Assembly (NCBI RefSeq): GCF_009649955.1
Contig: NZ_CP045875.1
Span: 1,035,501-1,099,500, forward strand
Source of the DNA: Heliorestis convoluta
GTDB lineage: Bacteria; Bacillota; Desulfitobacteriia; Heliobacteriales; Heliobacteriaceae
Reading direction: 5' to 3'
DNA: 64,000 nucleotides
Shown here piece after piece: positions 1 through 64,000 of the stretch (the stretch's first letter is position 1; every line of letters begins with the position of its first letter). The position numbers were made by a program, and so were the translations under genes. The notes under the pieces were generated by a model. The model had not been told where the DNA came from, did no database searches, and saw nothing but the letters and a program-made list of their open reading frames with translations.

Positions 1-2
1 TA

Positions 3-134
3 ACGTTTTATTGGATTGTTTTACGGTATATGTACAATCGCTTGATATACAGAAAAAATCTTAATACCCTGCTAGTAGCAATGACCTCCATTATGATTTT
101 AATGGTTATGACGCTAAGAGAAGGACTTTTATAG
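3..134 (+). CDS. C-terminal end of a membrane protein (partial)
   Basis: An open frame enters from the left edge and stops at TAG 132-134, leaving about 43 residues. They include a hydrophobic stretch (LLVAMTSIMILMVMTL) flanked by Arg/Tyr/Asn-rich segments, as at the last membrane helix of a polytopic inner-membrane protein. The next gene is a polysaccharide glycosyltransferase, so a Wzy-type polymerase or flippase is plausible. This is inference from context; nothing in the tail identifies the family. Confidence 0.45.
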   Translation, partial: TFYWIVLRYMYNRLIYRKNLNTLLVAMTSIMILMVMTLREGLL

Positions 135-150
135 TTCTAACGGAGGTTCA

Positions 151-273
151 CATCGGTGTTCAGTTAATACATCTTTTTCCATTCACAATCCCATATATAG
201 TGATCGCGTCTTATTGCAAGTGCAATATCTAGTGAAACCAAATCCATTAATTGGGTTAACTGAACACTAATGA
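151..273. mobile_element. Putative 123-bp MITE with terminal inverted repeats and 9-bp target duplication
   Basis: A perfect 12-bp inverted repeat (GTGTTCAGTTAA at 156-167, TTAACTGAACAC at 256-267) extends imperfectly to both element ends. The 9-bp direct repeat GGAGGTTCA lies immediately outside (142-150 and 274-282), as expected for a target-site duplication. There is no ORF inside. It sits between the upstream membrane-protein gene and the glycosyltransferase gene, and it apparently duplicated the original ribosome-binding site. The parent IS is not in the window. Confidence 0.6.
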
Positions 274-1061
274 GGAGGTTCATAAATATTCTCCCACGTA
301 TATTAGAAAAAGAACTAATAACAGTCATAACACCAACCTATAATGCATCAGATTATATACTAGAAACTATCGAATCTGTACAAAACCAAACACATCAAAA
401 CTGGGAAATGCTCATTGTCGATGATTGCTCTCGAGATAACACATATGAGCTTTTACTAGAGCAATCTCAAGTTGATAATCGAATTCGACCAATTCGATTA
501 TCAACAAACAGAGGTCCTGCCGTAGCAAGAAATACATCGATAACACAAGCCAGAGGGCGGTATATTGCTTTCGTAGATAGTGATGATTTGTGGTTGCCAC
601 ATAAACTAGAAAAACAACTAGCTTTTATGAAAAATCACAATATTTCTTTTTCATTTACGGAATACAGTATTATTAAAGAAGATGGTAGTGAAACATCATC
701 TATCGTAAAAATACCGAAAAAAATAGACTATATAGGTCTTCTAAAAAATACTATTATAGGGTGCTCTACCGTAATGATAGACTTAGAAAAAGCAGGTATT
801 GTGCAAATGCCAAATTTACGAGCTAGACAAGACACTGCCCTATGGTTAAATTTACTAAAAAAAGGCTTTATTGCTTATGGGTTGCAAGAACCACTTACTA
901 AATATAGAAAAGTCAAAGGATCTGTTTCAAGTAATAAATTAAAAATGATGCGGCAAAATTGGCGATTGTACCGAGACATAGAAAAACTAAGCTTTTTATA
1001 TGCTACTTGGTGCTTTATGAACTATGCATGGAACGGACTGAACAAAAATTTCTTGAAATAG
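270..1061 (+). CDS. tuaG: TuaG-like family 2 glycosyltransferase
   Basis: GT-A fold family 2 glycosyltransferase (about 263 aa). It probably transfers a nucleotide-sugar residue to a lipid-linked cell-wall polysaccharide on the cytoplasmic face. Visible motifs are the N-terminal ITVITPTYNA strand, IVDDCSRD (first Asp motif), GPAVARN, and FVDSDD (the DxD metal/nucleotide site). The C-terminal half (NTIIGCSTVMID, RQDTALWL, KLSFLYATWCFMNYAWN) strongly recalls Bacillus TuaG of teichuronic acid synthesis. The ATG at 270 lies in the right end of the putative MITE and has no Shine-Dalgarno upstream. GAGGAGG (272-278) is inside the frame, so the real start could be a non-ATG codon just downstream. 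Family call firm; substrate inferred. Confidence 0.8.
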   Translation: MRRFINILPRILEKELITVITPTYNASDYILETIESVQNQTHQNWEMLIVDDCSRDNTYELLLEQSQVDNRIRPIRLSTNRGPAVARNTSITQARGRYIAFVDSDDLWLPHKLEKQLAFMKNHNISFSFTEYSIIKEDGSETSSIVKIPKKIDYIGLLKNTIIGCSTVMIDLEKAGIVQMPNLRARQDTALWLNLLKKGFIAYGLQEPLTKYRKVKGSVSSNKLKMMRQNWRLYRDIEKLSFLYATWCFMNYAWNGLNKNFLK

Positions 1062-1089
1062 AGCCCGCAGTCCAGCCCCCTGTGTTAAA

Positions 1090-1135
1090 CAAAAAAAGGT
1101 GACTGCCATCCACAGGCGTCACCTTCTTTTTCTTA
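1090..1135. terminator. Bidirectional Rho-independent terminator
   Basis: Stem AAGGTGAC (1096-1103) pairs with GTCACCTT (1118-1125), with an inner TGCC/GGC extension. A-rich sequence lies on the left and T-rich sequence on the right, so it can terminate both the plus-strand glycosyltransferase and the converging minus-strand stalk-protein gene. Confidence 0.75.
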
Positions 1136-1250
1136 TAAAATTCTTGATTCTGCTGCAAAAATCTCATTATCGTCAAAGCGACCACCAGGCATAGCGCTAA
1201 AATCCTTTCAAACAACAATCAGCAGTGGTCATAATCTTAAACTGACTTTC

Positions 1251-2729
1251 TCACTCAACAGGCTTCATAAACGTAACTGCCCTCAAAACATCATCCCAAA
1301 CATACTCCACCTGAAAAGCTTGCGCAACATAAGCAATCGGAATCATAGTGCGACCCAACCCATCACCAATATCTACTATTTCAGCAGGTACATCCATCAA
1401 GATAACTTCACCATTCATATCTAATGCGGAGCTATCAATTGTAAGCGCGACTCGATCAGCGCCTTTTCTGATGATGACCTTTCTTTCTTCTGCGATCCAC
1501 TCTACTGAATCACTTCCAAGAGCAGTAGATGCAAAAGAGAGAGGAACCATTGTACGCCCCAAACCATCATCAAAAACTTTAATGTAAGGAGCGACATCTG
1601 TTTCTATGATAGTCCCGTCTAGAACATAGTATTTTTTATCAATAAAAAACTGCACCACTTTATAATGAGGCTCTTTATCTTGATCTATATGATTATCCTT
1701 GTCCTTATATGTATCTTTATCTGAACTATCCTTGACGTAATCCTCATCTTTTTTTCCAACGCCATCTCTATCCCTATCCTCTAACAAAGCCTGACCCACA
1801 ACATAGCGCTGTTCTCTTATAGAACTACCTACAAGACTCATATTTAAGGAGACTTCACCTGGCTCAGCAATCTTAAAATACAGAGGTACCTCTAGCATCA
1901 TTTTATCACCAGAAAAAACCCCCGGGTGTACAGTAATCTCAATAACCTGATCATTACGCTTGCTTATTTGCTGAATTGCCGCATTTTTTCCACTTAAAAC
2001 ATGACTGTTCTGATCCATAGCAGAAACATTCAAGTTGGCAAAAGAATCAGCAAACCAAAGAGCCTTTTCAAGCCGTAACTGAAAGCTTCGAGCAGTAGGA
2101 CCAAAGGCACCAGCTCTATTTTCTTGAATCAATAGTTTGACGGGGTTTTCAGTACCAAATTCATATCCCACAGGCATCTGTCTATGTTCACCCACAGGCA
2201 TGGTTACATCAAGCTGAATCTTCAGGTCATCACTCCGGCCTACTCCATAAGCAAAAGAATAGGTTCCACTAGAGACCATACTATCTCTACCATCAATCGT
2301 AACAGTTGCGTAACCGGCACCTGTTACCTTGGTGAACAAAGGAATAACCCATAGGGCTTTTTCATCAGTACTTCCATCTGAACGCAACGTTACATCCATA
2401 ATGGTAGAAGTGACTCTTCGAACAGCAACGACAGAAGCCCCACCACGAGTCATCGTCTGAGTTCCAATTCTAGAAGCATTCAAAGGATGAGAATCATCAT
2501 ACCACTCTGCATTATGCAAGTGAATTCTAAAATGTTGGTTCTCCGTACCAAAATGATTGGGATAGGCTTCCTCAATTCTTAAACGTACAAAAAAGTTCTC
2601 ATCAAACTCGTGACTGTCCTTAACATGGGGCACTCTGTCAACGGAATTGTTCGTAGCAGCAAAAGCCGAAGGAACCCACAACATAAGAAGAGTCGTAGCA
2701 AGGAATAGAGACATTACTTTTCTCACCAT
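1251..2729 (-). CDS. Secreted protein with C-terminal copper-amine-oxidase-N (stalk) domain
   Basis: About 492 aa. The start is the ATG at 2729 (MVRKVMSLFL), because GGAGGTGA lies just upstream; the longer frame lacks a site. A signal peptide (about residues 1-25, ending near SAFA) precedes two beta-rich, roughly 140-residue modules that resemble each other. An acidic Asp/Lys-rich linker (DKDTYKDKDNHIDQDK) follows. Last come two copper_amine_oxidN1-type repeats with the recurring GLGRTMVPLSF / GLGRTMIPIAY pattern. Such stalk domains are common in exported Clostridia proteins and are thought to mediate wall or substrate attachment. The catalytic or binding role is unknown. Confidence 0.75.
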   Translation of the reverse strand: MVRKVMSLFLATTLLMLWVPSAFAATNNSVDRVPHVKDSHEFDENFFVRLRIEEAYPNHFGTENQHFRIHLHNAEWYDDSHPLNASRIGTQTMTRGGASVVAVRRVTSTIMDVTLRSDGSTDEKALWVIPLFTKVTGAGYATVTIDGRDSMVSSGTYSFAYGVGRSDDLKIQLDVTMPVGEHRQMPVGYEFGTENPVKLLIQENRAGAFGPTARSFQLRLEKALWFADSFANLNVSAMDQNSHVLSGKNAAIQQISKRNDQVIEITVHPGVFSGDKMMLEVPLYFKIAEPGEVSLNMSLVGSSIREQRYVVGQALLEDRDRDGVGKKDEDYVKDSSDKDTYKDKDNHIDQDKEPHYKVVQFFIDKKYYVLDGTIIETDVAPYIKVFDDGLGRTMVPLSFASTALGSDSVEWIAEERKVIIRKGADRVALTIDSSALDMNGEVILMDVPAEIVDIGDGLGRTMIPIAYVAQAFQVEYVWDDVLRAVTFMKPVE

Positions 2730-2880
2730 AGTCACCTCCAAAAGAATAGGCACAAATGCAATTCTTATTTTACCATTTTATTGTGTGAAGAGCCACAAGG
2801 AACACATGGGTACCGGTGCTCTGCTTCGAGCTTTCCAAAATAAGCAGAAACGGGCTGACCAGTTTATACCAATAATAACT

Positions 2881-2916
2881 AAAAAATAAAGTCGACCCAA
2901 AACCACAGGGTCGACT
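2881..2916 (-). terminator. Rho-independent terminator
   Basis: GTCGACCC (2891-2898) pairs with GGGTCGAC (2908-2915). On the minus strand it is followed by TTTATTTTTT, so it ends transcription of the small ORF at 2922-3134. Confidence 0.75.
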
Positions 2917-2921
2917 CTCTA

Positions 2922-3134
2922 TCATAGCACTCTATCAGAGCAAGGCATATCAAAAAGTATAAGATCTTTCGTTATAGAACAGGCCTCTTCATCACTTAGT
3001 TCCGAATCAAGAATCAAGAAATCTTTACCTGCTACAGTAGCGAAGAACCCAGAAACACCTTCGGGCAATTTTCTACGCACGATGACTACTTCCTGTCTCT
3101 TTCCAAGATTCAGACACTCGAAACCGACGTGCAA
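2922..3134 (-). CDS. Small hypothetical protein (70 aa)
   Basis: The TTG start at 3134 is preceded by GAGGAG at nine bases spacing, and the gene is closed by its own terminator, which supports it being real. The segment LPEGVSGFFATVAGKDFLILDSEL resembles the strand region that precedes the HExxH helix in ImmA/IrrE metallopeptidases. The HExxH itself is absent and the protein stops soon after. It lies downstream of, and on the same strand as, an XRE-type regulator, as ImmA-type genes often do. It could be a truncated ImmA relative or an unrelated small protein. Confidence 0.5.
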   Translation of the reverse strand: MHVGFECLNLGKRQEVVIVRRKLPEGVSGFFATVAGKDFLILDSELSDEEACSITKDLILFDMPCSDRVL

Positions 3135-3280
3135 TGCTCAATACTCCTCTACGAAGCCGAATGATAGAATCAAACTCTACTTCATATAATAACAAAGAAG
3201 GCAAAAGAAAAATGTCGTATTTTGTCGAAGAAACTAAAGATGATTAGAGAAAAATAATACAATTAAAATTATTTAGATGC

Positions 3281-3324
3281 AAAAAATGATCACACAGCAC
3301 AAGTCGCTTTGGTGATCATTTTTT
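3281..3324 (-). terminator. Terminator overlapping the stop codon of the XRE gene
   Basis: A 13-bp stem (AAAAAATGATCAC 3281-3293, GTGATCATTTTTT 3312-3324) includes the TGA of the regulator gene. It has A/T runs on both sides, so on the minus strand it ends in a U-run. Confidence 0.7.
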
Positions 3325-3717
3325 CTCAGTATAATGACTTCTTTGTCGTTCTTCCCACAGTATTTTAGCAATTTGTAAAAGCTTATCCTTGTCGCTTTTT
3401 AACAAAGGCTCTCCGTGAAAACGAATCATCGATCGTTCAAGTAACTCTTCAAGATCAATCGACTCTGGCTTATAAGCAGAGTCAGCAATTCGCTCTGCGA
3501 GAGGTTTTTTTACAGAAGAATCTTCCGTACGGCCTAGCAAATAATCGGTAGACGTTGAAAAAACATCAGCTAATTTCTGCAAAATCTCAGGAGAAGGATG
3601 ACGGGCACCTTTCTCATAGCCTGAAATCGTTTGCTTGGACAAAGAAAGCTTACGTCCGAGCTCTTGCTGTGTTAAGCCATGAGAACTTCGCAATTCTTTA
3701 ATACGTTGCCCAAGCAT
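3316..3717 (-). CDS. XRE-family transcriptional regulator
   Basis: About 133 aa. The start is the second ATG (MLGQRIKELR) because GAAAGGAG lies ten bases before it; the upstream ATG has no site. The Cro/C1 HTH covers roughly residues 1-58 (LTQQELGRKLSLSKQTISGYEKGARHPSPEILQKLA). The C-terminal part (FHGEPLLKSDKDKLLQIAKILWEERQ) matches the tail typical of phage/ICE-type ImmR or YqaE-like repressors. It faces away from the S-layer gene at 4010, and the promoter and inverted repeat between them may be its targets. Family certain, operator inferred. Confidence 0.85.
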   Translation of the reverse strand: MLGQRIKELRSSHGLTQQELGRKLSLSKQTISGYEKGARHPSPEILQKLADVFSTSTDYLLGRTEDSSVKKPLAERIADSAYKPESIDLEELLERSMIRFHGEPLLKSDKDKLLQIAKILWEERQRSHYTEKK

Positions 3718-3828
3718 AAGATCACGACTCCTTTCAACCATAAATATTACTACAGACTTAGTTAAAAATCCATAATCTATTCAAAAAGGAATTCCAAGCT
3801 GTCAAGTTTGAACTATCAAATCTTTATG

Positions 3829-3857
3829 TTGACAAAAAGAAGAACAATACTTAAAAT
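3829..3857 (+). promoter_or_regulatory. Sigma-A-type promoter of the S-layer gene
   Basis: TTGACA (3829-3834), a 17-bp spacer and TAAAAT (3852-3857) lie about 150 bp upstream of the GTG start of the 1000-aa SLH protein. Confidence 0.75.
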
Positions 3858-3894
3858 ACAGTCAACAGTACGCAAATTGAGTACTGTTGACTGT
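3858..3894 (+). promoter_or_regulatory. 14-bp perfect inverted repeat at the transcription start
   Basis: ACAGTCAACAGTAC (3858-3871) and GTACTGTTGACTGT (3881-3894) are perfect inverse complements around a 9-base loop. The repeat begins immediately after the -10 box, so it covers +1. No U-run follows, so it is not a simple terminator. It could be a repressor operator or a stabilising 5' stem-loop on the S-layer mRNA. Confidence 0.65.
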
Positions 3895-4009
3895 AGCAAG
3901 ATCAGGCGCAAAAGAGGCGAAAAGCAAAATTTTTTGCACCTGAAGTACGCGAATAGTGTACATACGAAGGTTGTGCTAGGTTTATTTCAGTCGATGGGAG
4001 ATTTTTTAA

Positions 4010-7000
4010 GTGAATTTCAAAAAAACCAAACGTTATTTTGCTGTGCTCACAACAGCAGCATTCTTTGCAGGAATCATTCCTGGTGCTTTATTTGCGAATG
4101 AGGAAGTTTCTCAACAATTTCCTCAACAAGAAGTCATGATTCAAGAATATGACACAACAGAACAACAAGAACAAGGGCCAACAGAACAAACAGTAGAAGT
4201 AACGCCTAGCATATCAACCTATGAATTTGAAAGCGACTTCTCTGAACGCAGATTTATTCAAAATGAAGAAGTTCCTGTGTCGGTTTCACTAAAAGTGAAA
4301 GATCTTGGAACACAAGGCTATGATCGTGTTAGATTTACTATCGATATAATCCATACGCCTAATGGCGCCAATCCACAGATCATAGCTACCGATACCAACG
4401 GTACGGAACACAATGTTGCAGCAATTGGAGCATGGGGCCCAGCCGAAGGGTTCCCGATTCCCGCAGACTATGAGGCTACCACAGAATTTAAAGTAACTTT
4501 TGATCAAGCCGGTTTCTACGCCATGACCTTTCATCTAGTTTCACTTGATAAAACCAATCCTATTGCGACGCATCAAGCAACATTTGAAGTATCTTATGAC
4601 GAAACATATTATGCCATTATCGCTATGGAAGACCTAACCATATCGACCATTAATGCAGATGAAAGGAGTTTTCATCCAGAAAACCCCTATTATTATAGGA
4701 ATGCAATGGAGGCCTACGATCTATATGAAGCAGTTATGGAGATGGTTCATGCCCTTGAAGATGGAGACGTTAAAAATCAATTGCTTGAAGAGGGCACCGA
4801 TGCATTAAAACACCTGAATGATAAGTTTGTTTCCTCAGTCGATTATTTGAACAATATCGACACCATCACCAAGGAAGATGAAACGGCAGTCTGGGCTACA
4901 TATTGGCATCACCATAGAATTCCTGCAGAATATAAAGCTCATGAAGAAATCAGGGACGCTTTCGATACTCTCCGACATCTAATGAATGTTTTAGTAGATA
5001 TAGAAATCGCAGATCTAATGGAAGCGCTAGAAGTGGCAATAAACGCTAAAGCAATGGAGGATCTTACTTTTCCGGAAGACAACAATATTATTATTCCGTT
5101 TTTACAAAAAAAAGATGAAATGACACGGGCTGCAGCAGCTAGAATGACCGATGAGCAATATGAGGCTTTCTTTGGCTACTATAGGGCAATTACAGAGAAG
5201 CTTTTAAATATTTTTTATGTAAGAGGTTATGCTGGCACTGAAAGTTTTCTAAGCGACTTCGAAGATGTAGTAACTATCTTTGGATTCAAAGGCTCTGAAC
5301 TAGAAACTGACATTGATGCAGAACCACTTATGAATATCTTTGCTGGGATCTCTCAAATCCCAGATAAAGACCATATCCTAGAAGTGATACACGAAGAAGC
5401 AAAAGTCACAGTATCTGACTTCTATCAACTGAGAGATCTTTTCGAAGAAAAGCTCACACAAGAGTTAGAAGACATTCAAAATGCAGAACTAGCTTCCTTG
5501 AAAGTAGATGGAGCACTACTATGGCCTTCTTTTAATAAAGACGTACTTGCCTATACTGTGCTTGTACCAGAAAGTACATCGCAAGTAACGATTACAGCCA
5601 ACCCAATGATAAACCGAGCGATAGTAACCGGAACTGGAATCATTAATCTAGAAGATATCACCGATGATCGCGAGATTGTTTCTGTTAAAGTTCAATCAGT
5701 CGACGGTACTACCAAGTCCTATAGCCTCGAAATTCTCAAAGTAGCAAAAACAGTGGTAGAAACCAATACACCTGTAAGCGTAAAAGAGGCGCCCCTGTTC
5801 CTTGTTGTTCCATCGCATATCGAAGCAATAGCTTCTTTTGGAGAACCTTCTGGCAACAACGTCATATCAAATACCCATTACCTAGAAGTTACATTAGAAG
5901 ATACGCCAGTTGTAATGACACTACCACAAGGAACAACCATCACAGCACAAGGCAGTTGGAACGGAGAAATCCTTCTCCCAAGACCACAGACAATTTCAGA
6001 TGAAGCAAAACCGGCTGCTGTAGCTTCTGTAAATGCTGCTTTTAAAGTAGGTTCCGATGTGGATCTCACTTTTGATAAGCCTGTCCGCCTTGTTTTTAGA
6101 GGACTTAGCAACCAATCTGCCGGTTACATCAACAATGCAGGTGAATTCGATCAAATATTGAAACCGCAAGAAGTAGCAGGTCTTGGTAAAGTAGAAAATG
6201 TAGATGCTGTTAATGCCATTATGACAAGTCTTGGTAGAGATTATGTAGCTGTTGTTGACGGCAGCGATCTTGTAATTTGGACAAAAAGATTTAGCACCTT
6301 CTTAGCCTACGAGCCTGTTCCGAGCGAACAAGCGCCAGAGACCACGACGCCATCAAGCAATAGAAGCAGAAGCGGTGGTGGAGGCGGCGGTGGATTTGCC
6401 AGTCCTTCCCCTCAAGATGAAGTGAAAGAGCCTGAGATTTCAGAAGTGATTACAGAGACAATTGATGAAGAAAAGGCTATAAAAAGCCCTGTTGTATCAA
6501 AAAGATTTAGCGATCTTAATGGCCACTGGTCCGAAATCTACGTACTAGATTTAGTTTATAAAGGAATCATCAGTGGTTACCCCGATGATACTTTCCAACC
6601 AGAAAAGACGATGACCCGTGCAGAACTAGCTGTCATGATCGCCAACTACAAAGGCTTATCACCCAACGAGAGCCAGATCTTTGCAGACACCAATACGCAC
6701 TGGGCAAAAGGTTATATCAGTGCTGTAGCCAAAGAAGGCATCATAGTTGGCCATGATGAAACATTCAGGCCTGACGACACCATAACGCGTGAGCAAATGG
6801 TAACAGCCATAGTTCGCATGCTTGATATAACAGTAACTAACGATGCAACACCCTTTATCGATGCTTACCAAATTTCAGATTGGGCCAAAAGCTACATAGC
6901 TGCAGCTCAAAAACTCGGCATTGTCACGGGTACACCAGAAGGTAAAATCATACCAAAAGCAGGTGCCAAACGCGCCGAAGTAGCAACTATTTTCTATAAC

Positions 7001-7012
7001 ATTACAAAGTAA
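4010..7012 (+). CDS. S-layer protein with cadherin-like domain and three C-terminal SLH domains
   Basis: 1000 aa, GTG start with GGGAG ten bases upstream. A signal peptide (MNFKKTKRYFAVLTTAAFFAGIIPGALFA) is followed by a beta-rich N-terminal domain, then an alpha-helical region (residues about 200-480). A cadherin-like beta-sandwich comes next (about 490-595; LASLKVDGALLWPSFNKDVL). Then there is a domain rich in VVPSHIEAIASFGEPSG-type strands and a Ser/Arg/poly-Gly linker (near 785-795). Three SLH repeats (about 835-1000: HWSEIYVLDLVYKGIISGYPDD, HWAKGYISAVAKEGIIVGHDE, WAKSYIAAAQKLGIVTGTPEG) anchor it to pyruvylated wall polysaccharide. It is likely an abundant surface-layer or cell-surface structural protein. 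Confidence 0.88.
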   Translation: MNFKKTKRYFAVLTTAAFFAGIIPGALFANEEVSQQFPQQEVMIQEYDTTEQQEQGPTEQTVEVTPSISTYEFESDFSERRFIQNEEVPVSVSLKVKDLGTQGYDRVRFTIDIIHTPNGANPQIIATDTNGTEHNVAAIGAWGPAEGFPIPADYEATTEFKVTFDQAGFYAMTFHLVSLDKTNPIATHQATFEVSYDETYYAIIAMEDLTISTINADERSFHPENPYYYRNAMEAYDLYEAVMEMVHALEDGDVKNQLLEEGTDALKHLNDKFVSSVDYLNNIDTITKEDETAVWATYWHHHRIPAEYKAHEEIRDAFDTLRHLMNVLVDIEIADLMEALEVAINAKAMEDLTFPEDNNIIIPFLQKKDEMTRAAAARMTDEQYEAFFGYYRAITEKLLNIFYVRGYAGTESFLSDFEDVVTIFGFKGSELETDIDAEPLMNIFAGISQIPDKDHILEVIHEEAKVTVSDFYQLRDLFEEKLTQELEDIQNAELASLKVDGALLWPSFNKDVLAYTVLVPESTSQVTITANPMINRAIVTGTGIINLEDITDDREIVSVKVQSVDGTTKSYSLEILKVAKTVVETNTPVSVKEAPLFLVVPSHIEAIASFGEPSGNNVISNTHYLEVTLEDTPVVMTLPQGTTITAQGSWNGEILLPRPQTISDEAKPAAVASVNAAFKVGSDVDLTFDKPVRLVFRGLSNQSAGYINNAGEFDQILKPQEVAGLGKVENVDAVNAIMTSLGRDYVAVVDGSDLVIWTKRFSTFLAYEPVPSEQAPETTTPSSNRSRSGGGGGGGFASPSPQDEVKEPEISEVITETIDEEKAIKSPVVSKRFSDLNGHWSEIYVLDLVYKGIISGYPDDTFQPEKTMTRAELAVMIANYKGLSPNESQIFADTNTHWAKGYISAVAKEGIIVGHDETFRPDDTITREQMVTAIVRMLDITVTNDATPFIDAYQISDWAKSYIAAAQKLGIVTGTPEGKIIPKAGAKRAEVATIFYNITK

Positions 7013-7078
7013 AGCCAAAGAAATCACGGTGCCACGGGGACGCTACGCGTGCCACGGCTTTGCTCGCCGCTGGCTCGA

Positions 7079-7130
7079 CCTTAAAAAGAATGCCAAGGCA
7101 ATCTTTTTAAGTGAGGGGTACGTCTCCGCA
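7079..7130. repeat. Palindromic repeat element, copy 1
   Basis: CTCGACC, then a hairpin built on AAAAAGAATGCC/GGCAATCTTTTT, then GAGGGGTACGT. It is closely related to 9281-9335, with the same order CTCG - hairpin with GCCAAGGC centre - GGGTACGT. It lies in the 3' region of the S-layer gene, next to a further GC-rich hairpin (7050-7075). Confidence 0.55.
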
Positions 7131-7190
7131 ACAACTAGACTTTTTACATTTTTTGCATACAAGCGAAAGAGTCCTGATAATCTGTAATCT

Positions 7191-7288
7191 AGGATTAAAG
7201 AGCTGCTAATTTGTCGAATGCCGACAGATTAGCAGCTCTTTTTTTTTGTATGACTATGGAGCATCGGTTAGAAGGAAAGTAACATAGG
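7191..7288 (+). terminator. Terminator within a ~95-bp repeated 3' element, copy 1
   Basis: AGAGCTGCTAATTTGTC pairs with GACAGATTAGCAGCTCT and is followed by T9. The stem and the next ~45 bp (ATGACTATGGAGC, GGTTAGAAGGAAAG, AACATA) recur almost identically at 15474-15571 after another exported-protein gene. The stem difference is structure-neutral (a G-U pair here, A-U there). Confidence 0.75.
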
Positions 7289-7637
7289 GTAAAAAGAATC
7301 ACCAGTCATCATTTACCCCGGTGATTTAGACAAAATCTCTGCTTTTACTGCTTAGAACCGATTACTAAAAGACACAAAGTTAGAACTATCCCAACCAACA
7401 CCAATCCTGCTACAATGAAAGAAAAACCACAGCAACCGTAGAAAAGCACAAGAATAGAGAAAAAACTTTTTCAGAACAGGCATTCCTTTTAGGAGAAAGA
7501 TATGATACCATACAAGTAGATGGGAAATAAAAGCAACCAAAAATTAAAATACAAAAAACTGCTATGGAACAAACAAAGCGGAAAAGCATGAAGAATAAAA
7601 TTCCCTTATCACGAGATAGTCAAAAGGGAGGCTGGTC
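7289..7637. other. Intergenic stretch without a convincing gene
   Basis: About 350 bp between the repeated terminator and the broken Rpn gene. I see only a small hairpin (AATCACC 7297-7303 / GGTGATT 7320-7326) and A-rich sequence. The open frames here lack ribosome-binding sites. Confidence 0.5.
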
Positions 7638-8236
7638 ATGAAAAAACCAGTTAGCACAGCAGAAAGCGAGGTAAGCCGACAGAACAAAGATGTAGTACTC
7701 AAAGCAGTAGCAGAAACCTTCAAATCGTATATGAGGTAACCAATTTGTACTTCAAAAGCTTCGATGGAGATGAAGAATTAGCAAGATTGACCGAAAAGAT
7801 AGAAAAAGATCAAGAATTCGATGAATACGACATACTGAAACTCATCTTTCTTCCTTTCATGAAAAGCAAGAAAAACAAAGAAGAAAGAACTATAGAAACA
7901 GTAACTCTAGCCAAAAACATTAACAGCAAAAATCGAACATTTGTAATTGGAGCCATCATAGCCATAACAGACAACTTTCTCTCAACAAGTGTAAAAAAGA
8001 CATTGATGGAGGTGCTAAAAATGACAGAGATTGAACAATGGATTCGTGAACAAGGTCGCGAAGAAGGTTGGAAAGAAGGCATACAAAAAGGCCTAGAAAA
8101 AGGTCGAGAAGAAACAGTTCGAGAAAAAACCAAAGCGGCCCTAAAAGCAGGGCTAGATGTCACCCTGGTATCCCAAATCATGGGATTAGACATAGAAGAA
8201 GTACAAAAACTAAAAGAAGAACTGAACAAACCATAA
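7638..8236 (+). pseudogene. Rpn/PD-(D/E)XK transposase-nuclease gene with large internal deletion
   Basis: AAAGGGAGG then ATG at 7638 opens a frame (MKKPVSTAESEVSRQNKD...) that is the usual N-terminus of Rpn-family recombination-promoting nucleases. It stops after 33 codons. From about 7730 a different frame carries the C-terminal part (YFKSFDGDEELARLTEKI ... MTEIEQWIREQGREEG ... MGLDIEEVQKLKEELNKP). The catalytic PD-(D/E)XK core between them is missing, so this is a remnant made by an internal deletion plus frame change. Its last ~50 bp and everything downstream match the end of the intact Rpn gene at 9624-10559, marking the left edge of the duplication. Confidence 0.8.
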
Positions 8237-8265
8237 CGAGCCCTAACAAGGGTTCGTTTTTTTAT
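8237..8265 (+). terminator. Rho-independent terminator
   Basis: CGAGCCCT-AACA-AGGGTTCG followed by T7, directly after the Rpn stop codon. The same structure occurs at 10560-10588. Confidence 0.8.
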
Positions 8266-8416
8266 ACCCTCACGAGAACAAGGAAACCCTTCACCAAAGC
8301 AAACACCTTTTCGGCACAAGAACATACATTCCAACAAGAAACAAAGCATTCCAACGCAACGAGAACCTATGTTCCCCTAAACACCCCTAAAAGCCCAATT
8401 CACCGCCAGAACAACT

Positions 8417-8465
8417 TTGCCAAAAAAGGAAGACCCTGCTATGATTACATTGCAACCGGTTACAA
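8417..8465 (+). promoter_or_regulatory. Promoter plus cre-like operator, copy 1
   Basis: TTGCCA (8417-8422), 17 bp and TATGAT (8440-8445) are followed by TTGCAACCGGTTACAA (8450-8465). That 16-mer is one mismatch from a perfect palindrome and from the CcpA cre consensus TGWAANCGNTNWCA. The operator covers the expected +1, which predicts repression of the DUF1659 cassette by a LacI/GalR-family protein. Confidence 0.65.
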
Positions 8466-8498
8466 ACACTAGTTCCGAGAAAGGAGGTTCCCCCCCCT

Positions 8499-8723
8499 AT
8501 GTCAGTTAATACTACCACAGCCATGTCGACGTTACGCATCGTAGTTCTAGGTCAAACCCTCGACGACGGCACCCAAAAGATACAGAATCGTGACTTCAGA
8601 GGGTTAAAGCCAGTCGCTTCTAACGAGGATGTCTACGAAGTAGCCCACTTACTCGCTTCATTAATGGACCATCCCCTAGAAGAAGTACAACGCCTCGACG
8701 TAAACAACCTAGTTAGCGCCTAA
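8499..8723 (+). CDS. DUF1659 small protein, cassette copy 1
   Basis: 74 aa, no signal peptide or membrane segment. The sequence (LRIVVLGQTLDDGTQKIQNRDFRGLKP, VYEVAHLLASLMDHPLEEVQRLDVN) fits the DUF1659 family, short proteins of unknown function usually encoded just ahead of a DUF2922 gene. AAGGAGG is separated from ATG by TT, eight Cs and T (11 bases), against 8 bases in copy 2. The homopolymer therefore sets the translation-initiation spacing. First gene of a three-gene unit under the cre-like promoter. It differs from copy 2 at only a few residues (QKI/LQL, RLD/RID). Confidence 0.8.
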   Translation: MSVNTTTAMSTLRIVVLGQTLDDGTQKIQNRDFRGLKPVASNEDVYEVAHLLASLMDHPLEEVQRLDVNNLVSA

Positions 8724-8785
8724 CTAGGAATAGGCATCGAACAAGCCCGCGCAACGAAAGCACCAAGGCAAGGGAGGTGAAATCA

Positions 8786-9016
8786 TTGAGCATAACGCGC
8801 AACACCTTAGAACTCGTCTTTTCCAATCAACTAGGACGTGATGTTACCCTGCGAATTCGGGACCCGAAGACCGACGTAACAACAGAAGAAATTCTAACTG
8901 TTATGGACGGAATCATCGCCAAAAACATCATCAACTCTACAGGCGGCGACTTAGTCAACAAAAAAGACGTCCGCTTCCTAACTACAACCATTGAAGATCT
9001 CTACGACCCAGCATAA
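8786..9016 (+). CDS. DUF2922 small protein, cassette copy 1
   Basis: 76 aa from the TTG at 8786, chosen because GGGAGGTGA lies seven bases upstream; an in-frame GTG earlier would sit inside that site. The sequence (LELVFSNQLGRDVTLRIRDPK, ILTVMDGIIAKNII, DVRFLTTTIEDL) matches DUF2922, predicted small alpha/beta proteins of unknown role. The encoded protein is identical to copy 2, with only synonymous nucleotide changes, which suggests recent duplication or selection on the product. Confidence 0.8.
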   Translation: MSITRNTLELVFSNQLGRDVTLRIRDPKTDVTTEEILTVMDGIIAKNIINSTGGDLVNKKDVRFLTTTIEDLYDPA

Positions 9017-9280
9017 GCAAGGGCAACACCAGCACAGCACACACCAGCACAGCACACACCAACACACCAACATCGAGCAATACAACCACCAACTACCACA
9101 ACCAACGGCGTGAACCCTCTATCAACGCTCACTCATCAACAACAGAAGCAGGAGGACTTCTGACAAAAAAATGGAGGTGAGACATTGATAGGGACACCTA
9201 TAATAGAAGAAACTTTTCTTCACGCCCTGACCAACGTCGGATTTCCCATGGCAATAGCCTTGTTCTTGCTCTTTCGCCTG

Positions 9281-9335
9281 CTCGCCCCTTTAAAAGACTG
9301 CCAAGGCAATCTTTTAAAGGAAAGGGTACGTTCCC
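9281..9335. repeat. Palindromic repeat element, copy 2 (interrupts yvrJ)
   Basis: CTCGCCCC, then CTTTAAAAGACTGCC / GGCAATCTTTTAAAG as a near-perfect hairpin, then GGAAAGGGTACGTTCC. It shares layout and much sequence with 7079-7130. Its left border coincides with the point where YvrJ homology stops. Confidence 0.6.
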
Positions 9336-9387
9336 AAAACTATTGTGAACATTCGGAAAATTTTACGATAACAAAAAAACCTAAATC

Positions 9388-9428
9388 AAAAGGCATCTGC
9401 TGGGAACAAAACCGGCAGGTGTCTTTTT
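9388..9428 (+). terminator. Rho-independent terminator
   Basis: AGGCATCTGC pairs (with G-U pairs) to GGCAGGTGTCT and is followed by TTTTT, at the end of the first cassette. Confidence 0.6.
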
Positions 9429-9623
9429 GATTAAGCAAACAACCGCCCCAGTACGATTCAAAGACTCAATCAAAAAACTATTTGAAGAACAAAACCTTTC
9501 TATTATATGGAAATACAAACAATTCTGTTATAATAAAGCTAAAAGACACGAGAAGAATCCACAACTACGAAACGTACAGAAAGCAGAAATAAAAAGAATT
9601 TTTAAAAAGAGGAAGGTGACAAA

Positions 9624-10559
9624 ATGACAAGACAAAAAAGCAACCTAAAAGAAATCAAAGCAATCAACCGCATCAACGACTACGCCTTCAAAAGAATATT
9701 CGGCTCAGAAGAAGGCAAAGAAGTACTCATCAACTTCCTTAACGCAGTCCTAAAACTTCCACAAGACAGAGAGATCAAAACCATAGAACTACTAGACAGA
9801 GAAATCGAACCAACCTACTTATTAGATCGAGGAGCCAGACTGGACGTACTAGCAAAGACAGAAAAGGGAACACTGATCAACATAGAAGTACAAGTAGGCA
9901 ACCAGTACAACATAGACAAAAGAACCCTCTACTACTGGTCCGGCCTTTATCATGGTCAACTCATGCGCGGCCAATCCTTTAGAGAACTACGTAAAACAAT
10001 AACCATAAACATAATAGCCTTCAACTGGTTCCCCGACGAAACCCGCTATCACCGTAAATTCCACATCCGAGAAGAAGAAACAGGAGAACAACTAAACGAC
10101 GACCTAGAAATCCACTTTCTCGAACTAGATAAAGCAAAAAAACTAAAGCGAAAACCGCAAACCCCTCTAGAAGCATGGCTAATGTACCTAAATAACCTAG
10201 AAGGAGAAGAATTGGAGGAGATAGCCATGGAGAATCCGGCCATAAAAAAAGCAGTCACCATAGAACAAGCCTTCATGAAAAGCAACATCGAAAGAAGAAT
10301 CTACGAACTAAGAGAAAAAGCAGTACGCGATGAAATATCCGCATTAGCCGGAGCGAAAGAAGAAGGAAAAGCAGAAGGCCGAAAAGAAGGCATTCAACAA
10401 GGTCACCAAAAAGGCATTCAACAAGGTCGCGAACAAGCAGTACACGAAAAAACCATAGCTGCCCTAAAAGCCGGCCTCGAAGTCAACCTCGTAGCTCAGA
10501 TCATGGGGTTAGACATAGAAGAAGTACAAAAACTAAAAGAAGAACTGAACAAACCATAA
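9624..10559 (+). CDS. Rpn family recombination-promoting nuclease / putative transposase
   Basis: 311 aa, ATG preceded by GAGGAAGGTGA. The N-terminal PD-(D/E)XK domain of the PDDEXK_2 type is intact: INDYAFKRIFGSEEGKEVLINFLNAVL, GARLDVLAKTEKG (catalytic Asp) and INIEVQVG (ExQ), then YYWSGLYHGQL. The C-terminal part is charged, with Gly-x-x-Glu-Gly repeats (EEGKAEGRKEGIQQGHQKG), and ends in VAQIMGLDIEEVQKLKEELNKP. Rpn proteins are DNA endonucleases implicated in RecA-independent recombination or phage defence. A TATAAT (9529-9534) lies upstream with a weak -35. It sits exactly between the two copies of the duplicated cassette, so it may have taken part in the duplication (inference). Confidence 0.85.
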   Translation: MTRQKSNLKEIKAINRINDYAFKRIFGSEEGKEVLINFLNAVLKLPQDREIKTIELLDREIEPTYLLDRGARLDVLAKTEKGTLINIEVQVGNQYNIDKRTLYYWSGLYHGQLMRGQSFRELRKTITINIIAFNWFPDETRYHRKFHIREEETGEQLNDDLEIHFLELDKAKKLKRKPQTPLEAWLMYLNNLEGEELEEIAMENPAIKKAVTIEQAFMKSNIERRIYELREKAVRDEISALAGAKEEGKAEGRKEGIQQGHQKGIQQGREQAVHEKTIAALKAGLEVNLVAQIMGLDIEEVQKLKEELNKP

Positions 10560-10588
10560 CGAGCCCTAACAAGGGTTCGTTTTTTTAT
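10560..10588 (+). terminator. Rho-independent terminator
   Basis: CGAGCCCT-AACA-AGGGTTCG plus a T-run directly after the Rpn stop, identical to 8237-8265. Confidence 0.8.
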
Positions 10589-10739
10589 ACCCTCACGAGA
10601 ACAAGGAAACCCTTCACCAAAGCAAATCCCTCTCCAATGCCAGAACAAATATTCCAATGAAAAACAAAGCATTCCAACGCAACAAGAACCTATGTTCCCC
10701 TAAACACCCCCAAAAGCCCAATTCACCGCCAGAACAACT

Positions 10740-10788
10740 TTGCCAAAAAAGGAACCCCCTGCTATGATTACATTGTAACCGGTTACAA
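10740..10788 (+). promoter_or_regulatory. Promoter plus perfect cre-like palindrome, copy 2
   Basis: TTGCCA (10740-10745), 17 bp, TATGAT (10763-10768), then the perfect 16-bp palindrome TTGTAACCGGTTACAA (10773-10788). It satisfies TGWAANCGNTNWCA at every position and overlaps +1. Confidence 0.7.
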
Positions 10789-10818
10789 ACACTAGTTCCA
10801 AGAAAGGAGGTTCCCCAT

Positions 10819-11043
10819 ATGTCAGTTAATACCACCACAGCCATGTCGACGTTACGCATCGTAGTTCTAGGTCAAACCCTCGACGACGGCACTCTACAGC
10901 TACAGAATCGTGACTTCAGAGGCTTAAAGCCAGTCGCTTCTAACGAGGATGTCTACGAAGTAGCCCACTTACTCGCTTCATTAATGGACCATCCCCTAGA
11001 AGAAGTACAACGCATCGACGTAAACAACCTAGTTAGCGCCTAA
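10819..11043 (+). CDS. DUF1659 small protein, cassette copy 2
   Basis: 74 aa with AAAGGAGG eight bases before ATG (only four Cs in the spacer). Same family and layout as the copy at 8499-8723; a few substitutions (for example LQL for QKI). First gene of the intact DUF1659-DUF2922-YvrJ unit. Confidence 0.82.
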   Translation: MSVNTTTAMSTLRIVVLGQTLDDGTLQLQNRDFRGLKPVASNEDVYEVAHLLASLMDHPLEEVQRIDVNNLVSA

Positions 11044-11105
11044 TTAGGAGCAGGCATCGAACAAGCCCGCGCAACGACAGCACCAAGGCAAAGGAGGTGA
11101 AATCA

Positions 11106-11336
11106 TTGAGCATAACGCGCAACACCTTAGAACTCGTCTTTTCCAATCAACTAGGACGTGATGTTACCCTGCGGATTCGGGACCCGAAGACCGACGTAAC
11201 AACAGAAGAAATTCTAACTGTTATGGACGGAATCATCGCCAAAAACATCATCAACTCTACAGGCGGCGACTTGGTCAACAAAAAAGACGTCCGCTTCTTA
11301 ACTACAACCATTGAAGATCTCTACGACCCAGCATAA
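11106..11336 (+). CDS. DUF2922 small protein, cassette copy 2
   Basis: 76 aa from TTG at 11106 with GGAGGTGA upstream. The product is identical to the 8786-9016 copy. It follows DUF1659 by 62 bases and precedes YvrJ by 145 bases of A/C-rich, low-complexity sequence. Function unknown. Confidence 0.82.
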   Translation: MSITRNTLELVFSNQLGRDVTLRIRDPKTDVTTEEILTVMDGIIAKNIINSTGGDLVNKKDVRFLTTTIEDLYDPA

Positions 11337-11481
11337 GCAAGGGCAACACCAGCACACCAACACACCAACATCGAGCAATACAACCACCAACTACCACAAC
11401 CAACGGCGTGAACCCTCTATCAACGCTCACTCATCAACAACAGAAGCAGGAGGACTTCTGACAAAAAATGGAGGTGAGACA

Positions 11482-11655
11482 TTGATAGGGACACCTATAA
11501 TAGAAGAAACTTTTCTTCACGCCTTGACCAACGTCGGATTTCCCATGGCACTAGCCTTGTTCTTGCTTTTTCGCCTAGAAAGCAAAGTAGGCTCATTAAC
11601 AACAGCCATCGCAGAACTCACTAGCAAAGTAGAACTCTTACGACACCTCGAATAA
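11482..11655 (+). CDS. yvrJ: YvrJ family membrane protein, intact copy
   Basis: 57 aa from TTG at 11482 (GGAGGTGA seven bases before); the longer open frame from 11311 overlaps the DUF2922 gene and low-complexity DNA. One transmembrane helix (VGFPMALALFLLFRL) is followed by a short coiled-coil tail (ESKVGSLTTAIAELTSKVELL). This is the hallmark of YvrJ: N-out single-pass peptides of unknown function found with DUF1659/DUF2922 genes. Last gene of the cassette, followed by a strong terminator. Confidence 0.82.
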   Translation: MIGTPIIEETFLHALTNVGFPMALALFLLFRLESKVGSLTTAIAELTSKVELLRHLE

Positions 11656-11672
11656 CCAACACAATAAACAAC

Positions 11673-11741
11673 ACAGAGGGGCCGATTCTCACTGCGTCGC
11701 TTGAAAAACGACCCAGGAGAGCCGGCCCCTCTGTATTTTTC
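11673..11741 (+). terminator. Long-stem Rho-independent terminator
   Basis: ACAGAGGGGCCG (11673-11684) pairs with CGGCCCCTCTGT (11723-11734), with an inner TCTC/GAGA continuation, and is followed by ATTTTTC. It closes the second cassette. Confidence 0.85.
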
Positions 11742-12118
11742 ACTATGACTCACCCGCCCGCGTCCACGGACAAAACAGAAAACCTCTTAAATCAAGACTT
11801 TGAAGTCATCACTTGAAAAAAGATAACGTCACAAAACCAATTACCATGGAATAAATAGTCACAAATTGCTATAATAAACATAACAAAGCAAACCAAAAGA
11901 AATACCCTCTTTATTTATACATAGCACTTGCATCGTTGATAGAGCTGCCCCATTCCAAACCGCAACCCTTTAGTAGAAACGACTTACAGAATCTTTGTAC
12001 GTTAAAAGCGTACTAAGATAAAATCCTTTTTTATTACATAAAGAGGGGGGTATCCAGAGAATACACAGTTGCCAATAAAAGAAAAAAACCTAATCAAAAA
12101 GAAGGAGGGTACTGAAAT
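11742..12118 (+). other. Intergenic region with candidate promoters for the SLH gene
   Basis: No gene seen. TTGTAC (11995-12000), 18 bp and TAAAAT (12019-12024) make a reasonable promoter; its spacer holds the inverted repeat GTACG/CGTAC (11997-12001, 12009-12013). A second TATAAT lies at 11870-11875 with a poor -35. A G6 run follows at about 12045-12050 in the leader. Confidence 0.45.
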
Positions 12119-13603
12119 TTGTTCAAGCCTAGAAAAAAGAGAAAGATCTTAGCAATTATCACCATGATAACCTTGTCTCTAACAATGCTCCCCCTATTGG
12201 CACTTGCAGGCACCCCACAGGATATCCAAGGACATTGGGCAGAAAAATGGATTGAAAAAATGATCCAAAAAGGCATCGTATCAGGCTACCCAGATGGAAC
12301 ATTTCAACCAACCAAAGAAATAACCAGAGCAGAGTTTGCCACCATAGTCAACAATGCCCTTGACAAAAATGATGCTACAGCAGAAGCCAACTTCACCGAT
12401 GTAAAAACATCAGACTGGTATTACAGACAAGTTGCCATCGCCAAAAAAGAAGGCTACATATCAGGATATCCCGATGGCACCTTCAAGCCGAACCAACCAA
12501 TAAGCCGACAAGAAGCCGCTGTTCTAATGACCAACTTACTAAAACTCGATCAAAATGCACAGCTACGCTGGTACAGCGATCAGAACCAAATCGGCAACTG
12601 GGCCGCTACAAGCATCGCAGCAGTAAACAAAGCAGGCTTAATGCAAGGATATCCCGAAGGAACCTTCCAACCCCTAAATCCAATAACTCGAGCAGAAACA
12701 GCAGTCTTAATCGATAAAGTACTAGAATACAAAAGCGCAATAATACCCCAAGAAGAATCCGCACTAAAAGGCATAGTGCAACTGAATGGACAAGCCCAAA
12801 CCGATGCCAAAGTAAAACTATTCAAGCAAGGCACAATTGAAGTAATAGCAGAAACCACCACAGACCAAAAGGGACAATACTCCTTTGACGTCGAAGCAGG
12901 TCAATACGACCTAACAGCAGAAAAAAGCAACAGAATTGGCTATCTAACAAAAGTAGACAAAACAGCAAGCAGAAACATTGAACTACAAGCAGCCGTCCAA
13001 GTAACAGGGAAACTAACCGACAAAGACGGCAAAAGCGTCAATAACGCAGCCATAGCCTTCACCACAAACCCCACGTTCCTAACCAAAACAGACAACAAAG
13101 GCGAATACAGCCTCTATGTACTACCCAATCGCAGCTACACAGTACTAGCAGTCAATCCCACCAAAGAAAGTGACGGATTCCAAGTTGTACAACAAAATGT
13201 TGCCATTGGCCAAGAAAATACGACTTTAAGTGAACTGAAAGCCACCTTTGCTGTTACCACCCCCGTTGTCGGCGGTGGAGGAGGAGGGGGCGGCTTTGGC
13301 GGAGGCGGCGGTACTGGTGGTACCGGTGACGATAGCGCCGACTCTAATAACGATAGAGTTAAGCTCTTCAGCAAAGCCCAAAGTCACGGAATGCCTACAT
13401 CTGAAGTAAAAGTAAAAACTGGTGATTCCTATGAAAAAAGATATACAATTTACTTTGATGGAGTCCCTTTGGCTAAAGCAACAAATGAAACTGTTATTGT
13501 AGCGTCTGAACTACTTCGTGATTCTACAAGGGTTGATATTATTATTGATGGCAGTGATAGCCTTAAGCCAGTTGACAGTGTTACACCTGTAATTGATTTT
13601 TAA
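12119..13603 (+). CDS. SLH-domain surface protein with CnaB-like repeats, C-terminus frameshifted
   Basis: 494 aa, TTG start with GAAGGAGGG upstream. A signal peptide (to ALA, about residue 31) is followed by three N-terminal SLH repeats (about 32-205; GHWAEKWIEKMIQKGIVSGYPDG and relatives). Two carboxypeptidase-regulatory/CnaB-like beta domains follow (about 215-375), then a long Gly-rich linker (about 382-405) and a unique C-terminal domain. The stop at 13603 follows a T5 run (GATTTTTAAC). Removing one T continues the domain for 30 residues to 13694. The region after the Gly linker is also more T-rich than the A/C-rich part before it, suggesting a module of different origin. Likely wall-anchored adhesin or surface protein. 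Confidence 0.85.
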   Translation: MFKPRKKRKILAIITMITLSLTMLPLLALAGTPQDIQGHWAEKWIEKMIQKGIVSGYPDGTFQPTKEITRAEFATIVNNALDKNDATAEANFTDVKTSDWYYRQVAIAKKEGYISGYPDGTFKPNQPISRQEAAVLMTNLLKLDQNAQLRWYSDQNQIGNWAATSIAAVNKAGLMQGYPEGTFQPLNPITRAETAVLIDKVLEYKSAIIPQEESALKGIVQLNGQAQTDAKVKLFKQGTIEVIAETTTDQKGQYSFDVEAGQYDLTAEKSNRIGYLTKVDKTASRNIELQAAVQVTGKLTDKDGKSVNNAAIAFTTNPTFLTKTDNKGEYSLYVLPNRSYTVLAVNPTKESDGFQVVQQNVAIGQENTTLSELKATFAVTTPVVGGGGGGGGFGGGGGTGGTGDDSADSNNDRVKLFSKAQSHGMPTSEVKVKTGDSYEKRYTIYFDGVPLAKATNETVIVASELLRDSTRVDIIIDGSDSLKPVDSVTPVIDF

Positions 13604-13694
13604 CTATGAAAAAAGTTTACCAACCAATAATACAAAAAGCGTGACCGTAACGTTACAGATTGTTGATGCAATAGCAAATGCATTCAAGAGATAG
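13598..13694 (+). pseudogene. Out-of-frame tail of the preceding SLH protein
   Basis: Reading in the +1 frame from the T5 run gives NYEKSLPTNNTKSV, TVTLQIVDAIANAFKR and TAG at 13692-13694. This is a natural continuation of the truncated domain ending VTPVIDF. It indicates a single-base insertion (real or sequencing) in the homopolymer. Confidence 0.65.
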
Positions 13695-13742
13695 AAAAAT
13701 GGATCCGCTGCACTCATTAGACTAAGAAGGAGGAATTATTAA

Positions 13743-15470
13743 ATGACAAGAAAACGAACAAGCAAGATTTTACCAATCTTGCTTGTATTGACCATGCTAT
13801 TTACACTGATAGCACCTGCGGGAATGGCTTTTGCGACAACGCCAAAATTAGAGGTAATTGGAAGTGTGGACTTAGATTTTGGGCAATTGCCAAAAGGTTA
13901 TAAATCAATACCAGAAAAAACAGTAACAGTAACAGCACGAGAAGCTGATTTTCTCCATCTAACCCCAGATTTGAAAGTTTTTGAAGTAAAACCGGTTGCA
14001 GGACTTAATCGGCTTTTGGAAAACGAGAGAGTTACCTTCACCATAAGCCCTACTCCTGAAATGTTACAATCACCAGGTGAATACAAAGAGACATTAGAAA
14101 TATACGGAGTAGCTGATGTTAGTGGGCGGCCTACATCAATATTAGAGTATCCTGTAAACCTAATCATCGCAGATCTAACCCATAATATAGAGGGTAACAA
14201 CAAGGTATTTGCTTCTGTAACAGAAGGTTATGCTGAAAATGAAATGGAAGAGGCATTAACAGTTACTATAACAGCAATTGGAGAGCATAACGACGTAACA
14301 GTGATGTTAAGTGGAGAGGATTCTAATAGCTTTGTGCTAGATAATGCTCCAAACAAAAAGAAGATTGAATTTGACAATGTAAAAGACGAGACAGTTACAT
14401 TCACGGTAAGACCACAACATGGATTAACATCACAAACACATACAGAGAAAACGCATACAGCAGAAATAACAATCACATCTGACATGTTTCCTGAAGGTAT
14501 CAGTTTTACATTAACTCAGGTCGTAAAACCAATACCAGAAATTAAATTACACGGCATAAGTACGAAAATTGAATTTGAAGATGTGACAGAAGGGTATCAA
14601 GAAGTTCAAGGCATAGAAGTTGCATTTACAACAGTAGGAGACCATGCCAACGTAAAAGCATCCATCGATGACAATGGCGCCAAAAATTTCAAACTAATAA
14701 AAAATGGCTCTAGCAAAACCAATTTCGATTTCGGCGACCTACAACACAATAGAGAAATAAAATTCATAGTAAAACCAGAACTAGGTTTAGAAGCAAAAAA
14801 ACTAGCAACCGAAGAACGTGAACCGGAAGAATATACAGCGACAATCACAATCACTTCAGACAAAGATGAGGTAAGCTTTATAGTAAAGCAGGTTGTGAAC
14901 CCAAAAGGAACTTACTCCATAAACATAGACCCGGTAATAGATGGAACAGCGCAAGTAATAACCAACCCAAGCAAAAGAGCAGCAAAAGGTGATATAGTAA
15001 CTATTTATATATCTGATATTGAGGTTGGGAAAAGACCCAGAATTGTCACAGTAAACGGTGGACAGGTTAGCGTTACTCCAGTAGAAGGAAAAGTAGGAGA
15101 ATACACCTTTGTAATGCCAGAAGAATTAGCTGCAGTGGAAGTGAGCCTAGGCAATATACGAGGCCATATTGTCCACTTAAAAGACAAGAATAATATCCTC
15201 TTGGTAGGAGAACATGCTTTTGAATTGGGAAATGAACAATACAACCTAAACAATTTCTTGAAAGCAAGCGATAACTATTTAGACATGACACAGGATGGAA
15301 AGTATGCTATCTACTACAAAGCAGGTGGCAAATGGTACAACCTTGTTAAAGCAGAAGGAATTGGCCTTGTAGAAGCAGCTGAAGTAAAAGATCTTAATCA
15401 AATCAATAGTAGAATTAATAAAAAAGGCATCTACACATACATGAACATGGGAGAGCCTGATAATTTGTAA
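13743..15470 (+). CDS. Secreted protein with repeated Ig-like (ASH/Hydin-type) beta domains
   Basis: 575 aa, ATG with AAGGAGG. A signal peptide (to MAFA, about residue 31) is followed by three related ~110-130-residue beta modules. Each opens with an F-x-x-(V/L)-x-(E/K)-G-Y signature (DFGQLPKGYK, FASVTEGYAE, FEDVTEGYQE) and ends near a TITSD / VVKP strand. A domain near 390-470 (GTYSINIDPVIDGTAQVITNPS) resembles divergent InlB B-repeats. The C-terminal ~100 residues are unassigned. It has no SLH domain or sortase motif, so it is probably secreted or held by the neighbouring SLH protein, with which it may be co-transcribed (gap 139 bp). Confidence 0.75.
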   Translation: MTRKRTSKILPILLVLTMLFTLIAPAGMAFATTPKLEVIGSVDLDFGQLPKGYKSIPEKTVTVTAREADFLHLTPDLKVFEVKPVAGLNRLLENERVTFTISPTPEMLQSPGEYKETLEIYGVADVSGRPTSILEYPVNLIIADLTHNIEGNNKVFASVTEGYAENEMEEALTVTITAIGEHNDVTVMLSGEDSNSFVLDNAPNKKKIEFDNVKDETVTFTVRPQHGLTSQTHTEKTHTAEITITSDMFPEGISFTLTQVVKPIPEIKLHGISTKIEFEDVTEGYQEVQGIEVAFTTVGDHANVKASIDDNGAKNFKLIKNGSSKTNFDFGDLQHNREIKFIVKPELGLEAKKLATEEREPEEYTATITITSDKDEVSFIVKQVVNPKGTYSINIDPVIDGTAQVITNPSKRAAKGDIVTIYISDIEVGKRPRIVTVNGGQVSVTPVEGKVGEYTFVMPEELAAVEVSLGNIRGHIVHLKDKNNILLVGEHAFELGNEQYNLNNFLKASDNYLDMTQDGKYAIYYKAGGKWYNLVKAEGIGLVEAAEVKDLNQINSRINKKGIYTYMNMGEPDNL

Positions 15471-15473
15471 CGC

Positions 15474-15571
15474 ATGATTAAAGAGCTGCTAATTTGTCGA
15501 ATGTTGACAAATTAGCAGCTCTTTTTTTGATATGACTATGGAGCACCGGTTAGAAGGAAAGCAACATACCC
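15474..15571 (+). terminator. Terminator within repeated 3' element, copy 2
   Basis: AGAGCTGCTAATTTGTC / GACAAATTAGCAGCTCT followed by T7. Stem plus the ~45 downstream bases match 7191-7288 at roughly 90% identity. Confidence 0.8.
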
Positions 15572-15579
15572 ACCCATAC

Positions 15580-18500
15580 CTAAGAAATCAACCGTGCTTG
15601 AATCAATAAATTTCTAATAGCCTGGGCTGCTTCAGCATAGGTAAAGGTATCCTTCGGATCAAGCCTTTCCAAAGTTTTACCTTGAAAGACGCCAGCACCC
15701 ACCGTTTTCTTCACAGATTCATAAGCCCAGGTCGCAATTTGATCTTTGTCCACATAATTTTCAATTCTACTCCGATCTACTTCTTCCAATCCAGCCCTAT
15801 CCATGGCTCTCGCATACAGCGTCATAGCTTCTTCTCGCGTTATTGTCTCGTCAGGTCGAAAGGTCCCGTCAGGGTAGCCTTGGATCAGGCCATAATCTAC
15901 AGCCACCGTAATCGCGTCACCATAGGCATGGGCCAGATCAACATCGGTAAAATAGGCTTTGCTCACATTCGTTCTATAGATACCCAAAGCTTTGGTGATA
16001 TACTCCGCGAAGTCACCTCTTGTAATAGAAGCATCAGGCCTAAAGGCGTCTGGATTATTAATAATCAACCTAGAGGCCATATCATTGACGGCATTTTGTG
16101 ACCAGTGGTTCTCTACAGAGGCGACAGTTATAGGATTCCAGATCACAGAGTAGCTTGAATTTGTCAAAGAATTTAACTTGGCGTACCATTTTCCATCTTC
16201 CACAAATACTTCCGTTGGGATATGAGCAAAAGTTCCATCAAAAGGGTTATACACGATGCCTGTCGTTATCTTATTCCGATCAACCTCCGCGGGAATGGCT
16301 ACAACTCTTGAAACATAACGATTGAACGTAGAAATGGCTACCTTGCTTTCACCGCTAGGCGTCATCGCCTTTGCCACAACTTGGAACTCAACGGGAGGAA
16401 CAAGAACTTCATAATTCTTAGCCATTGCTTGCGCTGCTATCTCTTGAGCGTTCTCGCCGTCAACTTTTACAATATCTACTTCTATATCGATTTCTGCCAA
16501 AGAATCGGCACCTACTTGTAGTAGGGAAGCGATTTCTTCAATAGCAATATCTCTAGCCGGTAAAATATAGGCCACCTCTCCGGTATCGATTACCAGGCTA
16601 AATTCATTTTGCTCCATCTTTTTGACAATATCGCCTGTTAAAATACTTTTTACGTGCTTTGCATCGGTTCCCGCAACAGGTACGACGATTTTGTTTTCTT
16701 GAAGCCCTTTTGTCGCCTCTTTTTCTGATGAAGATACTTCGTCGATGATTCGACTGATCACAGCAGAGTCTGTTCTGATTTCAACCAACTTTTCCCCATC
16801 TACTTCTATAAGAGTACTCGTCCCTGCATTTTGTTCTTTATCATTCACAACAATTGATATCTCTGACTTGAATAGCACTGCATCTGATGTTGTAGGATCA
16901 AGCGCTGCGCCCGGCACCCCTGGAAGGAACCCTGCGCCTGGCTCTAAAGTTCCCGAAGCATTACCAGAGCCCCCAGAACCAGACCCACCAGACCCTGATG
17001 AACCTGTTGAAGAACTACTTCTTCTTCGAATCGTAAAAGTGCCTGTCTCAAATTGAATGATATAGTTGGCTGCAGTGATGCCAGAAGGCGTAATCATATA
17101 AGTCCCCACAGATTCACCTTCTTCACGAACCAATGCCAGAGTACCTTCTATAACAGAGGGAGTATCACTCGCAATCAACCCCACATAGCGTACAGTAAAA
17201 ACAGGATCGGACGAGCCAACCGTTTTCACAGCATCATTGGCGATAACCAGCAACTCTCTCTTTGTCACGTTCAAGGTACCATTTTCGTAAGTGATAGCAT
17301 AGTTTTCCAACCCAGTGCCGGCTGCTTCGCTGATCAAGATATCATAATCGCCCACCATTGCGCTCGCTGCAGCACCATTGCTATGGAAATTCACAAAACC
17401 TACGCTATCATCATTGATGAGTCCCTCAGTGCGAAACTCGTAACCATCAAAAGTATGAAGATCACCGTACCTTTTGGTAACCCCATTGGCAGCAATCGTG
17501 AGATCTTTTTTGTGAATTGTTAACACTTGAGAGACAGAAGGCGCAGGACTGTAGTAAGAGTTGCCAAGCTGAGAAGCTGTAATGGTGGTAGAACCTGCCC
17601 CCACAATCGTCACAGTATTGCCTACCACAGTAGCAACGTGGGGATTAGAACTAGCAAAAGTTACCGCAAGATCGGAGCTGGCTGTTGCTACTAGATCAAA
17701 AATATCATCCCCATAGGTCCGAGGCGCCAGTGCTTCAAAAAGAATCGTTTGTTCCATCAGAGAGGCTGTCGTAAAGCTTCGCTGTGGTCCATAGCTTGTC
17801 CCCAAGGCATTGGTAGCAAAAGCTCTAACATAATAAGTCGTACTAGGACTGAGATCAGTCATCGTAGCTGTAAAAGAACCGATCCCGCTACCACTTATAA
17901 CAGTACGATTATCAATCGTAGGAAACGGTGAAGTGCCATAGGCCAAACCTCTAGAAGTAACATCTAGAGCGCCATCGCTGCTAACATTGCCACCAGAAAG
18001 GGCGCTATTAAAGGTAATTGCCGAAGGCACCGCTGTATCATTTACCGTCGGTGGAGCTTGGACAAGACCACTTGTTACATCCCAACGATAGACCCCAGGC
18101 TCACCAATGTTTGAACCTGTAACAATTTGTCTGAAAGTAGGTTGACCAGAATGAAAAAGCTCTGCATAGGAAACTTGGAACAAGCTTCCAGTAGACCACC
18201 CAGCAGTAGGCCAAGCAGAATTATTGCCAGATCGGGCCCATTGTAACTGATGGTAACGAAGCTCGATTTGAAAATCCTTAGAACCAGCCTCGCCAATTCT
18301 TCGCAAAACAATCTGATAGGTATTTTCAGAATCATCACTGCCATCAATGGGGTTCCGAAAAGGCCGTACATTTTCAAATGTAACTACAACATAGTTTTCA
18401 GCAATATTTTGATCATAATAAATCGTACCGCCCTTCCAGGGATCAAGATCATCAAATTGCGCCGCTATAATAGGTCCCCGCGTATATTGCGTGATGCCCA

Positions 18501-19149
18501 AAGGACTATAGCCACTATTACCATGACCAAAAGTGATATAACCATTGGTGCTAATGTAAAGATCCCTGTAATTGTTACCACCAAAATCAATACCATTATG
18601 AAAAACATTCGTTATGGAAACCCTTGCGTTATTATCATCTGCTCCAGATAAAATAGCCTGGTCCTCTCCCAAAGGAGCCAACAATGATGCACCAAGACCA
18701 AAGTCCTGAAAGGTCCCCATAAATGCTTCATCAACATCAACGTCTACTTGCGAATAAAGGTCATACTTGCTTTTTCCAGCTACCTCATCGACAAGCCAAC
18801 CCTCCACGGTCCTATCTTCATAACTCGACCCATCGTCCATAGTAGCATCTCCATGACTCGCTCCATCGTCCGCAACTGCATCCCCATGACTCGCCCCACC
18901 TTCCACGGCCCCATCGACTTCCTGTGTAACACCAGCTTCACCTTCACCAAACTCTTGTTGCTCACCAACACCTACAGTCTCATCAAAAATTGCTTCATCT
19001 AAATGCAGTTGATAATCAGCATCCGCAACCCTTTCAACATCCTTTGTCGAAATATTAGAACCCAGATCATCGGCCATTACAGGTATCAATCCAACAAATA
19101 ACAAAATAACAAAAGAGGCAACAAATATCTCTATTCTTTTCCCCATCAT
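15580..19149 (-). CDS. Large surface protein: NIDO, FN3-like and MBG domains with C-terminal SLH anchor
   Basis: About 1189 aa from ATG 19149 (AAGGGGG upstream; the TTG start six codons earlier is less likely). A signal peptide is followed by an acidic low-complexity stretch with imperfect repeats (GASHGDAVADD, GASHGDATMDD, GSSYEDRTVEG). A NIDO (nidogen-like) domain follows (about 180-340; FDDLDPWKGGTIYYD). Then come an FN3-like module (about 360-460), MBG/YDG-type repeats (about 465-720; TYGDDIFDLVATAS, TIAANGVTKRYGD), a Ser/Gly linker, a ~230-residue unassigned region and three SLH repeats at the C-terminus. The architecture is that of a wall-anchored adhesin. It converges on the 575-aa gene. 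Confidence 0.85.
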   Translation of the reverse strand: MMGKRIEIFVASFVILLFVGLIPVMADDLGSNISTKDVERVADADYQLHLDEAIFDETVGVGEQQEFGEGEAGVTQEVDGAVEGGASHGDAVADDGASHGDATMDDGSSYEDRTVEGWLVDEVAGKSKYDLYSQVDVDVDEAFMGTFQDFGLGASLLAPLGEDQAILSGADDNNARVSITNVFHNGIDFGGNNYRDLYISTNGYITFGHGNSGYSPLGITQYTRGPIIAAQFDDLDPWKGGTIYYDQNIAENYVVVTFENVRPFRNPIDGSDDSENTYQIVLRRIGEAGSKDFQIELRYHQLQWARSGNNSAWPTAGWSTGSLFQVSYAELFHSGQPTFRQIVTGSNIGEPGVYRWDVTSGLVQAPPTVNDTAVPSAITFNSALSGGNVSSDGALDVTSRGLAYGTSPFPTIDNRTVISGSGIGSFTATMTDLSPSTTYYVRAFATNALGTSYGPQRSFTTASLMEQTILFEALAPRTYGDDIFDLVATASSDLAVTFASSNPHVATVVGNTVTIVGAGSTTITASQLGNSYYSPAPSVSQVLTIHKKDLTIAANGVTKRYGDLHTFDGYEFRTEGLINDDSVGFVNFHSNGAAASAMVGDYDILISEAAGTGLENYAITYENGTLNVTKRELLVIANDAVKTVGSSDPVFTVRYVGLIASDTPSVIEGTLALVREEGESVGTYMITPSGITAANYIIQFETGTFTIRRRSSSSTGSSGSGGSGSGGSGNASGTLEPGAGFLPGVPGAALDPTTSDAVLFKSEISIVVNDKEQNAGTSTLIEVDGEKLVEIRTDSAVISRIIDEVSSSEKEATKGLQENKIVVPVAGTDAKHVKSILTGDIVKKMEQNEFSLVIDTGEVAYILPARDIAIEEIASLLQVGADSLAEIDIEVDIVKVDGENAQEIAAQAMAKNYEVLVPPVEFQVVAKAMTPSGESKVAISTFNRYVSRVVAIPAEVDRNKITTGIVYNPFDGTFAHIPTEVFVEDGKWYAKLNSLTNSSYSVIWNPITVASVENHWSQNAVNDMASRLIINNPDAFRPDASITRGDFAEYITKALGIYRTNVSKAYFTDVDLAHAYGDAITVAVDYGLIQGYPDGTFRPDETITREEAMTLYARAMDRAGLEEVDRSRIENYVDKDQIATWAYESVKKTVGAGVFQGKTLERLDPKDTFTYAEAAQAIRNLLIQARLIS

Positions 19150-19167
19150 AACAGCCCCCTTAACCAA

Positions 19168-19615
19168 TCAAGGTCACAACACTTCCGGTTAAAAACCCAA
19201 CGAACCAACCCATCCTCCTTTCTTCACAAAAACGTAGAAACAGAACAAAAACAAACCACCCCCCGCTTATATAAAACCTAAATCCATCTATAGGAAAATT
19301 TTAAAACTGAATTCCAGTTCAAAGTTAAAAATAAAACAGCTTTACTGTTTATTTCTAGTAATTTCATATCCCTTCCTTCAAATAACCTTATAAAACTTAT
19401 TTATAGCCAAGGGTATAACCAAAGTAGCCATAGGAGTAACCAACAGGAAGAGAAAAAATTGTTCACCTGCTACCGATGTCTCATGACAGCGCACCAAACC
19501 CTTCGCTTATGGATCCCAAAAACTTCAAGAACCACCCCCGCACAACATACGGTATAATGACTTCATAACACAACAACCTCACAAGCCGAAAAAACCAACC
19601 CCAGGGAGGTAACGC
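19168..19615. other. Divergent intergenic region
   Basis: No gene seen between the divergent NIDO/SLH gene and the lipoprotein gene. It contains a near-perfect palindrome AACTGAATTCCAGTT (19305-19319). A TATAAT (19553-19558), with no clear -35, probably serves the lipoprotein gene. The first ~100 bases are probably the leader of the minus-strand gene. Confidence 0.4.
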
Positions 19616-20152
19616 ATGAATCACCCAAAAACTCTAACAAAAAAACTTCCTCTCCTCACCATAACCATCCTACTCCTAACGACCCTCTTCATCACCGGCT
19701 GCAACACCAAAGCACCTCAAAGCAGCACCATAACCCCTCTCGAAATCCCACAAGAAATCAACGAACTCACCCCATACCTTGAATCCCACCTCCCCCCAGA
19801 AGCACAAGGCAACGTAAACATTGGCACCAAAGCCAACGGCATGTACGGCACCGTCGCCGTTGTACCCCTACAAAAAGAAAAGGGCAACCAAGAACAGATC
19901 CGCCAATACGCCCGAGACTTCATCTTCGCCACCTATCGCACGGACTTCCCCATCGACGTGGCCGCCATTACAGTGCTCCACGCTAACGGGGAACAAGCCC
20001 TCACCGTCATCGTCGGAAAAAACACAGAACACTTCCTCGACGAAGAAGTATGGAAAGAAAACACCATGACCACCGACGACTTCTTCCAATGGCTCACCGA
20101 ATCTAGAACAAGCCACGACGACCCCGCCCAAAGCATCGTCCTAACCGAATAA
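19616..20152 (+). CDS. Putative lipoprotein
   Basis: 178 aa, ATG with AGGGAGG. A lipoprotein signal peptide with lipobox FITGC places the lipidated Cys near residue 29. The mature part is alpha/beta (QIRQYARDFIFATYRTDFPIDVAAITVLHANGEQALTVIVGKN) with no family I recognise. Codon use is strongly C/A-rich (ACC, CTC, ATC), unlike the minus-strand housekeeping genes, hinting at different ancestry or mutational bias. Single-gene unit with its own terminator. Confidence 0.7.
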   Translation: MNHPKTLTKKLPLLTITILLLTTLFITGCNTKAPQSSTITPLEIPQEINELTPYLESHLPPEAQGNVNIGTKANGMYGTVAVVPLQKEKGNQEQIRQYARDFIFATYRTDFPIDVAAITVLHANGEQALTVIVGKNTEHFLDEEVWKENTMTTDDFFQWLTESRTSHDDPAQSIVLTE

Positions 20153-20160
20153 GAGCACAA

Positions 20161-20222
20161 AAAGACGGTTCTACTTTGTTACCCCGCATTGACGGGAAAC
20201 AACAGAAGAACCGTCTTCTTAT
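20161..20222 (+). terminator. Rho-independent terminator
   Basis: AAGACGGTTCT pairs with AGAACCGTCTT and a T-rich tail follows, 10 bases after the lipoprotein stop. Confidence 0.8.
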
Positions 20223-20290
20223 TTTTACCGCCCCCCTAACAGTAAGAGGCAAGGAGACCAGGGGGAACGCCCAGGGTACTCGATCTCTTA

Positions 20291-21583
20291 TCAAAAAGAA
20301 CCCTTAACGAGTTGATAAACGGTATTTCTAGCGTTACCTTTTTGAACAATGAAACCTTCGTCGAGTAGCTTATTCAAAATTATTGTTACACTAGATTTAC
20401 TTAATCCAAGTTCTTTCTCTAATTCTCTTCGTGCAACCCTTTCTTTCCTTCCGATAATCTCCAGAACTTTTTCTTCATTGCTTTTCAGATCTTTCTTATA
20501 TCGAGTATTTGGTAGAACAACAACAAATGCATTGTCCGATATATGAAACTCAGGATCAACCCGAAAAGAACGATAGCTCTCTTTGATTCGCTGAATACCT
20601 GTTCCATAGCTTTCAATAAGCTTTAGTCTATAAAAACAGTTCGCTAAATTTCTATTTCTGCTTTCCGAAACGCCTAAGAAAATGTCCTTTTGTGTTAAAC
20701 CTAATACGAGACCACCGATAGATACAATTTCAATTCTATCTTCGAACACATGAACAAGAATGCTACCACCAAAGCTGTAATCTCTGTGTACAACCGCATT
20801 GATTAAACTTTCTCGTATTGCGAAGTATGGATAATCAGGTATCTCTACTCTACTTAACCCCTCGAAAGTTGATTCTACTTTGTTTTGCAAGTTAATATAT
20901 TCATAAGCCTCGGCGAGTTGTTTCAAAATTGATCCATGAAACTCTTTGCGATCTCTAAACTCTAGCTTACTCGTTCCTTGATAGATAGCACATTTTATGG
21001 AATGCTCACATTGGTCGGATAACAAAAGTCCTAAATTCGTAAAGTACCCATCTTCATCTGCCATGCCTAAAGTTCTATATTGAGCTTCTTTAAAAGGCAA
21101 TCCCTTTTCTTGAAAAACATTTTTAGCATATTCAAAAGATAGATCTTGCTTTAGACAACGTGTCTTCTCAAATGTGTTTCCGTCGCTATCAATAATCATT
21201 TGCCGAATCGCTTCTTCTGAAGCAGGACTTGATGTTATACCATGTCTTACAAACACACCACTCGGCCTTAAGCCTTTACTAGACAAATGGTACGGTCTTT
21301 TTGTTCCTTTTGATACTTCTATTACAATGATTTCCTTCTGCTCTGCTTCTATTATAGTAGCAGAAGTATGCATTGATATATCGGGCCTTATTGAATCTCG
21401 AATCATATTGCTGATTGATTCTAAATCTTGCTGAGCATTTTTGAGGCCAATAACATTTCCGTGATCATCAACACCAATGTATATTTTTCCGCCATTTGTA
21501 TTAGCGAAAGCCAAAATTTCTTTTTTTACAGAATCATTAAGCTCGGATTTTAGCTCAATTTGACTTGTCTCTCTGAATTCCAT
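20291..21583 (-). CDS. AlbA/Schlafen-type ATP-binding transcriptional regulator
   Basis: About 430 aa from ATG 21583 (MEFRETSQIELK); a G-rich AAGGGGGGGG site precedes it. The N-terminal AlbA_2/Schlafen-like domain (FRETSQIELKSELND, KEILAFANTNGGKIYIGVDDHG) is followed by a linker. A GHKL-type HATPase_c_4 segment follows (FAIRESLINAVVHRDYS, SYGTGIQRI), and a C-terminal winged helix (RELEKELGLSKSSVTIILNKLLDEGFIVQKG). This architecture is usually annotated as a transcriptional regulator or RNA/DNA-binding helicase-like protein, and related ones occur in defence islands. Regulated target unknown; the promoter carries direct repeats that may be autoregulatory. Confidence 0.82.
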   Translation of the reverse strand: MEFRETSQIELKSELNDSVKKEILAFANTNGGKIYIGVDDHGNVIGLKNAQQDLESISNMIRDSIRPDISMHTSATIIEAEQKEIIVIEVSKGTKRPYHLSSKGLRPSGVFVRHGITSSPASEEAIRQMIIDSDGNTFEKTRCLKQDLSFEYAKNVFQEKGLPFKEAQYRTLGMADEDGYFTNLGLLLSDQCEHSIKCAIYQGTSKLEFRDRKEFHGSILKQLAEAYEYINLQNKVESTFEGLSRVEIPDYPYFAIRESLINAVVHRDYSFGGSILVHVFEDRIEIVSIGGLVLGLTQKDIFLGVSESRNRNLANCFYRLKLIESYGTGIQRIKESYRSFRVDPEFHISDNAFVVVLPNTRYKKDLKSNEEKVLEIIGRKERVARRELEKELGLSKSSVTIILNKLLDEGFIVQKGNARNTVYQLVKGSF

Positions 21584-21607
21584 AAATTGCACCCCCCCTT
21601 AATACCA

Positions 21608-21672
21608 ATTATACCCATTAATCGAAGGATCTACAACAAACAATATATTCGATTGTTCGTTATTATTCGATT
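21608..21672 (-). promoter_or_regulatory. Promoter and direct repeats upstream of the AlbA-type regulator
   Basis: On the minus strand TTGTAG (21631-21636), 17 bp, TATAAT (21608-21613). Two ATTCGATT copies (plus-strand 21647-21654 and 21665-21672), 18 bp apart, lie just upstream of the -35. Confidence 0.6.
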
Positions 21673-21699
21673 AGAAAACGAAAATAGCTACCTTGTGGT

Positions 21700-21815
21700 G
21701 GGTTCAGGCGTTATGAATTCCTTCCGAACGGACTCATCCCACGCCATGAGCGGCAGCAAGCTGCCGATGGCTGAGGTCTGAAGTCCTCTCTCCAGGAAGT
21801 CATAACGCCTGACCC
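21700..21815 (+). repeat. Structured 116-bp repeat element, copy A
   Basis: Terminal arms GGGTTCAGGCGTTATGA (21700-21716) and TCATAACGCCTGACCC (21800-21815) are complementary. The inner core starts GGACT, contains the hairpin CGGCAGCAAGCTGCCG and ends AAGTCC. The core is shared with 33719-33829 (same orientation) and 21935-22050 (inverted); the arms are not. Confidence 0.8.
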
Positions 21816-21934
21816 AGGTACATTTTGCTGGTTGTGACTGAGTTTTGGCCTATTGCAAATGCAAAAAAAATAAGCAGTTGCATATATTTCGCAAAGCAAT
21901 GTCAACGGAAAGTAACAATCAGCAAAAGTCCTCT

Positions 21935-22050
21935 GGGCCTGGGCATCACGCTTTCCGCAGCGGGACTTGGGACCTCAGCGTATCAGTAGCTTGCTGGCGG
22001 TAACAGCGTGGGACCAGTCCAGAGCGGAGGAAAGCGTGATGACCTGGCCC
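21935..22050 (-). repeat. Structured 116-bp repeat element, copy B (inverted)
   Basis: Arms 21935-21956 (GGGCC..CATCACGCTTTCC) and 22029-22050 (GGAAAGCGTGATG..GGCCC) are complementary. On the minus strand the core reads GGACTGGTCCCACGCTGTTA, then CCGCCAGCAAGCT, then TGAGGTCCCAAGTCC, very close to copy C. Tail sequence beyond the inner arm (TTTTGCTG, then TTG) is also shared with the outside of copy A's right arm. Confidence 0.8.
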
Positions 22051-22242
22051 CTGTATAAAGTAACTCCAACGTAATCAGGAAATATTGATATTGATCTTTA
22101 TCTTTAACTGTACAGGCGAGCAGGAGGGTTTTTCCGAAAAATCACTTTTTCAGTGCTCCTACGTGCTCTGCTATGCTACTTAAGCCCTTGGTTTTTCTCT
22201 TCTTTGCAGGGCAAACTGATCGCAGGAGGTGAAGTGTATCTG

Positions 22243-23094
22243 ATGCGCAGTCTTTGGAAAGGTGCTGTCAGCTTTGGTCTCGTCCACATTCCGATCAAAC
22301 TGTTTGCAGCCACAGAAGATAAAGATATTCGCTTTCGTCTTCTCCATAAAGAATGTAATCATCCCATTCAATACCAGAAACGATGTCCTCACTGTGACCG
22401 AGAAGTGGAACCAGAAGAAATCGTCAAAGGCTTTGAATACACGAAAGGTCGTTTTGTCATTGTCACAGAAGAAGAGCTCGAAGCTTTAGAGCCTGAAAGC
22501 AGTCGTACCATTGAGATCCAATCTTTTGTTAATCTTCCAGAAATCGATCCTATCTACTTTGTCAAAACCTACTATCTAGCACCGGATCAGCAAGGTCAAA
22601 AAGCCTACGCTTTGTTACATCAAGCACTGCAAGAAATGAACCGTCTGGCTTTAGCCAAAGTTACCTTGCGATCCAAAGAAGCCATTGCCGCTCTTCGCGT
22701 ATACGGTGAGGGCTTGGCAATGCATATTATGCTTTTTCCCGAAGAGATTCGCTCTATGGACCAACTGGGAGAATTAGGGCAAAGCGTAGAAGTCTCAGCC
22801 AAAGAAAAAACCATGGCCATTCAACTGATTGAAAGCCTTACAGAGCCTTTCAACCCAGAGCGATGGCAAAATGAATACAAAGAAAAGTTGAACCACTATC
22901 TACAAGAAAAAGTACAAGGCCAAGAGATTATCGATCAACCAACGGCTCCCGCACCGAAAGGAAAAGTTGTTGATTTGATGGAAGCTTTGAAAGTAAGTCT
23001 CGATCAAGCAAAAGCCCAGCAAGCACAACAGAAAAAAACAACGAAAAAAGGCAAGACCACAAAAAGCACAACAGAGCGCAGAAAAACGTCATGA
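22243..23094 (+). CDS. ku: Non-homologous end joining protein Ku
   Basis: 283 aa from ATG 22243 (MRSLWKGAVSFGLVHIPIKL), the usual Ku start, with AGGAGGTGA ten bases upstream. Bacterial Ku forms a homodimeric ring on DNA ends and recruits LigD. The central Ku beta-barrel is complete and carries a CPHC zinc-like pair (RCPHCDREVEPEEIVKG). The Lys-rich C-terminal tail (KKTTKKGKTTKSTTERRK) is typical of DNA-binding extensions. Its stop overlaps the ligase start (ATGA), so the two are translationally coupled. Structured repeat copy B lies about 190 bp upstream. Confidence 0.95.
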   Translation: MRSLWKGAVSFGLVHIPIKLFAATEDKDIRFRLLHKECNHPIQYQKRCPHCDREVEPEEIVKGFEYTKGRFVIVTEEELEALEPESSRTIEIQSFVNLPEIDPIYFVKTYYLAPDQQGQKAYALLHQALQEMNRLALAKVTLRSKEAIAALRVYGEGLAMHIMLFPEEIRSMDQLGELGQSVEVSAKEKTMAIQLIESLTEPFNPERWQNEYKEKLNHYLQEKVQGQEIIDQPTAPAPKGKVVDLMEALKVSLDQAKAQQAQQKKTTKKGKTTKSTTERRKTS

Positions 23095-23996
23095 CCTATC
23101 TTTTGCCCATGGAACCACAGGTAGCGACAGCGCCTTTTGATCATCCTGATTACTTGTTTCAAATCAAGTGGGATGGCATTCGTTGCTTAGCAACAATCAC
23201 AGAAGAAGGTATGATGCTACGGAGCCGTAATGGCAAGGATATGTCAAAGCAGTTTCCCGAAATTGTTAACTCACCCTTTTTCTCTTCTGGACGAAGTAAG
23301 ACCATTGTTGATGGTGAGCTTGTTGTTCTTGATAGGGATGGTTTACCCAGCTTTCCTTTAGTACTCAAGCGACATCGTTTTCAAAAAGCATCCTCTATTG
23401 AAGAAGGTCGGAAAGTCTATCCTGTTTTATATATGATCTTTGACTTATTGCAGTGGCAAAATCAATCATTTTTAGAACACCCTTTGGAAAAGCGCTTGGC
23501 CAAGCTAGAAAGAGAGCTAGTGCCTTCTAATCATATCGTTTTTACAAAAGCGGAAGAGGCCGCGGGCATTGCTTTTTTCCAATCCATTCAAAAACTGAAC
23601 TTAGAAGGCATGGTCGGCAAAGATCGCAACAGCCTCTATCGACCAGGAAAAAAGGCAAGAACCTGGAAAAAAGTAAAAAACTTTCGACAACTTTCTTGTT
23701 TTGTGATTGGCTTTACCCAGTCTCAAGAAGGTCAAATTGCTTCTCTCGCCCTTGGCTTGCCTCTGGAAAATACATGGCAGTATATTGGAAAAGTAGGCAC
23801 AGGGATCTCCCAGAAGGAGGCTCGGCTATGGTACGTACGTCTCCATCCTCAGCAGATGAAAGAATCAACGACGGAAGTGAAAAAACAAGGCTATCACAAA
23901 GTCCACCAACCCTACCCAATCATAGTGCAATATCTAGAATGGACCCAAGATCTGCGCTTACGCCATCCATCGTTGCTATCGACGATAGAACCTTAG
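23091..23996 (+). CDS. ligD: ATP-dependent DNA ligase (LigD ligase module)
   Basis: 301 aa. Seals breaks bridged by Ku. The nucleotidyltransferase domain carries the adenylation motif IKWDGIR (active Lys about residue 24), RSRNGKD (motif Ia), DGELVVLD (motif III), LNLEGMVGKD (motif IV) and WKKVKN (motif V). An OB-fold domain follows. The polymerase module is not fused but lies directly downstream, starting inside the end of this gene in another frame. No phosphoesterase (PE) domain is seen. Three-part Ku / Lig / Pol operons of this kind are common in Firmicutes. Confidence 0.92.
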   Translation: MTYLLPMEPQVATAPFDHPDYLFQIKWDGIRCLATITEEGMMLRSRNGKDMSKQFPEIVNSPFFSSGRSKTIVDGELVVLDRDGLPSFPLVLKRHRFQKASSIEEGRKVYPVLYMIFDLLQWQNQSFLEHPLEKRLAKLERELVPSNHIVFTKAEEAAGIAFFQSIQKLNLEGMVGKDRNSLYRPGKKARTWKKVKNFRQLSCFVIGFTQSQEGQIASLALGLPLENTWQYIGKVGTGISQKEARLWYVRLHPQQMKESTTEVKKQGYHKVHQPYPIIVQYLEWTQDLRLRHPSLLSTIEP

Positions 23997-24882
23997 AAGT
24001 AAAAGGGAAGGGAAAAAAACTTCGCCTGACCAATTTAGACAAGATTTTTTGGCCTAACGAAGGGTATACAAAAGGAGATCTTTTAGACTATTACTTGCAA
24101 ATAGCGCCTTATCTCATGCCTCATCTACAAAAACGACCGATTGTCATGGTTCGCCACCCTGATGGGGTTGAGGGAAAGTCATTTTATCAGAAAGAAAGCC
24201 CTTCTTTTCGCCCCTCCTGGCTACCTGTATTGCTATCTACTCCCGTCAGAGTAAGAAGTCCATTACCTATTGTCTCGTAAAAGACTGGATTGACTTACTT
24301 TACCTAATCAACCTCGGCTGCATCGAACTTCATCCCTGGCTTTCACAAAGTCCACAGCTCCATGTACCCTCTTATATGGTCTTCGACCTCGATCCCCATG
24401 AGAGCCAGTCATTTGAGACCGTCGTAGAAGTTGCCTGGCTCGTCAAAGAAGCTTTAGATAGTTTTGGACTGACTTCGTACCCCAAAACATCGGGACGATC
24501 GGGCTTGCATATCTATGTGCCCCTTAAGCCCCAGTATAGCTATGATACAGCAAGGCAATGCGCTATCGTCTTAGCCCGATTTATAGAAAAGATAGACTGC
24601 CGCGTTACCCTAGAGCGCTCGATTGAAAGAAGAGGACAAGCTCTCTATCTCGATTGCTGGCAGATAGGAAAGGGAAAAACCTTGGCTTCTATCTACAGTC
24701 CTCGACCCCTTCCTGGTGCACCTGTCTCAACACCATTAGCGTGGTCAGAAGTGAAAAGCAATGTAGATCCACAAGCTTTCAATCTAACCTCGGTCGTAGA
24801 TAGAGTAAAGCAAAAAGGCGATCTTTTTGCATCTCTTTTGACAGAAGAAAATGACTTGACGGCTTTGTTGGAGCTTTTGTAG
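23939..24882 (+). pseudogene. ligD: LigD polymerase/primase module, frameshifted
   Basis: ATG 23939 overlaps the ligase 3' end (MDPRSALTPSIVAI...). The first part carries KLRLTNLDKIFWP, GYTKGDLLDYY, VRHPDGVEGKSFYQKE. Near 24225-24245 the frame changes. In the new frame the domain continues (KKSITYCLVKDWIDLLYLIN, LGCIELHPWLS, MVFDLDPHE with the catalytic DxD, SGRSGLHIYVPL) to 24882. The catalytic residues survive, so the only lesion is a net one- or two-base indel. Either NHEJ polymerase function was lost recently, two polypeptides are made, or the assembly has an error. An internal ATG at 24376 lacks a good ribosome site. Confidence 0.85.
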
Positions 24883-24944
24883 CGAAGAATGAGCCATTCA
24901 ACATAGGCCATACATGAAGTATCATTTGGAAGTAAATAGTAAAA

Positions 24945-24981
24945 ACCCATCGTAACGATAAAGTATACGATGGGTCTTTTG
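24945..24981 (+). terminator. Rho-independent terminator of the Ku-LigD operon
   Basis: ACCCATCGTA (24945-24954) pairs with TACGATGGGT (24966-24975), followed by CTTTTG. Confidence 0.75.
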
Positions 24982-25045
24982 TAGTGCTATTTTCATCGTA
25001 GGGCTGTGCCTATGGGGGGCACGAGGAGACCTTCTATAGCTTGTC

Positions 25046-25768
25046 TTATTCGTTGGAACTCTCTTCAGTCACTTCTACAGGCAAAGGCAATGGTTGGGCC
25101 TGTGGGGGGCTGTGGCATTCCATACAGCTCATATTCATAAAGCGATTGGCTTTCTCTTTTTGCTGGATAAAGTCATCAGCAGCAGCCATTAAAGCTTCTG
25201 CAGCTGTAGCATTGTTGTTTTGCTTTTCCTCAAGAGCTAGAGAAAGCAATGCACTTCCTGAACGTACTTGGAAGACGCTCTCTAAGAAGTCCTGATTAAC
25301 CTTGCTATGTCTTGGTGGCGTTCGATAAGAGGAAGCTTGGGCAATGATTTCTTCATCAATCATCGTCTGAATTTCTTCTAATGCAGTTGCTTGTTCTTCT
25401 ACTGTTAATTCTTCTAAAGCATCAATTTTTTCTAATACTTCACCAAAAGCTGCACTAGAAAGTCTTTGCCACTGTGAAAAATCTTGTCGTAACTGACTAC
25501 GAAGCGCAGCCTGGGCAGCCGCTTCGGCAGATTCTGTGCTTATGTATACAGTTGAAGTCTCTCCATCCCACTCTACATCAGCTTGCAAAGCTTCAGCAAT
25601 CGCACGAACTGGCACAAGTGTACGACCTTCTACAATTTGTGGTGCCACATCAGACTGAATCTCTTCTCCATTAACGAAAATCTTGATAGGACTAAAAGCA
25701 CTAGCCGCTACAACAGCACCCATAAAAAGTGCCGACGTAATGAAGGCCGTTAGAGTCCATTTTTTCAT
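25046..25768 (-). CDS. Exported stalk-domain protein with a CxxCH haem-c motif
   Basis: 240 aa. A signal peptide (to about residue 24) is followed by a copper_amine_oxidN1-type stalk repeat (about 27-75; IFVNGEEIQSDVAPQIVEGRTLVPVRAIAEAL). A long helical region (about 80-215) follows, then MSCMECHSPP near residue 220. CMECH is a perfect CxxCH c-type cytochrome attachment site, and the helices could form a four-helix cytochrome-like bundle. The C-terminus is Pro/Glu-rich. An extracellular haem protein role (electron transfer or sensing) is inferred; a second axial ligand cannot be assigned by eye. Monocistronic between two terminators. Confidence 0.75.
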   Translation of the reverse strand: MKKWTLTAFITSALFMGAVVAASAFSPIKIFVNGEEIQSDVAPQIVEGRTLVPVRAIAEALQADVEWDGETSTVYISTESAEAAAQAALRSQLRQDFSQWQRLSSAAFGEVLEKIDALEELTVEEQATALEEIQTMIDEEIIAQASSYRTPPRHSKVNQDFLESVFQVRSGSALLSLALEEKQNNNATAAEALMAAADDFIQQKEKANRFMNMSCMECHSPPQAQPLPLPVEVTEESSNE

Positions 25769-25930
25769 TTTCTCAAATCCTTTCTACTGTTTTTTTAGCT
25801 GGTGGGCATCTTTCCCACAACTTGTTCCTGCTTAATAAGGAAATAAGATTACAGGAGATCACTTCCAGCACTTTTGTAATGATAACAGCTCTTTTTTATA
25901 ATGACAAGGTATTTATTGGAAGAAGAATAA

Positions 25931-25969
25931 AGGTAACTGCACAAACCCTAAAGCTTGTACAGTTACCTT
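25931..25969. terminator. Terminator downstream of purL
   Basis: AGGTAACTG (25931-25939) pairs with CAGTTACCTT (25960-25969), with T/A-rich flanks both ways, just beyond the purL stop. Confidence 0.65.
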
Positions 25970-25980
25970 TTCAGATCTTC

Positions 25981-28900
25981 TTACTTAAAGTAGTTCACAC
26001 CGGCCTGGAAGATCTTTTGATCTTTTTCCCCAGGAATGTTGATAGCCACATGGTTACCAATGCGCTCTGAATGACCCATCTTACCGAGGATACGTCCATC
26101 AGGGCTTGTGATGCCTTCTACGGCACAAACAGAGCCGTTAGGGTTATAGGGCATGGCCATGGTCGGCTTGCCCTGGTCATCGACATACTGTGTAGCAATT
26201 TGACCCTTCTCGATAAGCTGCTGCAGTAGGGCATCGCTGGCTACAAAGCGACCTTCACCATGAGACATGGCAATACTATGGATGTCACCGAGAGCTGTCT
26301 CTTGTAACCAGGGGGAAAGATTCGAGACAACTTTCGTAGTAACCATAGAAGAAATGTGTCGACCGATGGTATTAAAGGTCAAAGTCGGGCTATCTTCCGT
26401 AATCTCTCGAATCTCACCATAAGGGAGAAGACCTAACTTAATCAAAGCCTGGAAGCCATTGCAGATCCCAATCATCAAGCCGTCTCTTTGCTCTAAGAGC
26501 TGGGTCACTGCTTCTTTGACCCTTGGATTGCGGAAGAAGGTAGCAATAAACTTGCCAGAACCTTCCGGCTCATCACCAGCACTAAAACCACCAGGAATCA
26601 TAATGATTTGTGCTTTTTCAATGGCTGCCACCATCGCTTCAATAGACTCTTCTACATCAGCAGCTGTCAGATTTCGAATCACCAAGCAATCGGCCTGCGC
26701 ACCGGCCTTTTCGAAAGCTTTAGCCGTATCGTATTCACAATTGGTACCAGGAAAGACAGGAATAAAGACTCTTGGTTTGGCTAGGGCTAAAGTGCTTTTG
26801 CTTCTTTCTAAGCCCTTGGTCGCACCGTCAAAAAGTATCTCCTTGGCTTCACCAGGCGCTTCTACTTTGCTAGGGAAGATTTTTTCAAGGGGACTTTCCC
26901 AGCGTTGTTGCGCCTCTTCCAGAGAAATGTTCACACCGTTGATCCGAATAGCTGGCTCTTCAACTGTCATTCCGAGTACTTCATAAGCGACAGTACCAAA
27001 GGCTGCAGCTAGATCAACAGAGGATGGAATTTCTAGAAGTAAAGAACCGTAATCAGCACTGAAAAGACGATGTTCTTCTATAGCCTCGTCAAAAGAGAAG
27101 CCAATGGTATTACCAAAAGCCATTTTGCTTACAGCGGCTGCAATACCACCGAATCGGACTGTCTGGGCAGCAAGAACCTGGCCTTTTTGCACCAGTTCAT
27201 AAACTTTTTGATAATTCCGTTCCAGTTGGTCGAGACAAGGCAAAGCCTTACCATCCTTTGGCAAAGGCAAAAGCACAACAGTACTACCAAACTTTTTGAA
27301 TTCTGGTGAAACCACTTTGTCGGCGTTGAGTACATTTACAGCAAAAGCAACGAGCGTTGGCGGAACATGCAAATCTTTAAAGGTACCAGACATGCTGTCT
27401 TTGCCGCCAATCGCGGGAATTTGTAGCGCTTTCTGAACCGCATGAGCACCTAAAAGAGCGCTAAAAGGTTTGCCCCACTTGCGCGCATCTTGCCCAAGCT
27501 TCTCAAAGTATTCCTGTAAAGTAAGGCGAATCTTGCGATAGTCTCCACCAAGTGCTACAACACGAGCAACCGCTTCGACTACGGCATAAAATGCACCGTG
27601 GAAGGGACTCCAAGAAGCAAGATGGGGGTCGTAACCAAAGGTCATGGCTGTCGCTGTTTTCGTCTCTCCCGAAAGAAGAGGAATTTTTGCTACCATGCCT
27701 TCTGCCGGCGTGACTTGATTGCGTCCACCAAAAGGCAGTAGAACAGATCCAGCGCCAATGGTGCTGTCAAAGCGCTCCACAAGACCTTTTTGACTGCAAA
27801 CGTTTAAGTCTTCTAAGTTCGTTAACCAGGCTTCCTTTAGATCAGGTAAGGTTTCTTTCACTTTGGACGGGATGCTTTGGAAGTAGTTTTCCTGCTCTTC
27901 CGGTGCTTCTACAACCACTTCTGTCTTTTGTTGCACACCGTTGGTATCAAGAAATTGACGACTTACATCAACAATGGCTTGTCCACGCCAAAACATTTTC
28001 AATCTTTGCTCATCCGTTACGGTCGCAACAACAATGGCTTCTAAATTTTCTTCTTGCGCAAAGCGCTGGAAGGCTTCCACGTTTTCTGGTGCAATGACGA
28101 CAGCCATCCGCTCTTGTGACTCCGAAATGGCCAGTTCAGTACCATCCAAACCTTCGTATTTACGAGGCACTGCGTCTAAATTAATATGCAATCCTTCGGT
28201 AAGCTCACCAATGGCCACTGAAACACCGCCGGCACCAAAGTCATTACACTTTTTGATCATTTTGCTTACTTGGGCATTGCGGAAAAGCCTTTGAATCTTT
28301 CGTTCTGTAGGAGGATTGCCTTTTTGCACTTCGGCGCCACAAGTAAAGAGAGAGTCTTCTGTGTGCTCTTTGGACGAGCCGGTAGCGCCACCGCAGCCAT
28401 CGCGACCGGTGCGACCACCAACAAGCACAATCAAATCACCGGCGACAGGCTTTTTCCGAACCACATTCTCTTTCGGAGCTGCCGCCATAACAGCGCCAAT
28501 CTCCATTCTTTTGGCCACAAAACCTTCATGATATAGTTCAGCAACTTGCCCTGTTGCTAGGCCAATCTGGTTACCATAAGAACTATAACCAGCAGCAGCA
28601 CCAATGGTAATCTTTCGTTGTGGCAATTTACCAGGCAAGGTTTCTTCCACCTTGCGTCGAGGATCGCCACTGCCTGTTACACGCATGGCTTGATAGACAT
28701 AAGAGCGTCCCGACAAAGGATCGCGAATGGCACCTCCGAGACAAGTAGCAGCACCACCAAAGGGCTCAATTTCAGTAGGATGGTTGTGCGTCTCATTTTT
28801 GAACATAACAAGCCAGTCTTCAGTCTGACCATCCACATCAACAGGGACTACAATGCTGCAAGCGTTAATCTCATCGGAAACATCTAAATCGCTGAGCAAC

Positions 28901-29775
28901 CCTTTTTTACGTAGTTCCTTCATGGCCAGTACAGCAATATCCATCAAGCATTCATCTCGTTCGTTCACTTTCTCTTCATAGACAAAGTTACGAGATGCCA
29001 CATATTCTTCATAGGCTTTTTGAATCGGTTCTGCAAAAAGACCTTCTTCGATGGTTACATCCTCAATTTTTGTTAAAAAAGTAGTATGACGACAGTGATC
29101 GGACCAATAAGTATCAATTACTTTAATTTCCGTAATCGAGGGATCGCGCTTTTCTTCATCTCGGAAATAGGCTTGACAAAAGATCAGATCTTCTATATTC
29201 ATCGCCAAACCGGTTTCGTCCATCCAAGCTTGTAACTCTTCTTCTGACTTCTGAGTAAAGCCATGCAAAATGGCCACATCAGCCGGTACCTCTGCCCTTA
29301 CCGTTAAAGTCTCAGGCTTTTCTAAAGCAGCTTCTCTTGCTTCTACGGGATTAATAAGATAAGACTTAATCTTATTGATTTGCTCTTCTGTAAGGGAGCC
29401 GCGGAGTACAATCACAGGCGCTGTTACAATAAGAGGCCTTTCTTTTTGCGTTAAAAGCTGAACAGACTGCGCGGCTGAGTCGGCTCTTTGATCGTATTGC
29501 CCCGGCAAGTATTCCCAAGCAAAGAGATGGTCTCCTTCTTCCACTGGAAAAACTTCATCATAGACACGGTCTACAGGAGGCTCAGAAAAAATCGTATTGC
29601 GAGCTTCTCTGTACTCCTCATCAGTCATACCTGCTATATCGTAACGATGAACAATGCGCAAGCCGTCTAAGCCTTGTATAGCCAAATTCTCTTTCAAATC
29701 GCTATAGAGACTTCGAGCTTCAACATCAAAACCTTCTTTTTTCTCAACATAAATTCGTCTCACATCTTGTGTCAT
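25981..29775 (-). CDS. purL: Phosphoribosylformylglycinamidine synthase, large single-chain form
   Basis: About 1264 aa from ATG 29775 (MTQDVRRIYVEKKEGF), with CAGGAGG nearby; the longer frame upstream lacks a site. Converts FGAR, glutamine and ATP to FGAM in purine synthesis. N-terminal PurS-like and linker region, then two AIRS-type ATP-binding halves (NETHNHPTEIEPFGGAATCLGG; GGRTGRDGCGGATG; FGAGGVSVAIGEL; GGKDSMSGTF). A C-terminal class-I glutamine amidotransferase domain follows (FPGTNCEYDTAKAF, GICNGFQALIKLG with the nucleophilic Cys; SHGEGRF). This fused form differs from the separate PurS/PurQ/PurL of most Bacillus and matches the Clostridia-type ~1250-aa enzyme. Monocistronic; no purine riboswitch seen. 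Confidence 0.93.
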   Translation of the reverse strand: MTQDVRRIYVEKKEGFDVEARSLYSDLKENLAIQGLDGLRIVHRYDIAGMTDEEYREARNTIFSEPPVDRVYDEVFPVEEGDHLFAWEYLPGQYDQRADSAAQSVQLLTQKERPLIVTAPVIVLRGSLTEEQINKIKSYLINPVEAREAALEKPETLTVRAEVPADVAILHGFTQKSEEELQAWMDETGLAMNIEDLIFCQAYFRDEEKRDPSITEIKVIDTYWSDHCRHTTFLTKIEDVTIEEGLFAEPIQKAYEEYVASRNFVYEEKVNERDECLMDIAVLAMKELRKKGLLSDLDVSDEINACSIVVPVDVDGQTEDWLVMFKNETHNHPTEIEPFGGAATCLGGAIRDPLSGRSYVYQAMRVTGSGDPRRKVEETLPGKLPQRKITIGAAAGYSSYGNQIGLATGQVAELYHEGFVAKRMEIGAVMAAAPKENVVRKKPVAGDLIVLVGGRTGRDGCGGATGSSKEHTEDSLFTCGAEVQKGNPPTERKIQRLFRNAQVSKMIKKCNDFGAGGVSVAIGELTEGLHINLDAVPRKYEGLDGTELAISESQERMAVVIAPENVEAFQRFAQEENLEAIVVATVTDEQRLKMFWRGQAIVDVSRQFLDTNGVQQKTEVVVEAPEEQENYFQSIPSKVKETLPDLKEAWLTNLEDLNVCSQKGLVERFDSTIGAGSVLLPFGGRNQVTPAEGMVAKIPLLSGETKTATAMTFGYDPHLASWSPFHGAFYAVVEAVARVVALGGDYRKIRLTLQEYFEKLGQDARKWGKPFSALLGAHAVQKALQIPAIGGKDSMSGTFKDLHVPPTLVAFAVNVLNADKVVSPEFKKFGSTVVLLPLPKDGKALPCLDQLERNYQKVYELVQKGQVLAAQTVRFGGIAAAVSKMAFGNTIGFSFDEAIEEHRLFSADYGSLLLEIPSSVDLAAAFGTVAYEVLGMTVEEPAIRINGVNISLEEAQQRWESPLEKIFPSKVEAPGEAKEILFDGATKGLERSKSTLALAKPRVFIPVFPGTNCEYDTAKAFEKAGAQADCLVIRNLTAADVEESIEAMVAAIEKAQIIMIPGGFSAGDEPEGSGKFIATFFRNPRVKEAVTQLLEQRDGLMIGICNGFQALIKLGLLPYGEIREITEDSPTLTFNTIGRHISSMVTTKVVSNLSPWLQETALGDIHSIAMSHGEGRFVASDALLQQLIEKGQIATQYVDDQGKPTMAMPYNPNGSVCAVEGITSPDGRILGKMGHSERIGNHVAINIPGEKDQKIFQAGVNYFK

Positions 29776-29841
29776 GAAGATCCTCCTGTATAAAATATAC
29801 AAACATTACGAATAAAACTTTAACAAAGCTTTTATAAGAAT

Positions 29842-29870
29842 ATACTATTAAGAATAAATGATGACAGCAA
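29842..29870 (-). promoter_or_regulatory. purL promoter
   Basis: On the minus strand TTGCTG (29865-29870), 17 bp, TAGTAT (29842-29847), about 65 bp before the purL start and downstream of the ncRNA terminator. Confidence 0.55.
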
Positions 29871-29884
29871 GAAGGGCAAGAAAA

Positions 29885-30525
29885 AAACAAAAAGAGAAGG
29901 CTGATTAAAAAGCCTTCTCTCTAGAAGCAACCATCCCTACAGTTCCTACATAGACTAAACAATCTACCAAAGTAAAGGATTCAAAACCAACCCTTTCCCT
30001 AAGAAAAAACAGGTGATGGACTAAATTTACCGACGTAACAAGAGACAACATACCCGATTGCTGAGTTACTACTGAATAACCCTAAAACTACTCAATTCAC
30101 CAAACTAAAGTCACTAACTCTACCCAAGCAGAGAGTCACTAAAAAACCTTACCAAAGTTTCGAAACCAGAATTACCTGATTCACCATATGGGCTGATTTA
30201 CCCAACAAAAGGGATTCAACTTACCAATCTTAAGTCTACTAAATATACCGTACTAATAAATCGACGTTACCAAGTTACCAGTAGGTTCACGTAGTCAACC
30301 AAAATACCCAAACTCGAGAATACTAGAAACACCGGATTGAAAGACAAACATCGCAACCACTTACGGTTTTCTCCAGGTGACACTCAGCATGACTGGGTAA
30401 ATCCTAGGAAAATCTTTCTCTAAAAACCTTCGAATGAATTAAACCCACCTGACAACCTACCTGACGATGCTTTCTACGCTCCTTTTTCGTTTCTCTCTCT
30501 CTCTGAAACTGTAAGGATATTGCCT
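29885..30525 (-). ncRNA. Candidate ~640-nt non-coding transcript with quasi-periodic GGT motif
   Basis: No frame is open on either strand. On the minus strand a good promoter (30532-30560) starts it. A hairpin GAGAAGGCT/AGCCTTCTC (plus 29894-29902, 29911-29919), followed by a U-rich run, ends it before the purL promoter. In between, GGTAA/GGTGA/GGTAG motifs followed by A/T and often TTAGT recur about every 20-29 nt; the matching plus-strand ACC positions include 30029, 30052, 30079, 30099, 30122, 30151, 30174, 30200, 30223, 30247 and 30269. It does not match RNase P, tmRNA, SRP or 6S features I know. Function unknown. Confidence 0.5.
29886..29921 (-). terminator. Terminator of the candidate ncRNA
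   Basis: Minus-strand 9-bp stem with a short A-rich loop, then TTTTTGTTTTTTT. It isolates the upstream transcript from purL. Confidence 0.75.
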
Positions 30526-30531
30526 GACTAA

Positions 30532-30560
30532 AGTGTACCACAGTGTTACTCTTTTGACAA
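30532..30560 (-). promoter_or_regulatory. Promoter of the candidate ncRNA
   Basis: TTGTCA (plus 30555-30560), 17 bp, TACACT (plus 30532-30537). An inverted repeat AAGTAC..GTACTT (plus about 30559-30576) overlaps the -35 end and may be an operator. Confidence 0.6.
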
Positions 30561-30595
30561 GTACTTTTTGGTACTTTTTCAATATTATTTTCAGA

Positions 30596-30802
30596 CTATT
30601 TGCCTTTTTTCTCTTGAAAACCTGTACAGGGATGGCCGCAGCTTTGAAACACTACGAGACTGGGCATATGTGCTGTTTTAAAGTTAAGAAGTCTACAACC
30701 TCGAGGATGCCGATCTTCCCAGGTGATATAAAAGTGCTCACAGCGCAGGCAGTTTATTCTTTTCTTTTCTCTAGCAATAGGACGATTATCTTTATTCGTC
30801 AT
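30596..30802 (-). CDS. Small conserved Cys-motif protein
   Basis: 68 aa, ATG with AAGGATGG upstream. The pattern CLRCEHFYITWEDRHPRGCRLLNFKTAHMPS followed by GHPCTGFQEK matches a widespread small Clostridia/Deltaproteobacteria family (often automatically labelled as uracil-DNA-glycosylase-related without evidence). CxxC..GC..C could bind zinc or iron. Function unknown. It lies between uppP and the ncRNA promoter on the same strand. Confidence 0.75.
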   Translation of the reverse strand: MTNKDNRPIAREKKRINCLRCEHFYITWEDRHPRGCRLLNFKTAHMPSLVVFQSCGHPCTGFQEKKGK

Positions 30803-30843
30803 GATCCATCCTTATCCCTACATTGATAATTCTTTTCTCCATT

Positions 30844-31650
30844 CTACAAGAAAAATATCCAGTAGAAAGCAGCCAGGATAAATCGATAATAGGCAAAAGG
30901 CGCCAAGCCTACGTTTTCCAAGAACCGCAAAAACCAGACAATCGATAGCCAGGCCACAAAAAAGGCTGTTACAAAACCAAGGGCAAAGACAGGAACATCC
31001 GCCATTGTTAAGATGTGGTAAGATTTGAGCAAATCATAGCCTGTTGCAGCAAACATAATCGGTACAGCTACAATAAAAGAAAGCTCCGCCGCCACTTTGG
31101 GTGTTAACCCTACGAGAATGCCACCTGAAATGGTCGCTCCGGAACGGGAAAAGCCAGGCCATAAGGATAAACATTGAAACAAACCTACAGCAAAAGATTG
31201 TCGAAGCGTAATGTCATCAAACCTATCAACCTTTGCTTTGGCCGAATAACGATCGGCCACAAGCAACAAGACAGCACCGACAACAAGTCCAATGATAACC
31301 GTTTCCTCAGAAAAGAGCCGTTCTTTAATAAGACCATGCAATAGATAGCCCAGTAACAACGCCGGCATTAAGGCTGCAAGCAAATGCAATACAGAAAACC
31401 CATGGCGAGGTGGTTTTAAGCCTTGCTTGAAAAAAAGCTGACCCATATCAATAAATTTTTCCTTGTAAAGGAAAAGAACTGATAGTATGGCGCCTAACTG
31501 TATAAAAATCTCAAAAGTAGCTGCTTTTTCATCATCGAATCCAAGCAAGTGACCTAACAAAATTAAGTGTCCTGTCGACGAAACCGGTAAAAACTCTGTA
31601 AAACCCTCTACAATCGCCAGTATGAGGGCAACTACATAGAGATTTTCCAC
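30844..31650 (-). CDS. uppP: Undecaprenyl-diphosphatase UppP/BacA
   Basis: 268 aa polytopic membrane enzyme that dephosphorylates undecaprenyl pyrophosphate, recycling the lipid carrier of wall synthesis and conferring bacitracin tolerance. Signatures: VEGFTEFLPVSSTGHLIL near residue 15 (Glu-rich motif) and PGFSRSGATISGG near residue 163. The remainder is hydrophobic helices. Full length for the family. Confidence 0.95.
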   Translation of the reverse strand: MENLYVVALILAIVEGFTEFLPVSSTGHLILLGHLLGFDDEKAATFEIFIQLGAILSVLFLYKEKFIDMGQLFFKQGLKPPRHGFSVLHLLAALMPALLLGYLLHGLIKERLFSEETVIIGLVVGAVLLLVADRYSAKAKVDRFDDITLRQSFAVGLFQCLSLWPGFSRSGATISGGILVGLTPKVAAELSFIVAVPIMFAATGYDLLKSYHILTMADVPVFALGFVTAFFVAWLSIVWFLRFLENVGLAPFAYYRFILAAFYWIFFL

Positions 31651-31682
31651 AGATTCAACTCCTCAAGAAGCCTGAAATGGAT

Positions 31683-32054
31683 CTAGCGAATCAATCGAAT
31701 TGTCAAAGGGTAACGATAACGAATTCCTTCATTCGATCGGATCGCCGCAATAATCGTTAGAATGAAATGAGCAATTGGAATAATGATCAAAAAGGGGATT
31801 CCAATGGCAATCACCACTAATATGCCTGCTATAAAAGTATATAGTAAAAGGCTGATTTGAAAATTCAGCGCTTCTTTTCCTTGATCGTCAACAAAAGGCA
31901 TAGACTCCCTTTTGAGCAACCAGATGATCAAAGGTGGAACAATCTGTCCAACAAGGGGTAAAAGATAGCCAAGAAAAGATGATATATGACACAACATAGC
32001 CCACATACGTTCATCTTTCGAAGGATTCGTTATAGGATCTATACTGAGATTCAC
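31683..32054 (-). CDS. DUF4870 (Tic20-like) membrane protein
   Basis: About 123 aa from GTG 32054 (MNLSIDPITNPSKDERMWAM), because AAGGAGG lies six bases upstream; the longer ATG frame reads through this site. Three hydrophobic segments (ISSFLGYLLPLVGQIVPPLIIWLL; FQISLLLYTFIAGILVVIAIGIPFLIIIPIAHFILTIIAA) with the VDDQGKEALNFQISL motif are diagnostic of DUF4870. Function unknown. Confidence 0.82.
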   Translation of the reverse strand: MNLSIDPITNPSKDERMWAMLCHISSFLGYLLPLVGQIVPPLIIWLLKRESMPFVDDQGKEALNFQISLLLYTFIAGILVVIAIGIPFLIIIPIAHFILTIIAAIRSNEGIRYRYPLTIRLIR

Positions 32055-32176
32055 AAAAACCCTCCTTTCCATACAATATTGCATCTTTATTCATTAGGAA
32101 AGCAACAAAGAAGCCTTTTATGTTCACAGTAGAAGGTTCATAAAAGGCTTTCTATCTCTGTCTAAAAATCTCCTGC

Positions 32177-32908
32177 TCACTTTGTAGATTCATAGTCTAG
32201 GTCATAGGCATCAAAACCCCAAGACGTAGCATCTTTATACTCTGGTACGCCTGCAAAGATAAAGACATAAGCAACATTTTCGCCCGGCTTTAATTGGACA
32301 GGAATATTTTCGAATCTGTGATCAGCCACAACGGCTTGTTCTCCATCCTTATTAGCCATGTAAATTTTGATATCAATATAATTTACTTTTGTAATGGTAT
32401 CATTGCCACGATTGTAGAAGATTCCTTCTGCTTTTAAGATACCTTCTTCATAGAAAACTTTCTCCAAATCAAATTCTATCAAGGAATCCTCTAAAGGTTT
32501 GCAATTAATATCAACACGTCTTTGTTCGCCATCCCAAGCTACCTTTTTGTCCAAACTTTCAGCAATAAAGCGTAAGGGTACATATGTTCTGTCATTGATA
32601 ATCGTAGCGGCTACATCTAACTCGATAATCTTATCGCCTACTCTCGCTTCTCGATTATCGATTTGTAACCATATATGTCCTGACGTAACGGAACGTTCTT
32701 CTGCATTCCATGTAACAGTTTGACCGAGAGCCTCAAAAATAGCACGCATCGGCACTAGCGTTCGATTGTTTTCAATCACAGCAGGACTCTCAGAAAGGAG
32801 TGGAACCTCATTAATAAAAACAGTAGGCGGTGCCGCAATCGCAGAAGTCACGACCATTATCGAGAAGAACAGTAACAAGGCAAGAACGATATACTTTTTT
32901 TGCTTCAT
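32177..32908 (-). CDS. Exported stalk-domain (copper amine oxidase N-like) protein
   Basis: 243 aa. Signal peptide to about residue 25. Two tandem stalk repeats follow (about 28-135; VFINEVPLLSESPAVIENNRTLVPMRAIFEALGQTV and IIELDVAATIINDRTYVPLRFIAESLDKKVAWDGE). The C-terminal beta-rich domain (about 140-243; VFYEEGILKAEGIFYNRGNDTITKV) resembles FxLYD-type or similar extracellular folds. Likely wall- or membrane-associated after export; no enzymatic motif seen. Confidence 0.78.
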   Translation of the reverse strand: MKQKKYIVLALLLFFSIMVVTSAIAAPPTVFINEVPLLSESPAVIENNRTLVPMRAIFEALGQTVTWNAEERSVTSGHIWLQIDNREARVGDKIIELDVAATIINDRTYVPLRFIAESLDKKVAWDGEQRRVDINCKPLEDSLIEFDLEKVFYEEGILKAEGIFYNRGNDTITKVNYIDIKIYMANKDGEQAVVADHRFENIPVQLKPGENVAYVFIFAGVPEYKDATSWGFDAYDLDYESTK

Positions 32909-33025
32909 AAAAAAACCCCCTTCTCTTTTAGTTGTTTAAAAAGTAAGCTACACCTTCCATTTGACAACGGAATCATTACTTTGTCAAGTCTTTTCACAAT
33001 GAGAACAAAATGAGAACAGAAACGC

Positions 33026-33059
33026 AAAAAACCGCTTAAAGCCTTTGCTTTAAAGCGGT
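33026..33059 (-). terminator. Terminator of the tRNA operon
   Basis: Minus-strand ACCGCTTTAAAGC / GCTTTAAGCGGT stem followed by T6. Confidence 0.8.
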
Positions 33060-33183
33060 CTCCATTGCGATTCGGGTAGTTAGATCCCATGACTTCATCG
33101 GTAGAACTTCTTCATAGCTGATACAAACAACTAGACTCCAGCCGTTCCATCCACCTGGTGATCCCGCAGACCCTTATGTACGA

Positions 33184-33259
<76 letters not shown>

Positions 33260-33265
33260 AAAATA

Positions 33266-33341
33266 TGGTGACCCGTAGGGGATTCGAACCCCTGTTACCG
33301 CCGTGAAAGGGCGGTGTCTTAGACCACTTGACCAACGGGCC
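33266..33341 (-). tRNA. tRNA-Glu (TTC)
   Basis: 76 nt with encoded CCA; anticodon stem CCGCC/GGCGG around CTTTCAC, anticodon TTC; T-arm GGGGTTCGAATCCCC. Confidence 0.95.
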
Positions 33342-33346
33342 TTATA

Positions 33347-33421
33347 TGGCTGGGGTGGCTGGATTCGAACCAACGAATGGCGGAGTCAAAGTCCGCTGCC
33401 TTACCACTTGGCTACACCCCA
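33347..33421 (-). tRNA. tRNA-Gln (TTG)
   Basis: 75 nt with encoded CCA; acceptor TGGGGTG; anticodon loop CTTTGAC, anticodon TTG. Confidence 0.95.
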
Positions 33422-33434
33422 ACGGTGGAGAAAA

Positions 33435-33519
<85 letters not shown>

Positions 33520-33527
33520 TATTACGT

Positions 33528-33604
33528 TGGTAGCGGTGGTAGGATTTGAACCTACGACTCTACGGGTATGAACCGTATGCTCTGACCAACTGAGCTACAC
33601 CGCC
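33528..33604 (-). tRNA. tRNA-Met (CAT), elongator type
   Basis: 77 nt; acceptor GGCGGTG with a G-U first pair; anticodon stem TACGG/CCGTA around TTCATAC; sequence close to Bacillus elongator tRNA-Met. First in the operon. Confidence 0.92.
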
Positions 33605-33640
33605 AGACTGTTTGCGACCAAACCCCGGTCACAGGACAGT

Positions 33641-33669
33641 ATGTTATCACTTATCTCTGGACTTGTCAA
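33641..33669 (-). promoter_or_regulatory. Promoter of the tRNA operon
   Basis: Minus-strand TTGACA (33664-33669), exact 17-bp spacer, TAACAT (33641-33646), 37 bp before tRNA-Met. Confidence 0.75.
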
Positions 33670-33718
33670 CAAGTTTAGCAAACATTTTTCGATATTTTTT
33701 TCGTACCCTTATACGGGA

Positions 33719-33829
33719 GCCTAAGCATCTCGCTTTCCTCCCCTTTGGACTGGATCCACACTGTTACCGCCAGCAAAGCTGGCAACCGTTGAGATCCCAA
33801 GCCCCGCTCGGTCGGCGAGATGCCTAGGC
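33719..33829 (+). repeat. Structured repeat element, copy C
   Basis: Arms GCCTAAGCATCTCGC (33719-33733) and GCGAGATGCCTAGGC (33815-33829) are complementary. The core GGACTGGATCCACACTGTTA, then CCGCCAGCAAAGCTGGC, then TGAGATCCCAAGCC matches copy B closely and copy A more distantly. It lies between the leuS 3' end and the tRNA promoter. Confidence 0.8.
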
Positions 33830-33890
33830 CAGAGAGTTTTACTTGTTCGTTCTCTCAGAAGCAGAACAGAGCAGAACCTCCCCCCCTGTA

Positions 33891-36401
33891 CTACTTTACA
33901 ACAATATTCACGAGCCGATTGGGAACAGCAATTACCTTAACTACATTCTTACCGCCAAGCAACGCAACAACCCGTTCATTGGCAAGAACCTGAGATTTCA
34001 AAGTCTCTACATCAAGTCCATTGGCGAGAGACAAGCGCTCTTTCACCTTGCCATTCAACTGCACCACAATCTCTACTTCATCTTTGACCAGCGCCTTTTC
34101 GTCATAGGTAGGCCAGGGTTGCTGGTGAACATAGCCACTACCACCTAGGCTCTTCCACAGTTCCTCACAGACATGGGGGGCAAACGGTGCCAGAATAAGA
34201 ACGAGTCGAGCGAGGCCATCTTTGAACAATGGCAAGTTCTGTTTCTCTTGAGGCACTTTTTCTTTGTACAAGTACATCGCATTGACCAGTTCCATAATGG
34301 CTGAAACAGCCGTGTTAAAGTTAAAGCGATTGCCTACATCTTCCGTTACTTTTTTGACAGCGTAATGGATCTGACGAGCCAATTCTTTATCTTCACGATT
34401 CAACGTAGAAGCATCTAGATGTGGGAGCATTAAAGTGGAAAGGTCACGAAGGGGTTCCTGATAAGCCTGAATGAGACGCCAGACGCGCTGTAAGAAACGA
34501 TGAGCGCCTTCTACGCCACGATCGCTCCATTCTAGATCCCGCTCTGGTGGCGCAGCAAAGAGAATAAAGAGTCGCGCTGTATCAGCACCATAACGCTGGA
34601 TAATCTCTTCAGGGCTGACGACATTGCCTTTTGATTTGGACATCTTGGCCCCATCCATCAGTACCATACCCTGGGTCAACAAGTTTTCAAAAGGCTCATC
34701 GACACCAACTAAGTTGAGATCGGACAACACTTTGGTGAAGAAACGAGCATAGAGCAAGTGCAAGATAGCATGTTCTACACCGCCAATGTACTGATCTACA
34801 TTCATCCAATAGTCTACATCATCTCGAGCAAAAGCTTCGTCATCATTTTTCGGAGAGCAGTAGCGCAAGAAGTACCAGCTTGAGCAGACAAAGGTATCCA
34901 TTGTATCAGTTTCCCGCTGTGCTGGTTCACCACAGCTCGGGCACTGACAATTCATAAAGTCTTCCCGTGAACGAAGAGGGGACTCACCAGATGGCTTAAA
35001 TTCTACATCCTTCGGTAGCATAACAGGCAATTGCTCATCAGGCACCGGTACTTCCCCACAAGTAGCACAATGAACAATTGGGATGGGCGCACCCCAGTAA
35101 CGCTGACGAGAGATCAGCCAATCGCGCAAACGGAAGTTGACTTTGCGAGTCCCTTTTCCGTCTTTCTCTAGCTCTGTAGCAATAGCTGCCAGTGCTTCTC
35201 TATTTTTCATCCCGTTAAAAGGGCCTGAGTTGACAAGGATACCATCTTCATCATAAGCGTGATCCATGTCTTCGGCCACCAGATCAGGGATTCCTTCTGG
35301 CTGAATAACGACTTGGATCGGTAAATTGTATTTAGTAGCAAATTCAAAATCCCGTTGGTCGTGAGCCGGTACACCCATGACAGCTCCGGTACCATAGTCG
35401 ACGAGGACATAGTTTCCAATCCAAATGGCTACTTTTTCACCCGTCAGGGGATTCAAGCAATAATGCCCTGTAAAGATACCTTCTTTCTCAATATCTGTCG
35501 AAGTACGATCGATATCACTAAGATTGAGAACCTTGCGAATAAACGCTCGAATCTCTTCTTCTCGATTGTTGTTTTGTAGCAATTCTTCTACTAGAGGATG
35601 CTCTGGTGCCAATACGAGGTAGGTGACACCATAAATCGTATCTTGACGCGTTGTATAGACGCGAATCTTCTCAAAGTCGCCCTTTTTCTCTGGCAAAGCA
35701 AAATCCATTTCAGCGCCTTCAGAGCGACCTATCCAGTTCTCTTGCATGGTCTTAACCTTGTCAGGCCAGCCTGGCAGCTTATCCAAGTCATCTAAGAGAC
35801 GTTGGGCATAGTCTGTAATACGGAAAAACCATTGCTCCAGTGCTTTTTTCTCAACAACAGTATCACAACGCTCACAAGCACCGTCAACGACTTGTTCATT
35901 GGCCAATACAGTGGCACAAGAAGAGCACCAGTTTACATTGGCTTTTTTCTTGTAGGCTAAGTTGGCTTTATAAAGCTGCAAAAAGAGCCATTGCGTCCAT
36001 TTGTAATAATCAGGATAACAAGAAGCAACCTCTCTGTCCCAGTCATAGGAAAGGCCCATTGCTTGCAGTTGGCTGCGCATGTTAGCAATGTTCTCTGTTG
36101 TCCATTGTGCTGGCGGTACGCCGTGCTTAATGGCCGCATTCTCAGCTGGTAAACCAAAAGCATCCCAGCCCATAGGATGAAGTACTTGCAAGCCTTGCAT
36201 CGTTTTAAAGCGAGCGACTACATCACCGATGGAATAATTACGCACGTGACCCATATGCAGTTGCCCAGAGGGATAGGGAAACATTTCAAGACAATAGTAC
36301 TTCTCTTTGTTCGGATCGACGGTAACACCATATATGTTATCTCGTTCCCAGGCTTGCTGCCATTTTCTTTCTAGATCTTGAAAATCATATCGTTCTTGCA
36401 T
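33891..36401 (-). CDS. leuS: Leucyl-tRNA synthetase
   Basis: 836 aa class Ia synthetase charging tRNA-Leu. HIGH motif as [12 protein letters not shown] (about 49-60). Zinc-type Cys clusters [17 protein letters not shown] and [17 protein letters not shown]. The CP1 editing domain is present ([20 protein letters not shown]). KMSKS loop [14 protein letters not shown] near 570. Anticodon-binding and C-terminal domains are complete. Preceded by a T-box leader, so expression should rise when uncharged tRNA-Leu accumulates. Confidence 0.97.
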
Positions 36402-36419
36402 TGCTAGAATCTTTCCTCC

Positions 36420-36692
36420 TACAAAAAATAAAAACCTTCTCGCCCCATGGGACGAAAAGGTTATTCCGCGGTACCACCCAATTTGTCACTTTGTTACTAC
36501 ATCGTGACCTCTTGCAAGGAGATAACGGTCCTACCGGCACAAACTTAAAATGCATTCGCACGCTCAGTCTGGCAACTCCCGGGCGAGTTCAATCGACTTT
36601 CTCCTGTCTCGCAGCAAACGACAGGTCTCTGAAAGAAAAGTACAGATCTACTACTCCCGCTCAACGTCTTTCCTAAAAATATATAATTACAC
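36420..36692 (-). promoter_or_regulatory. T-box leader controlling leuS
   Basis: On the minus strand the T-box GGGTGGTACCGCGG is followed by a terminator hairpin (AACCTTTTCGTCCC / GGGGCGAGAAGGTT then T5-A-T6, plus about 36425-36463). Upstream stem I structures include GAACTC in the expected specifier-loop position, giving CTC (Leu), consistent with the downstream gene. Confidence 0.92.
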
Positions 36693-36698
36693 TTCGTT

Positions 36699-36727
36699 AT
36701 TATATATTTTTTGACACAAAAAAGCAA
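36699..36727 (-). promoter_or_regulatory. Promoter of the leuS T-box transcript
   Basis: Minus-strand TTGCTT (36722-36727), 17 bp, TATAAT (36699-36704), immediately after the yqeM stop. Confidence 0.65.
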
Positions 36728-36735
36728 AGGCAGTC

Positions 36736-37482
36736 CTATTTTTTCTGTGCTATCAGAAAAATTCTTTCACTTTCTTTTTCCAGTGGATTCATCTGTAGGT
36801 CTCCGTAAAGACCTTGCAAAGTCAATCCAGACTCAGACACAGCTTTTTCGATCTCTTCTAGAGAAAAGGCTTGCTGGCGATGAAACTCCTCAAATCGTTC
36901 ATAAAGCCCACCTTCTCGAGCTACAAAAAAAGTGAGGTCCATTTCTACGGCTCTTTTGGTTTCATCGTAGTGATTTAACCAAATATAAGCCAGATCATCG
37001 TCGACTTCGTAAAAAACATCATTGCCAACCAGGGTAGACAATTTATATTCCGTATGCAGATCGGCGATAAAAAGACCATCTTTTACTAAGACTTGCGCCA
37101 CTCGTCCAAGTACTTGTGATAGTTCTTCATAAGATTCTAAGTAATTGAGACTATCTAGAAAAGACAGGATTGCATCGACTTGAAAAGGCATCTCTAGGCG
37201 CCTCATATCCTGCGATAGAAGCACCAAGCGAGAATCTTCTAGAAAGGATTGGTTTCGGTCTGCTGCAATCGTCAACATATCAGGCGATAGATCAACGCCT
37301 ATTACATCATAGCCTCGTTCTAAGAGCCTTTTGGTCATGGCGCCAGTACCACAAGCTAGGTCAAGAACACGACGAGGTTTTTGGGGAGATAAGGTGAAAG
37401 CTTTTTCGGTAAAATCCATCCGTCCATCGTAATCTACATCCACCATTAAGCGATCGTAAAAAGCCGCAAAAGATTCATACAT
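36736..37482 (-). CDS. yqeM: Class I SAM-dependent methyltransferase, YqeM type
   Basis: 248 aa. Rossmann-fold methyltransferase with motif I VLDLACGTGAMTKRLL (about 39-54), VIGVDLSPDML (motif post I) and DAILSFLDSLNYL (motif II/III region). N-terminal MYESFAAFYDRLMVDVDY is characteristic of YqeM. It lies in the conserved nadD-yqeK-rsfS-yqeM order. Substrate unknown. 64 bp separate it from rsfS, so it is probably in the same operon. Confidence 0.87.
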   Translation of the reverse strand: MYESFAAFYDRLMVDVDYDGRMDFTEKAFTLSPQKPRRVLDLACGTGAMTKRLLERGYDVIGVDLSPDMLTIAADRNQSFLEDSRLVLLSQDMRRLEMPFQVDAILSFLDSLNYLESYEELSQVLGRVAQVLVKDGLFIADLHTEYKLSTLVGNDVFYEVDDDLAYIWLNHYDETKRAVEMDLTFFVAREGGLYERFEEFHRQQAFSLEEIEKAVSESGLTLQGLYGDLQMNPLEKESERIFLIAQKK

Positions 37483-37546
37483 CGATTCTATTCACTCCGA
37501 CGTCTATAAAAGCCTATGCCTTTATTTACTTTTCGATCATAAAGCA

Positions 37547-37924
37547 TTAAACCGTAGCAAATTCAGCAAAGTTCGGCTCAATAGCCCGAGGCGCATCGCC
37601 CCAGAGTCTTTCTAAAGAATAATAGTCTCTTGATTCAGGACGGAAGATATGAACCACCACATCACCGAGATCGACCAATACCCATCGTCCTTCACGATAC
37701 CCTTCAATCCGTAAGGGTTGCTGACCCAACTCTTTCATGCTATCTTCAATGTTTTGACATATGGCCTGTACTTGTGGTGTTGAATTTCCTGTACAGATCA
37801 CAAAATAATCGGTAAATCTTGATTTTTCACGTACATCTAGCAAAAGAATATCACTTGCTTTTTTTTCTGATGCCGCTTCGGCAAGTCGGATGGCCAAATC
37901 TTTGCTATCCATCAAAGTTAACAT
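37547..37924 (-). CDS. rsfS: Ribosome silencing factor RsfS
   Basis: About 121-125 aa. Binds ribosomal protein L14 and blocks 30S-50S joining under starvation. Family hallmarks: DILLLDVREKSRFTDYFVICTGNS, EGYREGRWVLVDLGDVVVHIF and RDYYSLERLWGDAP. GGAGG is only two bases from the first ATG, so translation more likely starts a few codons downstream, at TTG or ATG (MDSKDLAIRL). Confidence 0.93.
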   Translation of the reverse strand: MLTLMDSKDLAIRLAEAASEKKASDILLLDVREKSRFTDYFVICTGNSTPQVQAICQNIEDSMKELGQQPLRIEGYREGRWVLVDLGDVVVHIFRPESRDYYSLERLWGDAPRAIEPNFAEFATV

Positions 37925-37950
37925 TACCTCCCTATTTTTCCTTGGATTGC

Positions 37951-38532
37951 TTACTGTAGCTTATGCAGAAAAAGATTTCTTGTCTCTACTGTTAGAGGAT
38001 GTAAACAGTGCCCTTTTTGTACAACGTAAACGATGGTCTGATCTAAGGAGAGGAGCAGGGCCTTATCTATAGACTTCTCCACCCATTTACGAATTTCCTC
38101 TACTCCATTATAAGTTCGATTCACTTCAATTTTGTCAGAAAGATAAATGATTTTCGCTAGATCGCCCATTTTAGGATGCCCCAGGGTGTGGAAAGAAATT
38201 GCGTCTAACACGTCTTTGTCAACAATGTCGTAGTTGTCGCTGGCCCACTGGCTCCCAGCAGGTCCATGCAATAAAGCAGGCACTTCTTGGGCACAGAATG
38301 AGAAACCGTCTATATTGGCTTTCTCATAGTAGAGACATTGTTTTTCCAAAGGCCATTCACGGGCTACATCGTGAAGCAATGCTGCTACCGCAGCTTTCAT
38401 TGGAGCTATTCCCCAATGAGAAGCAATCGCTTTCGCACATTCCATAACAGCCAGCGTATGTTGAAACCGTTTGGAGCTCATATTTTTCTCTATGTCTTTC
38501 TGAATTTGATCGGATAGTCTTGTCCAGTCCAT
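37951..38532 (-). CDS. yqeK: HD-domain hydrolase YqeK (Ap4A hydrolase family)
   Basis: 193 aa. Metal-dependent HD phosphohydrolase; YqeK proteins hydrolyse diadenosine tetraphosphate symmetrically. Motifs: RFQHTLAVMECAKAIA (first His), AALLHDVAREWP (HD), LLHGPAGSQWA, AISFHTLGHPKMGDLAKIIYLSDKIE. Second gene of the yqeK-rsfS-yqeM block; 26 bp before rsfS. Confidence 0.9.
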   Translation of the reverse strand: MDWTRLSDQIQKDIEKNMSSKRFQHTLAVMECAKAIASHWGIAPMKAAVAALLHDVAREWPLEKQCLYYEKANIDGFSFCAQEVPALLHGPAGSQWASDNYDIVDKDVLDAISFHTLGHPKMGDLAKIIYLSDKIEVNRTYNGVEEIRKWVEKSIDKALLLSLDQTIVYVVQKGHCLHPLTVETRNLFLHKLQ

Positions 38533-38550
38533 CCTAAACCCCCTTACAGT

Positions 38551-38593
38551 GAAAATAAAACCTCCTACACCCGTAAAAACAGGGTCTAGGAGG
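38551..38593 (-). terminator. Terminator after the RRM gene
   Basis: CCTCCTACACCC (38561-38572) / GGGTCTAGGAGG (38582-38593), followed on the minus strand by TTTTATTTT. It separates the RRM/nadD side from yqeK. Confidence 0.72.
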
Positions 38594-38606
38594 TGAGCAG
38601 AGTTTT

Positions 38607-38864
38607 TTACTGTTCCATTTGTCTTGGTTTTGCTTCATTGACAGTCAATTGTCTGCCCTCATATTCGAAGCCATTCATAGCCTCAATCATGCGCTCGGCA
38701 TCTTCATCACTGACTTCTACAAAACCAAAACCTCTAGAACGGCCTGTCTCCCGATCGGTAATGATTCGGCTGCTAACGACTTCACCGTAGGGAGCAAAGA
38801 GATCCTGAAGATTTTCTGGTTTTGTGGCCCATGGAAGATTGCCTACATAGAGAGTCCGTACCAA
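38607..38864 (-). CDS. RRM-type RNA-binding protein
   Basis: 85 aa single RNA recognition motif. RNP2 TLYVGNLP (residues 4-11) and RNP1 RGFGFVEV (about 44-51) carry the aromatic residues that stack on RNA. TTG start with GAGGTG seven bases before. Such small RRM proteins are known in cyanobacteria and scattered Firmicutes and bind single-stranded RNA. Here it sits between nadD and yqeK, where Firmicutes normally have no such gene, and has its own terminator, suggesting insertion into an older operon. Confidence 0.93.
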   Translation of the reverse strand: MVRTLYVGNLPWATKPENLQDLFAPYGEVVSSRIITDRETGRSRGFGFVEVSDEDAERMIEAMNGFEYEGRQLTVNEAKPRQMEQ

Positions 38865-38977
38865 ATGATTTCACCTCACCTAAACCTGTTTCACATCACG
38901 GCACAACTTTTATTGCTGATATTCCGTCTATACCGTGTCGCGATTTAGTATAAGCCATAAGAATGAGCCTTATGCGC

Positions 38978-39760
38978 TTAACGATACAACTGTTGCGCTC
39001 GAATATAATGTTCTACTGGTTCTGGTACCAAATATTTGATCGAACGTCCCTTTTGAAGACGTTCTCGAATATCCGTAGAAGAGATGGCCAGTGCTGGTAC
39101 TTCAATGAGGTGAATCCGCTGCGAAAACTCTACTGACCATTGTGCAATGGTCTTATGGAGATGGTCTCGTTCATATCCTGGTCTATAGACAGCAATAAAT
39201 TGACAATACTGAATCAAGCGCTCAACCTGATGCCAAGACATGATTTCCACGATGGCATCAGCACCTGTTATAAAATATAGTTCAAGATTGGGCCCATAAT
39301 GATGATAAAACCACTGCACTGTATCAATGGTATAAGAATAGCCTGTCCGCTTTACTTCTATATCTGAGATACGAAAACGGCAATTCGAAAGTGTCGCTAA
39401 TTCTGTCAAGCGCAAACGCTCTCTAGAATCTGTTACTTTCTGCTTTTGTTTGTGAGGGGGTCGTCCTGAGGGTACGAATACAACAGGTGATAGATTAAAA
39501 CGTTCTGCTGCCGCTTCAGCTGTTACCAGATGGCCATAATGAATGGGATCAAAAGTGCCACCCATAATACCAATCTTGGTCTTGCTTGAAGCATCTGCTT
39601 TATTTAATTTCCGTTTCGGTACTTTTAACCCAAAAGAGCTTTCTTCCCAATCATAGTTGTTTTTATCTTTTTCATCAATTTTCGGTATGATAACACCATA
39701 GGGAGCGGAGATAAACAAAGAGTCCTCTTCTTTATTACTCTCTTGTCTGACCATCGCCAT
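38978..39760 (-). CDS. nadD: Nicotinate-nucleotide adenylyltransferase with N-terminal extension
   Basis: 260 aa, about 60 longer than usual. Makes deamido-NAD from NaMN and ATP. Core from about residue 62: IGIMGGTFDPIHYGHL (nucleotide-binding GTFDP and HxGH), VPSGRPPHK, FITGADAI, ISSTDIRERLQKGRSIKYLVP (ISSTxIR). The charged N-terminal extension (KIDEKDKNNYDWEE) has no known domain. Its start overlaps the proA 3' end by 26 bp; a start further in at a non-ATG codon is possible, since no ATG lies before the core. Confidence 0.9.
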   Translation of the reverse strand: MAMVRQESNKEEDSLFISAPYGVIIPKIDEKDKNNYDWEESSFGLKVPKRKLNKADASSKTKIGIMGGTFDPIHYGHLVTAEAAAERFNLSPVVFVPSGRPPHKQKQKVTDSRERLRLTELATLSNCRFRISDIEVKRTGYSYTIDTVQWFYHHYGPNLELYFITGADAIVEIMSWHQVERLIQYCQFIAVYRPGYERDHLHKTIAQWSVEFSQRIHLIEVPALAISSTDIRERLQKGRSIKYLVPEPVEHYIRAQQLYR

Positions 39761-40988
39761 AGCAGACGTACTTGATGGTCGTTAGCTCTTTGAGACCCAT
39801 GGGTCCGCGGGCGTGTAACTTTTGTGTGGAAATGCCGATCTCTGCACCGAGACCATATTGGAAACCATCAGTAAAGCGAGTAGAAGCGTTGACATAGACG
39901 GCGGCTGCATCGACTCTACGAGTAAATTGACGAGCCAAACTGTAATTATTGGTTACAATCGCTTCTGTATGTCCACTACCATATCGTCGAATATGATCAA
40001 GGGCTTCATCAAAAGTATTGACAATACGAATCGCTAAGATTAAGTCAAGAAATTCTGTTTCGTAATCTTCATCAGTCGCTTCTTTGATCCCTGGAACAAT
40101 GGCTACACTACGAGGACATCCTCGCAATTCCACTTCAAGATTCATTAAGCGATTGCTTACTTGTGGTAAAAACTTTTTGGCTACATCTTTGTGTACCAAC
40201 AATGTTTCCATAGCATTACAGACACCAGGTCGATGGGTTTTGGCGTTAATGACAATTTTTTCTGCCATCTCTAGATCGGCATCACTGTCTACATAGACGT
40301 GACAATTGCCTACGCCCGTTTCAATAACAGGGACGGTGGCATTTTTTACAACGGTCTGAATTAAGCCAGCACCACCCCGTGGAATGAGAACATCGAGGTA
40401 TTCATTCATTTTCATCATTTCTTGCGCTGCTTCACGGTCTGTCGTCTCAATGAGCTGAATAGAATTGGCAGGAATGCCTGCTTGCTCCGCTGCCTCCGCT
40501 ATGATGCGCGTAATTGTCATATTAGAGCGAATCGCCTCTGAGCCACCGCGAAGTAAGACAGCGTTGCCTGTCTTAATACAAAGTCCTGCTGCATCAACCG
40601 TAACATTGGGTCTGGCTTCGTAAATAATTCCTACAACGCCTAGAGGAACTCTCACTTGTCCTATCTCTAAACCGTTGGGACGTTTCCACTGGTGGACCAC
40701 TTCACCAATGGGGTCTGCCAGGCCAACAAGGGCATAGAGTCCTTCTGCCATGTCTTCAATCCGCTTAGGCGTCAATAGCAAACGATCTAGAAGTGCTTTG
40801 GATAAACCTTTTTTCCTGCCACTTTCCACATCTAAAGCGTTGGCCGCTAAGATTTCATCCTCTTTAGCAATTAGTGCTTCTGCCATTGCTTCTAGGGCTT
40901 TATCCTTAACTTGTGAAGACAAATGACCAAGCTGATAAGCTGCGTCTTTGGCCTTTTTCCCTTTTAAGATTAACTCTGGATAGGGCAT
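39735..40988 (-). CDS. proA: Gamma-glutamyl phosphate reductase
   Basis: 417 aa. NADPH-dependent second step of proline synthesis, an aldehyde-dehydrogenase-fold enzyme. Motifs: PLGVVGIIYEARPNVTVDAAGLC, IPRGGAGLIQ, and the catalytic Cys in THRPGVCNAMETLLVH; C-terminal GPMGLKELTTIKYV. Follows proB by 50 bp in a proBA operon and overlaps nadD. Confidence 0.96.
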   Translation of the reverse strand: MPYPELILKGKKAKDAAYQLGHLSSQVKDKALEAMAEALIAKEDEILAANALDVESGRKKGLSKALLDRLLLTPKRIEDMAEGLYALVGLADPIGEVVHQWKRPNGLEIGQVRVPLGVVGIIYEARPNVTVDAAGLCIKTGNAVLLRGGSEAIRSNMTITRIIAEAAEQAGIPANSIQLIETTDREAAQEMMKMNEYLDVLIPRGGAGLIQTVVKNATVPVIETGVGNCHVYVDSDADLEMAEKIVINAKTHRPGVCNAMETLLVHKDVAKKFLPQVSNRLMNLEVELRGCPRSVAIVPGIKEATDEDYETEFLDLILAIRIVNTFDEALDHIRRYGSGHTEAIVTNNYSLARQFTRRVDAAAVYVNASTRFTDGFQYGLGAEIGISTQKLHARGPMGLKELTTIKYVCYGDGQTRE

Positions 40989-41038
40989 CTTGGTCCTTCC
41001 CCCTGTTCCCCAATGTATTTTAGAATAATTCTACCTTT

Positions 41039-42190
41039 TTAAGAAGAGCAACCAATCTGACGCGGAATGGTCAGAGTCAGATTGTCACGATGAACCACTT
41101 CATCATAATCTTTACTGCCTAAAAGAGACTCAATCTCCATGCACTGTCGTCCCATAATTCTTCGCACTTGCTCAATGGCGTAATTGCTCACACCGCGACC
41201 CACTTCATACCCTTCCGGCGCAATGATGCTAACGAGGTCACCGCTATGATAGAGTCCATCGGTGGCAACAATACCACAAGGCAACAAGCTTTTCCCACCT
41301 GACACGAGAGCTTGTACAGCGCCTTCGTCGATATGAATTCTACCATGGCAGGTAGAACCAAAAGCCAACCATCGTTTATAGCCCGGCAATGGTTTCGCTT
41401 GTGGTAGAAAAAGAGTGCCAATTTCTTGCCCTACCATGATTTCCCGTAACACATCAGGCTTTGCTCCACTGGCAATGATCATAGCAATACCCGACTCCGT
41501 ACAAATTCTAGCCGCCTGAATCTTGGTGGCCATCCCACCTGTACCTAGGTCACTTCCAGCGCCTGCGGCCATCGCCTCGATCTCTGGTGTAATCGCCTCT
41601 ACCGTAGAAATAAGCGTAGCCTGAGTATCGGTACGTGGATTGGCTGTGTAAAGACCATCAATGTCTGTTAACAGTACAAGCACGTCACTACTGACAAGAG
41701 ATGCAACAAGCGCTGAAAGCGTATCGTTATCACCAAAGCGAATCTCGTCAACAGCGACGGTATCGTTTTCATTGATGATCGGAATGGCACCCATCCGTAG
41801 CAAGGCTTCCAACGTGTTACCACCATTGATGTACCGTTTTCGAGACGCCAGATCGTCACGGGTTAGCAATACTTGAGCGACAACATGTCCATATTCTGCG
41901 AAGAACTTCTCATACATATGAAGCAGAATACCTTGCCCAACAGCAGCACAAGCCTGCTTTTCGGGAATTGTTTTTGGTTTTTCTCGTAACCCAAGACGAC
42001 CCATGCCTGCACCAACAGCGCCCGAGCTTACCAGAATCATCTGATAGCCTCGATTGGCCAGATCTGCAACTTGACGGACCAGTTTCTCCATCTGCTCCAA
42101 GTTCAGTTTGCCTGTGCCATAAGTGAGCGTACTCGTTCCCACTTTAACCACAATTCGGCGGGCCCCCGGCAAGTCCTGGCGATGGAACAT
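41039..42190 (-). CDS. proB: Glutamate 5-kinase with C-terminal PUA domain
   Basis: About 383 aa from ATG 42190 (MFHRQDLPGARRIVVKVGTS), with AAAGGGGGG upstream; the upstream frame start is weaker. Phosphorylates glutamate as the first, proline-inhibited step. Amino-acid-kinase domain: VVKVGTSTLTY, LVSSGAVGAGMGRLGL, NENDTVAVDEIRFGDNDTLSALVA, GTGGMATKIQAARICTESGI. PUA domain about 290-365 (GRIHIDEGAVQALVSGGKSLLP). Confidence 0.96.
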   Translation of the reverse strand: MFHRQDLPGARRIVVKVGTSTLTYGTGKLNLEQMEKLVRQVADLANRGYQMILVSSGAVGAGMGRLGLREKPKTIPEKQACAAVGQGILLHMYEKFFAEYGHVVAQVLLTRDDLASRKRYINGGNTLEALLRMGAIPIINENDTVAVDEIRFGDNDTLSALVASLVSSDVLVLLTDIDGLYTANPRTDTQATLISTVEAITPEIEAMAAGAGSDLGTGGMATKIQAARICTESGIAMIIASGAKPDVLREIMVGQEIGTLFLPQAKPLPGYKRWLAFGSTCHGRIHIDEGAVQALVSGGKSLLPCGIVATDGLYHSGDLVSIIAPEGYEVGRGVSNYAIEQVRRIMGRQCMEIESLLGSKDYDEVVHRDNLTLTIPRQIGCSS

Positions 42191-42262
42191 GCAACTTTGC
42201 CCCCCTTTAGGTCCCTGCAACATAGATTCTATCTTCCTTTGTACTTTCCTGCTTATCTTGCA

Positions 42263-42556
42263 TTAATTGGGAAGTTCTAGTTGCGGATTATCTTGAGAAA
42301 GTCGATACAGCAAAAAGTTACGCCCAATGACTTGTACCACTTCAGCATCGACTGCTTCTCCAATCTCATAAGCCACTTCTTTGGGTTCCTGAAGACAGTT
42401 CTGCAAGACTCTTCCTTTGATTAATTCTCGCGCTTCTAAGGCATCTTCTACTTGCTTGACCAACATTCCACCAATGCCATTTTTTCCAATATGAATAATG
42501 GGTTCCATGGTCTGGCCTAAAGAACGAAGGTATCTTTTTTGTTTACCCGTTAACAT
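42263..42556 (-). CDS. yhbY: CRS1/YhbY RNA-binding protein
   Basis: 97 aa. Single CRM domain: LTGKQKRYLRSLGQTMEPIIHIGKNGI with the GxxG loop (GIGG), ending IGRNFLLYRLSQDNP. YhbY associates with pre-50S ribosomal subunits. Its start overlaps the obg stop (TAATG), so it is probably translationally coupled to obg. Confidence 0.94.
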   Translation of the reverse strand: MLTGKQKRYLRSLGQTMEPIIHIGKNGIGGMLVKQVEDALEARELIKGRVLQNCLQEPKEVAYEIGEAVDAEVVQVIGRNFLLYRLSQDNPQLELPN

Positions 42557-43881
42557 TAGGACTCATCGCCTCCTTTTTCCGCTTCTTCATCGCCGCCATA
42601 TTCAATAAAGTCAAACTCCAGACCGCCTATCTTTACGGGATCACCATGCTTCGCTCCGGCATCACGCAGCGCTTGATCTACGCCCATTTTTCCAAAAATA
42701 CGGGACAGTCGTACTACCGATTCCTCTTGATCAAAGTTGGTCATGGCTACATGTCTTTCTACTTCTTTGCCAGTAACCACAAAGACAGCCTCATCATCGC
42801 GCTCAATTCTAAAGCGTTCTTCTTTTTCAGGTTTCAAGCGAACATCCATATGGGTCACTTTCTCTTCTTCGACCGCTTGAACAGGACCAAGCTCTTCTAG
42901 AATGGTATTAACATGCCAGATTAACGGTTTTAGCCCTTCTGATGTAGCTGCTGAAATAGGAAAAATGGTGTATTGTTCTCCTATTTTTGCTTTGAGGCGC
43001 TCAAGGTTCTCTTCTCCTTCTGTCAAATCCATTTTATTTGCGGCAATGACCATCGGTTTTTCTACTAATTGCGGCTTATACATAGCCAGTTCTCGTTGAA
43101 TCACGTCAAAATCATCTAAAGGATCGCGACCTTCTGTGCCTGCCATATCGAGCACATGAATTAAAACACGACTCCGATCGGTATGTCGCAAAAAATCGTG
43201 GCCCAAGCCAACGCCTTCATGAGCACCTTCAATGAGTCCTGGAATGTCAGCCATAACAAAACTTTTGCCTTCTTCCACTCTGACCACACCCAGGTTGGGT
43301 TCTAAGGTTGTAAAAGGATAGTTGGCAATCTTAGGGCGAGCGGCAGAAACAGCGGCTATCAGCGTAGACTTTCCTACATTGGGATAGCCAACGAGACCTA
43401 CATCAGCCAATACTTTGAGCTCTAATTCAAGCCACCGCTCTTCCCCTGGCTCTCCTTGTTCCGCCAACTGAGGTGCTCTGTTTAATGAACTAACAAAGCG
43501 AGCATTGCCACGACCACCGCGGCCACCTTTTGCTACAACAGCTTCTTGTCCTTCTTTCACAATATCAGCTAAAATCTCGCCTGTATCAGCATCTTTTATA
43601 ACTGTACCAATGGGCACCTTGAGAAAACGATCTTCACCACCGCGGCCGTGCATCGTTTTAGCCATGCCATGTTCACCACGAGTTCCTTTATAATGGCGCT
43701 GGTATCGAAGATCGACAAGGGTGCGTAATCCTTCATTGCCAATAATAATTACGCTGCCACCGCGACCACCATCACCACCAGCTGGCCCACCTTCGGGAAC
43801 GTATTTTTCACGACGGAAAGCAACAATACCGTTGCCACCATCGCCACCTTTTACAAAAATCTTAGCCTGATCATAAAACAT
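42556..43881 (-). CDS. obg: GTPase Obg
   Basis: 441 aa. Essential ribosome-assembly and stress GTPase. Gly-rich Obg fold at 1-158 (GGDGGNGIVAFRREKYVPEGGPAGGDGGRGG). G domain: GLVGYPNVGKSTLIAA (P-loop), DIPGLIEGAHEGVGLG, NKMDL. A C-terminal OCT domain follows (about 350-425), then a short acidic Gly tail. Lies next to spo0B as in Bacillus, where Obg feeds into the sporulation phosphorelay. Confidence 0.97.
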   Translation of the reverse strand: MFYDQAKIFVKGGDGGNGIVAFRREKYVPEGGPAGGDGGRGGSVIIIGNEGLRTLVDLRYQRHYKGTRGEHGMAKTMHGRGGEDRFLKVPIGTVIKDADTGEILADIVKEGQEAVVAKGGRGGRGNARFVSSLNRAPQLAEQGEPGEERWLELELKVLADVGLVGYPNVGKSTLIAAVSAARPKIANYPFTTLEPNLGVVRVEEGKSFVMADIPGLIEGAHEGVGLGHDFLRHTDRSRVLIHVLDMAGTEGRDPLDDFDVIQRELAMYKPQLVEKPMVIAANKMDLTEGEENLERLKAKIGEQYTIFPISAATSEGLKPLIWHVNTILEELGPVQAVEEEKVTHMDVRLKPEKEERFRIERDDEAVFVVTGKEVERHVAMTNFDQEESVVRLSRIFGKMGVDQALRDAGAKHGDPVKIGGLEFDFIEYGGDEEAEKGGDES

Positions 43882-43897
43882 GATGAAAGAGCCTCCT

Positions 43898-44443
43898 TTA
43901 GGGTCCTCCCCTTATTGCTCTGGGGTCTTCTTTGTCTTTCCCAAGAAGTCTACGCTGACTTTCTTCGAAGCATCCTAACCAGTAGGCTTCTACGTATGGT
44001 TCCTGACCACCATGAAAGAAGAGACAAAGCGAATCTGCGCCGTCATGGCAAGTTTTTCGATGCAATAAAAGGGATTGAATAAAATTTTCGGTCTCCCTTA
44101 AAAGAACCGTAACTTCTTCATCGCTTTGCCATTCTTCAGGTCTCCAGTTATCTTGAACTGTTACCTGAAGTAATATCTCTTCTTTTCTTAAACTGTACAT
44201 TTTATGGATGAGCATCACTATCAAAGGCATCACGCCCAGGGCTGTCAGTTGACCATCATCGCGAATCTTCGCCGCTAGATCTTTTAGATAGTGATTCGCT
44301 TTTTCCGCCCTTCCAAGTTGTACATATCCTAGAATGATCTGTAGGTGATTGATGAAGTCATGACGCATTTCTCGCCAGACTTCTAACCATAACTCTGACT
44401 GTGATGATTCGCAAGGTTCTATACAATCATTAATATTACCCAT
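43898..44443 (-). CDS. spo0B: Spo0B-like sporulation phosphotransferase
   Basis: 181 aa. The SPOB_a alpha-helical hairpin carries the phospho-accepting His in MRHDFINHLQIILGYVQLGRAEKA (about residues 27-50). A degenerate C-terminal region without ATP-binding motifs follows, as in Spo0B, which relays phosphate between Spo0F and Spo0A. Position between rpmA and obg is the classical spo0B locus. A general SPOB_a sensor-kinase fragment is the alternative, but synteny favours Spo0B. Confidence 0.85.
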   Translation of the reverse strand: MGNINDCIEPCESSQSELWLEVWREMRHDFINHLQIILGYVQLGRAEKANHYLKDLAAKIRDDGQLTALGVMPLIVMLIHKMYSLRKEEILLQVTVQDNWRPEEWQSDEEVTVLLRETENFIQSLLLHRKTCHDGADSLCLFFHGGQEPYVEAYWLGCFEESQRRLLGKDKEDPRAIRGGP

Positions 44444-44496
44444 AAGTTCCCCCTTACAATGCCATTAGACTGCAGGCACTGTAGATAGTAGATATT

Positions 44497-44526
44497 ACAA
44501 AAGCCTCCGGACTTTACTCCGGAGGC
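44497..44526 (-). terminator. Terminator after rpmA
   Basis: GCCTCCGGA/TCCGGAGGC stem, followed on the minus strand by TTTTG, 8 bp after the rpmA stop. Confidence 0.75.
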
Positions 44527-44533
44527 TTCGTCA

Positions 44534-44812
44534 TTACACCGCATAAACGCTGACTTGTTTTTTGTCCCGGCCTTTACGCTCGAACTTTACTACACCATTC
44601 ACCATGGCGAAGAGGGTGTCGTCTTTACCGATACCTACGTTGTTACCAGGGTGAATCTTCGTTCCTCTCTGGCGAACAAGAATATTACCGGCGAGAACAA
44701 CCTGACCGTCAGAACGCTTCACACCAAGGCGTTTTGCTTGAGAATCACGGCCATTTCGAGAACTACCAACACCTTTTTTCTGTGCAAAGTATTGCAGGTT
44801 CATCATCAACAT
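44534..44812 (-). CDS. rpmA: 50S ribosomal protein L27
   Basis: 92 aa from ATG 44812 ([24 protein letters not shown]), with AAGGAGG upstream. The N-terminal MNLQYFA before QKKG is the Firmicutes-specific extension removed by the Prp protease encoded immediately upstream. Core [28 protein letters not shown] is typical. Start overlaps the prp stop. Confidence 0.96.
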
Positions 44813-45153
44813 GGGACACACCTCCTTTTTTGAACTTGAACATAAGCAGGATACGCTTCTTGAATTTGTTCCAATCCAAGAAGCATTGTTTCCAAAATGA
44901 TCTGAGCTACCTTGCTGTCAGCCTGATTCAAAGGCAGCTTTAAGATACAACGCAACTCACCTGGTTTCGGTGCTCTCACTTCCGTCGCATCAGCACCTAA
45001 AAAGTGCTCTAAGCCATTAACGGCCGTAAAAGTAAGCGCTGACACACCGGCACAGACAACATCTTGCCCCGCTGGTGCTGCTCCTGCATGACCCTTTGTC
45101 TCAAAGCCTACAATCAGGCCTCTATCATCGATAAATACAATCGTCTTAACCAT
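44806..45153 (-). CDS. prp: Ribosomal-processing cysteine protease Prp
   Basis: 115 aa. Cleaves the N-terminal extension of L27. Catalytic dyad His in [13 protein letters not shown] (about residue 22) and Cys in [13 protein letters not shown] (about 34). Encoded between rplU and rpmA, overlapping the latter, as in Staphylococcus and Bacillus. The matching L27 cleavage site in the neighbour supports function. Confidence 0.94.
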
Positions 45154-45170
45154 GTAGAATCTCGATCAGC

Positions 45171-45482
45171 TTACGCTTCAATCGCTTCTACACGAACTTG
45201 CGTGAAAGCTTGGCGATGACCTTGCTTTCTTCGATAGTTCTTTTTCGGCTTGTACTTGAAGATAACAATCTTCTTTCCTTTGCCATGCTCTTGTACTTTC
45301 AGCTGAACAGAAGCACCAGAAACAACAGGTGTTCCGATCTTCATATCACCTTCCGTACCAACAGCAAAAACACGGTCAACAGTCACTATGTCACCAGGAT
45401 TGGCTTCTAGTTTCTCTACTTTCAAAGTGTCGCCTTGACGAACTTTGTATTGTTTTCCACCCGTTTCGATAATCGCGTACAT
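45171..45482 (-). CDS. rplU: 50S ribosomal protein L21
   Basis: 103 aa; [25 protein letters not shown] at the start and [20 protein letters not shown] (rRNA-binding signature) near the end. First gene of rplU-prp-rpmA. Confidence 0.97.
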
Positions 45483-45584
45483 TTAAAACACCTCCTAACT
45501 AGACTCACCAAGTACTAGGCGGAGCAAAAAGCTCACTTCCGAAGCCCGACTTGTGTGGTTGAGACAGGGGATAGATACCTACAA
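45483..45584 (-). promoter_or_regulatory. rplU 5' leader (probable L21 leader)
   Basis: About 100 nt between promoter and rplU with GC-rich hairpins (AGTCGGGCTTCGG region and AGTGAGC TTTTT GCTC). Position and size fit the L21 leader used for autoregulation in Firmicutes; the exact consensus could not be checked. Confidence 0.5.
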
Positions 45585-45590
45585 ATCAAC

Positions 45591-45619
45591 ATAATACTCT
45601 TTTCTTTTTCCTTTGTCAA
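45591..45619 (-). promoter_or_regulatory. rplU operon promoter
   Basis: Minus-strand TTGACA (45614-45619), 17 bp, TATTAT (45591-45596). Confidence 0.8.
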
Positions 45620-45684
45620 TAAGAGAAATAGATACTTTTGGTATCAAAGCACTTTATTACGTATCTTGCAGCCTACTTTTACTT

Positions 45685-46899
45685 TCAGTGACCTATTAAG
45701 CAAACTTTGCTTAACAAGCGCCCTCGGCCTTCACAAACTTGGCAAGGTGATTCGAGGAGAGATGATAAAGTTTCTCGTGTTTTTTTTCGGGTCATTTCTA
45801 GAAGACCTAAAGCAGTAAAGCCAAAAACTTCTGTCTTCACTTTATCATAAGACAACCCTTCTTTTAGCTGTACTACTACTTCTTGACGATGCTCCTCATC
45901 GATCATATCAATAAAGTCAATGATGATCATGCCACCGATGTTGCGAAGGCGCAACTGACGTGCTACCTCTTCTGCCGCTTCTAAGTTTGTCCTTCGCACC
46001 GTTTCAGCTAAATTATGATCGCCCACATAACGGCCTGTATTCACATCAACGACTGTCAACGCTTCTGTGCCTTCTATAACCAAATAGCCACCACTGGGTA
46101 AATAGACTCGTGGTGAAAGTGCTTTTTGAATCTGACTATAAAGATTGTATCGCTGGAATAGATCAGGCACTTCTTCCAAAATCAATTTGTTTTGCAACGG
46201 CACTTCGTACTGCTGGGCCCAAAAAATCATTTGTTCATACAAAGTGCGTTGGTTAAGGTGAATCTTTTCCACTTTAGTATCAAAAAGATCTCGCAAAGTA
46301 GTTTCAAGCAACGCACATTCTTGAAAAAGCAGAACCGGTGCTTTCTCCGAAAGCGATTTTTCAGTAATCTGCTTCCAGAGGAATCGAAGGTTTTGAAAGT
46401 CCTTTTCCAAAACTTTCTCATTCATTCCGGCTGCAACGGTTCTAACGATAACGCCTGCGCCTTTTTCGCTTGAAGTCAAAGCCTGCGCAATAGCCAAAAG
46501 TCGCCTACGTTCTGCTGGATCTTCGATTCGCTTGGATAAACCGATTTGATCTTCGAAAGGTGTTAAGACCAAATATCGACCAGGCAATGATATTTTTCCA
46601 CGAATACGAGGACCTTTCCGACCGATTTCTTCTTTTGTTACTTGAACGATTATCTCGTCACCTTCAGTAACTTCTGTATCAATCAGATCCATGAGAGGAA
46701 GGTAAGCATTTTTACGAATTCCAATATCTACAAAAGCAGCAGCCATGCCAGGCAAGATTTGAACAATGCGGCCTTTGTAGATATTCCCTTCCAAACGTTG
46801 ACGTCTTGGATCATGCCAGTATAGTTCTACAAGGCGATTTTTTTCAAGAATCGCCGCCATAACTTCGTTGTCTTTGGCTTGAACAACCATACTTTTCAT
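45685..46899 (-). CDS. rng: Ribonuclease G/E family protein, short form
   Basis: 404 aa. Endoribonuclease for rRNA/mRNA processing. The S1 domain (about 35-115; GNIYKGRIVQILPGMAAAFVDIG) is followed by an RNase H/DNase I-like catalytic region: LTVVDVNTGRYVG with the metal-binding Asp and GGMIIIDFIDM with the second Asp. The zinc-link CQVCEGRG lies near residue 390. It ends about ten residues later, lacking the small C-terminal domain of E. coli RNase G (489 aa). Start overlaps the previous gene (ATGA). Confidence 0.9.
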   Translation of the reverse strand: MKSMVVQAKDNEVMAAILEKNRLVELYWHDPRRQRLEGNIYKGRIVQILPGMAAAFVDIGIRKNAYLPLMDLIDTEVTEGDEIIVQVTKEEIGRKGPRIRGKISLPGRYLVLTPFEDQIGLSKRIEDPAERRRLLAIAQALTSSEKGAGVIVRTVAAGMNEKVLEKDFQNLRFLWKQITEKSLSEKAPVLLFQECALLETTLRDLFDTKVEKIHLNQRTLYEQMIFWAQQYEVPLQNKLILEEVPDLFQRYNLYSQIQKALSPRVYLPSGGYLVIEGTEALTVVDVNTGRYVGDHNLAETVRRTNLEAAEEVARQLRLRNIGGMIIIDFIDMIDEEHRQEVVVQLKEGLSYDKVKTEVFGFTALGLLEMTRKKTRETLSSLLESPCQVCEGRGRLLSKVCLIGH

Positions 46900-47606
46900 C
46901 GCAAATCTTTAAGAACCTCTAGAGGCGTAAACTGTTTACCATCCTTCACTACAAAAAGACCAAGACGAATGATACGCAGTCGTTCCAACTGAACGGGTAA
47001 ATCTTTCTGCTGCACCACCATAGAAAGAACTTCTTCTGGCCTCACATTTCCTTCGCTTCCTGTTTGAACCAACATTTCAAGCAAAAGGTGATTCTCTACC
47101 ACTGTCCCTTTGACTTCATAGACACCAGAGCGAATCTCTTTCTGTACCAAGCCTTTTTTGCTCTCCCGCTCTACAAGCCAGCTATCTAAGTCTAAACTAG
47201 TCTGAATCGAATCTTGAACTTCTTTTTCTTCAATGGAAGAAAGCAATGGTACCTTGACCCTGTATTGCGCTCGATTGACGAGAGCCATCAATGCTGGTTG
47301 ACCTGGTGGAACAATCTCGGCATCGATAATGCGAAACCCTTCCGGCATCGCTTTTTGTAGTCTCATCACCAACTCCGCATTCTCAATGAGCGGGTCAATT
47401 TCCACATCTACATACTCACCGAGAGAAATAACCCCAACAGCTAAGGCTGAAGCAAAAGATATTTTCGGATGAGGATTATAGCCTTCCGAAAAAACAAGAG
47501 AAATCTGGGCTCTGCGCAAAGCTCGTTCAAAAGCTTTTTGCGTGTCCAGATGAGAAAGCCAGCGAACTGGATCTTCTTTACTAAAGGCGATCCGAATTCT
47601 GGCCAT
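46896..47606 (-). CDS. TIGR03936 / DUF2344 radical-SAM-linked protein
   Basis: About 236 aa from ATG 47606 (MARIRIAFSKEDPVRWLSHLD). Family signature KEDPVRWLSHLDTQKAFERALRRA and GYNPHPKISFASALAVG. Always encoded beside a TIGR03960 radical SAM protein and sometimes fused to it; biochemical role unknown. Overlaps that partner upstream by 26 bp and rng downstream by 4 bp. Confidence 0.9.
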   Translation of the reverse strand: MARIRIAFSKEDPVRWLSHLDTQKAFERALRRAQISLVFSEGYNPHPKISFASALAVGVISLGEYVDVEIDPLIENAELVMRLQKAMPEGFRIIDAEIVPPGQPALMALVNRAQYRVKVPLLSSIEEKEVQDSIQTSLDLDSWLVERESKKGLVQKEIRSGVYEVKGTVVENHLLLEMLVQTGSEGNVRPEEVLSMVVQQKDLPVQLERLRIIRLGLFVVKDGKQFTPLEVLKDLR

Positions 47607-49503
47607 GATCACCACCCCGCAAATCTACAGATATCCCAAGTGAAGGACAAACCCCACAGGCGCTACAACTATGATGGCGACAATCTTGTGTGAGCGCTGC
47701 TTCCATGGCTTTTTTGTGCTCTCGCACTAAGTAAGAACGATCAACGCCATAATCTAGATGATCCCAAGGCAGCGGTTCATTATACTCAATGTTTCGATAG
47801 GCATAGTAAGCCGGATCGATTTCTGTTTCTTGAAAAGCTTCTACCCATCGATCATAACGGAAATGCTCTGTCCAACCATCGAATCGAGCACCTTTTTCCC
47901 AGGCTTTCAATAAAACTTTTGCCAAACGACGATCGCCTTTGGCCATGACTGCTTCTATAAAGCTCACTTTCGCATCATGCCAGTTATACGTAATCCGTCG
48001 ATCTCGAATGCGCTTTTTAAGAAACTGCTGTTTCTCTTCTAGCTGGGCAATAGAGTTTTGCGCTTCCCATTGAAAAGGTGTTTGTGGTTTTGGAACAAAA
48101 GAAGAAAGACTGATTGTCACTTTTATATTTTTTCGGATTCCTTTGGATCGAAAAATATCAGAGCCCATATAAGCCACTTTTTCGGCCAGACGGGCAATCC
48201 CTTCAAGATCTTCTTCCTCTTCTGTAGGCAATCCCATCATAAAATAAAGCTTAATCGTATGCCATCCACCTTGAAAGGCTTTTTCGATCGTCTCCATAAG
48301 ATCTTCTTCTGTTACACCTTTGTTAATTACATCACGCAAACGCTGCGTTCCTGCTTCTGGTGCAAAGGTTAATCCTGTCTTACGCACTTTTTGAACTTCT
48401 CTGGCTAGATTGACAGAAAAAGCGTCTACGCGCAAAGATGGTAAAGATAGCCCAACTCGCTTTTCTTCGTGAGCTTGCAACAAGGCTTTTACTAAAGGTT
48501 CTATACAAGTATGATCAGCCGTACTTAAGGAAGTTAAAGCAATCTCATCATAACCAGTCTGACGAATTAATTCATCGGCTTGCCGTTGCAATGTTTCAGC
48601 AGACCGCTCTCGAACAGGTCGGTAAATTGTTCCTGCTTGACAAAAGCGGCAAGCTCTTGAGCAACCTCGCAAAACTTCTAGCATGACACGATCATGGACT
48701 ACACCCATAAAAGGAACCATCGATTGCGTTGGGAAGTAAGCCTGATCAAAATCTTGTATCACTTGTTTGCAAATTCTATCGGGTGCGCTCCCATCAAGTT
48801 TCTCCAATCCCTTATAATGACCGCCATCATCATAGTGGGCTTGATACATCGATGGAACATAAACACCAGGTAGCTGTGACAACTGCCTTAATAAGGTCTG
48901 GCGACGGCCTGGTGCTGCTTCTTTACTTCCGGCCATCTCCTTTTTGAAATTTCCAATTTTTTTCAAAAGAATTGGTAAAATTTCCTCTCCTTCCCCTAGG
49001 ATGACCAGATCAAGAAAGTCAGCCAACGGTTCCGGGTTAACAGCACAAGGTCCACCGGCAATCACCAAAGGATCGTCATCGGCTCTATCTTGAGACAAAA
49101 GGGGAATTTGGGCTAGATCAAGCATATTCAAAATATTGGTGTAGGACATCTCATACTGCAAAGTAAAGCCGACCACATCAAACTCTTTCAAAGGACGTCG
49201 GCTTTCCAGTGAAAAAAGCGGAAGATCTCTCTTCCTCATCTCCTCTTCCATATCGGTCCAGGGTGCAAATACACGTTCCATGAGCATGGATTCTTGATCA
49301 TTGATCAAGTGGTATAAGATCCGCAACCCCAAATGAGACATGCCCACTTCGTAGACATCGGGGAAAGCAAAGACCATCGTCGTATCGACGTTGGCCCAAT
49401 CTTTTTTGACCTGGTTGTACTCTCCACCTGTATAACGAGTCGGCTTTGTTACTTTATTCAACAACTCGTCTTCCAAGACCTGGCCAATCATCGCTTGCTT
49501 CAA
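47581..49503 (-). CDS. TIGR03960 B12-binding radical SAM protein
   Basis: 640 aa. N-terminal cobalamin-binding-like region (FAFPDVYEVGMSHLGLRIL, GFTLQYEMSYTNILNMLDLA, AGGPCAVNPEPLADFLD). Radical SAM core with the 4Fe-4S motif RGCSRACRFCQAG (CxxxCxxC, about residues 285-297). C-terminal extension with a Cys cluster (CRHHSCSACGVCPSLG). Paired with the DUF2344 gene; conserved next to rng/rplU in Clostridia. Substrate unknown, possibly tRNA or ribosome-related modification by context. Confidence 0.9.
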   Translation of the reverse strand: MKQAMIGQVLEDELLNKVTKPTRYTGGEYNQVKKDWANVDTTMVFAFPDVYEVGMSHLGLRILYHLINDQESMLMERVFAPWTDMEEEMRKRDLPLFSLESRRPLKEFDVVGFTLQYEMSYTNILNMLDLAQIPLLSQDRADDDPLVIAGGPCAVNPEPLADFLDLVILGEGEEILPILLKKIGNFKKEMAGSKEAAPGRRQTLLRQLSQLPGVYVPSMYQAHYDDGGHYKGLEKLDGSAPDRICKQVIQDFDQAYFPTQSMVPFMGVVHDRVMLEVLRGCSRACRFCQAGTIYRPVRERSAETLQRQADELIRQTGYDEIALTSLSTADHTCIEPLVKALLQAHEEKRVGLSLPSLRVDAFSVNLAREVQKVRKTGLTFAPEAGTQRLRDVINKGVTEEDLMETIEKAFQGGWHTIKLYFMMGLPTEEEEDLEGIARLAEKVAYMGSDIFRSKGIRKNIKVTISLSSFVPKPQTPFQWEAQNSIAQLEEKQQFLKKRIRDRRITYNWHDAKVSFIEAVMAKGDRRLAKVLLKAWEKGARFDGWTEHFRYDRWVEAFQETEIDPAYYAYRNIEYNEPLPWDHLDYGVDRSYLVREHKKAMEAALTQDCRHHSCSACGVCPSLGISVDLRGGDHGQNSDRL

Positions 49504-49602
49504 ATTTTTCCACCTTCATTCTGTCCTTTTTATGTGACAATTGCTACGAATAAGTTTCTATCTACCATAGATTATCTCCATCAGCCAGGATTGACAACCC
49601 TT

Positions 49603-50481
49603 CTATCGCTCTTTTATTAACTCACCGACAGAACAATCTTTTTCCCCGGCCATCATGTGCTCTAATAACGAAGTTTCGCTCAATTGACCGACAATTTGAC
49701 CTCGTTCATCGACTACAGTTACTATCAAACATTTATTAGGAGATATTTGTGGCATTAATGATGAGACAGGAACGTTATGACGAGCCACCACAACCTCACC
49801 ATTCCAAGTATGCCTCTTCTGTAATTGTTTTTCTTTTGATTGTAATAGATTCCAGAAGACCATCGCACCATTTCTCCTTTCTTTATGGGCGCCTAGAAAC
49901 AAAAAGCCAGCAATAAGGGGCAAGTCAAGGCCCGTCTTCTCCCAAAACAAGCCTGCAATGGCGATAAAAGCAAAAACAATGGCCAAGGCCTCTCCCCAGG
50001 ACGCAACGATTGTTGAAGCTCGCATCGTACCTATCTTTAAAGTCATAAAAGCTCGCAACACACGTCCCCCATCAAGAGGCAAGATTGGCAATAGATTAAA
50101 TACACCGATCGTAAAGTTCACAATTCGCAAATACTCATAATAACCGCCCCAGGAAAAACCGAGAAGATTGGCTCCTTCAATGATTAAAAGTAGTAAAAAG
50201 GAAAAAGCAGGCCCTGCCAAAGCCACAGATATTTCATCGCGAGGACGATGATTTACATCTGCAGAAAGACGAGCCACGCCTCCAAAGGGAAAAAACTCAA
50301 TTTCTTTCACAGCAAAACCAAGTCTTCGCGCTGCTATCGTATGCCCCAGCTCATGCCAGGCCACAGAAAGAAAAGCAAGAGCCACATAGACAGCAACACC
50401 AGCCCAGGCATAAAGTGCCGCTAGAAGAATAAGCCACTCATTGATTCGAATTTCCACCCCCGCCAGTCGGGCTATTCTCAT
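49603..50481 (-). CDS. spoIVFB: Intramembrane metalloprotease SpoIVFB-like (M50)
   Basis: 292 aa. Site-2 protease that in Bacillus cleaves pro-sigma-K in the mother cell. Zinc site HELGH (about residues 43-47) in a membrane helix. The second motif NLLPILPLDGGRVLRAF carries the Asp ligand. Several hydrophobic segments, then a C-terminal CBS-like region (about 225-285; VPVSSLMPQISPNKCLIVTVVDERGQIVGQLSE), as in SpoIVFB. Overlaps spoIVFA by 44 bp. Confidence 0.92.
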   Translation of the reverse strand: MRIARLAGVEIRINEWLILLAALYAWAGVAVYVALAFLSVAWHELGHTIAARRLGFAVKEIEFFPFGGVARLSADVNHRPRDEISVALAGPAFSFLLLLIIEGANLLGFSWGGYYEYLRIVNFTIGVFNLLPILPLDGGRVLRAFMTLKIGTMRASTIVASWGEALAIVFAFIAIAGLFWEKTGLDLPLIAGFLFLGAHKERRNGAMVFWNLLQSKEKQLQKRHTWNGEVVVARHNVPVSSLMPQISPNKCLIVTVVDERGQIVGQLSETSLLEHMMAGEKDCSVGELIKER

Positions 50482-51463
50482 CAGGAGCTCCTCCCTTCTG
50501 TACTCCAGGAGCTAAGGGATCAACACTTCGACCCTCGTGACGTACCTCCAGGTAGAGCTGGGCCTGTCCAGCAGAAGCACTGCGTCCCAAAGGACCGATG
50601 ACAGTTTGCGCTTCTACCTTCTCCCCGGCTTCCACGTAAAGCTCTTGCAAAGGACCCATTATCCTTGTAGAGCCATCATTGGCTGCGATCTGTACATAAA
50701 TGCCTCCATCTTCGGACCAGGAGGTGATGAGAGTACCAGAAACAGCAGCCCTAACAGGCGCCCCTGCTGTGCCTACAATCCGTACTCCCGGATAAAAGTC
50801 AACACCTCGCTGGCCAAAAGCTTCCACCACAATGCCCTTCACAGGCTCCTCTACGGGCAAACCATATCGAGCAACGGCACCATTGGGCGAAAAAACGGGC
50901 ATTGCCGTCGTCCCATCGGTCCATAGACCAAGCCGCAGTACAGCCTGCCGCAAAGGCTCAAACTCCATATCTTCTGACACAATCCGTTCTACCTGAACTT
51001 GCGCCACTTTCGCCCAGGGATGCTCTAATTGAAAAAGACCCCATAAAGAGAAAAATAGTAAAAGAGCAATCACAGATTGTCCTACCAAGCGCCAGGGAGA
51101 CTTAGAGCGATTGGGGAAGGAATTCGAAGACGCTGATAGATCAGAATTAGAACTCATAATCCGATCAAAGCGCCCCTCATAAGAACTCCACTTCGACTTC
51201 TTACCAAGGCCACCAGAGGGACTAGACTTATGAGAAGTACTTGAACCCAAAGCATCCTTAGAGTCAGTAGAATTACCAGAAGAAGCAGAGGAGCTTGTCC
51301 CTGATTTCGACGCTGACTTTGACGGAAACCAGGACTCCTGCAGCTGCGCTGGCACATCATCACCTCCCCGCCTCTCTTCGCCTCCTTGTAAATCCTTCCT
51401 GTTCTTCTTTTTCGTCGTACGACGACGATTATAAACCCACTTCTCCAACTCCGACTTCTTCAC
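50438..51463 (-). CDS. spoIVFA: SpoIVFA-like M23-fold membrane protein
   Basis: About 341 aa from GTG 51463 (KKSELEKWVYNRRR), with GAAGGAGGG upstream. Low-complexity Ser/Lys-rich cytoplasmic part (about 20-120), one transmembrane helix (VGQSVIALLLFFSLWGLF), and an extracytoplasmic LytM/M23-like domain (about 215-320; GVDFYPGVRIVGTAGAPVRAAVSG). The usual zinc ligands are not evident (a Tyr-Pro replaces the first His), so it is likely a non-enzymatic scaffold that inhibits SpoIVFB, as in Bacillus. Overlapping gene pair supports this. Confidence 0.85.
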   Translation of the reverse strand: MKKSELEKWVYNRRRTTKKKNRKDLQGGEERRGGDDVPAQLQESWFPSKSASKSGTSSSASSGNSTDSKDALGSSTSHKSSPSGGLGKKSKWSSYEGRFDRIMSSNSDLSASSNSFPNRSKSPWRLVGQSVIALLLFFSLWGLFQLEHPWAKVAQVQVERIVSEDMEFEPLRQAVLRLGLWTDGTTAMPVFSPNGAVARYGLPVEEPVKGIVVEAFGQRGVDFYPGVRIVGTAGAPVRAAVSGTLITSWSEDGGIYVQIAANDGSTRIMGPLQELYVEAGEKVEAQTVIGPLGRSASAGQAQLYLEVRHEGRSVDPLAPGVQKGGAPDENSPTGGGGNSNQ

Positions 51464-51546
51464 TCCAAGCCCTCCTTCCACAGAGAAATCACAACGCCGC
51501 AAAGGCCTTTGCTACATGATATGAAAAAAAGGGACAAGTATGAAAC

Positions 51547-51592
51547 GAAAAAAAGGCTCTTATGCAAGAGGATTCCCCTCTGCATAAGAGCC
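51547..51592 (-). terminator. Terminator of the nucleoside-kinase gene
   Basis: GGCTCTTATGCAAGAGG / CCCTCTGCATAAGAGCC, followed on the minus strand by T7. Confidence 0.85.
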
Positions 51593-51631
51593 AACAAATT
51601 GATAGTAGAACGACGTAACATATATCTTACC

Positions 51632-53323
51632 TTAGGATCGATAAAAGGCGCTCCCACCGATGAACTCTCGCAAAATCGAGGTCGGTGGCACTTCCCAATC
51701 ATCCATAGGCCGAAAATAATCAAGCAAGGTCAACAACCGCTGTGCATCGCCGTAAACCTCATTGGAGGAGTCAATCTCTTCTAAAAGAGGCGTGGCATAG
51801 GCCCCCAAAACAGCAGGCTCATAGAGAAGAGCCGAATTGAACATCACATCAGCTTCTTCTTGATAAGGAAAAATCCAACGCTCCTCTCCACGACGAACAG
51901 AAGGCCACATTGCCAAAGTCTCTTCAGCACGACGAGATCGATACTGTTGATCGCGAATCATCCGCCGTAACAAACGAACATCTGTCGTTTTAATATAGTT
52001 CATCAGATCTAAGTTCAGTTCAACAAGAGCACTAACATAAATCTTAAACTTACAATTACGGTCAATATGACTGGTCAACTCTTCATTCAAGCCATGAATG
52101 CCTTCTACAATAATGGGCTGCTCGAGGCCTATACGCAACTTGCGCCCTACATACTCTCTTTCTCCACTATGAAAATTATAATGGGGTACTTCTACTTCTT
52201 GGCCTTCAATCAACTGACTCAGTTGTTCATTGAATAAAGCAAGATCAACAGCGTAGAGTGATTCAAAATCATAATTGCCTGCTTCGTCTTTCGGCGAAAG
52301 ACGCCGAGGGTGAAAATAGTCATCCATCGAAATTGTTACAGGCTTAAAACCATTCACACGCAGTTGTATTTTTAATCGTTGTGCGAAACTAGTTTTTCCT
52401 GAAGAAGAAGGACCGGCAATTAAAATAACCCGGCTTCGCTCTGGTTCCTCTGCAATGATATCTGCAATCTGAGCAATTCGTTTCTCATGAAGGGCTTCAG
52501 CCAAACGAATGAGTTCACCTGTTTTGCCAGCTTCAACATGACTATTTAATTCCAGCACATTAGAAACGCCTACAATCTTTGTCCAACGATCGGATTCACG
52601 AAAGATATAACCGAGCTTTTTTTGCTCTAAATTTTTCGGGACACGATAGGGATCATGTTGATCGGGAAAACGCAATAAAAAGCCGGCATCATGATGCTCT
52701 AGCTGATAGGTTGTAATAAGGCCCGTATGAGGCACCAGGACTTCATCGCTAAACTCAACATAATCACCGCAACGATAGAGATAGACAGGCTCTCGTTGAC
52801 GATACCGTAAGATTGCAACCTGATCTTCTCTTTGATGCTCTTCCAACCTCAATTTCGCTTCTTCAAGAGGCAAGACCTGACACTCAATCGGTTCGCAAGC
52901 CCGAACAATATCCCACATTCGCTCTCGCATACGATCGACCATCTCTGCTGTAATAGGCTCCCCGCTCAACCTTTCTCCATAAAAACCTTTATTCAAGGAA
53001 AATTGAATCTCAAAAGTATCATTGGGAAATAACTCATGGGCTGTACGCATTAAGACAAAGGCTAAACTTCGAGCATAGACACGAATTCCCGTCTCACTGG
53101 TCATATCAACCATTTCTACAGTACAATCTTGTTGAGGAAGGTACTGTAGATTCTCTATTTTATTGTTCACCTTTACAGCAACAATAGGACCATTCTGCTC
53201 TGCTTGTAGCTCCCAGGCCAGAACCTGAAGATTGGTTTGCCGATTCCACCACCGACAAAACCATCCCGTCTTTGCTGTGCGAATCGTTAAAATCAAAGGA
53301 AGCTGACCATCTACAGTCATCAA
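51632..53323 (-). CDS. Uridine-kinase-family nucleoside kinase with N-terminal TGS/ThrRS-like region
   Basis: 563 aa. N-terminal ~250 residues resemble the TGS plus second additional domain of threonyl-tRNA synthetase (AHELFPNDTFEIQFSLNKGFYGE). The C-terminal P-loop kinase domain has Walker A AGPSSSGKTSFAQRL (about 305-319), SMDDYFHPRRLSPKDEAGNYDFESL, IIVEGIHGLNE, and RRMIRDQQYRSR (lid). This fused family occurs in Clostridia and Bacteroidetes; true substrate (uridine/cytidine or other) untested. Monocistronic with its own terminator. Confidence 0.88.
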   Translation of the reverse strand: MMTVDGQLPLILTIRTAKTGWFCRWWNRQTNLQVLAWELQAEQNGPIVAVKVNNKIENLQYLPQQDCTVEMVDMTSETGIRVYARSLAFVLMRTAHELFPNDTFEIQFSLNKGFYGERLSGEPITAEMVDRMRERMWDIVRACEPIECQVLPLEEAKLRLEEHQREDQVAILRYRQREPVYLYRCGDYVEFSDEVLVPHTGLITTYQLEHHDAGFLLRFPDQHDPYRVPKNLEQKKLGYIFRESDRWTKIVGVSNVLELNSHVEAGKTGELIRLAEALHEKRIAQIADIIAEEPERSRVILIAGPSSSGKTSFAQRLKIQLRVNGFKPVTISMDDYFHPRRLSPKDEAGNYDFESLYAVDLALFNEQLSQLIEGQEVEVPHYNFHSGEREYVGRKLRIGLEQPIIVEGIHGLNEELTSHIDRNCKFKIYVSALVELNLDLMNYIKTTDVRLLRRMIRDQQYRSRRAEETLAMWPSVRRGEERWIFPYQEEADVMFNSALLYEPAVLGAYATPLLEEIDSSNEVYGDAQRLLTLLDYFRPMDDWEVPPTSILREFIGGSAFYRS

Positions 53324-53345
53324 TCATTAAACCCCTTATCATACC

Positions 53346-54005
53346 TTATTGCAGTCCCTGACTCCGCATCTCTCTTTGTCGAGCAAATATAAATTGAATG
53401 ATTTTTTCTTGTTCCATTCTAGAAGGTTCAATAAATTCTAATCCCAGTAAGTAATAAGCCTGTCGCTCTACTCTTTCCAAGAAAACACGCTTTACAAAAG
53501 CTTGCAAGCGCAGCCTTTCTTGTAACAAAGGAACCTCTATGAGTAGCTTGTCATTTTTTTGAAACTCATCGTTGACCAGGACAAGCAAGCCACCGGCCGA
53601 AATGTTTTTGATCGTACAAGCTTTCCATGTCCAATCACAGGGATCCTTTTCATCTTCCTGCTTAGCATAAACAGTCTTCATAAAGACTGGAAAGCGATAA
53701 AAGTTCCGCCGCTGCACTTTATCAATTTTTTTCGGTCGCTCTACTGTAATGATAGGAAGCGGCTGGGATTGACGTTCTTGGATGATACTTTGATAGACAT
53801 AAATACCATGACTGGTAATTTTATAGAAAATCACAGGATCCCCTACATGCATAGGTATGGGCTGCCCTTCTTTAAAAGGCAGTGCCAAGAGAATCTTATC
53901 TTCCCCAATATCTTCAACACGACTTTTATGGTGCCCTGAAAAAATACTACCAGGTGGTATTAATATCTGAATCAGATCATTTACTTTGAGTTTCTCTACA
54001 GACAC
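53346..54005 (-). CDS. YcgR/YpfA-type PilZ c-di-GMP effector
   Basis: 219 aa. N-terminal YcgR-like domain (about 1-95; NDLIQILIPPGS, GDPVIFYKI) and C-terminal PilZ domain (about 98-215), with the c-di-GMP-binding RRNFYR and the second motif NISAGGLLV. Such proteins brake flagella or control exopolysaccharide when bound to c-di-GMP. It lies between rodA and the kinase gene on the same strand; partner unknown. Confidence 0.9.
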   Translation of the reverse strand: MSVEKLKVNDLIQILIPPGSIFSGHHKSRVEDIGEDKILLALPFKEGQPIPMHVGDPVIFYKITSHGIYVYQSIIQERQSQPLPIITVERPKKIDKVQRRNFYRFPVFMKTVYAKQEDEKDPCDWTWKACTIKNISAGGLLVLVNDEFQKNDKLLIEVPLLQERLRLQAFVKRVFLERVERQAYYLLGLEFIEPSRMEQEKIIQFIFARQREMRSQGLQ

Positions 54006-54021
54006 GATGTATCACTCACCC

Positions 54022-55146
54022 CTAAAACATGATGGTCTGTCTACGAATATGGACGTTCAACAGTAGGCCCAGTGCCATCATATTTGTGAGCATTGACGTC
54101 CCCCCATAACTCACAAAAGGAAGCGGTAAGCCTGTAATCGGCATTACACTAATTGTCATTCCTACATTAACAAGCACTTGAAAAAGAAGCATAGAAGTAA
54201 TTCCCATAACAATGAGCGATCCAAAGACATCTCTAGCATCTAAAGCAATTCGAATCGCACGAAAGATAAGTAGCATAAATAATAATAAAAGTACAGCTGC
54301 TCCAATAAAGCCCAATTCTTCACCAACGACTGCAAAAATAAAATCAGTGTGATGCTCTGGTAAAAAATTCAATTGTACCTGGCTACCATTGTAAAGACCT
54401 TTGCCAAGCAATCCCCCAGAACCAATGGCAATTAAAGACTGCCGAATCTGATAGCCAAAACCAGCAGGATCCATATCGGGATTAAAAAATATTACAAGCC
54501 TCATAATTTGATAATCCTGCAAAGGCAACGAGAGACCCCAGTAAAAATAGCCAATCAAAGCAGTGCTAACAACAGCAGCGCCTCCCAATACAAGAGACAA
54601 AAGAATCTTCTTGTTTGCACCTGCAACAAGTAGCATACCAAACATAACAGCAATGAGCACAAGAGAAGTCCCAAGATCAGGCTGAATAAGAATCAAAGAC
54701 ATCGGTACCGCCATAAACATAAAACATGGAACTAGATCAACAAATCGTTCCAGCTTACCTTGTCGCTTCGAAAGAAAATCAGCAAAAGCAACAATCAACA
54801 GCAATTTAGCCAGCTCTGAAGGTTGAAATTGAAAACTCCCTAACTTAATCCAACGCTGAGAACCGTTAATATCCGTTCCAAACAAAATGACAGAAAAAAG
54901 AAGAAGCAGGGTAAGCCCATAAAGATGCCAAGCATAGCGCGCTGCATTTTGATAAGAAATGAAGACAATAGCCAATGCAGCAACCAGACCTATGCCCATC
55001 CAAAGAGCCTGCTTACGTACAAATTCCCAACGATCGGCACCAAGGTTATAAGATGCGCTGCTAAGAATGATTAAGCTAAAAATCATCAGGAGGACGACCA
55101 GAGCGACAAGCATCCAGTCAACATTTTTAATAAGCTTTCGGTCCAA
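54022..55146 (-). CDS. rodA: Rod-shape SEDS peptidoglycan polymerase RodA
   Basis: 374 aa, about ten membrane helices, SEDS family. Signatures: QPDLGTSLVLIAVMFGMLLVAG, FLPEHHTDFIFAVVGEELGFIG and PITGLPLPFVSYGGTSML. Glycosyltransferase that polymerises lipid II with a class B PBP; the PBP2 gene lies a few genes upstream in the same cluster. RodA rather than FtsW/SpoVE by context with mre and PBP2. Confidence 0.93.
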   Translation of the reverse strand: MDRKLIKNVDWMLVALVVLLMIFSLIILSSASYNLGADRWEFVRKQALWMGIGLVAALAIVFISYQNAARYAWHLYGLTLLLLFSVILFGTDINGSQRWIKLGSFQFQPSELAKLLLIVAFADFLSKRQGKLERFVDLVPCFMFMAVPMSLILIQPDLGTSLVLIAVMFGMLLVAGANKKILLSLVLGGAAVVSTALIGYFYWGLSLPLQDYQIMRLVIFFNPDMDPAGFGYQIRQSLIAIGSGGLLGKGLYNGSQVQLNFLPEHHTDFIFAVVGEELGFIGAAVLLLLFMLLIFRAIRIALDARDVFGSLIVMGITSMLLFQVLVNVGMTISVMPITGLPLPFVSYGGTSMLTNMMALGLLLNVHIRRQTIMF

Positions 55147-55223
55147 TAAAACAATTCCTCCTTCAAATCAGTTTATGAAGAATACCATGTCTACAACATT
55201 ATAATTATAGGCTAGAACAGTTG

Positions 55224-55258
55224 CAAAAAAAAGACCTTCCTTACAACCGTAAGAAAGG
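55224..55258 (-). terminator. Terminator after minE
   Basis: CCTTCCTTAC/GTAAGAAAGG stem (one mismatch), followed on the minus strand by T8. Confidence 0.75.
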
Positions 55259-55282
55259 CAAATCTTTCTTCTTATTATTTCA

Positions 55283-55558
55283 TTACATTCGTCGCTTTAT
55301 ATCTAAAATTGGAATATTGGCCACCAGTGCGACAGAACTATCTTCATTGCTTAAAGATACCTCCAGAGCCTTTTCATCAATTACCATATAAGTAGAAATT
55401 ACCTTGATTAGATCTTCTTTCAATGATTCCAGAATTTCAGGAGAGACACTACTCCGATCATGGACCAAAACAAGACGAAGGCGCTCTTTCGCTACGTTTT
55501 TGCTTCCCGACATGTTGTCACGACTAAAAATGCGCTGTAAGAAATCGATAACCGCCAT
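55283..55558 (-). CDS. minE: Cell division topological specificity factor MinE
   Basis: 91 aa. Stimulates MinD ATPase and drives pole-to-pole oscillation. N-terminal membrane/MinD-binding region (AVIDFLQRIFSRD, ERLRLVLVHDRSSVSPEILESLKEDLIKVISTYM). Last gene of minC-minD-minE; many Firmicutes use DivIVA/MinJ instead, but Clostridia often keep MinE. Confidence 0.93.
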   Translation of the reverse strand: MAVIDFLQRIFSRDNMSGSKNVAKERLRLVLVHDRSSVSPEILESLKEDLIKVISTYMVIDEKALEVSLSNEDSSVALVANIPILDIKRRM

Positions 55559-55585
55559 TTTCTATTTGCCTCCTTTCTAGATCAA

Positions 55586-56389
55586 TCAGCGACGGAGACC
55601 AAAAATCTTACGTACTTTATCCATAAAATTATCTGTGGCTTCTAAATTCATTAAGGGCACATCAACACCGGTGATTCGCCGTGTAATATTTCTATAGGCT
55701 TGTCCAGCTCTGGACTGATCGTCTAAGACGGCTGGTTCCCCTTTGTTCGTGGAAATTAAAATAGAGTCATCTTCAGGAACAACACCAAGAACATCTATGG
55801 CTAGAATATCGACCATGTCTTCGATGGACATCATATCGCCTTGACGAACCATTCCAGGACGCAGACGATTGATGATCAAGCGAGGACTTCGTAAACCTGA
55901 TGCTTCTAGTAAACCAATGACACGATCAGCATCACGAATGGCTGAAACTTCTGGCGTCGTTACAACGATCGCTTTTTCAGCACCGGCAACAGCGTTTTTA
56001 AATCCTTGCTCAATTCCAGCAGGACAGTCAATCAAAACAAAGTCAAACTCTGCTTTCAATTCATCACAGAGCTTAAGCATTTGATTCTGGTTAACGGCGG
56101 ACTTATCTTTTGTCTGTGCTGCCGGTAACAAATTTAACCGACCATCGGGAAAGCGCTTATCGCGAATCAATGCTTTTGCCGTGGACACTTGACCACTTGT
56201 TACATCAACAATGTCATAAACAATTCGGTTTTCTAAGCCCATAACTACATCAAGATTGCGCAAACCAATATCAGTATCAACAAGTACGACTTTATATCCT
56301 AATGTTGCAAGACCTGTTCCAAGATTGGCTGTTGTCGTCGTCTTGCCTACACCGCCTTTGCCAGAGGTGATAACAATTACTTCACCCAT
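55586..56389 (-). CDS. minD: Septum site-determining ATPase MinD
   Basis: 267 aa. Deviant Walker A GKGGVGKTTTTANLG (residues 10-24), switch regions VDTDIGLRNLDVVMG and FVLIDCPAGIEQGF, and the C-terminal amphipathic membrane-targeting helix (NFMDKVRKIFGLRR). Recruits MinC and MinE to the membrane. Confidence 0.97.
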   Translation of the reverse strand: MGEVIVITSGKGGVGKTTTTANLGTGLATLGYKVVLVDTDIGLRNLDVVMGLENRIVYDIVDVTSGQVSTAKALIRDKRFPDGRLNLLPAAQTKDKSAVNQNQMLKLCDELKAEFDFVLIDCPAGIEQGFKNAVAGAEKAIVVTTPEVSAIRDADRVIGLLEASGLRSPRLIINRLRPGMVRQGDMMSIEDMVDILAIDVLGVVPEDDSILISTNKGEPAVLDDQSRAGQAYRNITRRITGVDVPLMNLEATDNFMDKVRKIFGLRR

Positions 56390-56401
56390 ACGACTTCCTC
56401 C

Positions 56402-57256
56402 TTAGTCTTTTCCAAATGCTTTGGAACCATATTGGTATCTTTCGATTGTTACCATATCGTCTCGTATTCGAGCGATTTCGGGATGATCAGGCCCTTCATC
56501 TGCTTCATCAGGAGGCCTGGATATATGATTGGCAATACGAAGCTGCGTCGGTTGTAGGCGAAAAGCCATGATTATGGCCTCGGTAGAACCAAAGGCACCT
56601 GCATGAGCTACACCACGAAAACTACCAAGTACAATAATATTGCCACCAGCAATCACTTCAGCGCCAGGGTTTACTTCTCCCATAATAACAACATGTCCTG
56701 GATAGCGAACTCGCTGACCTGATCGCAAAGTTCGTTGAATAAACAGTGTCTGTTCATCGCCACCTTGCTTATCTATATAATATTCTGAGTTCTTATCTAG
56801 CTGTCTATCGACAGACTCGGGATAGTAGTCTTTTTCTTCTGTTATTACGATTTCTGGATCTGTTGCGGCCACAACTTTCTGATCAGGTTCTTCTTTTTTC
56901 TTGACGTTGGTGCTTTCATTGGTCTCGTAAAGATGGTTGGCGATCTGATAGATACGCTCTCGATTTCCTTTCAACGTGGCCTCCTCCTCGTCAACCCCTC
57001 TTGTATCAGACCAGGCATTGATCCCTCGCACAATCAATCCATAAGAGGGAAAAAGCCTTTGGATTACCTTATATTGGTCTTCTGTCAACTCTCTGGTTCC
57101 TACATCAATGGAAACATTGGCACCGATCAGAAAATTGTCAGCAGAGCCTAACTTTTCTTCGATCGCTGCAACCAACGATGAAAATTCACAGCCAGAGTCA
57201 AGGAAAAAGGTTAAGCCTTCTTTGCTACCTTTGATTACAATGTCTGCTTTTTTCAT
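56402..57256 (-). CDS. minC: Septum site-determining protein MinC
   Basis: 284 aa, longer than the usual ~225 because of a charged linker. N-terminal MinC_N (ADIVIKGSKEGLTFFLDSGCEFSSLVAAIEEKL). Acidic/Lys-rich linker about 105-160. C-terminal beta-helix MinC_C (RTLRSGQRVRYPGHVVIMGEVNPGAEVIAGGNIIVLGSFRGVAHAGA), which inhibits FtsZ. First of the min operon; 12 bp before minD. Confidence 0.95.
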   Translation of the reverse strand: MKKADIVIKGSKEGLTFFLDSGCEFSSLVAAIEEKLGSADNFLIGANVSIDVGTRELTEDQYKVIQRLFPSYGLIVRGINAWSDTRGVDEEEATLKGNRERIYQIANHLYETNESTNVKKKEEPDQKVVAATDPEIVITEEKDYYPESVDRQLDKNSEYYIDKQGGDEQTLFIQRTLRSGQRVRYPGHVVIMGEVNPGAEVIAGGNIIVLGSFRGVAHAGAFGSTEAIIMAFRLQPTQLRIANHISRPPDEADEGPDHPEIARIRDDMVTIERYQYGSKAFGKD

Positions 57257-57351
57257 TGCTACTTCCCCAGCCTCTCAGGCAATTTCCATACTTTTACCAT
57301 TTTAATTCAACAATAAATTCTACGCTAACGAGTGAATTCCTTCAAGAAAAA

Positions 57352-57376
57352 GAAAAAAACGAGGTAGAACGCCTCG
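57352..57376 (-). terminator. Terminator after the PBP2 gene
   Basis: CGAGG/CCTCG hairpin followed on the minus strand by T7; ends the mreBCD-PBP2 operon. Confidence 0.7.
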
Positions 57377-57419
57377 TTTAATAAATTTCGACTTATTTTG
57401 CCGTATTGTTTTAAAATTT

Positions 57420-59501
57420 TCATTCAACTTGTGTACGCCCAAAATATTCTTCAAAAACAGCCTTTGCCACCATACCAGCAGAAGATCCACCATGATAGCC
57501 GTATTCAATGACACCGGCAAAAGCAACTTGAGGATTATCATAGGGGGCAAAAGCGACAAAGACGCCATGAAAATCACGATTTTGGTTGCTATCACCGACA
57601 CGACCTGTCTCCGCCGTCCCTGTTTTGGCCGCAACCTTTACGGGGAAATTATGAAACAAGTGGTACGCTGTCCCGCGAGGTTCCGTAACGGCCAGCATAG
57701 AACGTCGGACTGCAGCCATTTGTTCCTCTGATACAGATGTAACCCGATGTAGCATCGTTGGCTCAATGTGATGAACTACATCATCAACAGTACTTTCAAT
57801 GCGATCGACGAGATAAGGTTCATAGCGATAACCACCATTGGCTAAGGTCGCTACATAATTGGCCAATTGTAATACTGTATATTGATTACGGCCCTGTCCA
57901 ATGGAAGTATTGTACGTCTCAAAAGCTTGCCAGTAAGGCCAGTAATTCAAGTCATTTTGGTAATCTCTTTCAATGACTCTGCGAATCCGTTCGTCTCTTT
58001 CTAGAATCTGCCTTCGCTCTTCCTCCGTCTGGGCTAAAGCCAACTGTTCTTCCGTCTGTTTTTCTAGCTCGTTCAACCTTGTCCTCTGTCGATTTAAAGC
58101 ATAAGCATTGCCCCAGGCTCTTTTCCAATCCCGTCCCGGCATAAGGCCAATTTCTTCGCCTGGAAGAATAATGCCTGTCTCTTCTCCCAACCCAAACTCT
58201 CTAGCTACAAGACTGATATTGTCAATCGTAGCTCTGCGCCCCATTTCTTGGAAGTAAACATTGCAAGATGTTGCCATGGCTTGAGCAAGATCAACGGGAC
58301 CATGGACACCGGTGCAGCGAATATAAGGCTTTTCCCAGTAAGCGCCGGTGCACGTTACTTTTTCACGGGGATCAAGACGTCCAGCTGCCAGGGCACCTAA
58401 TGCGGTAATCGCCTTAAAAGTAGAGCCTGGTGGGTAGGCGGTTTGGAAGACACGGTTGATAAAAGCAGGTGGATTGGAGTTATGGTAATAATCGGCTGTG
58501 GCTTGATCCATCAGACCAATGAAATCATTGGGATCTAGTTCAGGTCTAGAAGTCATGGCTAAAATAGCACCGCTATGAACGTCTATCATAACAGCCGCTC
58601 CAGCCTGGGCTTTTGGAAACTGTTTTTGTAGACGCTCTAACGTTTCATCCATGGCATCTTCCATTCTTTTTTGCAGCCTTGCATCAATCGTTAACACCAA
58701 TCGCTGTCCTGGCTCGGGATTCTGGGTGTAATGACTTTGGATAGGACGATTGAGTGCATTGACCTCGACCTGTTGAAAACCATCTGTTCCTCGCAAATAT
58801 TTTTCATAAGCTCGTTCTAGACCAATTTTTCCTATCATATCACCAAGTCGGTAATTCTCCTCTGAAAAGCGCTCCATCTCTTCACGACTGATTTCTCGAA
58901 CATAACCTAGAGCATGTCCTGCAACAGTACTGCCCATATAAGGAGGGTAGTAGCGAATGGGGCCTTTGTCTACAACCACACCTGGTAGTTCATAGCGCCT
59001 TTCTTCCAGAATGGCCACTTCCTCATCGGTCAGACCAGACTTAATTAGAATGGGTTCATATAACCGAAATCGTCTTTTATCAATCTGTTCTTGTATATAC
59101 TCTTTCGTGATGCGTGGATCGTTTTCCCCAAGAATTTGGGCTACTTTATCTACCACTTCATCTTCCGTTTCTTTATAACGAGCATCTAAGTGAGTGATGT
59201 AGACAGAATAGACAGGAATGGAGGTGGCTAAAGTAACACCATTGATATCAACAATATCGCCGCGCATGGCCACGATAGGCAACAATCGAAGTCGATTTCT
59301 CTCTGACGTTGTTTGATAATCATCAGTAATAACAAATTGTAGGTAAAAGAGTCGACTCATTAAAAAGATAAAAACAAGGAAAGTCATTGCCGCAAAAAAG
59401 CGCAATGTTTTTTCTAAATCTTTCCTTCGTTGTACAGCGGGTGATTCTTCCGGCACTTCTCGAACTGTTTTTTTGGATAATTCAACATAATCTTTACTCA
59501 T
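57420..59501 (-). CDS. mrdA: Penicillin-binding protein 2, elongasome transpeptidase
   Basis: 693 aa class B PBP. N-terminal membrane anchor (about 35-57), dimerisation/pedestal domain, then transpeptidase domain: GSTFKAI (SxxK), SCN (SxN, in ATSCNVYFQEMGRR), AKTGTAE (KTG). An ~80-residue charged coiled insertion (EKQTEEQLALAQTEEERRQILERDERIRRVIERDYQ) sits within the catalytic domain. Partners RodA in lateral wall synthesis. Overlaps mreD by 4 bp. Confidence 0.95.
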   Translation of the reverse strand: MSKDYVELSKKTVREVPEESPAVQRRKDLEKTLRFFAAMTFLVFIFLMSRLFYLQFVITDDYQTTSERNRLRLLPIVAMRGDIVDINGVTLATSIPVYSVYITHLDARYKETEDEVVDKVAQILGENDPRITKEYIQEQIDKRRFRLYEPILIKSGLTDEEVAILEERRYELPGVVVDKGPIRYYPPYMGSTVAGHALGYVREISREEMERFSEENYRLGDMIGKIGLERAYEKYLRGTDGFQQVEVNALNRPIQSHYTQNPEPGQRLVLTIDARLQKRMEDAMDETLERLQKQFPKAQAGAAVMIDVHSGAILAMTSRPELDPNDFIGLMDQATADYYHNSNPPAFINRVFQTAYPPGSTFKAITALGALAAGRLDPREKVTCTGAYWEKPYIRCTGVHGPVDLAQAMATSCNVYFQEMGRRATIDNISLVAREFGLGEETGIILPGEEIGLMPGRDWKRAWGNAYALNRQRTRLNELEKQTEEQLALAQTEEERRQILERDERIRRVIERDYQNDLNYWPYWQAFETYNTSIGQGRNQYTVLQLANYVATLANGGYRYEPYLVDRIESTVDDVVHHIEPTMLHRVTSVSEEQMAAVRRSMLAVTEPRGTAYHLFHNFPVKVAAKTGTAETGRVGDSNQNRDFHGVFVAFAPYDNPQVAFAGVIEYGYHGGSSAGMVAKAVFEEYFGRTQVE

Positions 59502-60001
59502 GATCCCACCTCTTCCTTACGGAGCCAACCTTGTATTGTGGAGCGATAAAAAGATCCATAAAAGATTGGAACAAGTGCTGTATTGTATAAAGATTGAATC
59601 AAGAGAGTGAGCCATAAAGTTTTCAAGTTAATGTATAGGCCTGCATAAAGGGCCAGCAGGTATGCAAGTAGATTAAAAGCTATAGTTCCTACAAAGACAG
59701 CGCCCATTGGAACAAGCAAATTGTCTTTATAAAGCCGACCTTCGATTAAACCAATGAGTCCACCTACAGCAGCCATGGTCAAAATATTAAGACCTATGTA
59801 GCGCCCTGAAAAAAGATCTAAAAACAAACCTGCCAGTACGCCAAAAATGCTGCCAGAGCGACTTCCCTGTAATAGAGAATAAAAGATGACCAGGATCAAT
59901 ACAAGATTGGGTCCAATTCCTTGAATGGAAAGACTGTGAAAAAGCGTTGTCTGCAAAACAGCAGAAAGGAACAAGAAAAGCATTACGATGAGATAGCGCA
60001 C
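59498..60001 (-). CDS. mreD: Rod shape-determining protein MreD
   Basis: 167 aa, five to six membrane helices, with the MreD pattern IGPNLVLILVIFYSLLQGSRSGSIFGVLAGLFLDLFSG. Overlaps mreC (1 bp) and the PBP2 gene (4 bp). Confidence 0.93.
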   Translation of the reverse strand: MRYLIVMLFLFLSAVLQTTLFHSLSIQGIGPNLVLILVIFYSLLQGSRSGSIFGVLAGLFLDLFSGRYIGLNILTMAAVGGLIGLIEGRLYKDNLLVPMGAVFVGTIAFNLLAYLLALYAGLYINLKTLWLTLLIQSLYNTALVPIFYGSFYRSTIQGWLRKEEVGS

Positions 60002-60846
60002 TACTCCTCGGCCCCTTCCACTGCGTAAACATTTCGAATAATAAATACTTCTTCTAAGCGTTGAAAGTCTACAGCCGGGCGTATCGTCGCTCTTTTCGTC
60101 AAACCATTAGGCTCTGACTCTATATCTAAGACGTATCCAACTTTTAAGCCTTTGGGATAGATGGCACCCAATCCAGAAGTTAGGACAAGCTGCCCTTCCT
60201 GTATGGGACCATCCCGTCGAAGATTGATCATTTGCAGTAATCCAGAGCCATCGGCCTTTGCTTCCACAATGCCAGGCTCTCGCGTCATTTTTATCAAGCC
60301 AGGTACAGGTCCTTCCCTATCTACGATCAGTAAGACTTGGCTTGAATAGGGTGTTACTGAGATAACATGACCAATAAGGCCATCGTTGTTTATAATCACC
60401 ATGTTACGCTGAATTCCATCTTGTGAGCCACGATTTAGAGTAAGTGTATTAAACCAGGTAGAAGGATCACGAGCAATGACTCGAGCCAGTACAAGGTCGT
60501 AGTTCTGTTCTTTTTCTTCTTTATAAGCCAGTAGCTCTTTTAATCGAATGTTTTCTAGCTGATATTGCTTCAATAAGTTGATTTGACGTTGAAGCTCACC
60601 CTTTTCACTATGTAAAATTTCATTTTCATCTTTTATTTGCTTGTAATTCACAACAGCCTGACCGACGCCGCCCAGACTTTGCGTAACATAGGAAAAGCCC
60701 ATTTGCATGGGCGCTAGCAAAGCCTGGGTTGAACGCTCAATGATGCTACTGTCACGTTCCCCGGCCGTCATTCGAAGAAGGCCCAGGCCGATCAAAACGC
60801 CAAGACCGATGACAATTGCTGTCTTTTTATATTGTGGCCGTGCCAA
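60001..60846 (-). CDS. mreC: Rod shape-determining protein MreC
   Basis: 281 aa. One N-terminal membrane helix (ai.e. VIGLGVLIGLGLLRM region), a coiled coil (about 65-100) and the beta-barrel periplasmic/extracellular domain (ARVIARDPSTWFNTLTLNRGSQDGI, VTPYSSQVLLIVDREGPVPG, LVLTSGLGAIYPKGLKVG). Links the MreB filament to PBP2. Confidence 0.95.
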   Translation of the reverse strand: MARPQYKKTAIVIGLGVLIGLGLLRMTAGERDSSIIERSTQALLAPMQMGFSYVTQSLGGVGQAVVNYKQIKDENEILHSEKGELQRQINLLKQYQLENIRLKELLAYKEEKEQNYDLVLARVIARDPSTWFNTLTLNRGSQDGIQRNMVIINNDGLIGHVISVTPYSSQVLLIVDREGPVPGLIKMTREPGIVEAKADGSGLLQMINLRRDGPIQEGQLVLTSGLGAIYPKGLKVGYVLDIESEPNGLTKRATIRPAVDFQRLEEVFIIRNVYAVEGAEE

Positions 60847-60879
60847 CGGTCTTCCTCCTTCTGTCCGACATTTTTTGCA

Positions 60880-61908
60880 CTATCCTAAGCGTTTCTGTGG
60901 CAAGAGAACACGTCGTAAAGCAGAGATATTCTCCAGAACACGACCTGTACCTAAGGCTACGGCTGACAGTGGTTCTTCCGCCTGATAGACGGGCATACCC
61001 GTTTGCAAGCTAACAAGCCTATCAAGCCCTTGCACCAAAGAACCTCCACCTGCCATAACAATCCCATGTTCCATTAAGTCAGCAGCCAATTCGGGCGGCG
61101 TCTTCTCTAAACACACCTTAATCGCATCTATAATGGAGGCAACAGGCTCTGCCATTGCCTTTTGAATCTCTTCTGCTGATACAAGAACGGTTTTTGGCAA
61201 TCCTGTCACGAGGTCTCGACCTCTAACGTCCATCGTCTTTTTAAAATCCTCAGCACGCTCTAGGTAGGCAGAACCGATGGTTATCTTAATTTCCTCAGCC
61301 GTGCGCTCTCCGATGGCCAGGTTGTATTGTCTCTTGATGTAGTGAGAAATGGCTTCATCCATCTCATCACCGGCTACGCGGATCGACTTGGCTGTAACTA
61401 TACCACCTAGTGATATGACAGCCACTTCTGTTGTGCCTCCCCCAATGTCTACAATCATGTTCCCTTTCGGCTCATGGACCGGCAAACCAGCACCGATGGC
61501 AGCCGCCATGGGCTCCTCAATTAAATAAGCCTCTCTTGCACCGGCTTGAATCGCTGCTTCTTTCACAGCTCGTTCTTCCACAGCCGTAACACCACAGGGT
61601 ACACAGATCACAACGCGCACACGGGTAAGTAGATTAGAACCTTTGAGAGCTTTTCGTATGAAATATCTGAGCATAGCCATGGTAATATCAAAGTCGGCAA
61701 TGACGCCATCTTTCATAGGTCGGATGGCTGTAATATTGCCAGGCGTACGTCCAATCATCTGCTTCGCTTCTTCACCTACAGCCATAACAGCACCTGTATC
61801 ACGCTGAATGGCAACTACAGATGGCTCCCTTAAAATAATCCCTTTCAATTTAAGGTGAACAAGTGTATTGGCTGTACCAAGATCAATGCCCAAATCTCTG
61901 GTAAACAT
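60880..61908 (-). CDS. mreB: Rod shape-determining actin MreB
   Basis: 342 aa actin-fold ATPase: [20 protein letters not shown] (phosphate 1), [19 protein letters not shown] (phosphate 2), [17 protein letters not shown] (adenosine). The N-terminal [11 protein letters not shown] is typical. First gene of mreB-mreC-mreD-PBP2, between radC and mreC. Confidence 0.97.
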
Positions 61909-61973
61909 GATCGTAAATCTCCTTAAATGCCTTTTCTTTCATTTAAGAAACTTGGCACCAAAAACCGATAGCT

Positions 61974-62666
61974 TTATATATAGCCAAGTTCTTTTAGACT
62001 TGCATAGCGATTATCACCAATAATAATATGGTCTAATACTTCAATTCCTAAAATACGCCCTCCCTCTACAATTCGACGCGTAATTTCCCGATCCTCCCTT
62101 GAAGGTGTCGGATCGCCACTTGGATGATTATGTAGTAACACCACAGCGGCCGCGCTTTTTCGAATGAGAGCTTTAAAAAGTTCTCGAGGATGGACAATGG
62201 CAGAAGATAAGCTGCCTACGGAAATATCCTCTATACTGAGCACATGATTTTTTGTATTTAAGGCAAGGGCTCTAAATACTTCTTTGTCTAAGAATCTCAT
62301 TTCTTCCATAACCAAACGACTCACATCTTCAGGAGAGCGAATGATCGTTTTGGTTTCTGGCGTAGAAGCAGCAATTCGTCGTCCTAATTCAACAGCGCTT
62401 TTGATCTGGGCTGACTTGGCTAAGCCCAGTCCTTTGATTGTGCTTAGATCATCGATGGATGCTTCAGCCAAAAAGCGCAAACCACCGCTGTGTAAGATAC
62501 GATGAGCTAGATCAACAGCCGTTTCTTGACGAGTCCCTGTTCGTAATAAAATTGCCAGTAGTTCACCATTAGAAAGTCCCTGTGGTCCCGCCTGAACCAT
62601 CCGCTCTCGCGGACGAAGCTCCTGCGGTAAATCTGTAATCCGTAATCTCTCATCGTTCATTGTCAT
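61974..62666 (-). CDS. radC: RadC family JAB-domain protein
   Basis: About 230 aa from ATG 62666 (MTMNDERLRITDLPQELRPRERM), with GGGGGGATT upstream; the longer frame adds an unrelated hydrophobic leader. N-terminal UPF0758/HhH region (LSNGELLAILLRTGTRQETAVDLAHRIL, IKGLGLAKSAQIKSAVELG) and the JAB metalloprotease-like domain VVLLHNHPSGDPTPSREDREITRR. Function unclear; classically beside mreB and maf. Confidence 0.94.
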   Translation of the reverse strand: MTMNDERLRITDLPQELRPRERMVQAGPQGLSNGELLAILLRTGTRQETAVDLAHRILHSGGLRFLAEASIDDLSTIKGLGLAKSAQIKSAVELGRRIAASTPETKTIIRSPEDVSRLVMEEMRFLDKEVFRALALNTKNHVLSIEDISVGSLSSAIVHPRELFKALIRKSAAAVVLLHNHPSGDPTPSREDREITRRIVEGGRILGIEVLDHIIIGDNRYASLKELGYI

Positions 62667-62813
62667 CGATAATCCCCCCAAAAATTTGGGGAACGGCCAG
62701 GAAAAATAGAAAAAACTTAAAAAAGAAGAAGCATAAAAGAGTAAGACATGCCTTTCGTTGATGTTCCCTACGATACAAATATCAAAAAGAATCATTCGCG
62801 AGTCAAAGGTCCT

Positions 62814-63413
62814 TTATCGAACACTTTCCTGTATCCGAAGACTTTGATTCCACGTACCTAACAAGCGTTCAAGTAATAGAAGGGGCAACCCAACGACGTT
62901 ATAGTAGTCACCTTCTATTCTTTCTACGAGCAACGATCCGTAACCTTGAATACCATAAGCACCGGCTTTATCATAGCTTTCACCAGTTGATAAATACCAC
63001 TCTATTATCTCATCGTTTAACTCTCGAAAAAAAACAATTGTCTCTTCATACCCTGTCAATTCTGATAGAATCTTTCCTTCTTTTACTTCGATAAGTGCTA
63101 GTGCTGTCACAACTCGATGAGACCGTGAAGACATAACTTGAAGCATCTGACGAGCATCTGCTTCTGTCTCGGGCTTACCCAGCAAACGATCATCCAGAAT
63201 TACAACAGTATCTGCGCCTATAACGATTCCCTCTGTCACTCTAGGTGTAATTGTTTTAGCTTTATTTAGTGCAAGATAGGCTGCTCGTTCATTGATAGCA
63301 ATATGTTCAGCACTGCTTTCATCAAAATCACTGGGAAAGATCTGAAAAGGTACCTTTAGACTTGCCAGTAATTCTTTGCGTCGCGGTGATGCTGAAGCCA
63401 GGATAAGATTCAA
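62814..63413 (-). CDS. maf: Maf family nucleoside triphosphate pyrophosphatase
   Basis: 199 aa. Hydrolyses non-canonical or excess NTPs (dTTP/UTP-type Maf). NLILASASPRRKELLASL at the start, DFDESSAEHIA, VIGADTVVILDDRLLGKPET, GAYGIQGYGSLLVERIEGDYYNVVGLPL. Conserved maf-radC-mreB order. Confidence 0.95.
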   Translation of the reverse strand: MNLILASASPRRKELLASLKVPFQIFPSDFDESSAEHIAINERAAYLALNKAKTITPRVTEGIVIGADTVVILDDRLLGKPETEADARQMLQVMSSRSHRVVTALALIEVKEGKILSELTGYEETIVFFRELNDEIIEWYLSTGESYDKAGAYGIQGYGSLLVERIEGDYYNVVGLPLLLLERLLGTWNQSLRIQESVR

Positions 63414-63433
63414 CAGAAAGCCCCCCGATTCAA

Positions 63434-63694
63434 TTAAAGCTTCCGATAAAGTAAATAGCCACCTATTAAACCAAGTACGCCAGCCAGATTCAGCTTTATG
63501 GTAAACCCAAAGGTGAAGTGCAAAGCAACTAGATCGATTCGAGTCGGACTCAGTGCAATATCCTTTCCTAGAAGCAAAAAGGGCATCACAGGCCTTAAAG
63601 CCTCTCCAAGTAAGGATCCAATGATTGCACCTGTCAATAGTATAACGATGAGGATAGAGACTTTTCGGGAACCACCATTGCGATAGGTCCTCAC
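63434..63694 (-). CDS. DUF4321 small membrane protein
   Basis: 86 aa, GTG start with GGGAGG upstream. Two transmembrane helices (VSILIVILLTGAIIGSLLGEAL and the C-terminal LNLAGVLGLIGGYLLYRKL) around ALHFTFGFTIKLN. DUF4321 genes commonly precede maf in Clostridia. Function unknown. Confidence 0.85.
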   Translation of the reverse strand: MRTYRNGGSRKVSILIVILLTGAIIGSLLGEALRPVMPFLLLGKDIALSPTRIDLVALHFTFGFTIKLNLAGVLGLIGGYLLYRKL

Positions 63695-63714
63695 AAGTCT
63701 AACCTCCCAGGATC

Positions 63715-63745
63715 ACAAAAAGAAAGCCGGGAACACTCCCGGTCT
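63715..63745 (-). terminator. Terminator of the upstream minus-strand gene
   Basis: CCGGGA/TCCCGG hairpin followed on the minus strand by CTTTCTTTTT. Confidence 0.75.
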
Positions 63746-63809
63746 TCCCTGCATGTTGCTCTTTATTCGTCAGTTTACCCTAAAATCCTTCTATAATCCA
63801 GACCATTCG

Positions 63810-64000
63810 TTAAAAACCAATTGTTTTCCTCCAAAGATAGAGAGGACCTTTCCTTTTTACATCCAAAACGGGAAGGGGCAGTTTATAAAGTGGTGATTCC
63901 AACACCCCTGTTGGTAAATATCGAGAACGGTATAATTGAGCGCCTCGATCATATTCTGGGTAGAAGGGATTGACCGTTATCGCGATCAAAGGAATTTTTT
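63810..64000 (-). CDS. C-terminal end of an unidentified protein (partial)
   Basis: An open minus-strand frame enters from the right edge and stops at 63810-63812, leaving about 63 residues (IAITVNPFYPEYDRGAQLYR, YLPTGVLESPLYKLPLP, ending YLWRKTIGF). No family recognised. It is not a membrane segment; Tyr/Pro/Arg-rich. The terminator at 63715-63745 supports a real gene end. Confidence 0.55.
   Translation of the reverse strand, partial: KIPLIAITVNPFYPEYDRGAQLYRSRYLPTGVLESPLYKLPLPVLDVKRKGPLYLWRKTIGF

Follow-up and report, generated by a model that had tools for sequence, protein, structure and literature searches.

A conserved stand-alone noncoding RNA gene upstream of purL in Heliorestis convoluta and its proposed family of RNAs with clamped ends

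The RNA gene and its immediate surroundings

The window, namely the whole stretch of 64,000 nt of the Heliorestis convoluta genome that was analysed, carries upstream of purL a predicted gene for a noncoding RNA, with a body of 597 nt on the minus strand (30523..29927). The genome is a single contig of 3,218,981 bases, in which this gene is present in one copy. The first-pass annotation had claimed a promoter (TTGTCA, 17 nt, TACACT) and an intrinsic terminator on the same strand, and both are found on the minus strand, at 30560..30532 and 29922..29891, respectively. Precisely, the -35 box TTGTCA is followed, after the 17-nt spacer, by an extended -10 box (TGG TACACT) that ends 8 nt before the RNA body, and we infer a transcription start at about 30525-30523 (-). 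The terminator hairpin (AGAGAGAAGGC..GCCTTCTCTTT) is followed by a T tract that reaches to about 29880.

The stretch had also been described as free of ORFs, which holds for ORFs of 60 aa or more in the RNA (minus strand), where only unconvincing ORFs of 25-48 aa were present. In the Heliorestis RNA, some 35-40 nt from its start, the sequence AAAGGAG looks like a ribosome binding site and could be taken as a sign of a messenger for a small peptide; no start codon stands at a fitting distance from it, no ORF is conserved and the ORFs reach only the lengths given above, which makes such a messenger scarcely credible.

Upstream of the RNA lies a gene for a small Cys-motif protein of 68 aa (30596-30802), whose relatives, among the 31 genomes searched, were limited to the same genus, G002 and G006.

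Relatives of the RNA

Conservation in relatives had been named as a test of the gene, and 24 homologues were found, in Heliobacteriaceae, Desulfotruncus, Pelotomaculum, a Sporomusaceae MAG and other Bacillota, giving 25 sequences together with the window. In the homologue of Heliorestis acidaminivorans (G001, L146), detected with BLAST, both ends are about 80% identical and the interior is about 245 nt shorter. The Heliobacteriaceae MAG STF2_203 (G003) has a body of 269 nt with the same ends, which also lies before purL, with different genes upstream.

A pattern made of the 3′ arm described below and the terminator was run on 84,980 species genomes and gave 69 stretches, eight of which carried the complete terminator and, when inspected, also showed the 5′ partner and the promoter. 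These eight belong to Desulfotruncus alcoholivorax, D. arcticus, two Pelotomaculum MAGs, a Bacillota MAG, a Sporomusaceae MAG and the two Heliobacteriaceae. Covariance models of the 3′ end, run in one of the searches on a sample of 398 genomes of the phylum, added the Heliobacteriaceae copies in G004, G005 and G007 and further Bacillota; matches below about 30 bits were mostly other terminators. Follow-up searches around G195 and G128 covered 3-4 genomes each. Since only 398 genomes of the phylum were sampled, the family is expected to be larger than the 25 members listed. The sequence CTGTRGGGATGGTTGC, with one mismatch allowed, was discarded as a family marker across the class, as it gave chance matches apart from three known copies. 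The 5′ arm pattern had 32 matches in viral contigs, none of them with the 3′ end.

All 25 members have the TG extension and the 8-nt gap between promoter and first helix, and 23 of them have a 17-nt spacer when the best-scoring choice is taken, so that the family layout can be written as TTG-17-TGnTAnnnT, with a gap of exactly 8 nt before the helix P1 begins. The terminator adjoins the 3′ end of P1 in every member, and its stem sequences are unrelated between groups. The earlier proposal of a large, independent noncoding RNA is thus strongly supported by 24 homologues in which the promoter, the terminator and the pairing of the ends are kept, as well as by the negative Rfam scans given below; on these grounds we hold it as nearly certain that the window carries a real, conserved RNA gene, as predicted.

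The body ranges from 187 to 712 nt across the family, with an interior of about 150 to almost 700 bases, an almost fourfold range. Bodies of 187-305 nt belong to the members outside Heliobacteriaceae and to G003; the other Heliobacteriaceae bodies measure 349, 537, 597 (window), 666 and 712 nt, and the long forms are all from this family of bacteria.

The clamp helix and other structure

The first pointer to a clamp came from the fold of the window RNA, in which the first bases (GCAATATCCTTACAGTTTC) pair with the last ones before the terminator (GGAACTGTAGGGATGGTTGC). The helix, P1, is formed by a 5′ arm (GCAATATCCTTACAGT, 30508..30523, minus strand) and a 3′ arm (ACTGTAGGGATGGTTGC, 29927..29943, minus strand), consists of 16 pairs and one bulge, and joins the first and the last bases of the RNA body. 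In the family the arms read GCAmCAUCC... on the 5′ side and ...GGAUGGUUGC on the 3′ side, with compensatory changes between them; examples of arm pairs are CCUUACAG/CUGUAGGG, CCCUAUAG/CUAUAGGG and AUUCCUACGG/CCGUAGGAAU. The MFE fold contains P1 in 25 of 25 members. Over the 25 sequences, 91.9% of the P1 cells were paired, versus 34-59% for slid partners, and 10 cells had double-sided changes, versus 3.7 in shuffles (0 of 500 shuffles as high). We considered as a member of the family any sequence with the promoter TTG-17-TGnTAnnnT, 8 nt, a GCAmCAUCC arm paired to GGAUGGUUGC and a terminator directly after, a description that applies to 25 sequences. Judging from these alignments, the long-range 5′/3′ clamp, which was absent from the first-pass annotation, is the defining feature of the RNA family.

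For a second helix, P2 (GACU..GGUU/AACC..AGUC), 85% of the cells were paired, versus 8-45% for slid partners; its covariation, however, showed no excess of changes over shuffles, and we therefore dropped it as a proven helix despite the 85% pairing and regard P2 only as a probable second helix of the family. The motif RGGAUAGUGUUUUU is nearly invariant among the core members and present in most members. In the window, CCGGTGTTTC (30326..30335, minus strand) may be a diverged equivalent of this internal motif (RGGATAGTGTTTT), a tentative assignment made by eye. A 5′ subdomain of the Heliorestis RNA (30316..30503, minus strand) is predicted to form nested pairings (GAAAC/GUUUC, AAGCAUCG/GCGAUGUUU and CAGGU/ACCUG), and H. 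acidaminivorans has a similar predicted fold, the support coming from these two species only.

The window RNA as a whole has an MFE z-score of -3.3. The interiors taken alone have z-scores around zero or positive, being no more stable than shuffles and often less, and are poor in C in most members.

GGT words, repeats and the 5′ arm

The interior of the window RNA is rich in GGT (30029..30282, minus strand), with GGTRA and GGTTA words whose flanks are more similar than expected by chance (p 0.001-0.004). The excess of such words, already claimed, was borne out against dinucleotide shuffles: GGT occurs 28 times versus 18.3 and GGT[AG]A 9 times versus 2.0, with 0 of 2000 shuffles as high. The periodicity of about 23 nt that had been attached to them fared less well. 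Eleven words spaced by 20-29 nt can be selected over 30271..30031, but only if three or four others are skipped; a period of about 24.5-25 nt stands out against shuffles inside a chosen segment of 290 nt (p 0.005-0.007, or 0.02-0.03 with any period allowed), but is lost when the RNA is taken in full (p 0.14-0.47). Strict periodicity was rejected, as the spectral tests fail over the whole window RNA and in other members.

TRF found in the window the 12-nt TGTCAGGTnGGT pair, in agreement with the tandem pair that had been reported near the 5′ end, and beyond it no array in the GGT-rich region. In one Heliobacteriaceae homologue (L168) it found tandem repeats with units of 19-20 and 38 nt (positions 1725-1882 of that sequence), and no shuffle was as high at lags 20 and 38; these repeats are possibly a record of interior expansion. 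A second Heliobacteriaceae homologue (L169) has a significant lag of 20, and TRF gave for it short pairs only and no array. As clear repeats of about 20 nt exist in these two relatives, a decayed array is plausible in the window too, where the repeats may have decayed below detection.

Words were counted across the family after removal of the conserved ends, separately for 18 core members and for the long Heliobacteriaceae forms. GGTT was enriched in both (49 versus 33.7 expected and 68 versus 29.9, respectively) and GGTA likewise; GGT as such was not enriched in the 18 core members (84 versus 77.6), the enrichment being limited to GGTT and GGTA. Short members have few GGT words (2-14), and in the predicted folds these words are no more unpaired than other positions. 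The suggestion that the words are protein sites or the remains of an array is therefore favoured in part, by the family-wide enrichment and by the 20-nt repeats of two Heliobacteriaceae; the strict 23-nt period is not family-wide, and the binding protein is a putative one.

The interior could also be neutral filler, with only P1, P2, the motif and the terminator of importance and the GGT words produced by repeat slippage. Its length and sequence change fast, and the tandem repeats in L168 and L169 are what slippage would leave; the enrichment of GGTT and GGTA and the avoidance of GGTG in distant members, all outside the conserved ends, are not expected from filler, and we give this reading a modest chance.

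GGTG itself occurs 2 times versus 14.8 expected in the 18 core members, and is not clearly avoided in Heliobacteriaceae, whose 5′ arm has GCAA. This fits with a protection of the GCACC of the 5′ arm from mispairing. The same avoidance speaks for another alternative, in which the RNA acts by switching or base-pairing: the 5′ arm would pair first with the internal RGGAUAGUG and later be captured by the 3′ arm, which would free the motif and its U-run for a target or a protein. On the 5′ domain, RNAalifold pairs GCAC.AUCC with GGAU.GUGU; in most core members no interior segment pairs better with the 5′ arm than RGGAUAGUG, at the same place; and arm and motif changed together in L205. Against this, the arm-motif pairing in single sequences is no better than in shuffles, the arm of L173 changed with its motif unchanged, and the pairing is lost in Heliorestis. 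We consider such a switch rather unlikely.

Genomic context

The tRNA identity and the names of neighbouring genes were recognised from sequence and neighbourhood. The order RNA, tRNA-Ser-type tRNA, SRP RNA (and dnaX) was seen in Desulfotruncus and in L140, L152, L170, L199 and L200, and a gene like that for asparaginyl-tRNA synthetase (asnS) lies downstream of the RNA in L198 and L205. The remaining members have other neighbour genes. A synteny check of the region upstream of purL gave a divided result: the linkage exists in the two Heliorestis species and G003 alone, the other members being elsewhere.

A leader that acts in cis, attenuating purL at the terminator that lies about 90-110 nt upstream of it, would account for the position of the RNA, with the terminator in between, in the three purL-linked genomes. 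It would not account for the members before tRNA-Ser/SRP/dnaX, asnS and unrelated genes, nor for the copies of G004, G005 and G007, which lie away from purL; furthermore, no antiterminator was seen to overlap the terminator, and P1 is conserved among members whose terminator sequences differ. As neighbour genes and terminator sequence vary, the RNA does not appear to be a purL leader, a reading that we regard as highly improbable, and a purL attenuator was rejected on the varied context and the absence of an antiterminator. No neighbouring protein gene is constant across the members, which most naturally suggests an RNA that acts in trans, and from this distribution action in trans rather than in cis seems very probable.

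In L120, L123, L140, L152, L170, L199 and L200, a tRNA gene and then the large SRP RNA come immediately after the RNA. This site is perhaps the older location of the RNA gene.

Comparison with known RNAs

Rfam 15, the library of which includes OLE, ROOL and GOLLD, gave no match to a known class over the RNA in the members scanned, permissive thresholds being used for most of them, and the covariance models of the raiA motif RNA (RF03072) and of 6S RNA (RF00013) gave none over the RNA in the members scanned either. A match to STnc40 in L205 was rejected, being weak, below the gathering score and on the opposite strand over the terminator. No description of the RNA family was found in the open-access literature searched. 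Since there is neither an Rfam match nor a description in that literature, we put forward that the window RNA belongs to a new family of stand-alone noncoding RNA genes whose interior is unusual in being elastic, as delimited by sequence comparison.

CsrB, CsrC, RsmY and RsmZ have their own promoter and terminator and a short repeated word, the copy number and length of which vary among species. The window family resembles these titrators of CsrA/RsmA in being a stand-alone gene with a short word in many copies. In those RNAs, however, GGA is repeated in CsrA-binding hairpin loops, whereas here the enriched words are GGTT and GGTA (GGUU/GGUA in the RNA), together with a long-range clamp of 16 bp; there is no sequence relation, and the proposed likeness is one of working only. 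6S RNA is also a stand-alone gene with paired ends, but it has about 180-200 nt and a defined central bulge, against the 187-712 nt found here.

The raiA motif or ModT RNA (RF03072), of 215 and 260 nt in C. difficile, acts in trans (PMC11706538). Like the window family, it is a conserved stand-alone noncoding RNA of Bacillota; ModT, however, is compact with pseudoknots, whereas here the interior folds weakly and its length is elastic. OLE, ROOL and GOLLD belong to the large noncoding RNAs of bacteria (PMC12286853). A big scaffold or particle made of RNA only, as with these three, would agree with a stand-alone gene of up to 712 nt with paired ends and no coding capacity. Those RNAs are highly structured and form RNA complexes, whereas the interior here is no more structured than shuffles and varies almost fourfold in length, and their Rfam models do not match, so that we consider a scaffold of this kind improbable.

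Proposed function

The clamp, the promoter, the terminator and the word enrichment are read directly from the DNA; transcription, action in trans, protein binding and regulation are our inference. The best explanation overall is a family of clamped stand-alone RNAs acting in trans as a platform for a protein that binds GGUW, to which we assign a probability of about 0.6. The RNA would be a stable, weakly folded platform held at its ends by P1, on which exposed GGUU and GGUA words would bind a putative RNA-binding protein and scaffold or titrate it, in the mode of CsrB/RsmZ on CsrA with another word. Heliobacteriaceae would have enlarged the platform by GGU-bearing repeats of about 20-24 nt, now decayed in the window. 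The protein platform as such is suggested by analogy, and we hold it tentatively. The most complete version, in which an undescribed class of trans-acting RNA uses an end clamp with two alternative partners of the 5′ arm to control an elastic, multi-site GGUW platform for a putative regulatory RNA-binding protein, enlarged by repeat expansion in Heliobacteria, is speculative.

To our knowledge, conserved stand-alone noncoding RNAs without known relatives are few, and 6S, OLE, ModT and CsrB, once worked out, proved to have broad effects on the cell. Members of the family occur in several Bacillota lineages, among them the heliobacteria, which are the phototrophs of this phylum, and Rfam has no entry for it. 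The clamp, the other possible partner of the 5′ arm and the GGUW words lend themselves to separate mutation, and the length range of the family offers a natural experiment on the purpose of the interior.

Other features of the window

Five tRNA genes (33187-33604) are present, as is an L21 leader (45491-45570). The Rfam scan placed a T-box leader (121 bits) at 36445-36673 (-), directly upstream of leuS. By eye, the protein sequences at 22153-24882 point to a Ku-like gene (22153-23094) and, behind it, a ligase-D-like gene. The latter is in at least 3 pieces in different frames (23091-23996, 23696-24280 and 24376-24882), which suggests frameshifts or a pseudogene.
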